Assembly: GCA_031286205.1 (NCBI GenBank)
Contig: JAITUR010000019.1
Span: forward strand, 1-50,688
Reading direction: 5' to 3'
DNA from: Treponema sp.
GTDB taxonomy: Bacteria; Spirochaetota; Spirochaetia; Treponematales; Breznakiellaceae
DNA length: 50,688 nucleotides
The notes under the pieces were generated by a model. That model worked only from the letters and a program-made list of their open reading frames with translations. It made no database searches and was not told the origin of the DNA. Shown one piece after another: positions 1 through 50,688 of this stretch. The stretch's first letter is position 1; each line of letters opens with the position of its first letter. The translations under genes were made by a program, and so were the position numbers.

Positions 1-885
1 AGCCGCTATATTTTAATGAACCTTGACGGGCGCGAACTTGTTAATAACCCTGTTCTTAACTCCGCCGACAAATGGATATATTCCTGTCTTAACAATGCCG
101 CAAAAAATATCCGGGAAGCGTTTTTATCGTATCGTTACAATGATGCAGCCCAAACTGCTTATGAATTTTTCTGGAACGATTTTTGCGACTGGTATGTGGA
201 AGCAAGCAAGCTTTCCATAAAGGGCGGCAGCGATTCCGAAAAAGATCGGGCTGCGACAATACTTTTAGATATACTGGAAAAATCTTTACGGCTGCTCCAC
301 CCGCTTTTACCTTTTGTAACGGAAGAGATTTACCAAAAATTGAATTCGGAAAACAAGGAGCAGGTTATGTTAATTACCTGCCGTTACCCTGAATATGACG
401 CAAAACTTGCAAACCCCGAAGAAGAAAAAAAGTTTTCATTATTACAGTCATTGGTTGGCATGGTACGAACAATACGAAGCGAGTGCGGCATTCAGCCTGC
501 GGCAAAACTTCGCGTACTTGTTCGGTCAAAAATGGCGGAAGTATTTAAACAAAACGAAGAATTAATTAAATTACTTGCGGGAATGGGAGAACTTTTAATC
601 GAAGACGAAAAACCGGGCACGGAAAAAGGAGCTATTGGGCTTGCGGGAACCGGCTTTGAAGTTTTTGTCTTTGTAGCGGAAGCGGTTGATACCGCGGCAT
701 TAAAGAAAAAGTTTACAGGCGATCTGGAAAAAGATCAAAAATACATAGACGGCTTGCGCGCAAAACTTGCAAACGAACAATTTGTAAAAAACGCGCCCCC
801 GGAGTTAGTGGAAGAACAAAGAGGCAAACTGGAAGAAGCGGTAAAGCGGACAGAAAAACTGAAAAGTTATTTAAAGGATTTGTAA
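1..885 (+). CDS. valS: Valyl-tRNA synthetase, C-terminal part (5' end outside window)
   Basis: The frame is open from base 1 and ends at TAA 883-885; the true start lies upstream of the window. The first residues (SRYILMNL) and the following helical stretch match the anticodon-binding domain of class I ValRS, including a segment reading LLHPLLPFVTEEIYQKL. The last ~70 residues (KKKFTGDLEKDQKYIDGL onward) form the Lys/Glu-rich coiled-coil arm usual at the ValRS C-terminus, which contacts tRNA(Val). The HIGH and KMSKS catalytic motifs are not in the window. The stop is immediately followed by the ATG of the next gene, so this is the head of a co-transcribed run. Family assignment is firm; only the fragment is seen. 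Confidence 0.93.
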   Translation, partial: SRYILMNLDGRELVNNPVLNSADKWIYSCLNNAAKNIREAFLSYRYNDAAQTAYEFFWNDFCDWYVEASKLSIKGGSDSEKDRAATILLDILEKSLRLLHPLLPFVTEEIYQKLNSENKEQVMLITCRYPEYDAKLANPEEEKKFSLLQSLVGMVRTIRSECGIQPAAKLRVLVRSKMAEVFKQNEELIKLLAGMGELLIEDEKPGTEKGAIGLAGTGFEVFVFVAEAVDTAALKKKFTGDLEKDQKYIDGLRAKLANEQFVKNAPPELVEEQRGKLEEAVKRTEKLKSYLKDL

Positions 886-1473
886 ATGACAACCGAACAA
901 ATGAAGGAATTAAGCGGAATGCATCTTGCGCCTTATATACAGCTTGCAACCTGGCTGATAGGCAAGTCCAGGGAAGGCGGCGGCAATATGTTCCGGCATC
1001 AACTTGATACCATGAGTGTCCTTGTAGATTACAAATATATAGATTCCGTATTGCTAAAGGCTTCTCTTGTTCACGATTTACTGGAAGATATTCCTAATTT
1101 TAATCATAATATTCTTTTAGCCATAGATTCAGAAAGCCATGCGGTGTACGAACTTGTAATGGAAGTAACAAGGCGGCAAGGAGAAAGCAAGCCCGAATTT
1201 CTAACCCGAATAAAAGAAAGCGGTTCTCATAGCGCAAAAATTTTAAAAGTAGCGGATCGAATTTCCAATATGATCTCTTTAGGGTTTGTAAACAATCTTG
1301 AATTTGTAGAACGCTATATTAAAGAAACAGAAATATATCTTATTCCCATAGCCAAAGAAGTTAATAACGATATGGTAACAGAGCTTACACATTTAATAGA
1401 ATTAAAAAAAGATTATCTTGACGGTTATAAACGGCATATAGCAAACAAGAATGAAAATGCGGTAGAAAAATGA
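886..1473 (+). CDS. Single-domain HD phosphohydrolase, SpoT/MESH1-like
   Basis: A 195-residue protein carrying the HD-domain signature of RelA/SpoT hydrolases. It has a first His in FRHQL (about residue 38), the metal pair in VHDLLED (about 63-69), and a later KVADRISNM motif with the third acidic ligand. Nothing follows that could be a synthetase, TGS or ACT domain. By family knowledge the likely activity is hydrolysis of (p)ppGpp or a related nucleotide; this is inferred. It starts directly after the valS stop and overlaps dxs by 4 bases (ATGA), so it is translationally coupled. The position next to an aminoacyl-tRNA synthetase fits a stringent-response role, but sequence alone does not prove the substrate. 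Confidence 0.75.
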   Translation: MTTEQMKELSGMHLAPYIQLATWLIGKSREGGGNMFRHQLDTMSVLVDYKYIDSVLLKASLVHDLLEDIPNFNHNILLAIDSESHAVYELVMEVTRRQGESKPEFLTRIKESGSHSAKILKVADRISNMISLGFVNNLEFVERYIKETEIYLIPIAKEVNNDMVTELTHLIELKKDYLDGYKRHIANKNENAVEK

Positions 1474-3374
1474 ACAGCCCTCAGCTTTTGCTGCAAAAAG
1501 TAAGTTCTCCGCAGGATTTAAAAAAATTAAATAAAAAAGAACTTAATCTTCTTGCGGAAGAAATAAGAGAACTAATCGTAAGTACGGTTGCAAGTAATGG
1601 CGGGCATTTATCGTCCAACTTGGGGGCGGTAGAGCTTAGCATTGCATTACACCGTGTTTTTAACTCCCCGCAGGATAAAATTGTCTGGGATGTAGGGCAT
1701 CAATGTTATGCGCACAAACTTTTAACAGGGCGGCTGCCGTTGTTTCATACATTGCGCAAACAAAACGGACTTGCCGGTTTTCCAAAAACAGGCGAAAGCC
1801 CGCACGATGCTTTTAACACGGGGCACGCCTCTACTTCTATATCCGCCGCCCTCGGGCTTCTTGCAGCCGACCGTCTTCTTGGAAATAAAAACAACTCGAT
1901 AGCGGTAATTGGCGACGGCGCGCTTACAGGAGGTCTTGCCTACGAAGCGCTTTCCCATGCAGGACATTTGGGCTTGCCATTAATTGTAATTCTTAACGAC
2001 AACAAAATGTCCATAAGCCCGAATGTAGGCGGACTTTCAAAATATTTAAGCCGTCTTTCCATGAAGGAAAAGTATCAAACCTTTAGAAGACATTTTGACG
2101 AACTGGCAAAAAAAATTCCCTTTATAGGAAGAGGTTTTTTTAACCTTGTTCAAAGATTAAAACGAGCAGTTAAAGCTGTTTTTTATATAGATAATTTTTT
2201 TGTAGATCTTGGCTTTGAATATGTAGGACCAATAGCGGGGCATAATATCCAATCCATGATAAATGTATTGGAAGATGTAAAAAAATTAAATCGTCCTGTG
2301 GTTATCCACATAATTACACGCAAGGGCAAGGGTTACGGTTATGCAGAAGATGATCCCGGCAGTTACCACGGCGTAGGCTCTTTTTCTGTCGACGGCGGTC
2401 TGGACGAAACAGATTTACAGGTAATAAAAAACGGCAAAACATTTACCGCTGCTTTTTCCGATATAATTACAGAGGCAGGCAAAAAAAACAACCGTGTTGT
2501 TGCGGTTTCCGCTGCCATGAAAACAGGAACAGGGCTTTCCTTTTTTGCGAAAACTTTTCCGCGCCGCTTTTACGATGTCGGCATTGCGGAAGAACACGCC
2601 ATAACCTTTGCCGCCGGTCTTGCGGCGCAGGGTCTTAAACCTGTAGCGGCAATTTACTCTACTTTTATTCAACGCGCAGTTGACCAAATTTTACACGATG
2701 CCGCTCTTCAGAAATTGCCTGTTGTTATTGCGCTGGACAGGGCGGGATTTGTAGGCGCGGACGGCGAGACTCATCAGGGGCTTTTTGATATTGCTCTTTT
2801 CCGAAGTACGCCAAATTTAACCATGTTGTGTCCCGCAAGCGCTGACGAAATGAAATTAATGTTCGACTGGGCAATTAACAAGGAGCAGCCGGGTCCTGTT
2901 ATTATTCGATACCCTAAATCGTATTGCCCGCCCGAAAACCCTGCCTTCTCCGCACCATTGGAAACAGGGCGGGGTGTATTTGTAAAAAAGAGCAATGCGC
3001 GGGTTTGCCTTTTTTTTACGGGAAGTTTGTATACACAGGCACTGGAAGCGGCAGATATTTTAAGCGGACAGGGTATCAATATCGATCTTTATAATCTTAG
3101 GTTTATTAGCCCCATAGACGAAGAATATCTTACCGGTGTAATAAATGAATATAAACTTGCAGTCTTTATAGAAGAAGGCATTAAAAACGGAGGATTTGGA
3201 GAATACACATCCGCTTTGGCGCTAAAAAGACAATGCAAGGCATCTATCCTAATTCTTGCCGCGGATAAATCTATTTTCGAAGAAGGAAAAGCGCTGGGCA
3301 CAAGAGAAGAACTGCTTGCGGAGAACGGACTTGATGGCAAGGGTATAGCAAAAACAATACAGTGTATTATATAA
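1470..3374 (+). CDS. dxs: 1-deoxy-D-xylulose-5-phosphate synthase
   Basis: A 634-residue DXS of normal length. It condenses pyruvate and glyceraldehyde 3-phosphate using thiamine diphosphate, the first step of the non-mevalonate isoprenoid pathway. Visible landmarks are VWDVGHQCY near residue 73, the TPP-binding GDGALTGG at 148-155 with the NDNKMSIS part of the same motif near 176, GIAEEHA in the pyrimidine-binding domain, and a transketolase C-terminal domain. It overlaps the HD gene by 4 bases and is followed after 6 bases by cdaA. Between the first and second domains there is a Lys/Phe-rich stretch (about 195-240), usual for the family. No anomaly seen. Confidence 0.97.
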   Translation: MNSPQLLLQKVSSPQDLKKLNKKELNLLAEEIRELIVSTVASNGGHLSSNLGAVELSIALHRVFNSPQDKIVWDVGHQCYAHKLLTGRLPLFHTLRKQNGLAGFPKTGESPHDAFNTGHASTSISAALGLLAADRLLGNKNNSIAVIGDGALTGGLAYEALSHAGHLGLPLIVILNDNKMSISPNVGGLSKYLSRLSMKEKYQTFRRHFDELAKKIPFIGRGFFNLVQRLKRAVKAVFYIDNFFVDLGFEYVGPIAGHNIQSMINVLEDVKKLNRPVVIHIITRKGKGYGYAEDDPGSYHGVGSFSVDGGLDETDLQVIKNGKTFTAAFSDIITEAGKKNNRVVAVSAAMKTGTGLSFFAKTFPRRFYDVGIAEEHAITFAAGLAAQGLKPVAAIYSTFIQRAVDQILHDAALQKLPVVIALDRAGFVGADGETHQGLFDIALFRSTPNLTMLCPASADEMKLMFDWAINKEQPGPVIIRYPKSYCPPENPAFSAPLETGRGVFVKKSNARVCLFFTGSLYTQALEAADILSGQGINIDLYNLRFISPIDEEYLTGVINEYKLAVFIEEGIKNGGFGEYTSALALKRQCKASILILAADKSIFEEGKALGTREELLAENGLDGKGIAKTIQCII

Positions 3375-3380
3375 TACTTT

Positions 3381-4232
3381 ATGGCGTTGATTCAAAGGCT
3401 ATTATCTATATATGACCTAATCCGTCCGGTTTTGGATGTCGCCCTCCTCGCTTTCCTTTTGTACAAAGGTTATGAACTATTGGAAAGAACCCAGGCATTG
3501 CCGCTTGTAAAAGGAGCCGGCTTTCTTGCCCTTGTTTATGCAATGGCGTTTCTTTTTAACCTTACCACCCTGCATTGGGTTTTAAACATGATAGCGCCCG
3601 GGCTTTTTATAGCAATTGTTATCGTATTCCAGCCGGAACTAAGAAAAATCTTTATGAGGCTTGGGCAGGGAGAATTCTTCCGGCAAAATACAACTGTTCA
3701 TGCGGGAAAACTCGATGCCGTAATTACCGCCTGCGAAATTCTTTCCGAACGCCGCCGCGGTATGATTGTCGTATTGCCGCGAAAGATCAATTTAAAAAAC
3801 ATTATAGATACAGGTACAAAAATTAACGCGGAATTATCGTCCAGCTTAATTGTTGCTCTTTTTGAATTTGACGGACCGCTTCATGACGGAGCTATAGTAG
3901 TGCAAGGCGGAAAAATAGCGGCGGCCGGGTGTTTTTTGCCTCTTTCCGAGCGGCAGGATATGCGAAAAAATTTTGGCACACGCCACAGAGCCGCGCTTGG
4001 AATGGCGGAACAGTCGGACGCGGTTTTGCTTGTTGTTTCGGAAGAAACAGGCGCTGTCTCTTTGGCTTATGATTCAAAACTTTATTACGATTTATCTATC
4101 ATAGAAATTACACGAAAATTAATGGAGCTTTTAGACAAGGACACAAGAAAAGAAACTTCGGTAAAAACCGAAACTCTTGCAAAAGAAACATCTATGACCC
4201 CCGCAGGAGAAGAAAGCGAGGTGGTCTCTTGA
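3381..4232 (+). CDS. cdaA: Membrane diadenylate cyclase CdaA
   Basis: The protein has 283 residues. Three hydrophobic segments occupy residues ~12-90, followed by a DisA_N catalytic domain. The two diagnostic cyclase motifs are present: D169-G170-A171 in DGPLHDGA and R201-H202-R203 in GTRHRAALG. It should make cyclic di-AMP from two ATP at the cytoplasmic membrane. The C-terminal ~40 residues are a charged Lys/Glu/Thr tail. It overlaps the next gene, a YbbR/CdaR protein, by 4 bases; the CdaA-CdaR pair is a conserved arrangement in which CdaR modulates the cyclase. Catalytic residues appear intact, so an active enzyme is expected. Confidence 0.95.
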   Translation: MALIQRLLSIYDLIRPVLDVALLAFLLYKGYELLERTQALPLVKGAGFLALVYAMAFLFNLTTLHWVLNMIAPGLFIAIVIVFQPELRKIFMRLGQGEFFRQNTTVHAGKLDAVITACEILSERRRGMIVVLPRKINLKNIIDTGTKINAELSSSLIVALFEFDGPLHDGAIVVQGGKIAAAGCFLPLSERQDMRKNFGTRHRAALGMAEQSDAVLLVVSEETGAVSLAYDSKLYYDLSIIEITRKLMELLDKDTRKETSVKTETLAKETSMTPAGEESEVVS

Positions 4233-4957
4233 ACAGCAGAAAATTTCTTTTAAAAATTACAGAAAAATGGCCTGCAAAAGTTATCTCTGTGGCAGCCGCA
4301 TTAATAATTTCGGTTTTTTACAGATTAAACACATTGGATTCCCGCATTATTACCGTGCCATTAAGAGTAGAAGCTTCTTCTAATTTTATTCCCACCCATT
4401 CATTATCTAATAGCGCGAGAATTACAATGCGCGGAGAAGCAAACAATATTACAACCATTACGGAAGAAGATATAGAAGCCTTTATCGATTTAAACAGATA
4501 CACAAAGGCGGGCACGCATAGAGTTCCAATCCAAATAAGAAAAAGAGGCAATGCTCTTGGGGTAGAACCTTTGGAAATATCCGTTTCTCCCGCGGAAATT
4601 TATATAACACTGGAAGAAAAAATAAGCCGCTTTATTCATGTTTTTCCTGTTTTTTACGGAACTACGGCTCCCGGCTTTGAGTTAACAAACCTGTCTATAA
4701 TTCCGGAAAGCGTAATTGCCGAAGGACCCCGTTCCAGTCTGGAAAATTTAAAGGAATTTACAACAGCGCCAATAGATATCGAAGGACGCAGCAGTAATTT
4801 TACCATGCTGGTAAATATCAATAACGACAAACCGGATATTACCATACAAGGAAACAGAATGGTAGAATTTAACGGAACAATCAGCCGCATAGAACGCTTA
4901 GCTCCCATTGTTTTTACAGAAACATACGAAGCAGAAAAAGAAAAGGAAGAAGAATGA
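4229..4957 (+). CDS. cdaR: YbbR-domain protein, CdaA regulator (CdaR-like)
   Basis: The protein has 242 residues, with one N-terminal transmembrane segment (about residues 15-32) followed by an extracytoplasmic all-beta region resembling two YbbR repeats (about 37-115 and 120-210). The end is a Glu/Lys-rich tail. It begins with TTG (4229-4231) inside the end of cdaA (overlap of 4 bases), so it is probably translated by coupling; no better ATG lies nearby in frame. Its role is inferred from the conserved cdaA-cdaR pairing, where the protein binds CdaA and alters c-di-AMP output. Many YbbR proteins have four repeats; this is a short version. Confidence 0.85.
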   Translation: MNSRKFLLKITEKWPAKVISVAAALIISVFYRLNTLDSRIITVPLRVEASSNFIPTHSLSNSARITMRGEANNITTITEEDIEAFIDLNRYTKAGTHRVPIQIRKRGNALGVEPLEISVSPAEIYITLEEKISRFIHVFPVFYGTTAPGFELTNLSIIPESVIAEGPRSSLENLKEFTTAPIDIEGRSSNFTMLVNINNDKPDITIQGNRMVEFNGTISRIERLAPIVFTETYEAEKEKEEE

Positions 4958-5328
4958 TCATAGGCGTTGGTATCGATATTATAGAAGTTAAACGCATGGA
5001 AAAATGGCTTGTTAATAAAAATATTTTAGAAAGATATTTTCATGCCGAAGAACTAAAAGTTGCTTACTCCCGTGGAAAAGCCGCAGCTTTGTTTTTAGCG
5101 GCGCGATTTGCGGCAAAAGAAGCATTCGGCAAAGCTATTGGGACAGGATTGGCAAACCTTACGCTAAAAGATATTCTGGTTGTAAATAAAGATAACGGAA
5201 AACCGGAAATGAGATTAACAGGATCTGCGGAGCAAGCGCTGGAAAAATCCGGCGCGGAGAAAATACATATTTCGCTTACTCACGAAAAAAATAATGCTGT
5301 TGCAATGGTTGTATTGGAGGGGAAATAA
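4954..5328 (+). CDS. acpS: Holo-[acyl-carrier-protein] synthase
   Basis: A 124-residue protein of standard AcpS size. It transfers 4'-phosphopantetheine from CoA to the serine of acyl carrier protein, activating it for fatty acid synthesis. Motifs seen are GVGIDIIEV at 4-12, with the Mg-binding Asp at 8, and RFAAKEAFGKA at about residues 50-60, with the conserved Glu and Lys. The C-terminal ISLTHEKNNAVAMVVLE is typical. It overlaps cdaR by 4 bases; its TAA (5326-5328) shares one base with the ATG of the next gene. Housekeeping; no anomaly. Confidence 0.96.
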   Translation: MIIGVGIDIIEVKRMEKWLVNKNILERYFHAEELKVAYSRGKAAALFLAARFAAKEAFGKAIGTGLANLTLKDILVVNKDNGKPEMRLTGSAEQALEKSGAEKIHISLTHEKNNAVAMVVLEGK

Positions 5329-6194
5329 TGGCTGCATTAAATGATGACGGGTTAAAAATTACATTTCAATCAAAAAAAGATTATAAGTGTCCTGTATGCG
5401 ACACTGTTTTTAAAAAAGAAGAGCTGCTTTCTGGCGGCGGCCGTCTTATTGCGGGCAAACTAACTCACGAGCTTCACAGACTTTACGAACCTTCTAAAAA
5501 ATACGGAGAAGTTTTCCCTTTGGCGTATCAATCTATTGTATGTCCGGAATGCTGGTTTTCTTCTACGGAGGCTGATTTCGAATCCCTGCCGTTAGAAAAC
5601 AGGGATATTGCAAGAGAGGATTACGAAAAACGCCTTAGAGATACCCGTTTAATTTTTCCAAATGTCGATTTTAACGAACCGCGTACTTTAATGGAAGGCG
5701 CCGCTTCTTTGTATCTTACCATGCGCTGTTATGATTTTTACCATAAACAAATATCGCCGACAATTAAACAAGGGCTTTCTGCATTAAGATGCGCGTGGCT
5801 GTTGGACGAACTGGATAAAAAATATCCGGGACAGCATTACGACTGGCTTGGTATTCTGTTTAGAAGAAAAGCAAATTATCTTTACAATAGAGCTTTGGAC
5901 AGCGAACAAAGCGGAGACGAAACACTTTCCGGCATGAAAGTTTTTGGACCCGATACAGATAAAAACTATTCTTACGAAGGAATGTTATATATTTGCGCTT
6001 ATCTTCATTACAATTACGGCCCTAAGGATAATGCCGAAGAAAGAAAAACAACTTTAGAGGGCTGCCGAAGAACCATTGCAAAACTTTTTGGCATGGGAAA
6101 GTCTTCCAAAGACAAACCGGGCGCTTTCCTTGAACATGCAAGAAATCTTTACGACACAATTAACAGCGATTTAAAAGAGATGGAAGCAAAATAG
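5328..6194 (+). CDS. DUF2225 family protein with zinc-ribbon-like cysteines
   Basis: A 288-residue cytoplasmic protein of the DUF2225 family, common in spirochaetes and some Firmicutes; biochemical function is not established. The N-terminal CPVCDTVF (residues ~19-26) and later CPECWFSS (~68-75) supply two CxxC pairs, suggesting a bound metal. The rest is helical and rich in Tyr, Leu and Lys (for example GMLYICAYLHYNYG), as in TPR-like folds. It shares one base with the acpS stop and lies 6 bases before truA, so it is part of the same operon. Assignment to the family is good; any role, such as redox or envelope maintenance, would be a guess. Confidence 0.8.
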   Translation: MAALNDDGLKITFQSKKDYKCPVCDTVFKKEELLSGGGRLIAGKLTHELHRLYEPSKKYGEVFPLAYQSIVCPECWFSSTEADFESLPLENRDIAREDYEKRLRDTRLIFPNVDFNEPRTLMEGAASLYLTMRCYDFYHKQISPTIKQGLSALRCAWLLDELDKKYPGQHYDWLGILFRRKANYLYNRALDSEQSGDETLSGMKVFGPDTDKNYSYEGMLYICAYLHYNYGPKDNAEERKTTLEGCRRTIAKLFGMGKSSKDKPGAFLEHARNLYDTINSDLKEMEAK

Positions 6195-6200
6195 GTTTGC

Positions 6201-6971
6201 ATGAAAAGCAGAAATATTAAACTTATAATCTCTTACGATGGGACAGATTTTCATGGATGGCAAAAACAAAGCACACGGGGAGAAAAAACTCAAACTATAC
6301 AGGGTATAATCGAAGAAGCATTGCGGGAAATTCATAAAATGCCTGTCGCTCTTACGGGAGCGGGGCGGACAGATGCAGGGGTTCACGCGATTGGGCAGAC
6401 TGCAAATTTTTACACAAATATAGATTCTATCCCTGCAGAAAAGTTTGCGCCTGCTTTAAACAGCCTGCTCCCAAAAGAAATTCGTGTTCTGGAAGCCTGC
6501 GAAGTTCCCGCCGAATTCCATGCCCGTTTTAGCGCCTGCTCCCGCACTTACCGGTATTACTTTATTTTGGGCCGTCCGGCGCTGCCCCACGAAAGCCGTT
6601 ACAATTTACAACTTCGGCGCTGCCCCAGGCTGGATATTCTGAATGCCTACGGCCGCCTGCTTTTTGGAGAAACAGACTGCACTATCTTTGCAGGAGCTGG
6701 GGACACGGCTCTTGCGGAAGGAAAATCCGCAAACAGATACATATACAAGGCGTACTTTTTTATAGAAAAAGACAGGTTAATCTTCGAAATAAAAGCCAAC
6801 GCGTTTTTACGAAATATGGTTCGTTCTGTGGGCGGAACTTTTTTATTTTACGAAGAAAAAGGCACGAATCCAAAGGAATTACAAAAAATAATAGCATCCG
6901 GAGAACGCGGACTTGCAGGCCCTACCCTGCCGCCTCAGGGACTTTTTTTGTCTAATGTTGAATATCGTTGA
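6201..6971 (+). CDS. truA: tRNA pseudouridine(38-40) synthase TruA
   Basis: The protein has 256 residues. The catalytic motif GAGRTDAGVHA (53-63) contains the nucleophilic Asp58. The N-terminus SYDGTDFHGWQ (11-21) and the later FLRNMVRSVGGT are typical. It isomerises uridines 38-40 in the anticodon arm of tRNAs. It is the last gene of the valS-to-truA run: the next gene is 144 bases downstream and preceded by its own leader. No clear terminator was seen just after the stop; the sequence there is AT-rich. Confidence 0.96.
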   Translation: MKSRNIKLIISYDGTDFHGWQKQSTRGEKTQTIQGIIEEALREIHKMPVALTGAGRTDAGVHAIGQTANFYTNIDSIPAEKFAPALNSLLPKEIRVLEACEVPAEFHARFSACSRTYRYYFILGRPALPHESRYNLQLRRCPRLDILNAYGRLLFGETDCTIFAGAGDTALAEGKSANRYIYKAYFFIEKDRLIFEIKANAFLRNMVRSVGGTFLFYEEKGTNPKELQKIIASGERGLAGPTLPPQGLFLSNVEYR

Positions 6972-6972
6972 T

Positions 6973-7115
6973 TATAATATAAATTAATTAAATACTACTT
7001 GACATTATCCTGAAAAAACTCCAAAGTATCTAAGAAACAAAATTGTGGACGGCATTGGGATGTCGCACCGTGGAGCCCGGTGAAACACTCCTAAAAGGAG
7101 GCTGGAAGTAAAAAG
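6973..7115 (+). promoter_or_regulatory. potA leader: promoter elements and three consecutive hairpins
   Basis: A TATAAT lies at 6973-6978 and a consensus TTGACA at 6999-7004. The latter has no good -10 at 17 bases, so the start point is uncertain. Downstream are three back-to-back inverted repeats: CGGCA/TGTCG (7050-7054 with 7061-7065, one G-U pair), CACCG/CGGTG (7066-7070 with 7078-7082) and CTCCT/AGGAG (7088-7092 with 7096-7100). The third stem pairs the Shine-Dalgarno-like AAGGAGG (7095-7101) and could hide it. This looks like a regulated 5' leader. I cannot match it to a known riboswitch class. Confidence 0.5.
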
Positions 7116-8243
7116 TTGAAAGGCAGTGATGTAGTTATCGAAGGGGTATCTAAATCCTTTGGGGATTTTCAGGTACTTAATAATATAAATTTGGAAATCA
7201 AAAAAGGCGAATTCTTCTCCTTATTAGGTCCATCAGGATGTGGAAAAACCACCCTGCTTCGCATAATTGCCGGGTTTGAACATCCCGACAAAGGAAAACT
7301 TACACTAGGCGGAGACGATGTACTTTATATGCCTCCCAATAAAAGACCAACCAACACTGTGTTTCAGAATTACGCTCTTTTCCCCCATTTAACAGTTTTT
7401 GAAAATGTCGCGTTTTCGCCGCGTCTTAAAGGCCTCTCCAGCGGGCAAATAAAAAATAAAGTCGATGAATACCTGCAGCTTGTCCGTTTGGAAGGTCATG
7501 CTGGCAAAAAGCCCAACCAGCTTTCCGGCGGACAAAAACAAAGGGTAGCCATTGCCCGCGCCCTTATCAATGACCCCAGGGTCCTTCTATTGGACGAACC
7601 TCTTTCAGCGCTCGATGCAAAACTCCGCCAGCATATGTTAATCGAGCTAGACCGTATTCACGATGAAATCGGCATTACCTTTATTTATGTAACCCATGAT
7701 CAGCAGGAAGCGCTTTCTGTCTCCGACAGACTGGCGGTAATGAACCAGGGCGATATTTTACAGGTTGATACTCCGCACGAAATTTACGAAAGCCCTGCTA
7801 CAAATTTTGTCGCTCGTTTTATTGGAGAAACAAATTTATTCGACGGCACTATAATTAAAGTAGATAAAATCGATGTACAGGGTACTGTCGAATACCTTGC
7901 AGAAGTGGAAATTCCCGAGCTTGGAATTGTAAAAGTAACAGATGTAGACGAAATACATCCCGGGCAGACAGTCAGCTTTACAATTCGGCCGGAAAAAATA
8001 GTAATTACCAAGGAAAAACCCTTAACAAAAAGGGAAGATATAAATCTTTTTCAGGGAATAATTGACGAGCCAATATATTCCGGCTTCCAGACAAAGTTCT
8101 ATGTACAAACAGATAAAACAATGCTCCGTGTAATTAAGCAGCACGCAAATTATTCCGACGAAGGACCGGAAATACGCTGGAAGGATCATGTTTATCTTTC
8201 CTGGAGCGCGCTTGACGGATACATTGTCGAGGTAAGAAAATGA
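7116..8243 (+). CDS. potA: Spermidine/putrescine ABC transporter ATP-binding protein
   Basis: The protein has 375 residues. Walker A GPSGCGKTT (38-46), signature LSGGQ (136-140), Walker B LLLDEP (157-162) and a C-terminal TOBE-type domain (about 290-370) are all present. It powers polyamine import with PotB, PotC and PotD. The start is TTG (7116); an in-frame stop lies upstream at 7092-7094 and no ATG or GTG fits better. The strong GGAGG is 14 bases away, a weaker GGAAG is 7 away. Its stop overlaps potB by 4 bases. The unusual start and the hairpin over the GGAGG suggest controlled translation. Confidence 0.95.
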   Translation: MKGSDVVIEGVSKSFGDFQVLNNINLEIKKGEFFSLLGPSGCGKTTLLRIIAGFEHPDKGKLTLGGDDVLYMPPNKRPTNTVFQNYALFPHLTVFENVAFSPRLKGLSSGQIKNKVDEYLQLVRLEGHAGKKPNQLSGGQKQRVAIARALINDPRVLLLDEPLSALDAKLRQHMLIELDRIHDEIGITFIYVTHDQQEALSVSDRLAVMNQGDILQVDTPHEIYESPATNFVARFIGETNLFDGTIIKVDKIDVQGTVEYLAEVEIPELGIVKVTDVDEIHPGQTVSFTIRPEKIVITKEKPLTKREDINLFQGIIDEPIYSGFQTKFYVQTDKTMLRVIKQHANYSDEGPEIRWKDHVYLSWSALDGYIVEVRK

Positions 8244-9157
8244 GCGCTTTACAGCGCCGTCAAGCGCAGGAACGCACAGGCATAAGAAAAAATTTTGGTC
8301 TATTTTATTCCTCTCCTATGGCATTCTGGTTTACAGTTTTTTTCCTTGCCCCAATCGCCATTATTATTGTTTACAGTTTTATGAAAAGGGGGCTGTACGG
8401 CGGAGTTGTAAACGAGTTCTCGCTTGATGCCTACAAATATCTTACAGACCCGGTTTTTTTAAATATTACCCTTCGCACTCTTGTAACTTCGTTAATCTCT
8501 ACCGTAATAACCATATTAATTGCTCTGCCCTGCGGTTATTTCATAGCAAGAAGCAAACATCAAACATTATTACTTCTGCTTATTATTATTCCTTTTTGGA
8601 CAAACTTTCTTATTCGTGTCTTTGCATGGATTAATATTTTAGGAAATAACGGTTTCCTTAACAGTATGTTAATTACCTTGGGGATAACAACCGATTATAT
8701 TCAATTTTTATATAATCAAAATGCAGTAATTCTTGTTTTGGTTTATATGTATCTGCCTTATGCAATTTTACCGCTTTTCTCTACCATAGATAAATTTGAT
8801 TTTTCGCTTTTAGAGGCGGCGCGCGATCTTGGAGCCGACAAGTTTACTTCCATGATAAAAGTTCTTCTGCCAAATATAAGGGGCGGTATTTTTACGGCTG
8901 TTTTATTTACATTTATTCCGATTTTTGGAGCATATGCCGTTCCACAGCTTATTGGCGGCATGGAATCGTATATGCTTGGCAATATAATTGCAGATCAGCT
9001 TTTAAAATCGCGTAACTGGCCGCGCTCTGCCGCAATATCTATGGTGCTTACAATGGTTACAACAGCCGGTGTTGTCTGGATGATGTTTATTCAAAAACGC
9101 GATGCTTCCAGAATTAAGGATGTAAAAACAGAGCACAAAAACGGGGATACAATATGA
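8240..9157 (+). CDS. potB: Spermidine/putrescine ABC transporter permease PotB
   Basis: A 305-residue inner-membrane permease with about six hydrophobic segments, starting near residue 28. The EAA loop of binding-protein-dependent permeases is visible as EAARDLGADKFTSMIKVLLP. It forms the channel with PotC and docks to PotA. It overlaps potA (ATGA) and potC (ATGA) by 4 bases each, so the three are translated as a unit. Closest role is the PotB/PotH type. Confidence 0.94.
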   Translation: MSALQRRQAQERTGIRKNFGLFYSSPMAFWFTVFFLAPIAIIIVYSFMKRGLYGGVVNEFSLDAYKYLTDPVFLNITLRTLVTSLISTVITILIALPCGYFIARSKHQTLLLLLIIIPFWTNFLIRVFAWINILGNNGFLNSMLITLGITTDYIQFLYNQNAVILVLVYMYLPYAILPLFSTIDKFDFSLLEAARDLGADKFTSMIKVLLPNIRGGIFTAVLFTFIPIFGAYAVPQLIGGMESYMLGNIIADQLLKSRNWPRSAAISMVLTMVTTAGVVWMMFIQKRDASRIKDVKTEHKNGDTI

Positions 9158-10047
9158 ACTTTAGGGCGTTAATTGGAAATGTTTTTAATCCTTCTAAAAC
9201 AGCCCGCAGGCTGCAAAGTGAAGAATCCAGACACGCTAAAAGAGCTTATTTTCATAAATACTCCCATAGACCAAGGTTATCTTTTTCCGCGACTGTTTTT
9301 ACTATTGCGATTATTTTTCTTTTTCTTCCGTTGGTTGTGCTTGTAGTTAATTCATTTAATGGTTCTTCCGGTATTTCATGGGGCGGGTTTTCGCTTCGCT
9401 GGTATGAACGGCTTTTACAGGAAAAGGAATTATGGCGGGCATTCAGAAACAGTATCTTTATTGCGCTGACATCCGCTGTTTCCGCTGTAATTATAGGCAC
9501 TCTTGGCGCGGTCGGCATTAACTGGTACAGATTTAAACTGCGGGGTTATATTCAGACAATTTCTTTTTTGCCCATGATTCTGCCGGAAATTATTCTTGGC
9601 GTTTCCCTTTCTATATTTTTTGCATGGCTGGAAATTCCGCTGGGGTTGTTTACAATTTATGTTGCTCATACCACATTTAATATTCCTTTTGTCTTTTTAA
9701 TGGTTATGGCAAGATTGGACGAATTTGATTTTTCCATAATAGAAGCAGCTTCCGATCTTGGAGCAAGCGAAAGGCAGACTCTTTACAAGGTAATTCTTCC
9801 AATTTGTATGCCGGGAATTATATCCGGCTTTTTAACGGCAATTACATTATCTTTGGAAGACTTTGTTATTACATTTTTTGTTGCAGGCCCGGGCTCTTCT
9901 ACTCTGCCAATATTTATATATTCGGCAATTACCCGCAAAAGCGGCATTACACCGCTTATAAGCGCGCTTTCTGTCGTAATGATATTCGGCACTGTAATTT
10001 TGTGTATTACCTTAAGAAGGTTTTTAAAATACATAGCTGCAAAATAA
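9154..10047 (+). CDS. potC: Spermidine/putrescine ABC transporter permease PotC
   Basis: A 297-residue permease with six predicted transmembrane segments and the EAA loop EAASDLGASERQTLYKVILP. The first ~48 residues are a long, positively charged cytoplasmic extension (Arg/Lys/His-rich) before the first membrane helix, longer than usual for PotC. The ATG overlaps the end of potB by 4 bases. Partner of PotB in the polyamine importer. Stop TAA at 10045-10047; potD follows after 36 bases with its own strong ribosome binding site. Confidence 0.94.
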   Translation: MNFRALIGNVFNPSKTARRLQSEESRHAKRAYFHKYSHRPRLSFSATVFTIAIIFLFLPLVVLVVNSFNGSSGISWGGFSLRWYERLLQEKELWRAFRNSIFIALTSAVSAVIIGTLGAVGINWYRFKLRGYIQTISFLPMILPEIILGVSLSIFFAWLEIPLGLFTIYVAHTTFNIPFVFLMVMARLDEFDFSIIEAASDLGASERQTLYKVILPICMPGIISGFLTAITLSLEDFVITFFVAGPGSSTLPIFIYSAITRKSGITPLISALSVVMIFGTVILCITLRRFLKYIAAK

Positions 10048-10083
10048 GAATAATTTTGCGGTGCATATTTTAGGAGGTGGCAG

Positions 10084-11163
10084 ATGAAAAAAAAGGTTAT
10101 CATCTTTCATGCGGTTTTGACGGTGCTTATATTGCCCGTCATTTTATCTTGCGATTCAAGACCAAGACTGTATATTTATAATTGGACATACTACACGCCG
10201 GATTCAGTCATAGAAAAATTCGAAAAAGAATTCAATGTAAGAGTTATTTACGATGAATTTGCCTCTAACGAAGAAATGTTCGCGAAACTTATGGCATCCA
10301 GAGGCGGCCGCTCCAGTTACGATGTTGTATTTCCTTCCAAATATTTTGTACCAATAATGATTAAGGAAGGTTTACTGGAAAAAATTGATATAGAAAGATT
10401 GTCAAATTTAGAAAATATAGATCCAAAAATACAGTCATTGTCAGACCATGATCTGAATATGGATTATTCCATACCCTATTATTACGGTGCGGCAGGAATA
10501 CTTGTAAACACTTCGAGAGTTTCCAATTACGAACAAAGCTGGGCAATGTTTGAAAGAACAGATCTAAGGGGACGCATGGTAATGTTAGATGATATGCGCG
10601 AAGTAATGGGAGGAGCTCTTTCTTATCTGGGATTTTCTGTAAACACTGCAAACCCTACAGAGGTAAATGCCGCAAGAGATTTAATAAATTTAAGATGGAA
10701 ACCAAACCTGGTAAAATTCGATTCGGAAGCATTCGGCTTGGGATATATAAACGGAGAATTCTGGGTTGTTCACGGTTTTCCTGAAGCAATCTACGAAGAA
10801 ATTGCAGACGAAGACGGAAATTTCGACTTCCGTAACAATGCCATTTTAAAAGATACCCATTTCTTTTTTCCGAAAGAAGGCGGACCCTCCTATCTTGATT
10901 ATATGGTTATTTTAAAAGATGCAAGAAATATAGATATGGCGCATACTTTTATAGACTTTATTCACCGCCCGGAAATATATGCAGAAATTGTTGACGCGTT
11001 TGGGCTGCCTGCAACGGTTAATATTCCCGCCCGTCAGCATAAAAAAGGTTATTCGTTCTATTCGGTGGAAGACCTGTTAAACACACAGCTTGTTGATGAT
11101 GTAAAAGAAGCTCAGGAGTTTTATTCTAACGCGTGGTTTAATACAATTAGAGCCGGAGACTAA
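10084..11163 (+). CDS. potD: Polyamine-binding lipoprotein PotD
   Basis: A 359-residue extracytoplasmic solute-binding protein. The N-terminus is a lipoprotein signal: KKK, hydrophobic core, then VILSC with the lipidated Cys at 23 and Ser at -1, as allowed in spirochaetes. The mature protein begins with the PotD-type stretch LYIYNWTYYTPDSVIEKFEKEF and keeps the overall family length. It should capture spermidine or putrescine outside the inner membrane and deliver it to PotBC. A strong AGGAGG site (10072-10077) precedes the ATG, giving high expression relative to the coupled permeases. Confidence 0.95.
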   Translation: MKKKVIIFHAVLTVLILPVILSCDSRPRLYIYNWTYYTPDSVIEKFEKEFNVRVIYDEFASNEEMFAKLMASRGGRSSYDVVFPSKYFVPIMIKEGLLEKIDIERLSNLENIDPKIQSLSDHDLNMDYSIPYYYGAAGILVNTSRVSNYEQSWAMFERTDLRGRMVMLDDMREVMGGALSYLGFSVNTANPTEVNAARDLINLRWKPNLVKFDSEAFGLGYINGEFWVVHGFPEAIYEEIADEDGNFDFRNNAILKDTHFFFPKEGGPSYLDYMVILKDARNIDMAHTFIDFIHRPEIYAEIVDAFGLPATVNIPARQHKKGYSFYSVEDLLNTQLVDDVKEAQEFYSNAWFNTIRAGD

Positions 11164-11179
11164 CTTTATAGACAGATAT

Positions 11180-11214
11180 TCCCTCGTGTTATCTAAACGC
11201 GAGGGATATTTTGG
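11180..11214. terminator. Hairpin between convergent potD and the 186-residue gene
   Basis: TCCCTCG (11180-11186) is the exact inverse of CGAGGGA (11200-11206), with a 13-base loop, followed on the plus strand by TATTTT. It lies just after potD and covers the last codons of the minus-strand gene ending at 11189, so it may serve both directions. The T-run is short, so efficiency is uncertain. Confidence 0.5.
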
Positions 11215-11749
11215 ATCTAAAATCTTTTTCTGTTATCTTGTTTTTTAAATAATCCGTAATTATTTGGCGTACAACGGGAGGAAACGCATTCCAATATCTT
11301 TCCGGCCAGGCTCCCAGCTCTTGTCTTAGATTTTCGTCTACAGATTTTTGCATATTACCATTAGAAAAAGTAACAAACTGATCTATCATAGACAGCATAA
11401 CATCTTGCGGGACATCGCTTTTTGCTACCGCGCCCATATCCGGCAGCCAGGCTTCGCTAAGTTCATTCATTTGATTTTCTGAAAGTTCCGGAGCATGTTC
11501 TTTAATTATTCTGAATATCATTTCGCGTATGGACTGCCTCATGCCTTCCATGCCAAAGTTAAGTCCTTCGTTTATTTTTTCTGTAATTTCATTTGCCATT
11601 TTATCGGGATCCGGCAAACCGCCGATTGCGCTAAAAACAGTCATATTTCGGCGGCGGCGGACAACTGCCTCTGCAAGCACTTCTATTGTACTTTCGTTGC
11701 TTTTATTGAGAATATAATCTAGCGCTTGAACCAGTCCGGGATCTGCCAT
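11189..11749 (-). CDS. Conserved-looking hypothetical protein, helical
   Basis: I do not recognise this 186-residue protein. It has no signal peptide or membrane segment. It looks wholly helical and charged, with an RRRR cluster near residue 31, and repeated helices such as MRQSIREMIFRIIKEHAPEL and ELGAWPERYWNAFPPVVRQI in its C-terminal third. It begins one base after the end of rpmB (start codon complement 11747-11749), so it is co-transcribed and probably co-translated with ribosomal protein L28. That placement and the lack of export signals point to a cytoplasmic protein; no function can be assigned. Confidence 0.65.
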   Translation of the reverse strand: MADPGLVQALDYILNKSNESTIEVLAEAVVRRRRNMTVFSAIGGLPDPDKMANEITEKINEGLNFGMEGMRQSIREMIFRIIKEHAPELSENQMNELSEAWLPDMGAVAKSDVPQDVMLSMIDQFVTFSNGNMQKSVDENLRQELGAWPERYWNAFPPVVRQIITDYLKNKITEKDFRSKISLAFR

Positions 11750-11941
11750 TTAGACTTTTTTTGTAATTAAGTCGCTTTTTAGACACCTGGTACAAATTTT
11801 AACCTTCATGGTAGTTCCGCCAATTTCGGTTTTTAAATTAAGAAGATTGGGCTTCCATGTCCTGCGAGTACGGTTTTTAGCATGGCTTACTTTATTACCG
11901 GTAATTGTATGTTTTCCGCAGATTTCACACATTCTTGACAT
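11750..11941 (-). CDS. rpmB: 50S ribosomal protein L28
   Basis: A 63-residue L28 of the zinc-binding type. MCEICGK near the N-terminus and ICTRCLKS near the C-terminus give two CxxC pairs, and the central [14 protein letters not shown] is the conserved basic segment. I chose the ATG whose complement is 11939-11941, because a good AAGGAAGG site lies just before it; the longer reading frame upstream runs through the promoter. It is transcribed divergently from the pseudouridine synthase and leads the hypothetical gene that follows it. Confidence 0.95.
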
Positions 11942-11975
11942 ATTATTATCCTTCCTTAAAAATTGCCTTTTTATA

Positions 11976-12004
11976 AACATAGCAAAAAACGAATAAAATG
12001 TAAA
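11976..12004 (-). promoter_or_regulatory. rpmB promoter
   Basis: Read on the minus strand: TTTACA (12004-11999), a 17-base spacer, TATGTT (11981-11976). The start point would be about 30 bases before the rpmB ATG, leaving room for its Shine-Dalgarno site. Confidence 0.6.
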
Positions 12005-12055
12005 GCCCCAATACTCCCTAGAATCAACTAAAAAATAAAGGTAATATAACACAAC

Positions 12056-13204
12056 ATGATACTTCTAACCGGAGAGAACGACCACGGACGCAGGCTTGAT
12101 CGAATTTTACGGAAAGCACTGCCGGACTGCCCCCTTCCCTTAATACACAGGCTTTTGCGCAAGGGGTTTATTCTTGTAAACGGGAAGCCTGCCGAAGCCC
12201 AAACCCGTGTGGCAAAAGGGTCAAAAATAAGTGTTCCTCGCCTGACTACCAGTAAAATTACCAAAAAATCCATAAAAATCGATACTCCGCAGCCGCCTGT
12301 ACAGCAGCCTTCATTAAAGCTAAAACAGAAGCTTCCGTCGCCGGTACAACAGCCTTCACCAGCAAAGCCGCCGCCGCCAATACAGCCTCCTCCTCCGGTA
12401 CAGGAGCCTCCGGTAGTACAGCAGCCTCCAGAAATACAACAATCTCCGCCGGTGCAGCCTGAACAGCCCAAGGAAAAAAAGAGAGGCTCACCCCTTTATG
12501 TTCGTTTTTTCCACCCTCCGGAAATCCTCTGGCAGGATTCAGGGTTAATTGCCTTTAACAAACCCGCAGGTCTTGCCGTACATGGTCATACCAGTCTGGA
12601 TAGAATGGTAAAGGCTTATCTTATAAACAAACTGCCGCCTTCGTTGTCGTTTAAACCCGGTCCATTGCACCGTCTGGATAAACCTTCTTCCGGGATTGTG
12701 GTTTTTTCCACAAGTTTGGAGGGTGCTAATATATTCTCCAATTTAATGAAAGAGAAAAAAATAAAAAAAACTTACATGGCTATTGTAGAAGGCGCCTTGG
12801 ACAGCAAACATTTTTGGACAGATTTTCTTGTGCGTAACAAGGAAGAGAAAAAAAGTTACATAATAAAAGACGAAGAAAAAGAAATAAAGGACAAAAAAGG
12901 AAAAATTGCTATTACAATGGCAATGCCTCTGGCTGTCGCTAAAATTAAAGATAAATTATTCACCCTTGTAGAGGCGGAAATAGAAACCGGCAGAACCCAC
13001 CAAATACGCGCCCAGTCGAGTTTTCATGGGCATCCTCTTGCAGGAGATAAAAAATACGGCGGCGGTTCTTTTAGGGGCGGTTTTTACCTGCACTCATGCA
13101 GGATGGAGTTTACAATAGATAATGTAAAGCATAAAATTGAATGCCCATTGCCTTTGGAGTTTCAGAAACTTGTAGATACCATGTTCGCGACGAACCCCGT
13201 TTAA
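12056..13204 (+). CDS. RluC/RluD-family rRNA pseudouridine synthase with Pro/Gln-rich linker
   Basis: The protein has 382 residues: an S4-like RNA-binding domain (about 1-62), a low-complexity Pro/Gln-rich linker (about 78-139) and the catalytic domain (about 148-375). The active-site HRLDKPSSG has Asp208 (HRLD at 205-208), and GRTHQIRAQ is conserved near residue 323. It should modify uridines in 23S rRNA. The linker, built from imperfect PPVQQP-like units, is unusual; normal RluC/D proteins have only a short connection here. No ribosome binding site precedes the ATG; TATAAC (12045-12050) sits just upstream, so the mRNA may be leaderless or nearly so. The exact target base cannot be told from sequence. 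Confidence 0.88.
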
Positions 13205-13229
13205 CTTCTATCGTTTAACTTCTATCGTT
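13198..13229. repeat. 14-bp tandem duplication at a convergent gene junction
   Basis: The 14-mer CGTTTAACTTCTAT occurs twice in tandem (13198-13211 and 13212-13225), with the start of a third copy. The first copy contains the TAA stop of the pseudouridine synthase; the second ends in the TAG stop of the convergent kinase gene. It looks like a small slippage duplication. Confidence 0.7.
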
Positions 13230-14334
13230 GTATCCTGGCAGAGCCGCCTTTAGCAAAGGCTTCTACTTGCTCGAGAGTACACATGGAAGTGTCTCCCGGC
13301 GTAGTGGTTAAAAGCGCTCCATGCGCCCAGCCTAACCGTAATGCTTCTTCAGGGCTTTTTCCGCTCATTAATCCATAAAACAAACCTGACGCAAAGCCGT
13401 CTCCTCCGCCTACACGATCGTAGACATCGAGCTCGCATGTCGGCGCTTGATATGTTTTTCCGTCCAGCCACATTACCGCACTCCATGAATGGCGGTTGGT
13501 CGAGTGAACTTCGCGTAATGTTGTAGCCACCGCTTTAATATTGGGAAAATCTTTGGTTGTAACTTCCAACATTCCAAAAAAAGCGCTTGCGTCCAAATGT
13601 CCTTTTGTTTCTACATCCTGCCCTTTTAAACCAAGTCCTTTTTGCAAATCTTCTTCATTGCCGACAAGTACATCGACATAACTTACAATTTTACGCAAGG
13701 TAATGGCGGCTCTTTCGCTTGCCTGTGCCGTGCTTAAACCCTGTTCCGCGGCGGCTACCGCCCAAAGTTTTGCGCGGTAATTTAAATCGAAAGAAACAAT
13801 TGCTCCGGCTTTTTTAGCCGCCTGCATTGCTTCTATTACAAGCTCGCTTGTTGTAGGGGAAAGCGCGCTAAAAATCCCGCCCGAGTGGAACCATCTTATT
13901 CCTTTGGCAAAAATTGCATCCCAGTCAAAACTGCCCGGTTTTAAAAGTTGAGCCGCTTCGTTGGAACGATTATAAAATACCACAGGCGCGCGAACTCCCT
14001 GTCCCCTGTCGCTCCATACAATTGCCATGTTGGGTCCTCGTACTCCGTCATGCTCGAAGCGTTTATAGTAGGGCACTATCCCGGCTTTTTGTACCGCATA
14101 TTCTACTCTGCGCCCAATGGGATAATTTACCATTGCGCTGGCAATTGCCGTTTTCATTCCAAAACAAGTGGAAAGATTCGAAGAGACATTATATTCACCG
14201 CCGGAAACATGCAGTAAATACTCGTTTGCCTCGGCAAAGGGAATAATGCCGGGGTCTAATCTTGTGATCAACGCGCCAAGCGCCAAAAGATCGTGGGTCT
14301 TGCCGTCCTGTGACGGAATAATTAAATTTGCCAT
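13222..14334 (-). CDS. PfkB-family sugar kinase, 2-keto-3-deoxygluconate kinase-like
   Basis: A 370-residue ribokinase/PfkB-fold kinase. The C-terminal motif DRVGGGDGFASG carries the GxGD catalytic Asp and anion hole. The N-terminal GALITRLDPG and GGEYNVSSNLS are the sugar-binding segments seen in KDG kinases, and the YYKRFEHDGVRGPN region fits that subgroup. It would phosphorylate 2-keto-3-deoxygluconate or a related sugar; the substrate is inferred from overall similarity. It is the last gene of the era-thrH-birA minus-strand run, 26 bases after birA. Confidence 0.82.
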   Translation of the reverse strand: MANLIIPSQDGKTHDLLALGALITRLDPGIIPFAEANEYLLHVSGGEYNVSSNLSTCFGMKTAIASAMVNYPIGRRVEYAVQKAGIVPYYKRFEHDGVRGPNMAIVWSDRGQGVRAPVVFYNRSNEAAQLLKPGSFDWDAIFAKGIRWFHSGGIFSALSPTTSELVIEAMQAAKKAGAIVSFDLNYRAKLWAVAAAEQGLSTAQASERAAITLRKIVSYVDVLVGNEEDLQKGLGLKGQDVETKGHLDASAFFGMLEVTTKDFPNIKAVATTLREVHSTNRHSWSAVMWLDGKTYQAPTCELDVYDRVGGGDGFASGLFYGLMSGKSPEEALRLGWAHGALLTTTPGDTSMCTLEQVEAFAKGGSARIQR

Positions 14335-14360
14335 GTTAGTATGATATTACATATATCTTA

Positions 14361-15125
14361 TTAAGTCAACAGTTTTATTTCGCCCGTAATAAATGCCTGC
14401 GGCTTGGTTTCTCCGTCAGGGATTATTAATAATTCGCCGTCCTTGCTAATACCTGCAATAATACCTTTTATTTCTTTGCCTGATCCGGCGGCTCCTTCCA
14501 GAAAAAGCGCTTGTTCGTCTTTTTTATACAAACGATTTTCTATACGGGTTTTCCAATCTTTACAGTTTTCCAGTTCGCGGTAAAGGCACTCAAGGGTTTT
14601 TTCCAATAAAACAAATCTTTTTTGTGTATCAATATCTGTACCCAGCGCAAGAACAATGCTTGTTGCCTTTTCCCGCAATTCGAAAGGAAACTTTTTTTGG
14701 GCAATATTTATTCCGATACCCGCATGAACAATACTGTCATTTGCCTCGCAAAGAATTCCGGCGGCTTTTTTATTATAAATTATTATATCATTCGGCCATT
14801 TAACCTGCACTTTATCTTTTAAAGACGGGGCAAAATATTCTATGGCAAAAGAAACCGCAAGCCCTGCACGCAGAGTTAAAACCTTGGGAATATTTTCTAT
14901 TTGGGAATAACGAAGCAAAATTGTAAACGACAAATTTTCTCCGCTGTCCATCTGCCATACCCTGCCATTACGCCCCCGCCCCGCTTGTTGAAAATCCGAA
15001 ACAATTACAGTACCATGCGGCTTGCCGGCGGCGGCAAGTTCGCGGGAAATATCCATAGTGCTGGTTACAATTTCTTTGTAATAAACAGGAGCGTTAAAGG
15101 GGCTGGTAATATTTAAATTAACCAT
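14361..15125 (-). CDS. birA: Biotin--[acetyl-CoA-carboxylase] ligase
   Basis: A 254-residue monofunctional BirA. The biotinyl-AMP loop GRGRNGRVW (49-57) and KWPNDI (109-114) are present, as is the family's GIGINI. There is no N-terminal helix-turn-helix, so it is the ligase without repressor function. It attaches biotin to acetyl-CoA carboxylase carrier protein or other biotin-dependent enzymes. It lies 8 bases after thrH in the same direction. Confidence 0.94.
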   Translation of the reverse strand: MVNLNITSPFNAPVYYKEIVTSTMDISRELAAAGKPHGTVIVSDFQQAGRGRNGRVWQMDSGENLSFTILLRYSQIENIPKVLTLRAGLAVSFAIEYFAPSLKDKVQVKWPNDIIIYNKKAAGILCEANDSIVHAGIGINIAQKKFPFELREKATSIVLALGTDIDTQKRFVLLEKTLECLYRELENCKDWKTRIENRLYKKDEQALFLEGAAGSGKEIKGIIAGISKDGELLIIPDGETKPQAFITGEIKLLT

Positions 15126-15133
15126 ATTTAATT

Positions 15134-15742
15134 TTATAAATTATTTAAGAATTTATCTATCTCTTCCATAAAATCTTTGTAAGTATCGACGCTTTTTAAA
15201 TCTTTACATTCATCTTTTATTGACTGCGGTGCGTAAAAAAGACAGCCGCCGTCAGCTTCGCGGATCATGTCAAGATCGTTAAAAGAATCGCCTGCGGCAA
15301 ATACGCGCATATTGGACGACTTAAAAGCTTTTACAGCTTCTTTTTTTCCGTTGTTTTGACGAAGCTTGTAGCCCGTTATATTGCCGTCAGAATCGACATC
15401 CAGTGTATTGCAAAAAAGCGTGGGCCAGGAAAGTTTTCGCATAAGCGGTTTTGCGAATTGTTCGAAAGTATCGGATAAAATAATAATCTGGGTTTTTTCG
15501 CGCAATTCGTTTAGAAAATCAATTGCCCCCGGCAAAGGATGTATAGATGATATTACTTTTTGAATATCAGGCAGTTTAAGTTTATTTTTTTTAAGAATAT
15601 CAATGCGGAAACGCATTAGTTTATCGTAATCCGGCTCGTCTCTTGTGGTTCTCTGCAGTTCAGGAATACCGACAGCATCGGAGAAAGCTATCCAAATTTC
15701 GGGGATAAGCACCCCTTCAAGATCAAGACATATTAAGTTCAT
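15134..15742 (-). CDS. thrH: ThrH-like phosphoserine phosphatase / homoserine phosphotransferase
   Basis: A 202-residue HAD-superfamily enzyme. Motif I is CLDLEGVLIP with Asp7 and Glu9, the ThrH variant of DxDGT. Motif II is LSDTFEQF (Ser90) and motif III/IV is GDSFNDLDMI (151-160). ThrH proteins dephosphorylate phosphoserine and can transfer the phosphate to homoserine. The DLEG motif and length separate it from SerB. Located between era and birA with short gaps. Confidence 0.88.
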   Translation of the reverse strand: MNLICLDLEGVLIPEIWIAFSDAVGIPELQRTTRDEPDYDKLMRFRIDILKKNKLKLPDIQKVISSIHPLPGAIDFLNELREKTQIIILSDTFEQFAKPLMRKLSWPTLFCNTLDVDSDGNITGYKLRQNNGKKEAVKAFKSSNMRVFAAGDSFNDLDMIREADGGCLFYAPQSIKDECKDLKSVDTYKDFMEEIDKFLNNL

Positions 15743-15781
15743 AATTTATTTTAACCAATAGATAAAATCGTATCAAGTATC

Positions 15782-16660
15782 CTAGCCTACTATCCGCTTT
15801 AATACATGATCCTTGCTTCGCCAGTCTTTGCCGGTTTTTACACGCAGATCTAAATCGATTTTCCAGTCAAAGATAAGTTTTAGCTCTTTTAACGCGGAAA
15901 GACGGATAGCTTTGATCATTTCCCCGCCCTTGCCTACTACCATGCCTTTTTGCGACTCTCTTTCTACAATAATAAAAGCGCGAACCCATAACAAATTATC
16001 TTTTTCTTTTAACTCAATGTCGGCAATATCCACATACAGGGAATGAGGAAGTTCCTGGCGAAGGCGATTAATTGCCTGCTCGCGGATTATTTCTGCTATA
16101 CGAAAACCGACATCCTGATCCGTATAGTAATCCTCGCCGTATAAAGCTTCGCCTTCCGGCGCAAGAGAAAGAAGCGCCAAAAGAAGTTCGTCCATACCTT
16201 CGCCGGTTTGCGCGGAAACAGGAAAAATATTGTTTTTAGAAAAGGAAGTAACAGATACAAAAGGGTCTAAAGAATTCGATACATCAATTTTATTGACAGC
16301 AACTACAACTTTTTCCGCCAATGGAGCAAGCAATGCGGAGATTTCTTCCTCTTCGGAGCCGGGAGAACGGGTTGCATCCAGTACATACAAAACAAGATCA
16401 CATTCTGTAAGAGCGCGGTTGGAAACCTCTATTAATTTTTTATTGATTTTTTTTTCGGAGGAATGTCTGCCCGGAGTATCTATAAAAACAAGCTGTCCCC
16501 GCAAGTCTTTTAATTCTTTATTTACAATTCCTCGTATAGCATTGCGGGTTGTCTGCGGAACCTTGCTTACAATTGCGACTTTTTCTCCGCACATTTTATT
16601 AAGGAGAGTGGATTTCCCTACCGATGGCCTGCCCACTATCGCTACAAACGCAAACTTCAT
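15782..16660 (-). CDS. era: GTPase Era
   Basis: A 292-residue Era. G1 is GRPSVGKST (10-18), G3 DTPG at 61-64, G4 NKID at 123-126, and the C-terminal KH RNA-binding domain has GKGG at 243-246. It binds the 3' end of 16S rRNA and aids 30S maturation. Oddly, its ATG overlaps the stop of the giant secreted-protein gene by 4 bases (16657-16660), which would make its translation depend on an 8.8-kb upstream message unless an internal promoter exists. Confidence 0.96.
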   Translation of the reverse strand: MKFAFVAIVGRPSVGKSTLLNKMCGEKVAIVSKVPQTTRNAIRGIVNKELKDLRGQLVFIDTPGRHSSEKKINKKLIEVSNRALTECDLVLYVLDATRSPGSEEEEISALLAPLAEKVVVAVNKIDVSNSLDPFVSVTSFSKNNIFPVSAQTGEGMDELLLALLSLAPEGEALYGEDYYTDQDVGFRIAEIIREQAINRLRQELPHSLYVDIADIELKEKDNLLWVRAFIIVERESQKGMVVGKGGEMIKAIRLSALKELKLIFDWKIDLDLRVKTGKDWRSKDHVLKRIVG

Positions 16661-19600
16661 CTTATGACCATTACTTTTCTAATTTCGTCAATATCCGGTC
16701 CTGTAATGCGAATATAATACATTCCGCGGGCAACTGATCTTCCCGCATTATTTGTGCCATCCCAGCCGTCTGTCCATTCGCCCGCATCTCTGTGTTCGTT
16801 TCTTCGTATCGATTTAATAAGAGCGCCTTCCAGTGTATAAACCTGAATTGTAACTCTGCCGGGGCGCAGCAGCCTGTAACGCAGATATGTAATTTCCTTG
16901 TTATCTGAATTAATTACATTGTTTAAAATTGTTACGCCGCCGCGCTGAGACACAACTTCTGAAATTCCAAATTGGAAGGGACGCACAAGCTGATACCAAT
17001 TGAAAGGTATTGTTCCTTTTGGAGCATCTAAACGCGCGATAACAAGATCGGAAGGAGCAAAATTAAAGAAGAATTCAAATTTTCCGCCAATTGCATTTGC
17101 GCCGGTATCGATATCATACATTGTTAATGGCGAACCTGTTCCAGCCAACGACAATGCAGAATAATACTCGGGAACAATATTGGTAAGAGCATCCGTTATA
17201 TCCGGCAGCCATAAACCGCCCGATCTTATTCCGCTCTGCGCGGGAACCGGCGGATTACGGAGATTGGCGGGAACATTCGCGCCCAATGCCCAGTACATTC
17301 TTGGAGTGCCGCTTAAACTTCCGGCAACACGAGCCTGAAGTTCAAATTCGGTTCTGGGGGTGCCGCTTACACCTATTAAATCCAACATTCGTGTTCCGTC
17401 AAAATTCCAAATAATTCCATGATCCTCTGTACCATGTCCCCAGAAGTCGTTGCCGGCGGGTAAACCGTCAAGGCGGGAATCGTCGGCAGCTTTTGCGTAA
17501 ATTGGCCATACAAAATAATTTTCCGATCCTGTATTTTCCGGCTCCAAAGATACAAGTATATCCGTAATACGGCGGCGGCCGGCATCTGTAGCAAATTGAT
17601 TCGGAGTTACATCCAGATTCTGTGCCAATCTTTGCACCATTTCCGGCGTAAGCACACGGTTGGGAGGAACAAATGCATCGTTAGGAGTAAGGGTATCGCC
17701 TGACAAACCGGTAATATGTCCATTACCCGGATACGCGATATAAGCGGAATAATCCCATTTTACAGGATATCTTGGCGCGGGATAAAAAATATAAAACTCC
17801 GGATCTATTTCATAGTCTCTCCAATCCAGAGCGCGGACTCCCATATCTCTTAATTCACTTAGGATAAAGTGCCAACCTGAAGGTTCGCTGCCAATAAGCT
17901 GGAGATCCGCCAAATCCGAAACACCGGGCAATGTGTTTAACTTTACAATAAAACTTGTAATTCCCTGATACAACCGAGGATCATCAGCGGGTTTTATTTT
18001 ATCGTTAAACAATTCAATAACATTTTCCATATGGTATTCAAGAATAAAAGGCGGTGCAGAAGCAGTACCAACAACTCGTTCGCTTCCAAGTTCAATATTA
18101 ACTCCGGTTATTCTATGGAGCGGCTCTATATAAAACGCAACAGGCTGGGACATCTGTATATATACTTCGTTATGGCCGGGCAAGGCAAGCGCATAGCTTA
18201 CCCTTGGAGGAATTGTATTTATTGTTGTAAATGTTCCGTCTTCCGGCGCGCCAACTTTTAAGGCCTGGCTTACATTATCGTAAAGCGATTCATTTTTTGT
18301 TATCCGCCATTTAACCGGCTGTCCGTTATAAAGATCGAAGCCTTCTTTCAAATATATATAAAAAGAAGCTAAATCATCGTTATCAGAGGTTTTATCAGAA
18401 ACAACTTCAAACCCGTTATTATTGCCTCCGCCGGTTTTATCAACTTCATATCCTTCTACCGCAACGGCAAAATCGCTAAAATCCCCGTTCAAAGAAACGC
18501 TTGCCTGAACCCTTATTCTGTCGGCTTTTCCGTTACCGCTGGAATCTTCTATAAAGCTGTATATTATTTGACGAATTCTAATCCAGTCATAATTAAAATA
18601 ACCCAGGTTATCTGAGTTTTGATAATAAGGAATTGCTTCCAGTATCCATTCATCTGCAACCGGTATGCGCTGATACCATGCATGGCTAAAGAATAAAGTA
18701 ACATATTGAATACCTATTGCTCCGGCTCCGGTTCCAATAAGATTAAAATTCCAAAATTTATCTTTTTCGGCGTTAGAAGCGCTTTTTAAATCGCCGGATG
18801 CCGGAACAGTTGGAAGAGAATTATCTATAGAACCGGAACTAAAATTACTGCCGGGAGGCCTTGTTCCGCCGCTTGCAGTAAATCTGAATGTAGTATGCAA
18901 TCTTGTAACTGTTACATTATTGCTGCTGCTGCCTTTTACGGTAAATTTTTCCAAAAACACATGATGATCCGGATTAACAGAAAATTGCACAACAGCGCCG
19001 GGTACTTCGCACTTGAATTCCTGCCACACTGTATTGCCGATAATTTCAAAAAACACATCACCTGTTTCACTTGGATGTTTTTTGAATTCTACAAAGCCGC
19101 CTGAATTTTGAGTAAAAGCTACCATTGGGATTGACGAAGCATTATTCGTAATATTTTCCGGCGCGCCAATAATTTCCCAACGGCCAATTCTTGCAGATGG
19201 AACACCGGTCTTTGCCCCGGTTAATCCGGCATATACGGTAATATTATTACTGCCCGCATTAAGAAAGCCCGGGTATTCAATTACAACCTCGCCGTAGATA
19301 TGTAAATTACTTTGTAAGTTTGTTGTGGAGCCCGTTTTAATATGAAGTCTGTAAAACGGCTGATTCGCGGTTAAGTTTTGCGTACCGCCTGTCATTTCAA
19401 AAACTAAATTGCCAGAATCTCCGGAGAAATTAATGTCTGCTCCAACTCCAATAGCTGCATTTCCCTTTACCGTGATATATGCCGTGCCGGTATTGTTAAC
19501 AGTGAAAGATGCGCTGTTTAAGTTAAGATTATTTGTTATTAATCTTGAGCCTGCATTAAGAACTAAAGAGCCGTTGATGCCGTCAAAATCATTTGTTAAA

Positions 19601-22600
19601 CTTCCGCCGCTGCCAATATGCCAGGAACCGGAACTTGTATCCAGAACAGCACCTGCTTGCAGTGTAAGCGTACCGGCATTTGCCTGCCTAATATTAAAAC
19701 CGGTATTAACCGCGGCATAACTTCCTGTAGGAATAATTATATTTCCTATAGTTCCGGTAGATTGGCTTATTTGTAAAGGATTTGCTTCACTGCCGCCCCT
19801 AAGAGTTAGATTAAATGCGCCTGTAGTACCACCCGTCAGTATTACTGTTCCTCCGGCAGAAGGTACTGTGAATATAACATTGTTTGCAAGAGTTACCTGA
19901 GGTGTAAAACTGATATTCCCGGCAGAGATATTCGCCCCGACATTTACATTGCCGCTGGTTACAGAAAAATTGCCAAGCGATGTACCGGGTCCTACCGGCG
20001 ATATTATGAAAATACCCCCCGCATCTGCCAACAATGTAAGATTTCCTGCTCCGTTAATTGCCGAATTAAAAGTGATGTCTCCTGTGCCTGCGGAATTAAA
20101 CTCTACATTTCCGGTAATGTTTACAGATCCTGTTAAATCAATAGGGGCATTGTTCGTGTAAATATTTGTTGTCGAAGGAAAATTAATACTATTACCGTTT
20201 ATAGAAACATCGCTTAATCTGTTAGCGGCTGTTCCAATATTTCCGAAAATCCCGGTACTTCCTATGCCGGAAATTAATTCCAAGCTATTTGCTCCATTAC
20301 CGGTAGTAGTAATATTGCCTTCCAGTGTAATGCCTACAGCAGTTATTTTGTTGGCAGTAGCAATAATATGTATATTTTTATTTGTACCGTTAATTACAAA
20401 CTGACTATCTGTTAAATGAATCTCTGCATTATTTAATTGTATTCCGCCGGTTCCATTAGGATTAAGGGTAAGAGTTCCGCCTGAAATGTAAGTATCCCGG
20501 AATTCAATAAAACCGGTTCCACTGACAGTAAAGTTCGGGTTTTTAGGCAACAAGGGAAAAGCAGGAGTATCATTAACATCCATTATGTATATGTTAAAAC
20601 CTGGTCTGGCTTCTATTATCTCCGGTAAAGAGTATACATCATAATCGTCAGCCTGTATATATAAATAAGGGTCGGCTCCAAGCAAGCTGCCGGGATCTGC
20701 GCCATCTCTATAAACTATATGGGCATCTTTTGCATGAAAATGTATTCTTCTGCCGCCGCTTATACTGCCTGTAAGAGTATAGCTGTTTACAAATGCGCAG
20801 AATGCGCCGCCATTATTTTGATTTCCCTGAAGAGTAACACTACCGGTTATATTTAATACATTTGCATCAACATGAATAGCAGCTTCACCGCCGCCGACAA
20901 TGCTGCAAAATCCGTTATGCACAACTCGTATATTTCCGGCTAAAGTAACTGTACCAAAAATGGAAATTATTTTTAGGCGGCGGCTGGCGCTGTCAACGCC
21001 GTTAATATATACATTTCCCCCTGCTTGCAGGTACGGGTATTCTGCAATCTCAGTACCGGGCAGTGTTATCATTCCGTTGTATGTTTGTGCGTTTGTGGTA
21101 AATATAGTTGCGTTTATACTACTGAATCCGGATATGGTAACATTGTTTATGGATGCGCTGCCGCCTACTATTCCGTCAAATCTTGTGGTGGTGGCATTTA
21201 CAGTCAACGAGCGAGGCGCACCTTCTCCGCGGACAGTATTTGCAAATCTAACTGTAGTGTCTACACCGCCTACAAAGGTTACATTAGCAGCGAGCGTTAC
21301 AGCGCCTGTGTAGGTTTGCCCGCCGGTTGTGGTGATATTTGCGCTTATTCTACTGGCTCCGCCAACTGAAACACCGTTTATTGGGAATGCCGGGTTGCCG
21401 CCTATTGCTCCCTCAAATTGAGCATCTGCATTTATTATCCTTAATGTACGCGCAGTAGCACTGGTGCTGCTAACAGTATTTGCAAATCTAACTGTATCGC
21501 CGACACCGCCTGTAAAGTCTACATTTGCGCCCAGCGTTACTGCGCCTATGTAGGTTTGTATGCCGGTTGTGGTGATATTTGCATTTATTGTACTGACTCC
21601 GTTAACTGTAACATTGGCTATTGGGAATGACGGGTCGCCGCCTACTATTCCGTCAAATTGAGCACCTGCATCCAGTATTACTAATATACGCGCAACAGCA
21701 TTGTCGCTTCTAACAATATCTTCAAAATGAACTAAAGCGCCGGTATTACCCCTAAAGATTACATCAGTGCCCAATATCACAGGACCGCTGTAGGTTTGAT
21801 TACCAGTGGTGGTGATAGTTGCGTTGATGGCGTTTATGACAGTGGTTCCATCGATGCTAATATTACCTATATTAGTGCCTACTACGCCGTCAAATTGCGC
21901 ATTTGCATTAGTTACTGCTAACGAACGATCTGTACCGTCTCCGCTGACAGTGCTTCCAAATCTAACTACAGTGCTTGCACCGCCTATAAAGCTTACATCA
22001 GTACCCAATGTTACAGCGCCATTGTAGGTTTGATTACCGGTGGTGGTAATATCTGCGTTTATTCTACTGGCTCCGGCAACTGAAACACCGTTTATTGGGA
22101 GTAATGAATTGCCGCCTACTGCTCCATCAAATTGAGCATCTGCATTTATTATCCTTAATGTACGCGCAGCAGCATTGAGGCTGCTAACAGTATTTGCAAA
22201 ATGAATTAAAGCGCCGGTATTACCCGTAAAGTCTATATTTTCTCTTAATATCACAGGACCATTGTAGGTTTGATTACCGGTGGTGGTAATGTTCGCGTTT
22301 ATTGTGCTGGTTCCGCTGGCATATAAACCGGGTAATCCGGTATTGCCGGCTGTTTTGTCAAAATAAATATCTGGACTTGTTACTGATAATGCACGGTCGC
22401 CGTTTACAGTTCCTAAAAACCAAATTGTACCACCTCCTGCAAGAAATCGAGTATCGCCGGAGCTGCCGCCGCTTAATGTTACATCTTCACTGTAGGTTTG
22501 ATATCCGCCGGTGGTGATATTTGCGTTTATGTCAGCGGTTCCATCGATTTCAATATCGCCTATATTACCGCTTACTGTGCCATTAAATTGCGCATTTGCA

Positions 22601-25431
22601 CCAGTTACCGATAACGAACGATTTACTCCGCCAGCGCCGCTGACAGTGCTTCCAAATCTAACTGCAGTGCTTGCATTGCTTATAAACTGTACATTATTGC
22701 CCAGCGTTACAGCGCCGCCGTAGGTTTGCCCGCCTGTAGTTCTAATACTTGCACTATTTATAACGGCAGGACCAATAACGGTTAAACTTGTTAACCCTGT
22801 TACCCCCATATTGCCGACTCTTTCGTTAAAAATAACATTTGAACCTGTTATTGATAATACACGCTCACCATTTACAATTGAATCAAATTGAACTGTGCCC
22901 CCTGCTGTAAGGGTTCGAAGAGTACCACTTACACCGCCGCCCAATGTTACCTGACCCGCGTAGGTTTGCCCGCTAACAGTGGTAATATCTGCGTTTATGT
23001 AAGTGTCTCCAAAGGTGATGTTAACACTGCTTATGTTACCGCCTACTGCGCCATCAAATTGCACTCTTGCATCAGTTACTGTTAACGAACGATCCGTGCC
23101 GTCTCCGCTGACAGTGCTTACAAATTGAATTGAAGTGCCCGGGTCGCCGGTAAAATTTACATTATTGCCCAATATTACAGGACCATTGTAGGTTTGCCCG
23201 CCGCTGTCGGTGGTAATGTTTGCCTTTATTGCGCTGGTTCCGGTCACAAATAATGAAGGTATCACTCTCATTGCGGCAGTACTTTCTACCGTAAGATTTG
23301 TATAAGTATCTCCAAAGATCCAATAATTCCCGCCGGCAACAGTTCCGTAATAAGATATTGTTCCCGCGATTCCCGCCGGAGCCGTTCCGCCGACAGTTAC
23401 CTGATTATTTACGCCATGCAGTTGTATTGTGCCATTGTTTGTTATTGTTGTTGCCGCGGTAAGATTAAAGTTAACAAGATTTATTTCGGCGCCTGGGTTA
23501 ATTGTTAATGTATCGCAAGCAAGATTGGCTGTAAGCTGGGGAGAATATCCGGCGTTTGTAATAATTATTATTGCTGTATTATTACCTGCAAGCGGAGATA
23601 CGCCGCCCTGCCAGTTGGTGTCGGTTGCCCATATGCTATTGGTTGCTCCTGTCCATGTATAGGTAACACTGCCTGCCGAAAATACATTTGTATTGTTTCC
23701 GCCGTCAGCGGCATCAACACCAGCAGTCCAATTCAAAGGAGTATGAAAATTTAAGTCTTTTATAGTTGTTGTCGGACTAGCAGTGAAATTTAGAGCAGAA
23801 AGACCTACTATAAACCATTGCCCTGGGAGCGATGCTCCTTGCAAGGCAACTGCACCTGTGGCATTTAAAACTGCAAAACCGGTAAAATTCTGTATAGAAC
23901 CGGCTGCAAATTGAACTGTTCCGGTACAGATAAGCGTAACATTATCAGTAAAAGTATTACTTCCCGTTACTGTAGTATTGTTAAAAGTTAATGAGCCGGT
24001 ACCGCTGACTGTTCCTGCTAAACTTATATTATTAGCTGTCAATGTTGCCGCACCATTAACTGTAACCGTATTTGGAAGGGTTATAGTATAACCCACAGCT
24101 GATAATGTATATGTTCCTGTATTAAATGCTACAGCGCTGCCATAAGTTTGGCTGCCGGTTGTGGTAATGCCGCCGCTTATTGCACTGGTTCCGGTAACAG
24201 CCAGAGAGTTTGCTGTAAGCGAGCCGCCGATAATGTTTAGATTACCGCCTACTGTAACTGCTGTTGAAGAGACATTCCTTGCTCCGCCCAGTATTGTTAA
24301 ATTAGAAAAATCGCTGATACCCGCAAAAGTAGTACCGGCGCCTGTAAACACAACAGTTCCGCCCATTGTTGTGTGAGTTCCGCCTGATATTTGACCTGCA
24401 TTGCCGATCAAAGATAGGGTTCCGGTATTTGCTAAATCTACTGTCGAAAGATTATTTGCTCCAAGTGTAAGCTCTCCGGCATTTACAAGACTGTCCAATG
24501 TATTTGTAATATTTACATTTAACACAACATTGCCGCCGGTATTTATAATTACTTCATTACCGGCTCCACTCTGCCCGGGATAATCAGAAGCTGTAACACC
24601 GCCAACTTCCCAGTTGCCCGGTACATTCCAAGCTCCAGCCGCTCCTGTCCATATATAAGTACCGCTTGATACAACTACGGGATCCCCGTCAACAATTATT
24701 ACTGGTCCGGGTCCAGTGTAGGGAGGACTTTCAATACTTATACTACCACTGCCAGAATTAAGCGTACCCGAATCTTTTACACTTCCATTTATAATAGTTA
24801 TACTACCGGCAGTTGTAGCGCCTCCAAGTACTACATCAGTTTGAAATAGTAAGTCAATTGTTACATGTCTATGTCCTGCGTTTAAATTTACCGGAGGATT
24901 GGGCACTCCTTGAATTGTTAATTGATTTGGATCAGTGTGTGCTAACATAATTAAATTCGCGCCGTTCATGGTAATAGTCCCTGGAGCAAGGTTAAATCCT
25001 ACTGTACCGGCTCCATCAACAATTAGATGATTAATAAATACATCAACATGAGCATTAGACTCTAAAACACCATTTAATGTTGTTGTACCGGTAACATTTA
25101 CCGTACCATTATCAAGACGAAACTGATTACCGGCGCCATTATTATATGTTAAGTCAACAACTTCTAAAGTGTAGCCGCCAAGATTTAGATTTCCCAGCAC
25201 ACCAGGAGCAACAGTAAAACTCTGTACAGTAACATTGCCTGATAAAGTCATACCCCAGGCTGCGGCATTATTTATTATTACGCTGTCTGCCGGACCCGGA
25301 GTTCCATTTGGGGTCCAGTTACCTGGTGTGTGCCAATCCCCCCCTGCAATATTCCATGAATAAGTAGTCTGCCCCCAGACCCCCACGGCGAGAAAGATAA
25401 AAATAGCAGTAAAAACGCAGAATTTCTTCAT
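16657..25431 (-). CDS. Giant secreted repeat protein with FlgD-like C-terminal domain
   Basis: The protein has 2924 residues. A signal peptide (KKFCVFTAIFIFLAVGVWG, cleaved near residue 20) precedes a Gly/Thr/Asn/Ala-rich beta-strand region typical of adhesin- or autotransporter-like surface proteins. Three W-x-NW units (about 22-60, 262-300 and 590-630) resemble one another. Residues ~735-1480 hold ten tandem ~78-residue repeats centred on QTY. The last ~75 residues (VYTLEGALIKSIRR to IRKVMVIR) resemble a FlgD-type Ig-like domain with the WDGTNNAGR turn, as seen on cargo of some secretion systems. I infer an exported or surface protein; ligand and secretion route are unknown. Its stop overlaps era. 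No ribosome binding site precedes the ATG; the promoter predicts a leaderless mRNA. Confidence 0.85.
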   Translation of the reverse strand: MKKFCVFTAIFIFLAVGVWGQTTYSWNIAGGDWHTPGNWTPNGTPGPADSVIINNAAAWGMTLSGNVTVQSFTVAPGVLGNLNLGGYTLEVVDLTYNNGAGNQFRLDNGTVNVTGTTTLNGVLESNAHVDVFINHLIVDGAGTVGFNLAPGTITMNGANLIMLAHTDPNQLTIQGVPNPPVNLNAGHRHVTIDLLFQTDVVLGGATTAGSITIINGSVKDSGTLNSGSGSISIESPPYTGPGPVIIVDGDPVVVSSGTYIWTGAAGAWNVPGNWEVGGVTASDYPGQSGAGNEVIINTGGNVVLNVNITNTLDSLVNAGELTLGANNLSTVDLANTGTLSLIGNAGQISGGTHTTMGGTVVFTGAGTTFAGISDFSNLTILGGARNVSSTAVTVGGNLNIIGGSLTANSLAVTGTSAISGGITTTGSQTYGSAVAFNTGTYTLSAVGYTITLPNTVTVNGAATLTANNISLAGTVSGTGSLTFNNTTVTGSNTFTDNVTLICTGTVQFAAGSIQNFTGFAVLNATGAVALQGASLPGQWFIVGLSALNFTASPTTTIKDLNFHTPLNWTAGVDAADGGNNTNVFSAGSVTYTWTGATNSIWATDTNWQGGVSPLAGNNTAIIIITNAGYSPQLTANLACDTLTINPGAEINLVNFNLTAATTITNNGTIQLHGVNNQVTVGGTAPAGIAGTISYYGTVAGGNYWIFGDTYTNLTVESTAAMRVIPSLFVTGTSAIKANITTDSGGQTYNGPVILGNNVNFTGDPGTSIQFVSTVSGDGTDRSLTVTDARVQFDGAVGGNISSVNITFGDTYINADITTVSGQTYAGQVTLGGGVSGTLRTLTAGGTVQFDSIVNGERVLSITGSNVIFNERVGNMGVTGLTSLTVIGPAVINSASIRTTGGQTYGGAVTLGNNVQFISNASTAVRFGSTVSGAGGVNRSLSVTGANAQFNGTVSGNIGDIEIDGTADINANITTGGYQTYSEDVTLSGGSSGDTRFLAGGGTIWFLGTVNGDRALSVTSPDIYFDKTAGNTGLPGLYASGTSTINANITTTGNQTYNGPVILRENIDFTGNTGALIHFANTVSSLNAAARTLRIINADAQFDGAVGGNSLLPINGVSVAGASRINADITTTGNQTYNGAVTLGTDVSFIGGASTVVRFGSTVSGDGTDRSLAVTNANAQFDGVVGTNIGNISIDGTTVINAINATITTTGNQTYSGPVILGTDVIFRGNTGALVHFEDIVRSDNAVARILVILDAGAQFDGIVGGDPSFPIANVTVNGVSTINANITTTGIQTYIGAVTLGANVDFTGGVGDTVRFANTVSSTSATARTLRIINADAQFEGAIGGNPAFPINGVSVGGASRISANITTTGGQTYTGAVTLAANVTFVGGVDTTVRFANTVRGEGAPRSLTVNATTTRFDGIVGGSASINNVTISGFSSINATIFTTNAQTYNGMITLPGTEIAEYPYLQAGGNVYINGVDSASRRLKIISIFGTVTLAGNIRVVHNGFCSIVGGGEAAIHVDANVLNITGSVTLQGNQNNGGAFCAFVNSYTLTGSISGGRRIHFHAKDAHIVYRDGADPGSLLGADPYLYIQADDYDVYSLPEIIEARPGFNIYIMDVNDTPAFPLLPKNPNFTVSGTGFIEFRDTYISGGTLTLNPNGTGGIQLNNAEIHLTDSQFVINGTNKNIHIIATANKITAVGITLEGNITTTGNGANSLELISGIGSTGIFGNIGTAANRLSDVSINGNSINFPSTTNIYTNNAPIDLTGSVNITGNVEFNSAGTGDITFNSAINGAGNLTLLADAGGIFIISPVGPGTSLGNFSVTSGNVNVGANISAGNISFTPQVTLANNVIFTVPSAGGTVILTGGTTGAFNLTLRGGSEANPLQISQSTGTIGNIIIPTGSYAAVNTGFNIRQANAGTLTLQAGAVLDTSSGSWHIGSGGSLTNDFDGINGSLVLNAGSRLITNNLNLNSASFTVNNTGTAYITVKGNAAIGVGADINFSGDSGNLVFEMTGGTQNLTANQPFYRLHIKTGSTTNLQSNLHIYGEVVIEYPGFLNAGSNNITVYAGLTGAKTGVPSARIGRWEIIGAPENITNNASSIPMVAFTQNSGGFVEFKKHPSETGDVFFEIIGNTVWQEFKCEVPGAVVQFSVNPDHHVFLEKFTVKGSSSNNVTVTRLHTTFRFTASGGTRPPGSNFSSGSIDNSLPTVPASGDLKSASNAEKDKFWNFNLIGTGAGAIGIQYVTLFFSHAWYQRIPVADEWILEAIPYYQNSDNLGYFNYDWIRIRQIIYSFIEDSSGNGKADRIRVQASVSLNGDFSDFAVAVEGYEVDKTGGGNNNGFEVVSDKTSDNDDLASFYIYLKEGFDLYNGQPVKWRITKNESLYDNVSQALKVGAPEDGTFTTINTIPPRVSYALALPGHNEVYIQMSQPVAFYIEPLHRITGVNIELGSERVVGTASAPPFILEYHMENVIELFNDKIKPADDPRLYQGITSFIVKLNTLPGVSDLADLQLIGSEPSGWHFILSELRDMGVRALDWRDYEIDPEFYIFYPAPRYPVKWDYSAYIAYPGNGHITGLSGDTLTPNDAFVPPNRVLTPEMVQRLAQNLDVTPNQFATDAGRRRITDILVSLEPENTGSENYFVWPIYAKAADDSRLDGLPAGNDFWGHGTEDHGIIWNFDGTRMLDLIGVSGTPRTEFELQARVAGSLSGTPRMYWALGANVPANLRNPPVPAQSGIRSGGLWLPDITDALTNIVPEYYSALSLAGTGSPLTMYDIDTGANAIGGKFEFFFNFAPSDLVIARLDAPKGTIPFNWYQLVRPFQFGISEVVSQRGGVTILNNVINSDNKEITYLRYRLLRPGRVTIQVYTLEGALIKSIRRNEHRDAGEWTDGWDGTNNAGRSVARGMYYIRITGPDIDEIRKVMVIR
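21060..23240 (-). repeat. Ten-unit tandem repeat within the giant protein gene
   Basis: Copies of the QTY codons (plus-strand GTAGGTTTG or close variants) lie near 21080, 21308, 21547, 21789, 22024, 22264, 22494, 22721, 22961 and 23189, a spacing of about 228-242 bases. Each unit reads roughly: INANITTTG, QTYNGAVTLG, V-F-G, VRFANTVSG, RSL-VT-A, QFDG-VGGN. An eleventh, isolated QTY lies near 24145. Units beginning near 21308 and 22024 are much closer to each other than to their neighbours. Confidence 0.85.
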
Positions 25432-25437
25432 TATGTT

Positions 25438-25466
25438 TCTATAATAATATACTATATTAACGGCAA
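25438..25466 (-). promoter_or_regulatory. Promoter of the giant protein gene, leaderless geometry
   Basis: On the minus strand TTGCCG (25466-25461), 17 bases, TATAGA (25443-25438), then 6 bases to the ATG at 25431. The predicted start point is the A of the ATG, and no ribosome binding site is present. Other overlapping AT-rich -10 candidates exist and would give a leader of 3-6 bases. Confidence 0.5.
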
Positions 25467-25502
25467 ATATTCACCCTTTCTTCAGACAGATTTTATGTTT
25501 TC

Positions 25503-25531
25503 TTGAATTTAACCGCTAATCGGACTATAAT
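25503..25531 (+). promoter_or_regulatory. Promoter of the MBL hydrolase gene, leaderless geometry
   Basis: TTGAAT (25503-25508), a 17-base spacer and a perfect TATAAT (25526-25531) are followed by exactly 6 bases and the ATG at 25538. The expected start point coincides with the start codon. There is no purine-rich ribosome binding site between. Confidence 0.7.
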
Positions 25532-25537
25532 TAACCT

Positions 25538-26443
25538 ATGCTTTCAGTAAAATTTTGGGGAGTACGAGGGTCTATCCCATGCCCGGGCCCCGATACGGTA
25601 ATTTATGGCGGAAACACATCTTGTTTGGAAATAAGGGCGGACGAAAGACTGCTTATTATAGACCTTGGTACAGGCGTGCGTCCTTTGGGCGAATGGCTAA
25701 TAAAAAACGATTTAAAAAAATACGGAAAAATAAAAGCGGAAATTTTTGTAACCCATACACATTGGGATCATATACTTGGGTTTCCCATGTTTACCCCGGT
25801 TTATATTCCGGGTACAGAGTTGTGTATAACGGGTCCCGTTACTTTCGAGAACGATACCCTAAAAGATATTATAGAAACTCAGCTTTCTTACCGTTACTGG
25901 CCGGTACGCGCAGGGGAGCTTGCCGCAAGCATAGAATATAAACAGATAAAAGAAACAACAATGGATCTTGGCGGCGGCTTAAGTATTTCCACTAAATATT
26001 TGAATCATCCTGTTTTATGTCTTGGGTATCGTTTTGATTATAAAGGCAAATCTATAGCTATTGTAATAGACCACGAACCTTTCCATAATCTTTTTACAAC
26101 AAATCCGGATCATGCAAATTTTGATGCAGAAACCGCAAGAGAAGGAGAAATTGCCGCTGCCGAAGAAAACCAAAAAATTATTAATTTTTGTAAAAATGCA
26201 GACATTGTTATACACGATGCTCAATATACGGAAGAAGAATATTCCGGAAAACAGGGATGGGGTCATACCAGTTATGAAGATGCAGTAAGATTATCGGAAA
26301 GCGCAAGCGTAAAAAAAATTGCATTTTATCATCACGAACCTTCGCGTACGGACAGCCAATTGTTTGAGCTGGAAGAAAAATATAAAAAAGACGCTTCGGC
26401 AGAAGTAATGATGGCTAAAGAAGGGGTAGTGTTAGAGGCGTAA
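25538..26443 (+). CDS. MBL-fold metallo-hydrolase
   Basis: A 301-residue metallo-beta-lactamase-fold enzyme. The metal motif HTHWDH is at 73-78, with further His and Asp ligands in VIDHEP and VIHDAQYTEEE, and a late HHEPSRTD. The N-terminal FWGVRGSIPCPG is the signature of a subgroup related to phosphodiesterases and RNase Z-like hydrolases. The true substrate is not clear. Its 3' end overlaps the convergent Ldh-family gene by 29 bases. A leaderless transcript is predicted. Confidence 0.85.
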   Translation: MLSVKFWGVRGSIPCPGPDTVIYGGNTSCLEIRADERLLIIDLGTGVRPLGEWLIKNDLKKYGKIKAEIFVTHTHWDHILGFPMFTPVYIPGTELCITGPVTFENDTLKDIIETQLSYRYWPVRAGELAASIEYKQIKETTMDLGGGLSISTKYLNHPVLCLGYRFDYKGKSIAIVIDHEPFHNLFTTNPDHANFDAETAREGEIAAAEENQKIINFCKNADIVIHDAQYTEEEYSGKQGWGHTSYEDAVRLSESASVKKIAFYHHEPSRTDSQLFELEEKYKKDASAEVMMAKEGVVLEA

Positions 26444-27494
26444 CATTCAGCTCCCCGGCAATTTTTTGCATTTCTTCTAGGGTTTTTTCGCTGACAGGTA
26501 TTGTTGTATTTTCCCGCCGGGATTTTAATTCCGATTCCATTTCTCCGTGAGTATAAATTCGATTATGTCCCTCGGCTTTTTTACTGTCTCTTAATTCTTG
26601 CAAAAATTTTGACATATTGTTTTTTATGGAAGTTTTTTCGCCAAAGATACCGTAATCGATCGCCATAAAATAATGACAAATACCTGTATGGGCAGGCTGC
26701 CTGTTTACAAAGTTGGATGTAAGCCCTCCGCTTGCAACCGCAGAAAAAAGATCGACAATAACGCTAAGTCCATAACCTTTGTGTCCGCCATGCAATGTGC
26801 CAATTCCTCCAAGGGGAGCAATACCGCCGCCTGCTTTGTTAATAATATTGTCTATTACCATAGCGGCATCCGAGCAGGGTTTGCCGTTTGCGTCAAGCGC
26901 CCATAAATCCGGCAAGGGCTGCCCGTTTTTTCTGTAAACTTCCAATTTTCCGCGGGGAACAACAGTTGTGGATGCATCGTATGAAAAAACAAAAGGTTCT
27001 GCCGGCATGGCAAGAGCAAGCGCATTTGTTCCCGTCATTGCCTGCGATCCGAATGTTGGAACACAGATTGCTTCGGTATTGGTCATGCTTATACCGATTA
27101 AATCTTCGGCGGCTGCCAGTTCGGTATAATAAGCCGCAATGCCATAATGGTTAGAGTTTCTTACCGTTACCATGCCGCAGCCGCTGGTTTGCGCTTTTTT
27201 TACGGCAAGCTTCATTGCTTCTACGCCGACAAGCTGCCCCATAGCTTTATTTGCTTCCATTGTGGCGGAGATTGCAGTTTCGTGGACAATTCCTGTTTTT
27301 GCTTTTACGGCAACTTGCCCTGAGGTAATTTCGTCGTGGTAACGAACAAGCCGGTGTATCCCATGAGACTCTATGCCATAAAGATCGGCAAGCAAAAGAA
27401 CATCGGTAATTATTTTACTTTCGTCTTCAGAAAATCCGTATGCAAAAAATAATTTTTCGCAAAATTCCCTGACTATCTTTGTATTAATATCCAT
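26415..27494 (-). CDS. Ldh-family (malate/L-lactate/ureidoglycolate-type) dehydrogenase
   Basis: A 359-residue NAD(P)-dependent oxidoreductase of the LDH2/MDHG2 family. Characteristic parts are ADLYGIESHGIHRLVRY (active-site His), VRNSNHYGIAAYYT and GTNALALAMPA for cofactor binding, and GGHKGYGLSVIVDLFSA. Members oxidise 2-hydroxyacids such as malate, sulfolactate or ureidoglycolate; the substrate here cannot be told. It overlaps the MBL gene tail-to-tail by 29 bases. It lies 42 bases after metK and may be read from the same transcript. Confidence 0.88.
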   Translation of the reverse strand: MDINTKIVREFCEKLFFAYGFSEDESKIITDVLLLADLYGIESHGIHRLVRYHDEITSGQVAVKAKTGIVHETAISATMEANKAMGQLVGVEAMKLAVKKAQTSGCGMVTVRNSNHYGIAAYYTELAAAEDLIGISMTNTEAICVPTFGSQAMTGTNALALAMPAEPFVFSYDASTTVVPRGKLEVYRKNGQPLPDLWALDANGKPCSDAAMVIDNIINKAGGGIAPLGGIGTLHGGHKGYGLSVIVDLFSAVASGGLTSNFVNRQPAHTGICHYFMAIDYGIFGEKTSIKNNMSKFLQELRDSKKAEGHNRIYTHGEMESELKSRRENTTIPVSEKTLEEMQKIAGELNVTPLTLPLL

Positions 27495-27536
27495 AATAAC
27501 CTGCGCCCCCTCGCTTAAAATGCTTGCAGCCTATTT

Positions 27537-28718
27537 TTAACCCACTTCTTTTTTTAGCGCATCAATCTTATTTGTTTTTTCCCAGGAGAACTCGTCTCTT
27601 CCAAAGTGCCCGTAAGAAGCTGTCTTTTGATAAATTGGTTTACGAAGATCCAGGGTTTTAATAATGCCGGCAGGCGATAAATCAAAAACCTTTACTACAG
27701 CTTTTTCGATTCGTTCTTCCGGTATCTTTGCAGTACCGAATGTGTCAACCATAACGGAGACAGGGAACGGTACTCCTATTGCATAAGCAAGCTGAATTTC
27801 GCAGCGGTCTGCAAGTTTTGCGGCGACAATATTTTTTGCAACATAACGCGCGGCATAAGCGGCAGAACGGTCAACCTTGGTTGGGTCTTTGCCGGAGAAC
27901 GCGCCTCCGCCGTGCCGTCCCATACCGCCGTAAGTATCAACGATAATTTTTCGGCCTGTAAGACCTGTGTCGCCGAATGGTCCGCCAACTACAAATCGAC
28001 CTGTAGGATTTATGTAGTATTTGGTTTTTTTATCCAACATACCTGTCGGCTCCAATACCGGTTTAATAATTTTTTCTATTATTGTTGATTCTATTTCCTT
28101 GTAAGAAACATCGGGATCGTGCTGATGAGAAACAACAATGGCATCTATGCGGACAGGTTTAAAACCGTCGTATTCAATAGTAACCTGGCTTTTCGAATCC
28201 GGACGCAGCCATTTGATCGTTTTGTTTTTTCGCAGTTTAGACGCGTTCATTAATATCTTATGCGCAAGCATAATAGGCATGGGCATAAGTTCTTTTGTTT
28301 CGTTGCATGCATAACCAAACATCATGCCCTGATCCCCTGCTCCCTGCTGACCCTTAAACTTTTTTAGACCCATGCCGGAAACTCCCTGCGAAATATCCGG
28401 GGACTGGCTGTGAATCATGTTAAGAACCGCCATCGAGTTACAGTCAAGACCGTAATCTGATTTTGTATATCCAACTTCTTTTGCCACATCCCTTACTATT
28501 TTTTGAATATCCACATATGTTTCGGTGGTAATTTCACCGCCAGCCAATACCAATGATGTTGACGAAAAAGTTTCGCATGCAACCCTGCTCTGAGGATCAT
28601 CTTTAATAAGAGCATCAAGAATTGCATCGGAAATTTGATCGCAAAGTTTGTCCGGGTGGCCTTCTCCGACTGACTCCGAAGTAAAAAGATATTTGCCCCG
28701 AGTATTGTTCGATTTCAT
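27537..28718 (-). CDS. metK: S-adenosylmethionine synthetase
   Basis: The protein has 393 residues. [33 protein letters not shown] and [19 protein letters not shown] are the family signatures; all catalytic segments are intact. It makes SAM from ATP and methionine. A good AAGGAG site precedes the ATG. Only 41 bases separate it from the PII-like gene, so there is no room for a SAM riboswitch, and it is likely co-transcribed with the upstream DUF1538 and PII-like genes. Confidence 0.97.
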
Positions 28719-28759
28719 AAAATTCTCCTTAAATATTAGATTTATTTATATAGCAACCG

Positions 28760-29572
28760 CTACAAACTTAAGCCCATTACGCTGTCAACGGGTACAGAGA
28801 ATATTATACCATGAGTTTTGCTGTTAAGCCCGTGCTTTTCGCTTAATGACCGCATAATGTCAACTTTCTTTTCGTCATTTGTCAGAATAAGGATAATTTC
28901 CTTTTCATCCTGTACGGAAACTCCAAAAAATTTTACCGCCCCTTCGTGAGCCTGCCCCCTGGCATCAAGTATAGTGCCTCCGGCAGCGCCGGCTTCCCGT
29001 GCGGTATCCATAAATTCATCGCTGTAGCCATGATTAATTATTGCTACTATAAGATCGTGTGAATATTTTTTTGCCATATCTGTATCTACTCCTTTTTTTT
29101 CGACAGCGGAGATTTTTTCATTCTTTAAAATACTCTGCTTAAAAATCAACAAGATAGGATTATTTATTGCAGAAAGTGGAACAGAAAACGAAATTCCTGT
29201 TCCGGGATTTGCAAGGTTTATTTTTTTACTTACCTCTTTCATTAAAATATGCGCGCCAATATCCTGTTCCAGACAGGTTATTATTGCTTTTTCTTCTGCG
29301 CCAATACCCAGAAGATCCAATCTTTCCGAAGTTGCGGTTCCCATGCCCTTACCGACAAAATAAAATCGCACTTTTTCTTCTTCCAGTATATCTGTAACAA
29401 TATTTGCGCAGTTCCAGTTTACGATAAAGAAAATATATTTTAACTGCGGCGGTTTTGGTTTTTTGGGTTTTACAGCCGCGGATACAGAAGTTTCCTTTGT
29501 TTTGGGTTTAGTTGTTTTAGATTTAGACGAGGTTAAATTCGGTAAAAGTTTGGATAAAATTTTCTTTGCCAT
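28760..29572 (-). CDS. Tandem PII-like signalling protein
   Basis: The protein has 270 residues. A Lys/Ser/Thr/Pro-rich N-terminal tail (about 1-42) is followed by two PII-like ferredoxin folds: one at about 45-137 (LKYIFFIVNWNCANIVTDIL to TGISFSVPLSAI) and one at about 170-266 (SHDLIVAIINHGYSDEFMDT to HGIIFSVPVDSV). The second has GAAGGTILDARG, which is PII-like near the ligand loop. No classic uridylylated T-loop Tyr is evident. Its start abuts the stop of DUF1538 with no gap. PII-like proteins encoded next to membrane proteins usually bind and control them; that is the likely role here. Confidence 0.8.
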   Translation of the reverse strand: MAKKILSKLLPNLTSSKSKTTKPKTKETSVSAAVKPKKPKPPQLKYIFFIVNWNCANIVTDILEEEKVRFYFVGKGMGTATSERLDLLGIGAEEKAIITCLEQDIGAHILMKEVSKKINLANPGTGISFSVPLSAINNPILLIFKQSILKNEKISAVEKKGVDTDMAKKYSHDLIVAIINHGYSDEFMDTAREAGAAGGTILDARGQAHEGAVKFFGVSVQDEKEIILILTNDEKKVDIMRSLSEKHGLNSKTHGIIFSVPVDSVMGLSL

Positions 29573-31150
29573 TTATTTGCCCTCCGAATAAACGGTAATT
29601 GCTCCCCAGTCAATTGCTTTTCCTGCGGTTGCAGCGGACAATATAATATCATGCTGTTCGGCAAGAATTACAGCCTTATTAATTTTAATCTGATACACAA
29701 GCCCCATTACTTGAATAACAATGGCAGGAGTCATTGCGACTATTGCCACAATACCGATAGCGTAGTGCATAAGGTTTCTGCCAATACCTTCGGCAACTCC
29801 CATTACAAGCGGAAGAAGGAATGTTGCGCTCATTGGACCTGTACACACAGCGCCGGAGTCAAATGCAATTGCGGTAAATATTTTAGGTACAAAAAATGTA
29901 AGCACAAGAGCAATAATATAACCCGGAATTAAAATCCAAAGAAGGGGAATGCCAAAAAGGATTCTTGTCATGGTAAGCGCAAGAGCGGAAGCAATACCGA
30001 TAGCGAGCCCGCGGTTCATCATTTTTGCGGTAATTGCTCCCGACGAAATTTCTTCTACCTGTTTGTTAAGGACATAAACGGCAGGTTCTGCAGCTACAAT
30101 ATAATAACCAATTATAGCGCCCAGAGGTATTAAAATCCAATTAAACTCTGAAGAAGCCAATGCAGAACCTATAAGCTGACCTACAGGAATAAAACCAACA
30201 TTTACCCCGGTTAAAAAAAACACAAGCCCTAAAAGTGTATAAAGAAAACCTATAAGAATTCGCCCAAGCTGATGTTTGTGGAAGCGGCGGGTAACAATTT
30301 GAAAAACCAAAAAACATACCAATATGGAACCCATAGCAAGAGATACATCCAATAATTGCTTTGGCAGTTCTCCGGCAAAGAATCCGAATATCTGGCGGGA
30401 ATTAGCTGCTGCAACTGCCGGATCTATAGGCGCTATTCCTATTTCTATTCCCGATGTTTCGTAAAAAAATCCCAGAACCAGCATGGCTAAAACGGGTCCC
30501 GATAAAACCAGAGCTACAAGTCCAAAGCTGTCATCATGCGAATCTTTGTCGCTGCGAATGGATGCAAGACCCACGCCGATTGCCAAAATAAACGGAACAA
30601 CAATTGGACCGGTGGCAACAGCGCCTGACTCAAAAGCAATCGGAATAAATGAATTGCCCTTATACTTTATAAGTAATATTGCCAATAAAAAACTGATTCC
30701 GTAAATTATTATAAATAATACTGACAGCCGTATTTTTAGCAGAGTTCGCAGTACGGAAATTACCAATAACAATCCTACACCGGCAGCGACAGTAAAAATC
30801 AAATCCCAAAAACGAATGCTTTTTGCCACCTGTTCTGCCAAAACTATTAAATCCGGCTCTGCAACGGTAATTATTACTCCCATTACAAAACTTACAATAA
30901 TAATTAAAGCCAATTTTGAACTTTTAGTAAGCTGTACTCCTATGCCTTCCCCCATTGGAATCATAGACATTTCCGCTCCCAAAGAAAAAAATCCCATTCC
31001 CAGTACAAGAAGTACGGCTCCTGCAAGGAACATAAGAACATTTCCCGCCGGAATGGGTGTAAATATTACACTTATTGCCAAAACAATACCGGTTATGGGA
31101 AGCACAGAGGAAAAAGCTTCTTTTATTTTTTCGCTGAGTATTTTGTTCAT
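29573..31150 (-). CDS. DUF1538 membrane protein, probable transporter
   Basis: A 525-residue integral membrane protein with about a dozen hydrophobic helices. Two halves repeat one motif: AFESGAVATGPIVVPFILAI (about residue 173) and AFDSGAVCTGPMSATFLLPL (about 430), as in transporters built by gene duplication. Each half also carries a GxEP/VAEPA(D/V) segment. DUF1538 proteins are uncharacterised; substrate unknown. It is directly upstream of the PII-like gene. No ribosome binding site precedes the ATG, and CATAAT (complement 31159-31164) lies close to it, so the message may be leaderless or nearly so. Confidence 0.8.
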   Translation of the reverse strand: MNKILSEKIKEAFSSVLPITGIVLAISVIFTPIPAGNVLMFLAGAVLLVLGMGFFSLGAEMSMIPMGEGIGVQLTKSSKLALIIIVSFVMGVIITVAEPDLIVLAEQVAKSIRFWDLIFTVAAGVGLLLVISVLRTLLKIRLSVLFIIIYGISFLLAILLIKYKGNSFIPIAFESGAVATGPIVVPFILAIGVGLASIRSDKDSHDDSFGLVALVLSGPVLAMLVLGFFYETSGIEIGIAPIDPAVAAANSRQIFGFFAGELPKQLLDVSLAMGSILVCFLVFQIVTRRFHKHQLGRILIGFLYTLLGLVFFLTGVNVGFIPVGQLIGSALASSEFNWILIPLGAIIGYYIVAAEPAVYVLNKQVEEISSGAITAKMMNRGLAIGIASALALTMTRILFGIPLLWILIPGYIIALVLTFFVPKIFTAIAFDSGAVCTGPMSATFLLPLVMGVAEGIGRNLMHYAIGIVAIVAMTPAIVIQVMGLVYQIKINKAVILAEQHDIILSAATAGKAIDWGAITVYSEGK

Positions 31151-31212
31151 TAGATTTTATTATGCCATAATACCGTTTTTTGTGCTATACTTATATGAAT
31201 GAGGAGGCAGAT

Positions 31213-33234
31213 ATGTCAAAACCTTTAATGAATAAACGGCTGATTGGCGCGGCAATTCCTGTAGGATCGCTGCGAAGCAAGAATGGCATGGGAGTAGGTG
31301 AATTTGCCGATCTTGTCCAATTTGCTCTTTTATGTAAAAAAATGAGAATAAGGATTATTCAGATTTTACCTGTAAATGATACAGGCTACGAAAGCTCTCC
31401 GTATTCAAGTTTAACAGCTTTTGGCTTGCACCCCTTGTATTTAAGAATCGAAGATTTAGATGAGTTTAAAGATACCGCCGACCCCATAAAAAAACGATTA
31501 AAAGATGCACGGAATAAATTCGATACCGCTGTCCGTTTTTCCCATTATAATATACTCAAAGAAAAACTGGAAATTTGCCGGGAAATTTTTAATGCCAATA
31601 AAGTATCGATTATAAAATCCGCTGACAGCGGACAGCTTTCTGCGTGGATAAAAGACAATTCCTGGGTTAAAGAATATGCTGTGTATCGCAGATTAAAAGA
31701 AGCCAACGAAGAAAAATCGTGGAAAGACTGGAAAGAATATAAAAATGCAGCTTCTTCCGATATTGATAAACTATGGAAAGATAAATCTTTGCAGGAAGAA
31801 CATCTTTTTTGGACATGGCTTCAGCAGGCGCTGGATATTCAATTTGGAAATGCCGCCAAAGCGGTTGCCGCAGCAGGAATAATTTTAAAAGGCGACCTTC
31901 CTATATTGATGAACGAAGACAGCTGCGATGTATGGGCGCATCCCGAATTATTTATTCAAGAGCTTTCTGCAGGAGCGCCGCCCGATATGTACAGCCCCGC
32001 AGGGCAAAACTGGGGTTTCCCAATTTATAATTGGGAGGCGCAGGAAAAAGATAATTTTGCATGGTGGAAATTACGCCTTAAAGTTGCGGAAAAATATTAC
32101 AAGGCTTACAGGATAGATCATGTTTTGGGATTTTTCCGTATATGGGCAAGTTCGCGTAACGATTATTCTTCCGCGCTTGGGCGTTTTGTGCCTTACACGC
32201 CGGTAAAAGGCGGCGACTTAAAACGGCTTGGTTTTGACAAAGACAGAGTCCGCTGGCTTACCCGCCCTCATATTCCGACAGGCGAAATTTGGGATGCATT
32301 AAAAAGAAACTGGGGCAGTACTTATAAAGAAGAAGAAATTGCAGAGGCGGCAGAAAAAATATTTACAAAAGCCCTGGACAGGGTAAATAACGAAGAGTTA
32401 TGGCTTTATAAAAAGAAAATAAAGGGAGAAAAAGATATAGATGCTTTAGGTCTGCATCCTGCATCCTGCGATTTTCTTTATTATAAATGGCATGACAGAA
32501 CTTTTTTAAAATATGAAAAAGGATGTTATATTCCGGTTTGGTATTTCAGGGAATCTACAGGGTATAAATCATTATCCTACGAAGAAAAAAATAATTTGGA
32601 AGCCTTGCTGGAAAAACGCCGGCTAAGATCGGAAAAAATATGGGCGGAGCAGGGAAAAAAACTTCTTTCTGTATTGGTAGAATCAACTTCCATGCTTGCA
32701 TGCGCAGAAGATCTGGGAGCTGTTCCCGCTTGTGTTCCAAAAATTCTTTCCAGGTTAAAAATATTGGGCTTAAGAGTAGTTCGCTGGCATCGTGACTGGG
32801 GCGGCGACGGACAGCCGTATGTGCCATTCGAAGATTACCCGTCGTTAAGCGTATGTACTCCTGCTGTGCATGACAGCTCTACTGTCCGTGAATGGTGGGA
32901 AATCGAAGCAGACCAGCAGCAATTTGCAGGATTTATTGGAGTACCTTCGCTTCCAAAGAAGTATAATCCGGGAACAGCAAAAATTATTTTATCAAAAGCT
33001 GTATCTGCAAGGTCGCGCTTTCGTGTTTTCCAAATACAAGATTTATTGCATCTTTCCAATAATTGGTATGCAAAAGATCCTGCGCAGGAAAGGGTAAATG
33101 TACCCGGTACCACCAATGATTTTAACTGGACATACCGCCTTCCTGCGACAATGGAAGAAATTATTAAGGATAAAGAATTGATTTCCTCTATTAGGGAGTT
33201 AAGCAAAATACGCCCGCGCAAGGGGAAGGGGTAG
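31213..33234 (+). CDS. malQ: 4-alpha-glucanotransferase (amylomaltase)
   Basis: A 673-residue GH77 enzyme. The nucleophile region is YRIDHVLGFFRIW, the acid/base region CAEDLGAVPACVP, and a third carboxylate sits in HDSSTVREWWE. This last motif and the extra length over the usual ~500 residues resemble the DPE2-like or Bacteroides-type MalQ. It transfers alpha-1,4-glucan segments in maltodextrin or glycogen use. I chose ATG 31213 because GGAGG (31203-31207) lies 5 bases upstream; in-frame upstream ATGs at 31195 and TGTGC-TATACT (31181-31191) fit promoter sequence. Monocistronic by appearance, divergent from DUF1538. Confidence 0.92.
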   Translation: MSKPLMNKRLIGAAIPVGSLRSKNGMGVGEFADLVQFALLCKKMRIRIIQILPVNDTGYESSPYSSLTAFGLHPLYLRIEDLDEFKDTADPIKKRLKDARNKFDTAVRFSHYNILKEKLEICREIFNANKVSIIKSADSGQLSAWIKDNSWVKEYAVYRRLKEANEEKSWKDWKEYKNAASSDIDKLWKDKSLQEEHLFWTWLQQALDIQFGNAAKAVAAAGIILKGDLPILMNEDSCDVWAHPELFIQELSAGAPPDMYSPAGQNWGFPIYNWEAQEKDNFAWWKLRLKVAEKYYKAYRIDHVLGFFRIWASSRNDYSSALGRFVPYTPVKGGDLKRLGFDKDRVRWLTRPHIPTGEIWDALKRNWGSTYKEEEIAEAAEKIFTKALDRVNNEELWLYKKKIKGEKDIDALGLHPASCDFLYYKWHDRTFLKYEKGCYIPVWYFRESTGYKSLSYEEKNNLEALLEKRRLRSEKIWAEQGKKLLSVLVESTSMLACAEDLGAVPACVPKILSRLKILGLRVVRWHRDWGGDGQPYVPFEDYPSLSVCTPAVHDSSTVREWWEIEADQQQFAGFIGVPSLPKKYNPGTAKIILSKAVSARSRFRVFQIQDLLHLSNNWYAKDPAQERVNVPGTTNDFNWTYRLPATMEEIIKDKELISSIRELSKIRPRKGKG

Positions 33235-33239
33235 CTCCC

Positions 33240-33312
33240 TTGCCCGTTTTCCTCTTTTGTGCTATAATAGCAACATGACCATTACACAAACGGTAGAAAT
33301 ACCAAATGACCG
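33240..33312 (+). repeat. Shared promoter/N-terminus module, copy 1
   Basis: TTGCCC (33240-33245), 17 bases, TATAAT (33263-33268, with extended -10 TGC before it), 6 bases, ATG 33275. The 41 bases 33272-33312 are identical to 34063-34103, and the promoter part is nearly so. It drives the VapB-like gene and predicts a start point at the A of ATG. Confidence 0.8.
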
Positions 33313-33568
33313 GTGGCTGAACATTAAAGTTCCTAAAGAAATACCGGCAGGGGCAACTGCACAAGTTGAACTAAAAATTATCCCTTTTATTAAAAAGGAC
33401 AGCATGGCTAAGTCTCCTAAACTTCGTCTTACAAGAAAAGAATTAGATGAAATGCTGCAGAACGCCAAAACACCAATATCAGACTCGCTAACAGGAATAT
33501 TGGCACACCTTGGTGACATTACCATTGAGCAAATCCGTAATGAAAGGCTGGCAAGACACCTACAATGA
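33275..33568 (+). CDS. VapB-like antitoxin
   Basis: The protein has 97 residues. The N-terminus MTITQTVEIPNDR and following strands look like an AbrB-type DNA-binding end of the sort found on PIN-toxin antitoxins; the C-terminal DSLTGILAHLGDITIEQIRNERL is a toxin-binding helix type. It overlaps the PIN gene by 4 bases (ATGA), the normal antitoxin-toxin order. I start at ATG 33275, not upstream, because the promoter occupies the 35 bases before it. It should neutralise the toxin and repress its own promoter, the start point of which falls on the start codon. Confidence 0.8.
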   Translation: MTITQTVEIPNDRWLNIKVPKEIPAGATAQVELKIIPFIKKDSMAKSPKLRLTRKELDEMLQNAKTPISDSLTGILAHLGDITIEQIRNERLARHLQ

Positions 33569-33984
33569 AGGTACTGATTGACTCCAATATCGCATTGAAT
33601 AAATTACTAAAACAGCCGGAATTTTTTGCCGGTTCCAATACAATTTTTAATCTTGCTGAAATAGGGCAAATAACCGGATATATCTCTGCATCAGCCGTAA
33701 CAGATATTTACTACATTGCAAGAAAAAGCCTTGGGAAAACAGCCGCACTCAAAGCTATAAAGAAAATGCTGCAAGTTTTCCAGCCAGCCACTGTAACTGG
33801 AGACGACATCTACAAAGCGCTTGAGCTTGAATGGGACGACTTTGAGGATTCTGTCCAGTTCATTGTTGGAGAAAGCCTTTCTGTTGACTACATCATTACC
33901 CGCAATACCAAAGATTTCTCTTCCGACTCCAATATCATAGTAACACCTGAACAATTTTTAGAGATTATCACAAATCACAGCTAA
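33565..33984 (+). CDS. PIN-domain toxin (VapC-like)
   Basis: The protein has 139 residues. The PIN acidic residues are visible: Asp6 in MKVLIDSNIAL, an acidic cluster WDDFED near 90-95, and Asp117 in YIITRNTKDF. These ligate Mg or Mn for RNase activity; VapC toxins typically cleave tRNA or rRNA. It follows the antitoxin with a 4-base overlap. The active site looks complete. Base composition is like the surroundings. Confidence 0.85.
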   Translation: MKVLIDSNIALNKLLKQPEFFAGSNTIFNLAEIGQITGYISASAVTDIYYIARKSLGKTAALKAIKKMLQVFQPATVTGDDIYKALELEWDDFEDSVQFIVGESLSVDYIITRNTKDFSSDSNIIVTPEQFLEIITNHS

Positions 33985-34030
33985 GAAAGTATCTGTTTTT
34001 CACCCCCTCACCTTTCTGCCCGCCTTTTCC

Positions 34031-34103
34031 TTGCCCATTTCCCCCTTTTGTGCTATATTATTAACATGACCATTACACAAACGGTAGAAATACCAAATGA
34101 CCG
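34031..34103 (+). repeat. Shared promoter/N-terminus module, copy 2
   Basis: TTGCCC (34031-34036), 17 bases, TATATT (34054-34059), 6 bases, ATG 34066. The stretch 34063-34103 is identical to the copy at 33272-33312. The geometry is the same to the base, so this gene too would be leaderless. Confidence 0.8.
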
Positions 34104-34386
34104 TAAGATTTTTCTGGATTTGCCAATGGATTTGCCTGTGGGCAAGGCAAGAATAACTGTAACTCCCCAATCTAGCGAATATTCAATTGCAATCGCATTT
34201 GATGACGAAGCGCAAAAATGGTATGCCCAAAACAATGATATTCCTATAATTCTGGAAGACAATTCCCTTGATACATTAATTAACCGTCTTAAATTGGCTG
34301 TACCAGAAATACTGGAAATGAATAATAAACCCTACAAGGAAGTAAAATTAATATTTAAAGTTGAATCACAAGCGGTTATGGCATAA
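34066..34386 (+). CDS. HicB/DUF1902-like antitoxin with VapB-type N-terminus
   Basis: The protein has 106 residues. The first 13 residues (MTITQTVEIPNDR) equal those of the neighbouring VapB-like protein, but the body is different: AIAFDDEAQKWYAQNNDIPI (about 45-64) and LDTLINRLKLAVPEILEMN match the DUF1902/HicB-type antitoxin fold. So it appears to be a fusion of a borrowed 5' end with another antitoxin family. The stop codon (34384-34386) shares one base with the ATG of a degenerate hicA, matching normal HicB-HicA coupling. With that toxin broken, it is probably an orphan antitoxin. Confidence 0.75.
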   Translation: MTITQTVEIPNDRKIFLDLPMDLPVGKARITVTPQSSEYSIAIAFDDEAQKWYAQNNDIPIILEDNSLDTLINRLKLAVPEILEMNNKPYKEVKLIFKVESQAVMA

Positions 34387-34458
34387 TGGCAGAGTACGAG
34401 AAAAAAGTCCGCAAACGGAATAATGAAGCAAGCTGGAATAAATTATCATTTCAGGTAG
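34386..34458 (+). pseudogene. hicA toxin remnant
   Basis: ATG 34386-34388 opens MAEYEKKVRK, which resembles the start of HicA toxins paired with DUF1902. Within about 15 bases the similarity jumps to the other frame, where ATG 34423 to TAG 34458 reads MKQAGINYHFR, resembling the HicA C-terminal end. About 40 central residues, including the catalytic His region, are missing. I infer an internal deletion of a roughly 60-65-residue toxin gene. Recognition rests on short ends only. Confidence 0.55.
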
Positions 34459-34569
34459 ACCCCTTGCAGATAGATACTATTACCCATTATATCTTCCCCC
34501 GTCTACCATAAAAGGTCAAATATATGATAAAATATAATAGTTACACAAATCCATGAAGGAGAAGCCAAA

Positions 34570-35991
34570 ATGAAAAAAGAAACTAAAGAGACAGAAGAAA
34601 ACAGCAAAGATACTTCCATAACTCGAATACTCCTGCCATTGGGGATATTTACAGCTTTACTTCTTGTCTTTTTTTTCCTTCTATCGCCGATTTTTAAATC
34701 CGGGGAAGCAAAACAAGATATCATTGCCACAGAACAAGACGATTCTTCTCTTACTATCGATAAAATAGCTACAGGCTCTTTCGATGAAAATAATGAAGTT
34801 TTCTTCACATTTACAGCCCCGGTAGACGGCAGATATTATTTTCAACAGACGACAGACAGCTCGAACCCTGATAACTGGATGCTTTTTCGCTTATTTAACA
34901 AAAAAGGAAAAGAAATAAACGACGGAGCTAAAATCAGCGAAAGTTTAAAAGCCGGCAAACATAGTTTTAGCATAATATCACGCGGAGCAAAAGATTATTC
35001 TTTTATTATTACCAAAGATGTCTATTACGAAACATTACCGGTTAGCGGCAAGGAAAAACTGTTCGCAAATGCCCAGCCTGCCCCAATGTATCAAGATATT
35101 GAACTGGAATTCACCGAGGAAAAAAAAGAGGTTGCCTTTGTTATGGAAGTAACCGAGCCCACTTTGTATCAGATCCGCTATACAACGAAAGATATTTTAG
35201 GTTTCTATTTGTATAACGATAAATTTGTAAGAATTGACAGCGGAAACAGGGTAAGCAACATACTGCTTCCGGGCACATACTATCTTGCCATTGAATTTTC
35301 CAAGCCGCCCGGCAAAGGTTCTGCCATTATCACAAAAGAAGGCGAATATGGCTGGGAAAAACCGGAAATAGAAGTATTTGTAGGCGATATCATTCGCAAA
35401 GCTATCGAAAAAGGATTGAATAAATCACTCCGAAAAACTATATTCGTCGGTATGTCTTGGGCTATAGCATATGTGATTGTAGCGGCAATATTTATTATCG
35501 CGTACAATATTTGTTTTAAACCTTATATGAATTTTATGAAAAACAGTTATGGCTACAAAGTGCTGGGACTTCCTTTCTGGCTAATGCTGGCAGGAATTTC
35601 TGCCTTAATTATTCTGCCATTATTTGGATTAGACCCGCTTGGAGTAAGAGTAGACAATGTAGTTGGGGGCGCAAAATTTACAATCATCTTGTTGTTCACT
35701 ATTGTTGCGGGCTTTACCGCAATGTCAATTATATTATTCTTAAAAAGCCGCAAGATTTATTTAATCCCCATTAATATAGTTGTAATGCTTGCCTTTTTCT
35801 ATTTTTTGATACAGTTTATTTTATACGCTATTCTTATTATAGTCGGAGCAATAGTTATGTATGTAGGGGTAAAGGCTTTTGCGCATACCGCTAAAACCAG
35901 CAGCAAAGCTCCAAAAAACCCTCAGGGACCCGGCGTAGGAAAAGAGTATCATTTCCATAAAGGCGGATATATAAAAACTACGGATTTATAA
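34570..35991 (+). CDS. Multi-pass membrane protein with N-terminal extracytoplasmic domain, function unknown
   Basis: The protein has 473 residues. One membrane helix at about 20-42 leads to a beta-rich outer domain (about 50-285) with a PPC-like flavour (FTAPVDGRYYFQQ, LLPGTYYLAIEF). Five or six further helices follow from about 293 to 445, then a cytoplasmic tail ending YHFHKGGYIKTTDL. I do not recognise the family. A GAAGGAGAA site precedes the ATG; TATAAT at 34533-34538 is a possible -10. It stands alone between the toxin-antitoxin genes and an epimerase gene. Confidence 0.7.
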   Translation: MKKETKETEENSKDTSITRILLPLGIFTALLLVFFFLLSPIFKSGEAKQDIIATEQDDSSLTIDKIATGSFDENNEVFFTFTAPVDGRYYFQQTTDSSNPDNWMLFRLFNKKGKEINDGAKISESLKAGKHSFSIISRGAKDYSFIITKDVYYETLPVSGKEKLFANAQPAPMYQDIELEFTEEKKEVAFVMEVTEPTLYQIRYTTKDILGFYLYNDKFVRIDSGNRVSNILLPGTYYLAIEFSKPPGKGSAIITKEGEYGWEKPEIEVFVGDIIRKAIEKGLNKSLRKTIFVGMSWAIAYVIVAAIFIIAYNICFKPYMNFMKNSYGYKVLGLPFWLMLAGISALIILPLFGLDPLGVRVDNVVGGAKFTIILLFTIVAGFTAMSIILFLKSRKIYLIPINIVVMLAFFYFLIQFILYAILIIVGAIVMYVGVKAFAHTAKTSSKAPKNPQGPGVGKEYHFHKGGYIKTTDL

Positions 35992-36030
35992 GCAAAAGAA
36001 AGAAGCCGCATAAATAAGTAAAAACACATC

Positions 36031-36060
36031 TCGACACAACAGCTAAACAGGGGGTATAAT
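36031..36060 (+). promoter_or_regulatory. Promoter of the epimerase-like gene
   Basis: TCGACA (36031-36036), an 18-base spacer, TATAAT (36055-36060), then 7 bases to the ATG at 36068. The start point would be at or one base before the start codon; no ribosome binding site lies between. Confidence 0.6.
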
Positions 36061-36067
36061 TTAATCC

Positions 36068-37087
36068 ATGAAAATATTATTTATAGGCGGAACAGGAACC
36101 ATTTCCAGCGCAATTACAAGGCTTGCGGTGCAGGAAAAATGGGAGGTTTACCACCTTAACCGCGGAACCCGCAAGAGTGAATTTAAAGGCGTTACCCAAA
36201 TTAAATGCGATATCCGAACCGAAAGCGGAGCGGCAATCAGGGCAAAATGCGAAAAAGCTATCGGCAAAGGAAAGCGTTTCGATGTTGTAGCGGATTTTAT
36301 CGCATTTGTTCCCGAGAATCTTCAAAAAGATTTTGAAATTTTTAACGGTCTTTGCAGGCAGTTTATTTTTATTTCATCGGCATCGGCTTACCAAAAACCC
36401 CTTTCTTCCTGTGTTGTAACCGAAAGCACTCCCCTGGCAAACCCGTATTGGGAATATTCCCGCAATAAAATCGCCTGCGAAGAATATCTTATGCAAAAAT
36501 ACCGCGAATGCGGTTTTCCAATTACAATAATCCGCCCAAGCCACACCTACGACGAAAGAAGCGTACCCCTTGGAGTTCACGGCAATAACGGAAGCTGGCA
36601 GGTTTTAAAACGAATGTTAAACGGCAAACCCGTAATAATTCACGGAGACGGCACAAGTCTTTGGACACTTACCCACAACAGCGATTTTGCGCGGGCGTTT
36701 ATAAGATTGATGGGCAATATCCACGCCATAGGCGAAGCTGTTCATATCACCTCCGACGAAAGCCTGACATGGAATCAAATTTATCAAATAATTGCAGATG
36801 CTTTAAATGTCGAATTAAAGGCGGTGCATATAGCAAGTAAATATTTGGACAAAGCTTCGAACGGAAAATACGATTTTAACGGAAGCCTGACAGGAGACAA
36901 AGCCAACTCTGTTATTTTTGACAACTCCAAATTAAAACGCCTTGTTCCCGGTTATTGCGCTATTGTACGCGCAGACGAAGGAATCAAAAAAACAATAACA
37001 AATGTTTTGGCGAACAAAAAGCTGCAAAAAGAAGACCCGGAATTTGATACCTGGTGCGATAAAATTATTTCTAAATTTACCAGTTAG
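36068..37087 (+). CDS. NAD-dependent epimerase/dehydratase family protein
   Basis: A 339-residue extended short-chain dehydrogenase. The nucleotide-binding motif is GGTGTISSAI (7-16). ISSASAYQ and YWEYSRNKIACEEYL supply the Ser, Tyr and Lys catalytic set. The IIRPSHTYDERS segment and the later substrate-binding half resemble sugar-nucleotide epimerases and reductases. The substrate is not determinable. Its 3' end overlaps the convergent small membrane gene by 11 bases. Confidence 0.85.
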   Translation: MKILFIGGTGTISSAITRLAVQEKWEVYHLNRGTRKSEFKGVTQIKCDIRTESGAAIRAKCEKAIGKGKRFDVVADFIAFVPENLQKDFEIFNGLCRQFIFISSASAYQKPLSSCVVTESTPLANPYWEYSRNKIACEEYLMQKYRECGFPITIIRPSHTYDERSVPLGVHGNNGSWQVLKRMLNGKPVIIHGDGTSLWTLTHNSDFARAFIRLMGNIHAIGEAVHITSDESLTWNQIYQIIADALNVELKAVHIASKYLDKASNGKYDFNGSLTGDKANSVIFDNSKLKRLVPGYCAIVRADEGIKKTITNVLANKKLQKEDPEFDTWCDKIISKFTS

Positions 37088-37439
37088 ATATAGATTTAAT
37101 ATTTTTATTGCTCTCCATTTGCTTTCGGTTTTCTTTCATTGCAAGAACTGCTGTTACAGTAAAAATCGCTGCCAGGAATAAAACAAGGAAAACCAATATC
37201 ACGCTATTTTCGCCTTCTTTTTTAACTTCCAGAGGTTCTCCGACTATTAGCCTGGACGGGTCTTGTACAACAGTAGTATCGGTAAAAGCAAAAATAATAC
37301 AGATAATTACGGTTAAAATCATTACACCCAAAGCAATAAGCGCGGCAATACGGGTTTTTTTATCCGCTTTTTTCCCGACAGCCATGCTAATCATAATTAC
37401 CATAATTATTAAAGCTATTAAAATACCGCCAAATATCAT
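37077..37439 (-). CDS. Small two-to-three-helix membrane protein, unknown
   Basis: A 120-residue protein with hydrophobic stretches at the N-terminus (MIFGGILIALIIMVIMISMAV), around 30-55 and around 85-105, and basic loops between. I chose the ATG at 37439-37437 because GGGAG lies 6-10 bases upstream of it; a longer frame would start inside that site. Not recognised. It is convergent with the epimerase gene. Confidence 0.6.
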   Translation of the reverse strand: MIFGGILIALIIMVIMISMAVGKKADKKTRIAALIALGVMILTVIICIIFAFTDTTVVQDPSRLIVGEPLEVKKEGENSVILVFLVLFLAAIFTVTAVLAMKENRKQMESNKNIKSISNW

Positions 37440-37494
37440 GCCGTTCTCCCTATAGTAAATTTTCGGCAAACTTGCGCCTTTCCCTAATACCCCC

Positions 37495-37523
37495 TTGCCA
37501 AAAAACCATATCCATGTTATTAT
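37495..37523 (+). promoter_or_regulatory. Ferredoxin operon promoter
   Basis: TTGCCA (37495-37500), 17 bases, TATTAT (37518-37523). The start point near 37530 leaves a 25-base leader with an AGAGAGG ribosome site before the ATG at 37555. Confidence 0.6.
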
Positions 37524-37554
37524 GTCATTATCTAAAACTATAGAGAGGAAAAAA

Positions 37555-37725
37555 ATGGCCTATAAAATTAACGATTCTTGCGTAAACTGCGGCTCCTGTG
37601 TCAGCGACTGCCCTGTAGAAGCAATTTCCGAAAAAGACGGAGCCTACAGCATAGATCCTGCAATATGCACCGGTTGCGGCGCTTGTGTAGGTTCCTGCCC
37701 AACAGACGCTATTGTTCAAGCATAA
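37555..37725 (+). CDS. 2[4Fe-4S] ferredoxin
   Basis: A 56-residue bacterial ferredoxin with two complete cluster motifs: Cys9, 12, 15 and 19 followed by Pro, and Cys38, 41, 44 and 48 followed by Pro. It is a low-potential electron carrier in the cytoplasm. ATG 37555 follows AGAGAGG and gives the normal size; the longer frame upstream covers the promoter. It overlaps the next gene's start by 14 bases. Confidence 0.95.
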   Translation: MAYKINDSCVNCGSCVSDCPVEAISEKDGAYSIDPAICTGCGACVGSCPTDAIVQA

Positions 37726-38659
37726 TTTACTTGTTCTTTTACTGGCGTTTACCTGTCTGCCGGTCTGCGGGGCTCAAAGCAGCCCTCAGTCCGCGGACGG
37801 TTTTCCCGTCATTACAAGGATGGATTCCAGAGATACCATCTTTAGGCAGTATATTAACGATGTAGAAAGCAATAGAAGGCGGCTTGCCGGTATTCGGAAC
37901 CGCATTGTTACCCCCCAAATCGAAGAAACCGCATCTCATCTTACAATTTACCAGTACACCCTTAACTCCGGCGATGATCTTTTTTCCGTAGCGGCACGAT
38001 GCAATATACCCTACTCCGCCCTGGCAAGCATAAACAGAATTGCCCATGTAACCGCCTTGGAAGAAGGCCAAACAATACTTTTACCCTCATTCCCCGGATT
38101 ATATATTCCGGAAAATTATCAATCTGAAATAGAAAAATTGCTGGCGGCATCCAGACTTGCGCACGAAGAATCAGTCGATATAAAAGTAAACAGGGGCGGC
38201 AGAACAGAAACTTTTCATTTTTTTCCCGGCGCGGATTTTACGCCGACAGAAAGAACATTTTTTCTGAATGCGGGAATGCGTTTTCCTCTTAGATATTTCC
38301 GCATAACAAGCCGCTTTGGAGTAAGATCGAACCCGGTAACAGGAAATATTCTTATGCATCATGGGATGGATCTTGCGGCGCCGGAAGGAACCGAAGTTTA
38401 TGCAATAGCCGACGGAACTGTAACAGAAATTGGAAACGATCCTGTCTACGGAATTTATATCATTATTACCCACAGGGACAGATTAACAAGTTTGTATGGG
38501 CATTTGCAAAAAACAGAAACAACCTTGAATACAACGGTAAGATCGGGTACTCTTATAGGAAGAGTAGGAACAACAGGTCAATCTACAGGACCACATCTGC
38601 ATTTTGAGCTTAGACAAAACGGCAGACCTATTGATCCGGCAAGAAGACTCCGGAACTAA
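37712..38659 (+). CDS. LysM and M23-type peptidoglycan hydrolase, secreted
   Basis: The protein has 315 residues. A signal peptide (FKHNLLVLLLAFTCLPVCGA) is followed by a LysM-like domain (YTLNSGDDLFSVAARCNIPY, about 87-135) and a C-terminal M23 domain with HHGMDLAAPEG and HLHFEL, the zinc ligands of LytM/NlpD-type enzymes. It should bind and cut, or activate cutting of, the cell wall. The start is TTG (37712) inside the ferredoxin gene, with no Shine-Dalgarno site, so coupled translation is likely. It precedes a secreted PEGA-like gene. Confidence 0.85.
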   Translation: MFKHNLLVLLLAFTCLPVCGAQSSPQSADGFPVITRMDSRDTIFRQYINDVESNRRRLAGIRNRIVTPQIEETASHLTIYQYTLNSGDDLFSVAARCNIPYSALASINRIAHVTALEEGQTILLPSFPGLYIPENYQSEIEKLLAASRLAHEESVDIKVNRGGRTETFHFFPGADFTPTERTFFLNAGMRFPLRYFRITSRFGVRSNPVTGNILMHHGMDLAAPEGTEVYAIADGTVTEIGNDPVYGIYIIITHRDRLTSLYGHLQKTETTLNTTVRSGTLIGRVGTTGQSTGPHLHFELRQNGRPIDPARRLRN

Positions 38660-38686
38660 AACCTAAGGACGGAAAAGATCAGAAGC

Positions 38687-39658
38687 TTGGTATTATTGGC
38701 AATTTGCCTGTTGTTTCCCGGCATTCATTTGCATTCGGAACCTTTCAGAACAGTTGTAGAAAGCACCATAGAAGTATCACCGGAAAGACCGCAGGGAAGC
38801 AGCGCCTCTATCGGTATTAACAGTTCTCTGCTTATAAACCTGGGGCCCGAAGCAAGGTTTCTAAGGGGAATAGAAATAACTGTCTCCGCTCCGCAAAATT
38901 GGATACCCTACCGCAATGCCCTTGTAATGGTAATTTATAATAATTTAACGCCAAAAACCGCTTCCGGTGTTGTCGATATTAGCGGAACCAGAATTGCCCT
39001 GGAACCACTACCCGCAAGGCTTCAGACAATTTATCAAATTCCGGTACGGCAAAATCACGGGCTTAGAACAACTACCTCTGTGACAGTTCCTACCGGCATT
39101 ACCCTGCCCAATACATTCCCCATTCTTTTTGGCTTTATTCCCGCAATGAAGGGGCTTTCCTCTGAATTGGAATCCATGAGATTTAACATAACTGTACGGC
39201 CAATTTTAAGCGATGAAGGAGCTATCAGGCTGAATTTCCGTTATCCCGCGCAATTAAGAAACAGACCCTTTACAGTCCGCATAAATGATACAGTAATAAC
39301 CAATATTAACGAACAAATTTTATTAAAAGAGGGAGAGCATCATCTTGTAATCCTGTCCGACGACTACCGCAACGAAAGCCGCCGTTTTGTTGTAGAAAGG
39401 GCTAAAATTATCGATTTATCGATAGAATTACTTGATCCTACCCCCATTATTATCTTCGAAGCGCCCCAAAACGCCAGAATTTACCTGAATAACACGCAAA
39501 TTCCGCGAACCCAGGAATCTGTTACGGTAGACCCCGGAAATCACGAAGTCAGGTTCCAGGTTGGCGATTATACGGTAACAAGGTCTATAAATGTCCAAAA
39601 AGGCAAAACCTACCGTGTATCAATGGCGGTTGATGTTACGATTCAGGAAGAAAACTAA
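38687..39658 (+). CDS. Secreted protein with C-terminal PEGA-like domain
   Basis: About 323 residues; a hydrophobic signal (LVLLAICLLFPGIHLHS) precedes a beta-rich mature region and a PEGA-like module at the end (FEAPQNARIYLNNTQIPRT to VTRSINVQKGKTYRVSM). Function unknown; PEGA domains occur on cell-surface proteins. The start is uncertain: TTG 38687 has no ribosome site, whereas ATC 38678 lies 8 bases after AAGGA (38665-38669) and would add a basic residue before the signal. It is third in the ferredoxin-M23 operon, 27 bases after the peptidase. Confidence 0.7.
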   Translation: MVLLAICLLFPGIHLHSEPFRTVVESTIEVSPERPQGSSASIGINSSLLINLGPEARFLRGIEITVSAPQNWIPYRNALVMVIYNNLTPKTASGVVDISGTRIALEPLPARLQTIYQIPVRQNHGLRTTTSVTVPTGITLPNTFPILFGFIPAMKGLSSELESMRFNITVRPILSDEGAIRLNFRYPAQLRNRPFTVRINDTVITNINEQILLKEGEHHLVILSDDYRNESRRFVVERAKIIDLSIELLDPTPIIIFEAPQNARIYLNNTQIPRTQESVTVDPGNHEVRFQVGDYTVTRSINVQKGKTYRVSMAVDVTIQEEN

Positions 39659-39769
39659 CAGTATCTAAAAAACAATTACAGAAAATCGACCTTATTACCG
39701 ATATACTTAATGTCGGGATTATAGTTCCCCTCCCAAATCACTATAGTTCCGATATGCCTCAAGGGCATG

Positions 39770-39803
39770 GAGCTGTCCGGTACACATCGGGCAGCTCTTT
39801 TTT
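39770..39803 (+). terminator. Rho-independent terminator
   Basis: GAGCTG-T-CC (39770-39778) pairs with GG-G-CAGCTC (39789-39797), loop about 10 bases, followed by six Ts (39798-39803). It ends the ferredoxin-M23-PEGA run and precedes the next promoter. Confidence 0.85.
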
Positions 39804-39808
39804 ATATC

Positions 39809-39837
39809 TTGTTCCTAATTAGTTATCCTTATATAAT
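39809..39837 (+). promoter_or_regulatory. Promoter of the PEGA/FGE-like gene, leaderless geometry
   Basis: TTGTTC (39809-39814), 17 bases, TATAAT (39832-39837), then 6 bases to ATG 39844. The predicted start point is the A of the ATG. Confidence 0.6.
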
Positions 39838-39843
39838 TCTGAT

Positions 39844-41163
39844 ATGAGCAAAAAAAACGCAAAAACACCTGAAAACGAAACAGACGATATAGTCAAACTA
39901 AAGCCGCTATTTGGGATAAAACCGGGGGTATATCTTACGGTTTTTTATTCGGCAGCTTTATTATTAATTCTCTTTTTCATATTTGTCCATCATGGGCTTG
40001 TAAACCACGGAGCTGTTTTAATCGTTAAAACAGAGCCTGCGGGCGCGGCAGTAAGAATAAATGATACCTACATGGGTACATCGGGAACAAAGATACATAT
40101 ACCTAATTCGATTAAACCAAACGAAACTGTTAATATCCAGGTTGTCCTTCCCGGTTTTGAACCCGAAGGAGAAGCCTGCGAAATCCCCGGACGAATCTTT
40201 GGAACACGGTTTTTCCCGCGCGCCTTTAAATTGGAATATACCCTAAAAACTTTAGACCCATATAAAGCGCTTGCCAATGCCGCGTCCGAGTATGCCGCAT
40301 GGAGTTTTGGCGGAGAACCTACCGAAGCCTGGCAGATTCCGCTTGTTTTATCTGAAGGTGTTTACCGCACAGGGCAATCAATGGAAATCCGGCAAATAAT
40401 GGCAAGCAAAGAAATTTTAAAATCCGCCGCCCGTTTTACTGTTACCAGAGCCGCCCTGCGAGATTTAACCCGCGCCAAAATCCTGCTGGATAATATGGGG
40501 CAAGCCCCGTCCCCGTCGGCGCTTACCGGATCGCTTTCCGATATATTGGTCTTTTTGTCGGAAAACCCGGGCTCCGCCAAATGGCTTACAGATGTACTGC
40601 CGGCAGAATCTGCAGCTCTGGTAAGAGAATCAAACTGGTATAAAAACGAACTGCAAACTGCCGTTTTACGGGAACCGGCAGCCGGAACAATAAATATAAC
40701 TGCCGTACCCAAAACCCTCTTTAAAAACTTTCTTGCCGAAAACCCCGAATGGCAAGATCACTATATCGATTATTTCGAAGATGATATTGCAGGACATCCG
40801 GCTCAGATTTACGGCAGCGATATTGTTACAGGTGTTTCCTGGTATGCCGCGGAAGCATTCTGCAAGTGGCTTACCAAAAGACTGCCTGCCTCGCAGTCAA
40901 ATATGGAAGTACGCCTGCCGACACAAGCCGAACTGGAAATAGCCAGAAATAGGGAAAGTATCGCCGGCTGGGAATGGTGCGCAGACCCATTTGCCCCTTT
41001 AAATTTTAATTCCAATATCGATGCGATACAGGCAGTCGGTTCTCCGGAACGCGCAATATACGGCAAGCAAACAGCAAATTCTCCGCTTACCAGGGCATCT
41101 TTACCCCCTAATTTCCGTTCCCCCATTGTTACTTTCCGTACGGTAATTGCGGAAAAACAATAG
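39844..41163 (+). CDS. Membrane-anchored PEGA and formylglycine-enzyme-like (FGE-sulfatase) domain protein
   Basis: The protein has 439 residues. A transmembrane anchor (about 32-50) is followed by a PEGA module (AVLIVKTEPAGAAVRINDTYMGTSG), a helical middle, and a C-terminal region resembling the SUMF1/FGE fold (GVSWYAAEAFCKWLTKRLP, EVRLPTQAELEIARN, GWEWCADPF). Whether it has enzyme activity is unknown; most bacterial members are not formylglycine-generating. It is 9 bases before smpB, suggesting read-through. Predicted leaderless. Confidence 0.78.
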   Translation: MSKKNAKTPENETDDIVKLKPLFGIKPGVYLTVFYSAALLLILFFIFVHHGLVNHGAVLIVKTEPAGAAVRINDTYMGTSGTKIHIPNSIKPNETVNIQVVLPGFEPEGEACEIPGRIFGTRFFPRAFKLEYTLKTLDPYKALANAASEYAAWSFGGEPTEAWQIPLVLSEGVYRTGQSMEIRQIMASKEILKSAARFTVTRAALRDLTRAKILLDNMGQAPSPSALTGSLSDILVFLSENPGSAKWLTDVLPAESAALVRESNWYKNELQTAVLREPAAGTINITAVPKTLFKNFLAENPEWQDHYIDYFEDDIAGHPAQIYGSDIVTGVSWYAAEAFCKWLTKRLPASQSNMEVRLPTQAELEIARNRESIAGWEWCADPFAPLNFNSNIDAIQAVGSPERAIYGKQTANSPLTRASLPPNFRSPIVTFRTVIAEKQ

Positions 41164-41172
41164 CGGTAAATT

Positions 41173-41631
41173 ATGAGCGAAGGTATCAAAATAATTGCCC
41201 AAAACCGAAAAGCCCGCTACGACTACACAGTAGACGAAACCTATGAATGCGGCATAGAGCTTTTAGGGACAGAGGTAAAATCTTTCCGGGACGGGAGAAT
41301 TTCCTTCCCCGATGCCTGGGCAGAGGTAATTAAGGGCGAGGTTTGGGTAAATTCCCTGAATATAGCGGAAAATCCATTTTCATCGATATTTAACCACGAC
41401 CCCAATAGAAAAAAACGCCTGCTTCTTCACAAGGAAGAGATAAAACGCATAAATCGTAAAGTTGACGAAAAAGGATACACCCTTATTCCAATGTCATTTT
41501 ATTTTAAAAAAGGCAGGGTAAAGGTGGAATTAGGGCTGTGTAAGGGTAAAAAAGCCTTCGATAAAAGAGCCAGTATCCGCGAAAAAGACCTAAAACGGGA
41601 TATTCAACGAGAATTCCGCCACAAAAACTAG
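41173..41631 (+). CDS. smpB: SsrA-binding protein SmpB
   Basis: The protein has 152 residues. NRKARYDYTVDETYECGIELLGTEVKS is the conserved N-terminal part, and FDKRASIREKDLKRDIQREFRHKN the basic C-terminal tail that enters the ribosome. It delivers tmRNA to stalled ribosomes. No tmRNA gene was seen in the window. It ends just before a 138-bp inverted-end element. Confidence 0.96.
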   Translation: MSEGIKIIAQNRKARYDYTVDETYECGIELLGTEVKSFRDGRISFPDAWAEVIKGEVWVNSLNIAENPFSSIFNHDPNRKKRLLLHKEEIKRINRKVDEKGYTLIPMSFYFKKGRVKVELGLCKGKKAFDKRASIREKDLKRDIQREFRHKN

Positions 41632-41649
41632 TTATTTACAAAAAGAGTA

Positions 41650-41787
41650 TCACACGGAGCCACGGAGACACAGAGCATTAATTTGATATTTTTTTTTATA
41701 AATTCATTATTTTCATTTAATTTAATGCATAAAATGAATAAATCTAGATTTCAAACATCAACTCTGTGGCTCTGTGTCCCTGTGTGA
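41650..41787. repeat. 138-bp element with 26-bp imperfect inverted ends
   Basis: The left end 41650-41675 (beginning TCACACGGAGCC) and right end 41762-41787 are inverse with 21 of 26 matches. They consist of CACGGAGACACAGAG-like units, a sequence type seen dispersed in many bacterial genomes. The AT-rich interior has no gene. It could be a MITE-like element or fold into a long hairpin after smpB. Confidence 0.65.
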
Positions 41788-41803
41788 GTTATTCTTCAAA
41801 TTT

Positions 41804-42244
41804 CTAGTTTTGCGTCTTTTTTTCTATAATTTCAAGCATCAATAAAAAAGCAAAAACCAATAAGCCGGCGCAAATAGCGGCTATTTTAATACTTTTTTCC
41901 GAAATATACTCCGGTTTTTGAGCAATATATACATTTCCGGTTATTACAGGGGCAGTTTTACTATTTCCAAGACCTACAATTCGGACAAATCGTTCATTTT
42001 CATGGCCATAACCCATCTGACGGGCATGAACTATCAAGGTATCCTGATCGTAAAGAAGATTATTTCTATTTTTTTCCAATTCTTCGTTAATTATCCCTAA
42101 TTCTTTAATATTTGCCCACTGCTGAGCCTTCTCTTCCTGTAGGTATTTATAGCCAAATACACCCTTTGGACCGCCCAGGAACGAAAAAAGGGTATATACA
42201 GCTACAGCAGTCCATAATGCAATGAGGTATTTGGAGATTCTCAT
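41804..42244 (-). CDS. FtsB/DivIC-like septum formation initiator protein
   Basis: The protein has 146 residues. An N-terminal membrane helix (about 5-25) is followed by a coiled coil (about 35-70) and the family-like DTLIVHARQMGYGHENERFVRI, then a second helix near the C-terminus (about 116-138), which is not usual for FtsB. Probably a cell-division or envelope protein. No ribosome binding site is visible before the ATG. It is divergent from the acidic protein gene. Confidence 0.65.
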   Translation of the reverse strand: MRISKYLIALWTAVAVYTLFSFLGGPKGVFGYKYLQEEKAQQWANIKELGIINEELEKNRNNLLYDQDTLIVHARQMGYGHENERFVRIVGLGNSKTAPVITGNVYIAQKPEYISEKSIKIAAICAGLLVFAFLLMLEIIEKKTQN

Positions 42245-42297
42245 ATATCGATTTACGGTTATTTATGAATGTTTCTTTACCAGTTGCAAAGAAAGCA

Positions 42298-42326
42298 TTG
42301 ACAACAGTCCTTTCATAGATTATCAT
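42298..42326 (+). promoter_or_regulatory. Promoter of the acidic protein-DUF115 operon
   Basis: A consensus TTGACA (42298-42303), 17 bases and TATCAT (42321-42326). The start point near 42333 gives a 72-base leader, with AGGGAG just before the ATG at 42405. Confidence 0.7.
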
Positions 42327-42404
42327 TTAATATGAGAAAAACTACTGAAAACAGGGAGAAATACCGATATTTAACGATATAGTGTTTAATTTAGGGAGCG
42401 GTAC

Positions 42405-44666
42405 ATGGCAAGTAATAACAAACCTTCAATTTATTCAGATCGCGGAAGCATTGGCTCTGCAGAAGAATTAGATGAATATGGCGTATGGGTAAAAAGCGAA
42501 CCTCAAGTTCTGTCCGCAGACTTAAGTGTCGATAAATCAGCTTTAGCAGACGATACTTCGTCGGACGATGACTTAACCTTCGACGATGCTGTCCTGGATG
42601 TTAAAGAAGCTTCGGGCGAATCCTCGAAATTTGCAGACATGGAATTTCCAGATGATGATATCGATATTGATAGTATCGATGAACCTGCCGTAGCAGAAAA
42701 AGATTTGGACGATTTTAACTTTGACGATTTATCTATTCCATCTGATACATCTGACGAAGAAAGCGATTCTATCGGTCTTTCAGACGATGATTTTGATATG
42801 CCTGCCATACAAGAAGAAGACGACAGCTTTGGGGTACCTACCGTAAAATCAATAGAAAGTAATATCGATTCCATTCAGTCCGATTTTAATAATGCTATCG
42901 AAGAAGATGGCGAGCTTTCTTCTAACTTGCTAAAAAAAATAGCCACAGAACTTTCTTCTATCAGAACAGAACTACAGGATCTTAAAAAAGAATTTTCCAA
43001 TGTCCGTCCGGGCGCGTCCGACGAAAAAGCGGGCTTCTTCGAAGATGATGACGAAAAGATTGCCCTTACCGGCGATGAACTGGATGATATTCTTGGTTCT
43101 ACTCCGGCAGAAAACGAATATACAGAACCTGTCTCTAAAGGTCTTGCAGACAATCTTGGCGGCGATGATGACGACGATGAAACAATAGCTTTAACCGGCG
43201 ATGAACTTGACAACATTCTTAACTCCGCTGATTTCATAGAAGAGTCCGGAACCAATGAAGAAATGGAGAGCGATTTTACCGGCGAAGCATCTTCAGAAGA
43301 TACTTCCGACGACAGCGACATAACTTTTGATAATGACAGTGTATCGTTAAATGACGACGACCTTTCGTTTGATATGCCGGAGGATACTTCGGGGCTGGAT
43401 GATTTAGGCGAACAAGAAATAGATCTTGGCAACGACCTGGGCATAGATCTGGACAGCGATTTTGGCGGCGATTTAGACGATGACATGGACCTTGGCGAAA
43501 TAGATCTTGGCTCGGAATTTTTATCGGAAGACCTTGCAGCCGACGATTTCGATTTCCTTGACGATAATTCAGAGGATAAGGTTCCTGTAGAAATAGATGA
43601 ATCTAAAGATGCGGAAGAATTACAGCAGCTAAGGGAAGAAGGAGCAATCCCCATTACCTCTGCTCCGGAAAATGCAGACTATCTGGAAGACGAAACTCCG
43701 TTAGAAGATGAAATGCCAATAGATAATGAATTTTCAATGGACGACGAAACCCCAATAGAAGACGAAGCTCCAATAGATAACGATATTTCCATGGACGATG
43801 ATATTTCCATGGACGACAGTATTTCGATGGACGATTCTTTTGATTTATCTGATGCGGTAATAGACGAACCGGAATTATCGCTGGACGGCATAAGTGATCA
43901 TTCAGAAGAATTTGACATGGATTCCTTGGACGATATTACGATAGACGACGATATCCCTGCGGAAACATCAATGGACAATACTCCTTCTGATGATCCTTTC
44001 GATACTCCTTCCGATGATCTTTCGACGGATGATTTTTCTGCAGATGAATTTGGAGCCCCGTCCTCGATAGACGAAGAAGAATCATTCGATGATATAGAGA
44101 TAGATATTCCAACGGAAAGCGGCGATGATACAGAAATAGAAATGGAAGAGCCGGCAGAATATGAGCCTGAAATTTCTATGGAAGAAGATGAAGGAGAAAC
44201 CGAAAGCATAGATGATCCTATATCTTTTGAAGATAACTTCGACGATTTTGCCGATATGCCGGGTGACGACGAACCCCTGAATTTAGATTCACTGGATGAA
44301 CCGTCGGATTTTGCCGATGAAATATCCGATTATCCGGAACAGGCTCCTGCCCCGCAATATACGCCTCAGGCAGCGCCGCCACAGCCGACACCTCAAGCAG
44401 CAGCACCGCAATATGCGCCTCCTCCGCAAGCTGCGGCTCCTGCGGCTGCTCCACAAGCAGCTCCAGCGGCGGCGGCTCCGGCAGCCCCTGCGCATCCGGG
44501 ATTACCATTCCAAATTCCTACAGATTTAAGATCTGAACTAAGAAATATTCTTAGCTATATGGATCAGCTTCTTGAATCCTTGCCGGAAGAAAAAATCGAA
44601 GAATTTGCAAAGTCGCAATACTTTGATTCCTACAAGAAACTCTTTAAGGAATTGGGGCTGGTATAA
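42405..44666 (+). CDS. Very acidic low-complexity protein with short helical C-terminal domain
   Basis: A 753-residue protein, mostly Asp/Glu/Ser low complexity with no signal peptide. One helical segment (about 147-205) may form a coiled coil. IALTGDELD(D/N)IL occurs twice (about 222 and 261). Near 440-490 short units MDDE.PI.DE and ISMDDSISMDD repeat. A Pro/Ala/Gln-rich linker (about 645-700) leads to a 45-residue helical end (SELRNILSYMDQLLESLPEEKIEEF to LFKELGLV). Function unknown. It is first of a three-gene run with two DUF115 genes; I infer a shared pathway, possibly flagellar. Confidence 0.7.
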   Translation: MASNNKPSIYSDRGSIGSAEELDEYGVWVKSEPQVLSADLSVDKSALADDTSSDDDLTFDDAVLDVKEASGESSKFADMEFPDDDIDIDSIDEPAVAEKDLDDFNFDDLSIPSDTSDEESDSIGLSDDDFDMPAIQEEDDSFGVPTVKSIESNIDSIQSDFNNAIEEDGELSSNLLKKIATELSSIRTELQDLKKEFSNVRPGASDEKAGFFEDDDEKIALTGDELDDILGSTPAENEYTEPVSKGLADNLGGDDDDDETIALTGDELDNILNSADFIEESGTNEEMESDFTGEASSEDTSDDSDITFDNDSVSLNDDDLSFDMPEDTSGLDDLGEQEIDLGNDLGIDLDSDFGGDLDDDMDLGEIDLGSEFLSEDLAADDFDFLDDNSEDKVPVEIDESKDAEELQQLREEGAIPITSAPENADYLEDETPLEDEMPIDNEFSMDDETPIEDEAPIDNDISMDDDISMDDSISMDDSFDLSDAVIDEPELSLDGISDHSEEFDMDSLDDITIDDDIPAETSMDNTPSDDPFDTPSDDLSTDDFSADEFGAPSSIDEEESFDDIEIDIPTESGDDTEIEMEEPAEYEPEISMEEDEGETESIDDPISFEDNFDDFADMPGDDEPLNLDSLDEPSDFADEISDYPEQAPAPQYTPQAAPPQPTPQAAAPQYAPPPQAAAPAAAPQAAPAAAAPAAPAHPGLPFQIPTDLRSELRNILSYMDQLLESLPEEKIEEFAKSQYFDSYKKLFKELGLV

Positions 44667-44688
44667 TTTGACTGCTTAAATCTGCATT

Positions 44689-46047
44689 ATGGCTGAAAAA
44701 TCAACAATTATGCAATCAGATTTAAGCGGTAAGGATGGAGCGCAGCTTCACTCTCGTTATAACCCCCAGTTGGAAGCTGTACGATATATATCGTCCCTGT
44801 CATTAAACCCCAATACAGAATATTTTATTTTAATAGAGCCCGGAGAGGGCTACATGATACCTGTCTTGCAGGAAAAGTTTCCAAACAGTAAAATAATCGC
44901 TCTTTATGTTAACGATCCTGAACCGGAAGAAAAACTGGATAAAGAATTAACTCTTAACACATTGCAGCAAAACACCCCCGCCATAAAAATAATTGAATGG
45001 CGTCCTTCCATGAATTACTATAAAGATGCCTATGTAAAACTTTTATCTAAAACAGTTAAATATGTAAAAAGGTTCGAAGCAGAAAAAAGAACCGTAAGTT
45101 TTTTTGGAAAACGATGGGTAAATAATTTTTTTAGAAACATAGGCAATATTAATTCCGCCCTTCTTTACAAAAAAACCGATATTCCCGTTATTATTACAGG
45201 TTCCGGCCCTTCTTTGGAATCTGCCCTTTTGGATATAAAAAAGATTCAGGAAAACTGCCTGATTATTGCGGCATCTTCATCTGTAATGGCGCTTGGGCAT
45301 AACGGCATAAAACCTGATCTTGTAATTGCCACAGATGGCGGCGGCTGGGCTGTAAAACATTTATATCCTTTTTACAGATATTATGGAAATAATACCGGAG
45401 GGCTTGCCATTACATTGTGCGCCGCCCTTCCCTCTCAATGTTATAACACACCTGCATTATTGCTAAACGACGGCAGTTTGTGGCAAAGTGTTATTTTGCA
45501 CGAATTGCAATTACCTTCTGTTTTAATTCCCCAAAGGGGGACAGTTACCGCAAGCGCAATAGATCTTGCTTTGCAGCTTACAAGCGGAAATATATACCTT
45601 GCGGGTTTAGACCTTGCAGTAAATGATATACAAACCCATATAAAACCTTATGTATTTGACAATATGTTTTTGGAAAAATCGACAAGGTATTCTCCTTTAT
45701 ATTCGCAATATTTTACAAGATCAAGTTTAATAAAAGAAGGCGGCAGTATGGATATTTATGCCGAATGGTTTAAAACTCAGTACGGCTTATGGCCAAAACG
45801 AATTTACAATTTAAATGATTACAGCGGGCAAGCGTTAAAAAAAACAGGCGAATATTTTAAAAATGTCCCTGTCAGATGCAAAAACGGCATAGATATATTG
45901 CTTGCTGCCTTAAAAAACTCAATACACGAAAAAGATTTAAGAGCGGAACTAGAACCATTACTGGGCAAGGATATAGAAAATTATCTGTCTTCTTTGCACG
46001 CCTTAGCAGCCTCACACCCTGATGCCCCGCAAGGAAGTATAAATTGA
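44689..46047 (+). CDS. DUF115 / Maf-like protein, copy 1
   Basis: A 452-residue protein of the DUF115 (MptE-like Rossmann) family. FGKRWVNNFFRNIGNI precedes PVIITGSGPSLESAL and GHNGIKPDLVIATDGG, the family core. Such motility-associated factors are linked to glycosylation of flagellin in several bacteria. It overlaps the next gene by 4 bases; the two are diverged paralogues sharing FGKRW..N..RNI. The donor sugar and target are not visible. Confidence 0.8.
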   Translation: MAEKSTIMQSDLSGKDGAQLHSRYNPQLEAVRYISSLSLNPNTEYFILIEPGEGYMIPVLQEKFPNSKIIALYVNDPEPEEKLDKELTLNTLQQNTPAIKIIEWRPSMNYYKDAYVKLLSKTVKYVKRFEAEKRTVSFFGKRWVNNFFRNIGNINSALLYKKTDIPVIITGSGPSLESALLDIKKIQENCLIIAASSSVMALGHNGIKPDLVIATDGGGWAVKHLYPFYRYYGNNTGGLAITLCAALPSQCYNTPALLLNDGSLWQSVILHELQLPSVLIPQRGTVTASAIDLALQLTSGNIYLAGLDLAVNDIQTHIKPYVFDNMFLEKSTRYSPLYSQYFTRSSLIKEGGSMDIYAEWFKTQYGLWPKRIYNLNDYSGQALKKTGEYFKNVPVRCKNGIDILLAALKNSIHEKDLRAELEPLLGKDIENYLSSLHALAASHPDAPQGSIN

Positions 46048-47543
46048 TTAAGTATTCATTTCTTACCGCAAAAAACGGCAGCATTGTTCCTGCTTTACTC
46101 CAACCTTGCGGAAATACAAAACCGCTTCATTCAACGATAGACCCTGTACGGGAAGCTCAAAAATTACTTGCGACAATCCCCGAAGATACAGGTTTTATTG
46201 TTTTTTTGGGGCTTGGCGGAGGTTTCGCTCCCCTTGCCGCTCTGGACAGCGGAGCCAGGGTTGCGGTAATAGATTTTGACAAATCTGCCGTAAACCAACT
46301 TCTTGCTTCTAAAGATTATTCCCAGCTTGTAAATAATCAAAATTTTACACTTTTAACGGATCCGGCAAATGGAGAGATTCAAAATTTTATTCTTAACAAC
46401 TACAAACCCGCTATTCACGGCGGTATAAGAATTTTTCCCCTTAGAACAAGAACGGATCAAGATAAAGAATTATTCGAAGCTGCCGCGGCGGAAATTCAAA
46501 AAGCGATAGAAAACACCGGCGGCGATTACAGTGTTCAGGCTTATTTTGGAAAACGATGGTTCTGCAATATTATCCGTAATATTGCAAATTTCCCCAATAA
46601 CGAAGCGTACAATTTCTTTTCCAAATATATTAAAGATGCGGCTATTGTTGCGGCAGGCCCTTCCCTTGACACGCAAATAGAAGAGCTTGCAAAACATAAA
46701 ACACGCGGTACTTTTATTATTTGCTCTGACACTGCAATAGGTGTTTTATTGCATAATGGTATAAAACCGGACGCTGTTGTTTCTATTGATTGTCAGCATA
46801 TAAGTTATTTTCATTTTTTGGGGTACAATATTTCCGGTATCCCGTTAATTTTGGATATTGCAAGTCCGCCCATGCTTGGCTTATTTTCTTCCGCCCCTTT
46901 ATGGGTTGCAAGCGGCCACCCTCTTGCCCGCTATCTCTGCGCAAAATGGGCAGCGCTTCCTTGCTTGGATACATCCGGCGGTAATGTTACCTATGCCTGT
47001 TTATCATTGGCAGAAAATCTTGGCGCGCAAAATATAACCCTTTTTGGCGCGGATTTTGCGTATGCGCAAAACAGAACTTATGCCAAAGGGACTTATGTAT
47101 ATCCGTATTTCGAAAAAAAGCAAAACCGCTTTGCAAGTTTGGAAGCGCAGTTGTCTGCGTTTTTGTATCGTAATCCTTTTTTACCTGCAGAACCGGGGCA
47201 AAAATACAAAGAGACAGCGCAATTAAAATTTTATAGAAATAAACTGGAAGAAAAAACGGGTATAACTATTATGCCAGGGCAGGGAAAACCGGTTCAAATT
47301 CTATTATCTGCGAACAAAAAGGTCCAAGAAACACAGAATTTAATAAAACAAGGCTGTTCCCCCATAGAATTTTTAAATAATTACCGCAAAGATATAACCG
47401 CCGCCGAAACAAACAGCGAGGTTTTTACTACCCTGCTCCCGTACGCCGCGTTTATTAAACATAGAAATCCCGGATTAAAAGGCAAAGATTTAATCGAAGA
47501 AACAAAACAATGCTGCATAGAGGAAATTGATAGGGTGATCTAG
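46044..47543 (+). CDS. DUF115 / Maf-like protein, copy 2
   Basis: The protein has 499 residues. It starts with TTG (46044-46046) in a 4-base overlap with copy 1. It has an N-terminal region resembling a nucleotide-binding fold (TGFIVFLGLGGGFAPLAAL), then FGKRWFCNIIRNIANF, AIVAAGPSLDTQI and LHNGIKPDAVVSIDCQH of DUF115, and TLFGADFAY. Likely partner in the same surface or flagellin modification step as copy 1. It is the last gene before the AT-rich cassette region. Confidence 0.8.
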   Translation: MIKYSFLTAKNGSIVPALLQPCGNTKPLHSTIDPVREAQKLLATIPEDTGFIVFLGLGGGFAPLAALDSGARVAVIDFDKSAVNQLLASKDYSQLVNNQNFTLLTDPANGEIQNFILNNYKPAIHGGIRIFPLRTRTDQDKELFEAAAAEIQKAIENTGGDYSVQAYFGKRWFCNIIRNIANFPNNEAYNFFSKYIKDAAIVAAGPSLDTQIEELAKHKTRGTFIICSDTAIGVLLHNGIKPDAVVSIDCQHISYFHFLGYNISGIPLILDIASPPMLGLFSSAPLWVASGHPLARYLCAKWAALPCLDTSGGNVTYACLSLAENLGAQNITLFGADFAYAQNRTYAKGTYVYPYFEKKQNRFASLEAQLSAFLYRNPFLPAEPGQKYKETAQLKFYRNKLEEKTGITIMPGQGKPVQILLSANKKVQETQNLIKQGCSPIEFLNNYRKDITAAETNSEVFTTLLPYAAFIKHRNPGLKGKDLIEETKQCCIEEIDRVI

Positions 47544-47768
47544 GGGTTGGAGGTTGTGTGGTGATCCTGCAGGCGGGGCAACTAATTGACGCGGAAAACG
47601 CGGGAATTTTAACTTCTTCGGTTTCTTTGATTTATTTAAATGATTGAAATTATAAAATACCCTATATAATTACACTAGATGGTTTTTGGTATTTTGTTAA
47701 AAGGTGTTCATAAATTTGTACATCACGAGCAAGAAAGCAGCAAAATGTAATCAATATGGTTTTTGTAT
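47544..47768. other. Intergenic boundary between chromosome core and cassette array
   Basis: No gene is seen. CGCG-GAAAA-CGCG (about 47591-47603) is a weak hairpin. The composition turns AT-rich here. GGTATTTTGTTAAAAGG (about 47689-47705) vaguely resembles the right end of the attC-like sites and might be a worn remnant. Confidence 0.4.
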
Positions 47769-48314
47769 TTATCGAAAAAAAATTTTAATTTCTGATATTG
47801 CAATTTCTGCTGCTAAATCATTTGGATATCCAAAAACTCCCGTGCTAATACATGGAAATGCCATAGATTTAACAATATCGTTAAGTCCTGTTGGAAAATG
47901 TTTAATTATAAATGCGCCTGTTGCGCTACGGTTATCATTAAGGCATGGACTATCAAATGTATCGTTAATAGGAAGTACAATAACTTCATGTTTGTCACAA
48001 GAAATATTCGCTAAATTATCATTTACAAATTGGATAGCATGTTCTTTCCCAATGTTTACCACAAATCCTTTTCCTAATTTATCAATTTTAACCTGTTTTA
48101 AATGTATTTGCCACCTTACAAGATATATAATTAATAAAATGATACCAAGAGAGAGTAACCAAAAATTTGGGGGTTTTTGAAGTGAAAAAACAGGTTGGAG
48201 TTGTTTAATAAACGAAAGTAAACTGACCCCTATTGCTAAACATAACAATATTTTGTCTTCACTTTCTGCAAAAAAATACTTAAAAAATATATCATTTATC
48301 CCCTTTATCTCCAA
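47769..48314 (-). CDS. Membrane-anchored macro-domain-like protein, probably decayed (cassette gene)
   Basis: A 181-residue frame starting at TTG (48312-48314). Two hydrophobic helices (about 22-65) precede a macro-like part: VIVLPINDTFDSPCLNDNRS then MAFPCISTGVFGYPNDLAAEIA. Between them the middle of a macro domain (~60 residues) is missing, and the two halves look like different macro subfamilies joined. The end is frameshifted at eight As (47775-47782, plus strand); removing one T from the coding run would continue IFFDKYKNHIDYILLLSCS to 47723. Membrane-macro proteins include effectors of some antiviral systems, but here the gene seems broken. It lies at the distal end of the cassette array. 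Confidence 0.6.
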   Translation of the reverse strand: MEIKGINDIFFKYFFAESEDKILLCLAIGVSLLSFIKQLQPVFSLQKPPNFWLLSLGIILLIIYLVRWQIHLKQVKIDKLGKGFVVNIGKEHAIQFVNDNLANISCDKHEVIVLPINDTFDSPCLNDNRSATGAFIIKHFPTGLNDIVKSMAFPCISTGVFGYPNDLAAEIAISEIKIFFR

Positions 48315-48460
48315 CTTAAAGATAATTCTCCAAGAATGAAATTATCATATATTCATAAAAATATGGGTTTCAGTCAAATATACCTATTCTTGGGGAAAAA
48401 CCCTATCTGATCTATTATTTCAATAACATTTTTATATTTATTTTGAATTTTTTGCATATC

Positions 48461-48636
48461 GCATAACGTTCTAGGCAACTGACGTTTTTTTGTGCCCGAT
48501 AAGGAAAATACGCAGTATTTTACGGGCACAAAAAATGTGGCGGAGAGAAAATCCCACAAAGGCGTTTACGCCGACTGGGATTTTTCGGAGCCCAAAATGC
48601 CCGAATAGGGCATTTTGCAGTTACCGTTTGTTAGGC
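48461..48636 (-). other. attC-like recombination site 1
   Basis: A 176-bp site from GCATAAC to GTTAGGC. Inside lie three hairpins with TGTGGCGGAG between the first two. Terminal arms GGCAACTG and CAGTTACC pair with one mismatch. Confidence 0.8.
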
Positions 48637-48650
48637 GAAGTAAAATCTTT

Positions 48651-48965
48651 TTATTCTACACTTTTAAAATTGAAATTCGTTATTTTCCAAGTGTCAAATT
48701 CTTTTATTCCAATCACATTAACTCTAAACATACCATTTGTGCTAATTACTCTGAAACTCATGTTTGCATTACCGCTATTGCCACTCGTAGATATACTTCC
48801 ACTAATAAATCCTTTTTGCCTTATTTCATCTCCAATTATTTCTTTTAATTCCACATTTATTGCCATTTCCTCAAATGCCATTTTATATATTTCAGAAGTT
48901 TTAAATATATTTTGCAATAACACAAAAAATGAAAAACAAAAAACTATAATCGCTCCACCAATCAT
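48651..48965 (-). CDS. Coa1/Tim21-like small membrane-anchored protein (cassette gene)
   Basis: The protein has 104 residues. One N-terminal membrane helix (GGAIIVFCFSFFVLL) is followed by a small domain: LKEIIGDEIRQKGFISGSIS, GNSGNANMSFRVI and FDTWKITNFNF. This matches the pattern of the Coa1/Tim21-type domain. Function in bacteria unknown. It overlaps the preceding gene by 4 bases, so the cassette carries a two-gene unit. Confidence 0.65.
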   Translation of the reverse strand: MIGGAIIVFCFSFFVLLQNIFKTSEIYKMAFEEMAINVELKEIIGDEIRQKGFISGSISTSGNSGNANMSFRVISTNGMFRVNVIGIKEFDTWKITNFNFKSVE

Positions 48966-49273
48966 GCATATTCTAAAAACAACTTGTTTTTTGTTATTTT
49001 TTGGGGTGGAATTGTTATACTTGATTCTTCAAATTCATTATTACATCTTTGACAATATTTTGCATATTTTTTATTTCTTTCAGCACATTTTGAACATATT
49101 TTTAATCCAGGCAATAAGCAAATGATTGTCATTACAACTAATCCCCACATAGGAAATATGCCAATCCACATAAGGTGTGGAGAAATATTTTTCTTTTTTG
49201 CCATTTTAACACCAATAATAATCGGCAAAATCCATATAATAAATACTATCAAAATAATGATTATTGCTTCCAT
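48962..49273 (-). CDS. Two-helix membrane protein with zinc-ribbon cysteines (cassette gene)
   Basis: The protein has 103 residues. Hydrophobic segments at about 2-24 and 34-56, then ICSKCAERNKKYAKYCQRCNNEF, a four-Cys zinc-ribbon-like motif (two CxxC). Not recognised further. First gene of a cassette that begins at attC-like site 2 and ends in site 1; it overlaps the Coa1-like gene by 4 bases. Confidence 0.65.
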   Translation of the reverse strand: MEAIIIILIVFIIWILPIIIGVKMAKKKNISPHLMWIGIFPMWGLVVMTIICLLPGLKICSKCAERNKKYAKYCQRCNNEFEESSITIPPQKITKNKLFLEYA

Positions 49274-49350
49274 AAATTAATTTTATGCATTAATTAGTTT
49301 TCTGTCAATACCATATACCATTAATTTTAAGTAAATTCTGATTTTATTTC

Positions 49351-49523
49351 GCCTAACGTTCTAGGTATATGACGGTTTGGGCAGGTAATAGGGCAATGCG
49401 TAGCATTGACCCCTGCCCAAACTGTGGCGGAGACAAAATCCCACAAAGGCGCTTGCGCCGACTGGGGTTTTGCGTAGCCTGAACCGCCCGAATAGGGCGG
49501 TGAGCATATACCGTTTGTTATGT
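49351..49523 (-). other. attC-like recombination site 2
   Basis: A 173-bp site from GCCTAAC to GTTATGT. Terminal arms GGTATATG (49363-49370) and CATATACC (49505-49512) pair perfectly. Three internal hairpins as in the other copies. Confidence 0.8.
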
Positions 49524-49537
49524 GCAGTTAGGCATTT

Positions 49538-50221
49538 TTATCTATTTCCTATTCTACGAATTATTTTTTCTCTACTATCATATATTATAGAATTCGTTCC
49601 ACTAAATTTCTTAAATATACTTATTCTAATAATAAAATATTCTTCTGACACTTCTACGAGATATATTTTCATGTTTTTATTTTCTTTCATCAAAATAGAA
49701 ATATTATTGATATCAATATTATTACCAGAAATTTCATACATACTCTCAATTTTATTAACAATAATATATAAATCTTTTTCAATAATATTTCTGTTAATAT
49801 TTGTGTAAATAATTCCAATAAATGAAAATAGCAATGAAAATAATAATAAATAGTTTAAAATATGATTTATTTTATTTTTTATAGATAATATTATCGTAAT
49901 AATACAAAATATAAAGCAAAATATCCATATACAAAATACTAAGAAAAATACAATTAGGTTTCCTATTGAAAATATTAATGATAAAAATGAGAAAAATATA
50001 ATTAAAAATATAGAAATAACCGAAGGATAAAAAGAAAAAAAGTCTGATTTAATTATTGACACTATAAGAGAAATAATTGAAATAACAATACAAATGCCCC
50101 ATACTAGCAATATAAAAAAAGAATCATTATTTTTTAATAAAATAATAAATAAAAATATTAACGCACATAAAAAAAAGGAAAATAATGGATTTATGAAATA
50201 TTTCAATATTTTATTTATCAT
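49538..50221 (-). CDS. AT-rich multi-pass membrane protein (cassette gene)
   Basis: The protein has 227 residues; four or five hydrophobic helices fill residues ~8-150, then a soluble end of about 75 residues (LYIIVNKIESMYEISG to EKIIRRIGNR). Extreme Ile/Phe/Lys/Asn content reflects its low GC, unlike the core genes. Unknown family. It is the single gene of a complete cassette between sites 3 and 2. Confidence 0.65.
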   Translation of the reverse strand: MINKILKYFINPLFSFFLCALIFLFIILLKNNDSFFILLVWGICIVISIISLIVSIIKSDFFSFYPSVISIFLIIFFSFLSLIFSIGNLIVFFLVFCIWIFCFIFCIITIILSIKNKINHILNYLLLFSLLFSFIGIIYTNINRNIIEKDLYIIVNKIESMYEISGNNIDINNISILMKENKNMKIYLVEVSEEYFIIRISIFKKFSGTNSIIYDSREKIIRRIGNR

Positions 50222-50299
50222 ATATAATCATCTATAATATAATATTTTCTATATTTTGTCAATAGAAACAAATTAATTATCTATATTTTGCCTAATTGC

Positions 50300-50473
50300 A
50301 CATAACGTTCTAGGTATATGACGTTTTTATAGCCCGGATAAGCGAAACCGAAGGTTTTGCAGGGCTGTAAAAATGTGGTGGAGCAAAAACCCACAAAGGG
50401 CGATAGCCCGACTGGGTTTTTGTGGAACCCGAACCGCCCGAATAGGGCGGTGAGCATATACCGTTTGTTAAAT
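50300..50473 (-). other. attC-like recombination site 3
   Basis: A 174-bp site from ACATAAC to GTTAAAT. Same terminal arms GGTATATG/CATATACC as site 2; three internal hairpins with different stem sequence but the same pairing. Confidence 0.8.
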
Positions 50474-50499
50474 GACGTTGGGGCATACGCCATTATTTT

Positions 50500-50688
50500 T
50501 TATTCGATTATTTTTCCGTCTAGCATTACTTTCATTTTTCCTTGTCTGATTAATTCACTTGTTTCATTTGAACAATATAGGCAATCTTCATTTTTTCCAT
50601 AAATAATATATTCAACGTTACTATTTATCTTCATGTATTCATTGATGTATTTTTTGGCCGATTCTAATGAGTCATGTATTGAATATAT
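50500..50688 (-). CDS. Partial small cassette gene, CxxC protein (5' end beyond window)
   Basis: Open from the right edge for 62 codons, ending at TAA (complement 50500-50502). The fragment has a helix (SLESAKKYINEYMK) then DCLYCSNETSEL with one CxxC, ending MLDGKIIE. Not recognised. Its position before attC-like site 3, and its orientation, mark it as the gene of the next cassette. Confidence 0.6.
   Translation of the reverse strand: MYSIHDSLESAKKYINEYMKINSNVEYIIYGKNEDCLYCSNETSELIRQGKMKVMLDGKIIE

Follow-up and report, generated by a model that had tools for sequence, protein, structure and literature searches.

Chromosomal integrons have been described in Treponema denticola, T. succinifaciens and T. 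brennaborense (Wu 2013, PMC3607928), and the available part of that work describes features we also find here: a chromosomal spirochaete array, an integrase transcribed towards it, and attC sites that form hairpins. The additional domain of integron integrases (the "patch", with helix I2) is regarded as the innovation that enabled integrons, needed for cassette capture and absent from other proteins (PMC7790495), and the available text of Smyshlyaev 2021 (PMC8138268) calls the insertion essential for integron function. The same text recognises an integron-like subgroup of simple tyrosine recombinases, which it links neither to cassette arrays nor to a rule for cassette ends. Here we analyze a window of 50,688 nucleotides from a Treponema sp. 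genome assembly of 94.5% completeness, the right-hand end of which is probably the distal end of a chromosomal array belonging to an integron-like system run by an integrase without the patch (hereafter patch-less).

Cassettes and attC-like sites in the window

The initial annotation had described the distal end of an integron-type cassette array in a spirochaete chromosome. In this Treponema-like genome, window positions 47.7–50.7 kb bear that out, with three attC-like sites and, on the minus strand, two complete cassettes. Features are listed from the distal side, with sites bounded by TAAC and GTTA.

47696..48467, minus strand: distal element, with a clear cassette start at 48467 and no clear end
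47769..48314, minus strand: gene within this element, 181 aa; residues 148-172 match the Macro domain (PF01661), 26 bits (cut-off 22)
48464..48633, minus strand: attC-like site 1, TAAC to GTTA, the clear site farthest from the array head
48630..49357, minus strand: complete cassette, 728 bp; ends match 17/18, A/G at position 11
48651..48965, minus strand: gene 2 of 2 in this cassette, 104 aa; Coa1 (PF08695), 39.1 bits (cut-off 22)
48962..49273, minus strand: gene 1 of 2 in this cassette, 103 aa, with a weak match to a zinc ribbon that falls short of the curated cut-off
49354..49520, minus strand: attC-like site 2, TAAC to GTTA
49517..50306, minus strand: complete cassette, 790 bp; ends match 17/18, A/G at position 11
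49538..50221, minus strand: gene of this cassette; the 227-aa product looks hydrophobic by eye
50303..50470, minus strand: attC-like site 3, TAAC to GTTA
50467..50688, minus strand: partial cassette (3' part), the next one headward, its start off the contig
50500-50688, minus strand: open reading frame in the partial cassette, 62 aa visible

The three sites share a mean column identity of 84% over their aligned stretches, and the previously given lengths of 173-176 bp are reached when a few flanking bases join the TAAC–GTTA spans. All likely genes lie on the minus strand, in keeping with the single direction reported before, and the head of the array is off the contig, rightward of the window. 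The distal element has a candidate decayed end at 47696 that matches at 11/17 positions, and a second position also scores 11. The 227-aa product had no Pfam match at E ≤ 0.1, and an Rfam scan of 44.0–50.7 kb gave no match at gathering thresholds. Across the 195 genomes of the family, cassette 48634-49357 found weak partial matches only, in two others, so this search gave no window cassette shared with another genome.

Cassette-specific ends and the position-11 rule

The start of cassette 48630-49357 reads GTTAGGCGAAATAAAATC and its reverse-complemented end GTTAGGCGAAGTAAAATC; the corresponding pair of cassette 49517-50306 is GTTATGTGCAATTAGGCA and GTTATGTGCAGTTAGGCA. The sole mismatch within both pairs is A/G at position 11, and the partial cassette, with the reverse-complemented end GTTAAATGACGTTGGGGC, also has G there. 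Each cassette was said to have its own matched pair, as both do at 17/18; the strict complementarity claimed for them is real, but the 8-9 nt given for it are about half of the 17/18 nt observed. As a chance check, the end-match search found no pairs in window positions 1-47000, and in 153,759 bases of the window's genome it found 11, against 2 in a 2-mer-shuffled control. Among 65 Treponema pairs, own-cassette ends agree at 0.91-0.97 over positions 13-18, compared with 0.27-0.41 between cassettes.

The array is not the only place of such sequences in this genome, which holds 25 site-like pieces on 14 contigs. A start at ≥15/18 matches accompanies 9 of its 29 end motifs; several of those without a start lie at contig ends, and the remainder seem decayed or spurious. 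Scattered sites without matched ends, together with lack of an integrase in the replicon, had been named as grounds for rejecting an array, and these grounds hold by half: similar sites do occur on 13 other contigs, many without a matched start, but others have matched ends.

A single-contig relative, G047, repeats these patterns in 39 cassettes called from the attC motif alone. Their ends pair to about position 18; own ends agree at 0.92-1.00 (positions 12-16), whereas mispaired ends agree at 0.27-0.32 at positions 13-16 and at 0.90 at the nearly fixed position 12. At position 11, 38/39 of them have A in the start and G in the reverse complement of the end. Over three sets of patch-less loci, A/G occupies this position in 102/111 matched pairs, as opposed to 0/7 pairs in canonical loci, and in canonical Treponematales cassettes (n = 84) pairing is confined to positions 1-8, with A/G in none. 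The rule also holds beside patch-less recombinases of Firmicutes, Bacteroidota and one Nitrospirae MAG. Cassettes tiled with attC sites, whose complementary ends correspond to R boxes and whose genes run mostly one way, are present, with pairing that exceeds the canonical extent.

A patch-less integrase at array heads of relatives

No canonical IntI passed the curated TIGR02249 cut-off in the window's genome, in the 39 genomes of the genus (0/39) or in 11 genomes picked for carrying the patch-less gene, whereas 80/390 genomes of the order have one; the IntI with additional domain that the initial annotation had proposed to look for did not turn up in this genome or genus at that cut-off. Its expectation of an integrase at the array head was borne out in relatives, where the head gene encodes a tyrosine recombinase that resembles IntI and XerA but lacks the additional domain of IntI. 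By alignment the protein is short of about 41 residues in that region; the spacing from GKGxKxR to HxLRH is 61-72 in 100 patch-less proteins versus 107 in 20 canonical IntI; and comparison with 2a3v leaves VchIntIA 180-240 without a counterpart. Alignment, spacing, the 2a3v comparison and the IntI cut-off all point to absence of the I2 patch.

At the N terminus, patch-less integrases also carry some 100 extra residues, an extension for which hhalign gave a probability of 11% against that of canonical Treponema IntI. The archaeal XerA-type family NF040815 was the top NCBIfam match for 4/5 proteins, one of them above its cut-off, and a quick tree placed three Xer-like proteins of the window's genome apart from the patch-less integrases, on long branches. 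Plasmid matches of one protein (L181) numbered 303 records, with <60% identity among the matches listed (25 of 303). In the 195 family genomes, 43 have both the gene and DNA like site 2, 26 the gene only, 44 the sites only and 82 neither (Fisher p 0.0003, uncorrected for relatedness).

In relatives, the gene lies directly upstream of an attI-like junction and is transcribed towards the array, so that integrase gene, attI-like site and array stand side by side. The 39 cassettes of G047 extend over 39 kb, starting about 150 nt after the gene, with the longest ORF in sense orientation in 38/39 and no sites outside the array, either in the preceding 20 kb or in the roughly 94 kb that follow. A second relative, G179, has the same order, and the gene directly precedes the first cassette at 25/100 recombinase loci. 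Related recombinases lacked a matched cassette downstream despite ≥1200 nt in 45/77 named cases and 8/23 from the genus. The window's own genome has its patch-less gene on another contig, which ends 723 nt past the gene without a cassette start, leaving array and gene unconnected.

G179 further contains a 1278-bp cassette and its identical 146-bp attC twice, 99.8% identical and among unrelated neighbours, which indicates that units move at these boundaries. One G179 stretch searched against plasmids gave no match. Separately, two Flavobacteriales loci (L225 and L233) have identical cassette ends, and their interiors align at 55% only.

Alternative explanations

The arrangement might be a chromosomal integron of the usual Treponema type whose canonical IntI is missing from the assembly: sites and array polarity are integron-like, Treponema integrons are already known (from the part of PMC3607928 available), and at 94.5% completeness a gene could be absent. 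We consider this improbable, given that 0/39 genomes of the genus but 80/390 of the order pass the IntI cut-off, that relatives have the patch-less gene at their array heads and that the cassette ends obey another rule than the canonical one. Dispersed MITE- or REP-like repeats flanking genes by chance would fit the occurrence of copies on 14 contigs within a single genome, yet are the least credible alternative, with hardly any probability: agreement is found within cassettes, not as fixed terminal repeats shared between them, both in the 65 Treponema pairs and again in the 39 motif-defined cassettes of G047.

Somewhat less improbable, though still unlikely, is a real array surviving as a remnant moved in trans by another recombinase or an outside IntI, with the patch-less gene as a passenger. 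The window's contig has no integrase, sites spread over 14 contigs include some without a matched start, some patch-less genes have no matched cassette nearby, and IntI reportedly uses diverse attC sites (available part of PMC8618304). Against it stand the position of the gene, which immediately precedes the first cassette in G047, in G179 and at 25/100 recombinase loci, and a position-11 rule that tracks the patch-less gene rather than canonical IntI.

Predicted folding and a possible mechanism

Energy prediction gives attC bottom-strand hairpins with R and L stems. For circular sites of G047, the bottom strand is predicted to be the more stable in 36/36 cases (mean -50.5 vs -43.4 kcal/mol). 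Of the two cassettes in the window, one has a small gap (-55.4 vs -54.7), and a bottom-strand preference is likewise predicted at 53/59 canonical sites. L-box bulges were considered as a clean discriminator between patch-less and canonical sites and rejected on mixed counts: ≥1 bulge in 95/95 aligned canonical sites (14/109 unaligned), against none in 36/56 aligned patch-less sites and ≥1 in 20 (40/96 unaligned).

We infer that the patch-less integrase acts on folded single strands, the bottom ones, both when it excises a cassette and when it inserts one. In a free circular cassette, the two own ends would re-form an outer stem of 15-18 bp, in which position 11 would be a G.T pair in the bottom strand and an A.C mismatch in the top strand, making the bottom strand the more stable substrate. 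This G.T pair could take the place of the strand choice that classical integrons make through extra-helical bases docked on I2. An arrayed site, as a chimera of two cassettes, would have a weaker outer stem. The laboratory work from which I2 is held necessary for cassette capture counts against such a mechanism (PMC7790495).

The preferred reading of a patch-less, integron-like system draws on features demonstrated at the level of sequence: the build of the array, the integrase gene ahead of the cassettes in relatives, the missing domain and long cassette-specific pairing. To these are added A/G at position 11 in nearly all cassettes and a single exact duplication of a cassette with its attC. 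Whether it extends to a second kind of integron we judge to be an even call: an I2-less XerA/IntI-like recombinase would capture folded single-stranded cassettes in at least Spirochaetota, Bacillota, Bacteroidota and Nitrospirota, with substrate and strand set by a cassette-unique 15-18-bp stem and its near-universal G.T at position 11, not by extra-helical bases. The system may represent an I2-less state ancestral to IntI, or an independent solution.

Comparison with known systems

Among the titles and abstract openings listed from open-access full-text literature without preprints, none describes arrays of a patch-less integrase or cassette ends of 18 nt. The relationship to the T. denticola integron that had been suggested is not supported: array heads in relatives encode a patch-less integrase, and end pairing is longer than 8 nt. 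Treponema integrons have an IntI with the additional domain, 8-nt ends and no position-11 rule, in contrast to the patch-less integrase and 15-18 nt seen here. XerA and other Xer proteins resemble the patch-less integrase in lacking I2, and NF040815 is mostly its top match; unlike Xer recombinases acting at dif, patch-less integrases head gene-cassette arrays and carry an N-terminal extension, and their position at multi-cassette arrays argues against chromosome dimer resolution at dif as their sole role.

With at least two attC-like sites and no recognised intI, the window's contig formally counts as a CALIN, a cluster of attC sites lacking an integron integrase, as TIGR02249 finds nothing there. 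The term reflects how a cluster is detected and says nothing about its mechanism, and relatives' arrays differ in having a head integrase that the IntI model scores below cut-off. The available part of PMC8618304 does not name a patch-less integrase among the CALIN origins it lists, and arrays of the patch-less system may account for many of the clusters currently classed as CALINs. This suggests that IntI-based searches can misread complete arrays as integrase-less clusters, in phyla thought to be integron-poor. With an I2-less relative at the head of long arrays, the I2 requirement becomes directly testable, and there is a natural comparison with classical integrons for the choice of recombining strand.

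The array in the window

The draft Treponema genome G000 (2.34 Mb, 126 contigs, 94.5% complete), whose contig C76 is the window in its entirety, carries three attC-like sites at 47.7–50.7 kb, alternating with small minus-strand genes. The initial annotation of this region as the distal end of an integron-type array holds for the array, its three sites and its two end-matched cassettes, whereas matching sites also occur on other contigs.

Features of the array and its flank in the window
44689–47543, plus strand: two adjoining genes beside the array (452 and 499 aa), which we take to resemble motility accessory/DUF115-type proteins
47769–48314, minus strand: distal gene, 181 aa, with a Macro-domain match near its C-terminus
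48630–49357, minus strand: complete cassette 1, ends matching at 17/18 nt
49517–50306, minus strand: complete cassette 2, ends matching at 17/18 nt

With positions numbered from the G of GTT, the sole mismatch in both cassettes falls at position 11, where the start has A and the reverse-complemented end has G (A/G). The distal gene has a cassette start but lacks a clear cassette end. Because of gene direction and site polarity, the head of the array is placed to the right, past the contig end. A half-site search also returned a repeated TAACGAACGAT motif with similar upstream flanks at about 21919, 22612, and 23083; these are probably internal repeats of one gene, unrelated to the array.

Using the attC-like site at 49354–49520 (site 2) as query, we found 25 matching pieces on 14 G000 contigs, several at contig ends. 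In the stretches examined, 11 end pairs reached ≥ 14/16 matches (position 11 excluded from the score), compared with 2 in a shuffled control, and 10 of the 11 were A/G. A start matching at ≥ 15/18 was found for 9 of 29 end motifs; of the other 20, several lie at contig ends and others look decayed or spurious. By eye, some cassette starts are preceded by attI-like rather than attC sequence (e.g. C118 58342). Taken together, the dispersed sites, matched pairs and attI-like-preceded starts suggest that more than one array, or a scatter of cassettes, is present in G000. At one locus (L043, contig C98, about 1258–1266), TAACAAAC stands before a cassette start and hardly any attC separates the two, which looks like an attC cut down to its outer boxes.

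A patch-less integrase

No protein exceeded the cut-off of TIGR02249, the canonical integron integrase model, in G000 or in any of the 39 genomes of the genus; a sample of 390 genomes from the order included 80 with such a protein. On contig C89, G000 encodes a tyrosine recombinase, 369 aa long when counted from the chosen start; it matches TIGR02249 before and after the IntI additional domain (the I2 “patch”), but not within it. Patch-less matches of this type occur in 21/39 genus genomes (E ≤ 1e-30) and 69/195 family genomes (E ≤ 1e-70), and none of 11 genomes picked for carrying the gene passed the TIGR02249 cut-off.

When aligned, the patch-less proteins retain the catalytic residues and the patch region is missing. 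The GKGxKxR-to-HxLRH spacing is 61–72 (n = 100; 70 at locus L122 by exact reading), against 107 in canonical IntI (n = 20); the pattern was left unread in 3/80 named and 1/24 genus loci. One canonical locus, L179, has an additional recombinase with a spacing of 66. Against VchIntIA (2a3v), the patch-less match ends at residue 179 and restarts at 241. The best NCBIfam model was NF040815 (archaeal XerA type) in four of five scanned proteins, above cut-off in one. In a quick tree of 75 rows, 11 Treponematales IntI form one branch (SH-aLRT 100), the genus patch-less proteins and three named Treponema ones form another (SH-aLRT 100), and three Xer-like G000 proteins stand apart on long branches; the relation between the IntI and patch-less branches is not settled by this tree.

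The patch-less proteins (e.g. L119:3010–4176) carry an extra N-terminal domain of ∼100 aa. Scans of five proteins gave this domain no Pfam match, and it has a weak, possible resemblance to the canonical Treponema IntI N-terminus. The 723 nt between the G000 gene and the contig end (L104, 1–723) include short GGAGAACGGAGAACGG-type repeats in tandem, and no matched cassette start was found there. Control of the window array by this integrase is a candidate link, its recombination activity being putative.

Integrase-headed arrays in relatives

In G047, a relative of the same family assembled as a single contig (4,646,109 bp), the patch-less gene (match 3518834–3520063, plus strand) is followed about 150 nt past its stop codon by a first cassette start at 3520225. 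Cassettes were defined here by the attC-half motif alone, with complementarity unused; this matters because 65 patch-less Treponema pairs had been selected by complementarity and then by A/G (65/69). The array comprises 39 cassettes up to 3559597 (median 775 bp; attC 133–154 long), with the half-site missed at two places; the longest ORF is on the sense strand in 38/39. No attC sites were found in the 20 kb before it or the ∼94 kb examined after it. Position 11 is A/G in 38/39 cassettes and A/T in the remaining one. Own-end agreement is 0.92–1.00 at positions 12–16, then 0.77, 0.74, 0.64, and 0.54 at 17–20; mispaired ends agree at 0.27–0.32 at positions 13–16, position 12 being nearly fixed (0.90). 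Near-repeated cassettes of about 164 bp, below typical gene size, occur at 3548015–3548479 and 3552641–3552804.

G179 (single contig, 4,059,867 bp; possibly T. primitia ZAS-2, we presume) has the same order of patch-less gene and array. A 1278-bp cassette is present there in two copies ∼25 kb apart (1275/1278 identical), both with an identical 146-bp attC and with unrelated neighbours on either side; the moved unit is therefore exactly the cassette plus its attC. In G177 (single contig; possibly T. azotonutricia), one of the 11 genomes picked for carrying the gene, patch-less genes appear shortened or split (C1, about 1987505–1988536 and 3779645–3780245), and site-2-like DNA is still present.

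Distribution beyond Treponema

Scanning named genomes with the genus alignment gave at least 589 matching stretches, of which the best 80 loci were used; these come from Treponema MAGs, a Nitrospirae MAG, Firmicutes, many Bacteroidota, and archaea. In these 80, 42 pairs passed (7 in the shuffled control), 37 of them A/G. One or more A/G pairs turned up in 23 of the loci, among them those of Saccharibacillus kuerlensis DSM 22868, Paenibacillus, Flavobacterium, Algoriphagus, Pontibacter, Arundinibacter, and Fusibacter. End pairing in this set fades past position 15. Among 77 recombinases read, a matched A/G start lay ≤ 1500 nt downstream in 16, and was absent despite ≥ 1200 nt of sequence in 45; the other 16 had a shorter flank. 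The corresponding numbers for 23 genus genes were 9, 8, and 6. The archaeal loci among the best 80 had no A/G pairs, so the protein family is probably mixed in function. In two Flavobacteriales MAGs (L225 8936–11841, L233 8973–11556), the first cassettes share identical 36-nt starts and ends, and their interiors align at only 55%.

Predicted folding

In classical attC sites, the bottom strand is the recombining one. We joined window and G047 cassettes in silico into circular form and predicted folding energies. For each window cassette, the bottom strand is predicted to fold into an outer stem without breaks up to and including position 18, with G.T at position 11; its top-strand counterpart is A.C. 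Bottom vs top energies are −61.5 vs −53.0 and −55.4 vs −54.7 kcal/mol; integrated chimeric sites give weaker predicted folds than the circular forms. The bottom strand is predicted to be more stable in 36/36 G047 cassettes (mean −50.5 vs −43.4) and in 53/59 T. denticola-type cassettes (−28.5 vs −27.1). Evidence for an L-box bulge is mixed. Classical attC sites recombine single-stranded, their extra-helical bases docked by I2, according to PMC7790495; here, a longer cassette-specific stem and a strand-marking wobble would take over the work of I2 and the extra-helical bases.

Comparison with known integrons

Treponema from termite guts are reported by Wu 2013 (PMC3607928) to have no integrons; should G179 be T. 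primitia and G177 T. azotonutricia, this negative is true for IntI, but not for patch-less arrays. In the portions available, an unrecognised patch-less integrase behind CALINs (attC clusters lacking an integron integrase) is not named for IntegronFinder 2.0 (PMC9024848), nor mentioned in the archaeal integron paper (PMC9668308) or the Natural History review (PMC8618304). Judged from sequence, the system has the anatomy of an integron; one of the features that define IntI integrons is absent from it, and we consider “new variant” the most fitting label.

The canonical set comprised ten loci downstream of patch-bearing IntI (84 cassettes by attC motif), including probable T. denticola and T. 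succinifaciens loci (the latter via PMC3607928 coordinates). Their ends agree at 0.76–1.00 at positions 1–8 and at the mispaired level from 9 on, with A/G at position 11 in 0/84; a complementarity search across the full 20 canonical loci returned 7 pairs without a single A/G (shuffled control, 6). The 65 patch-less Treponema pairs agree at 0.91–1.00 at positions 12–18, falling to 0.46 at 19. In these sets, canonical IntI arrays have an 8-position end pairing without A/G, whereas patch-less arrays pair to position ∼15–18, mostly with it.
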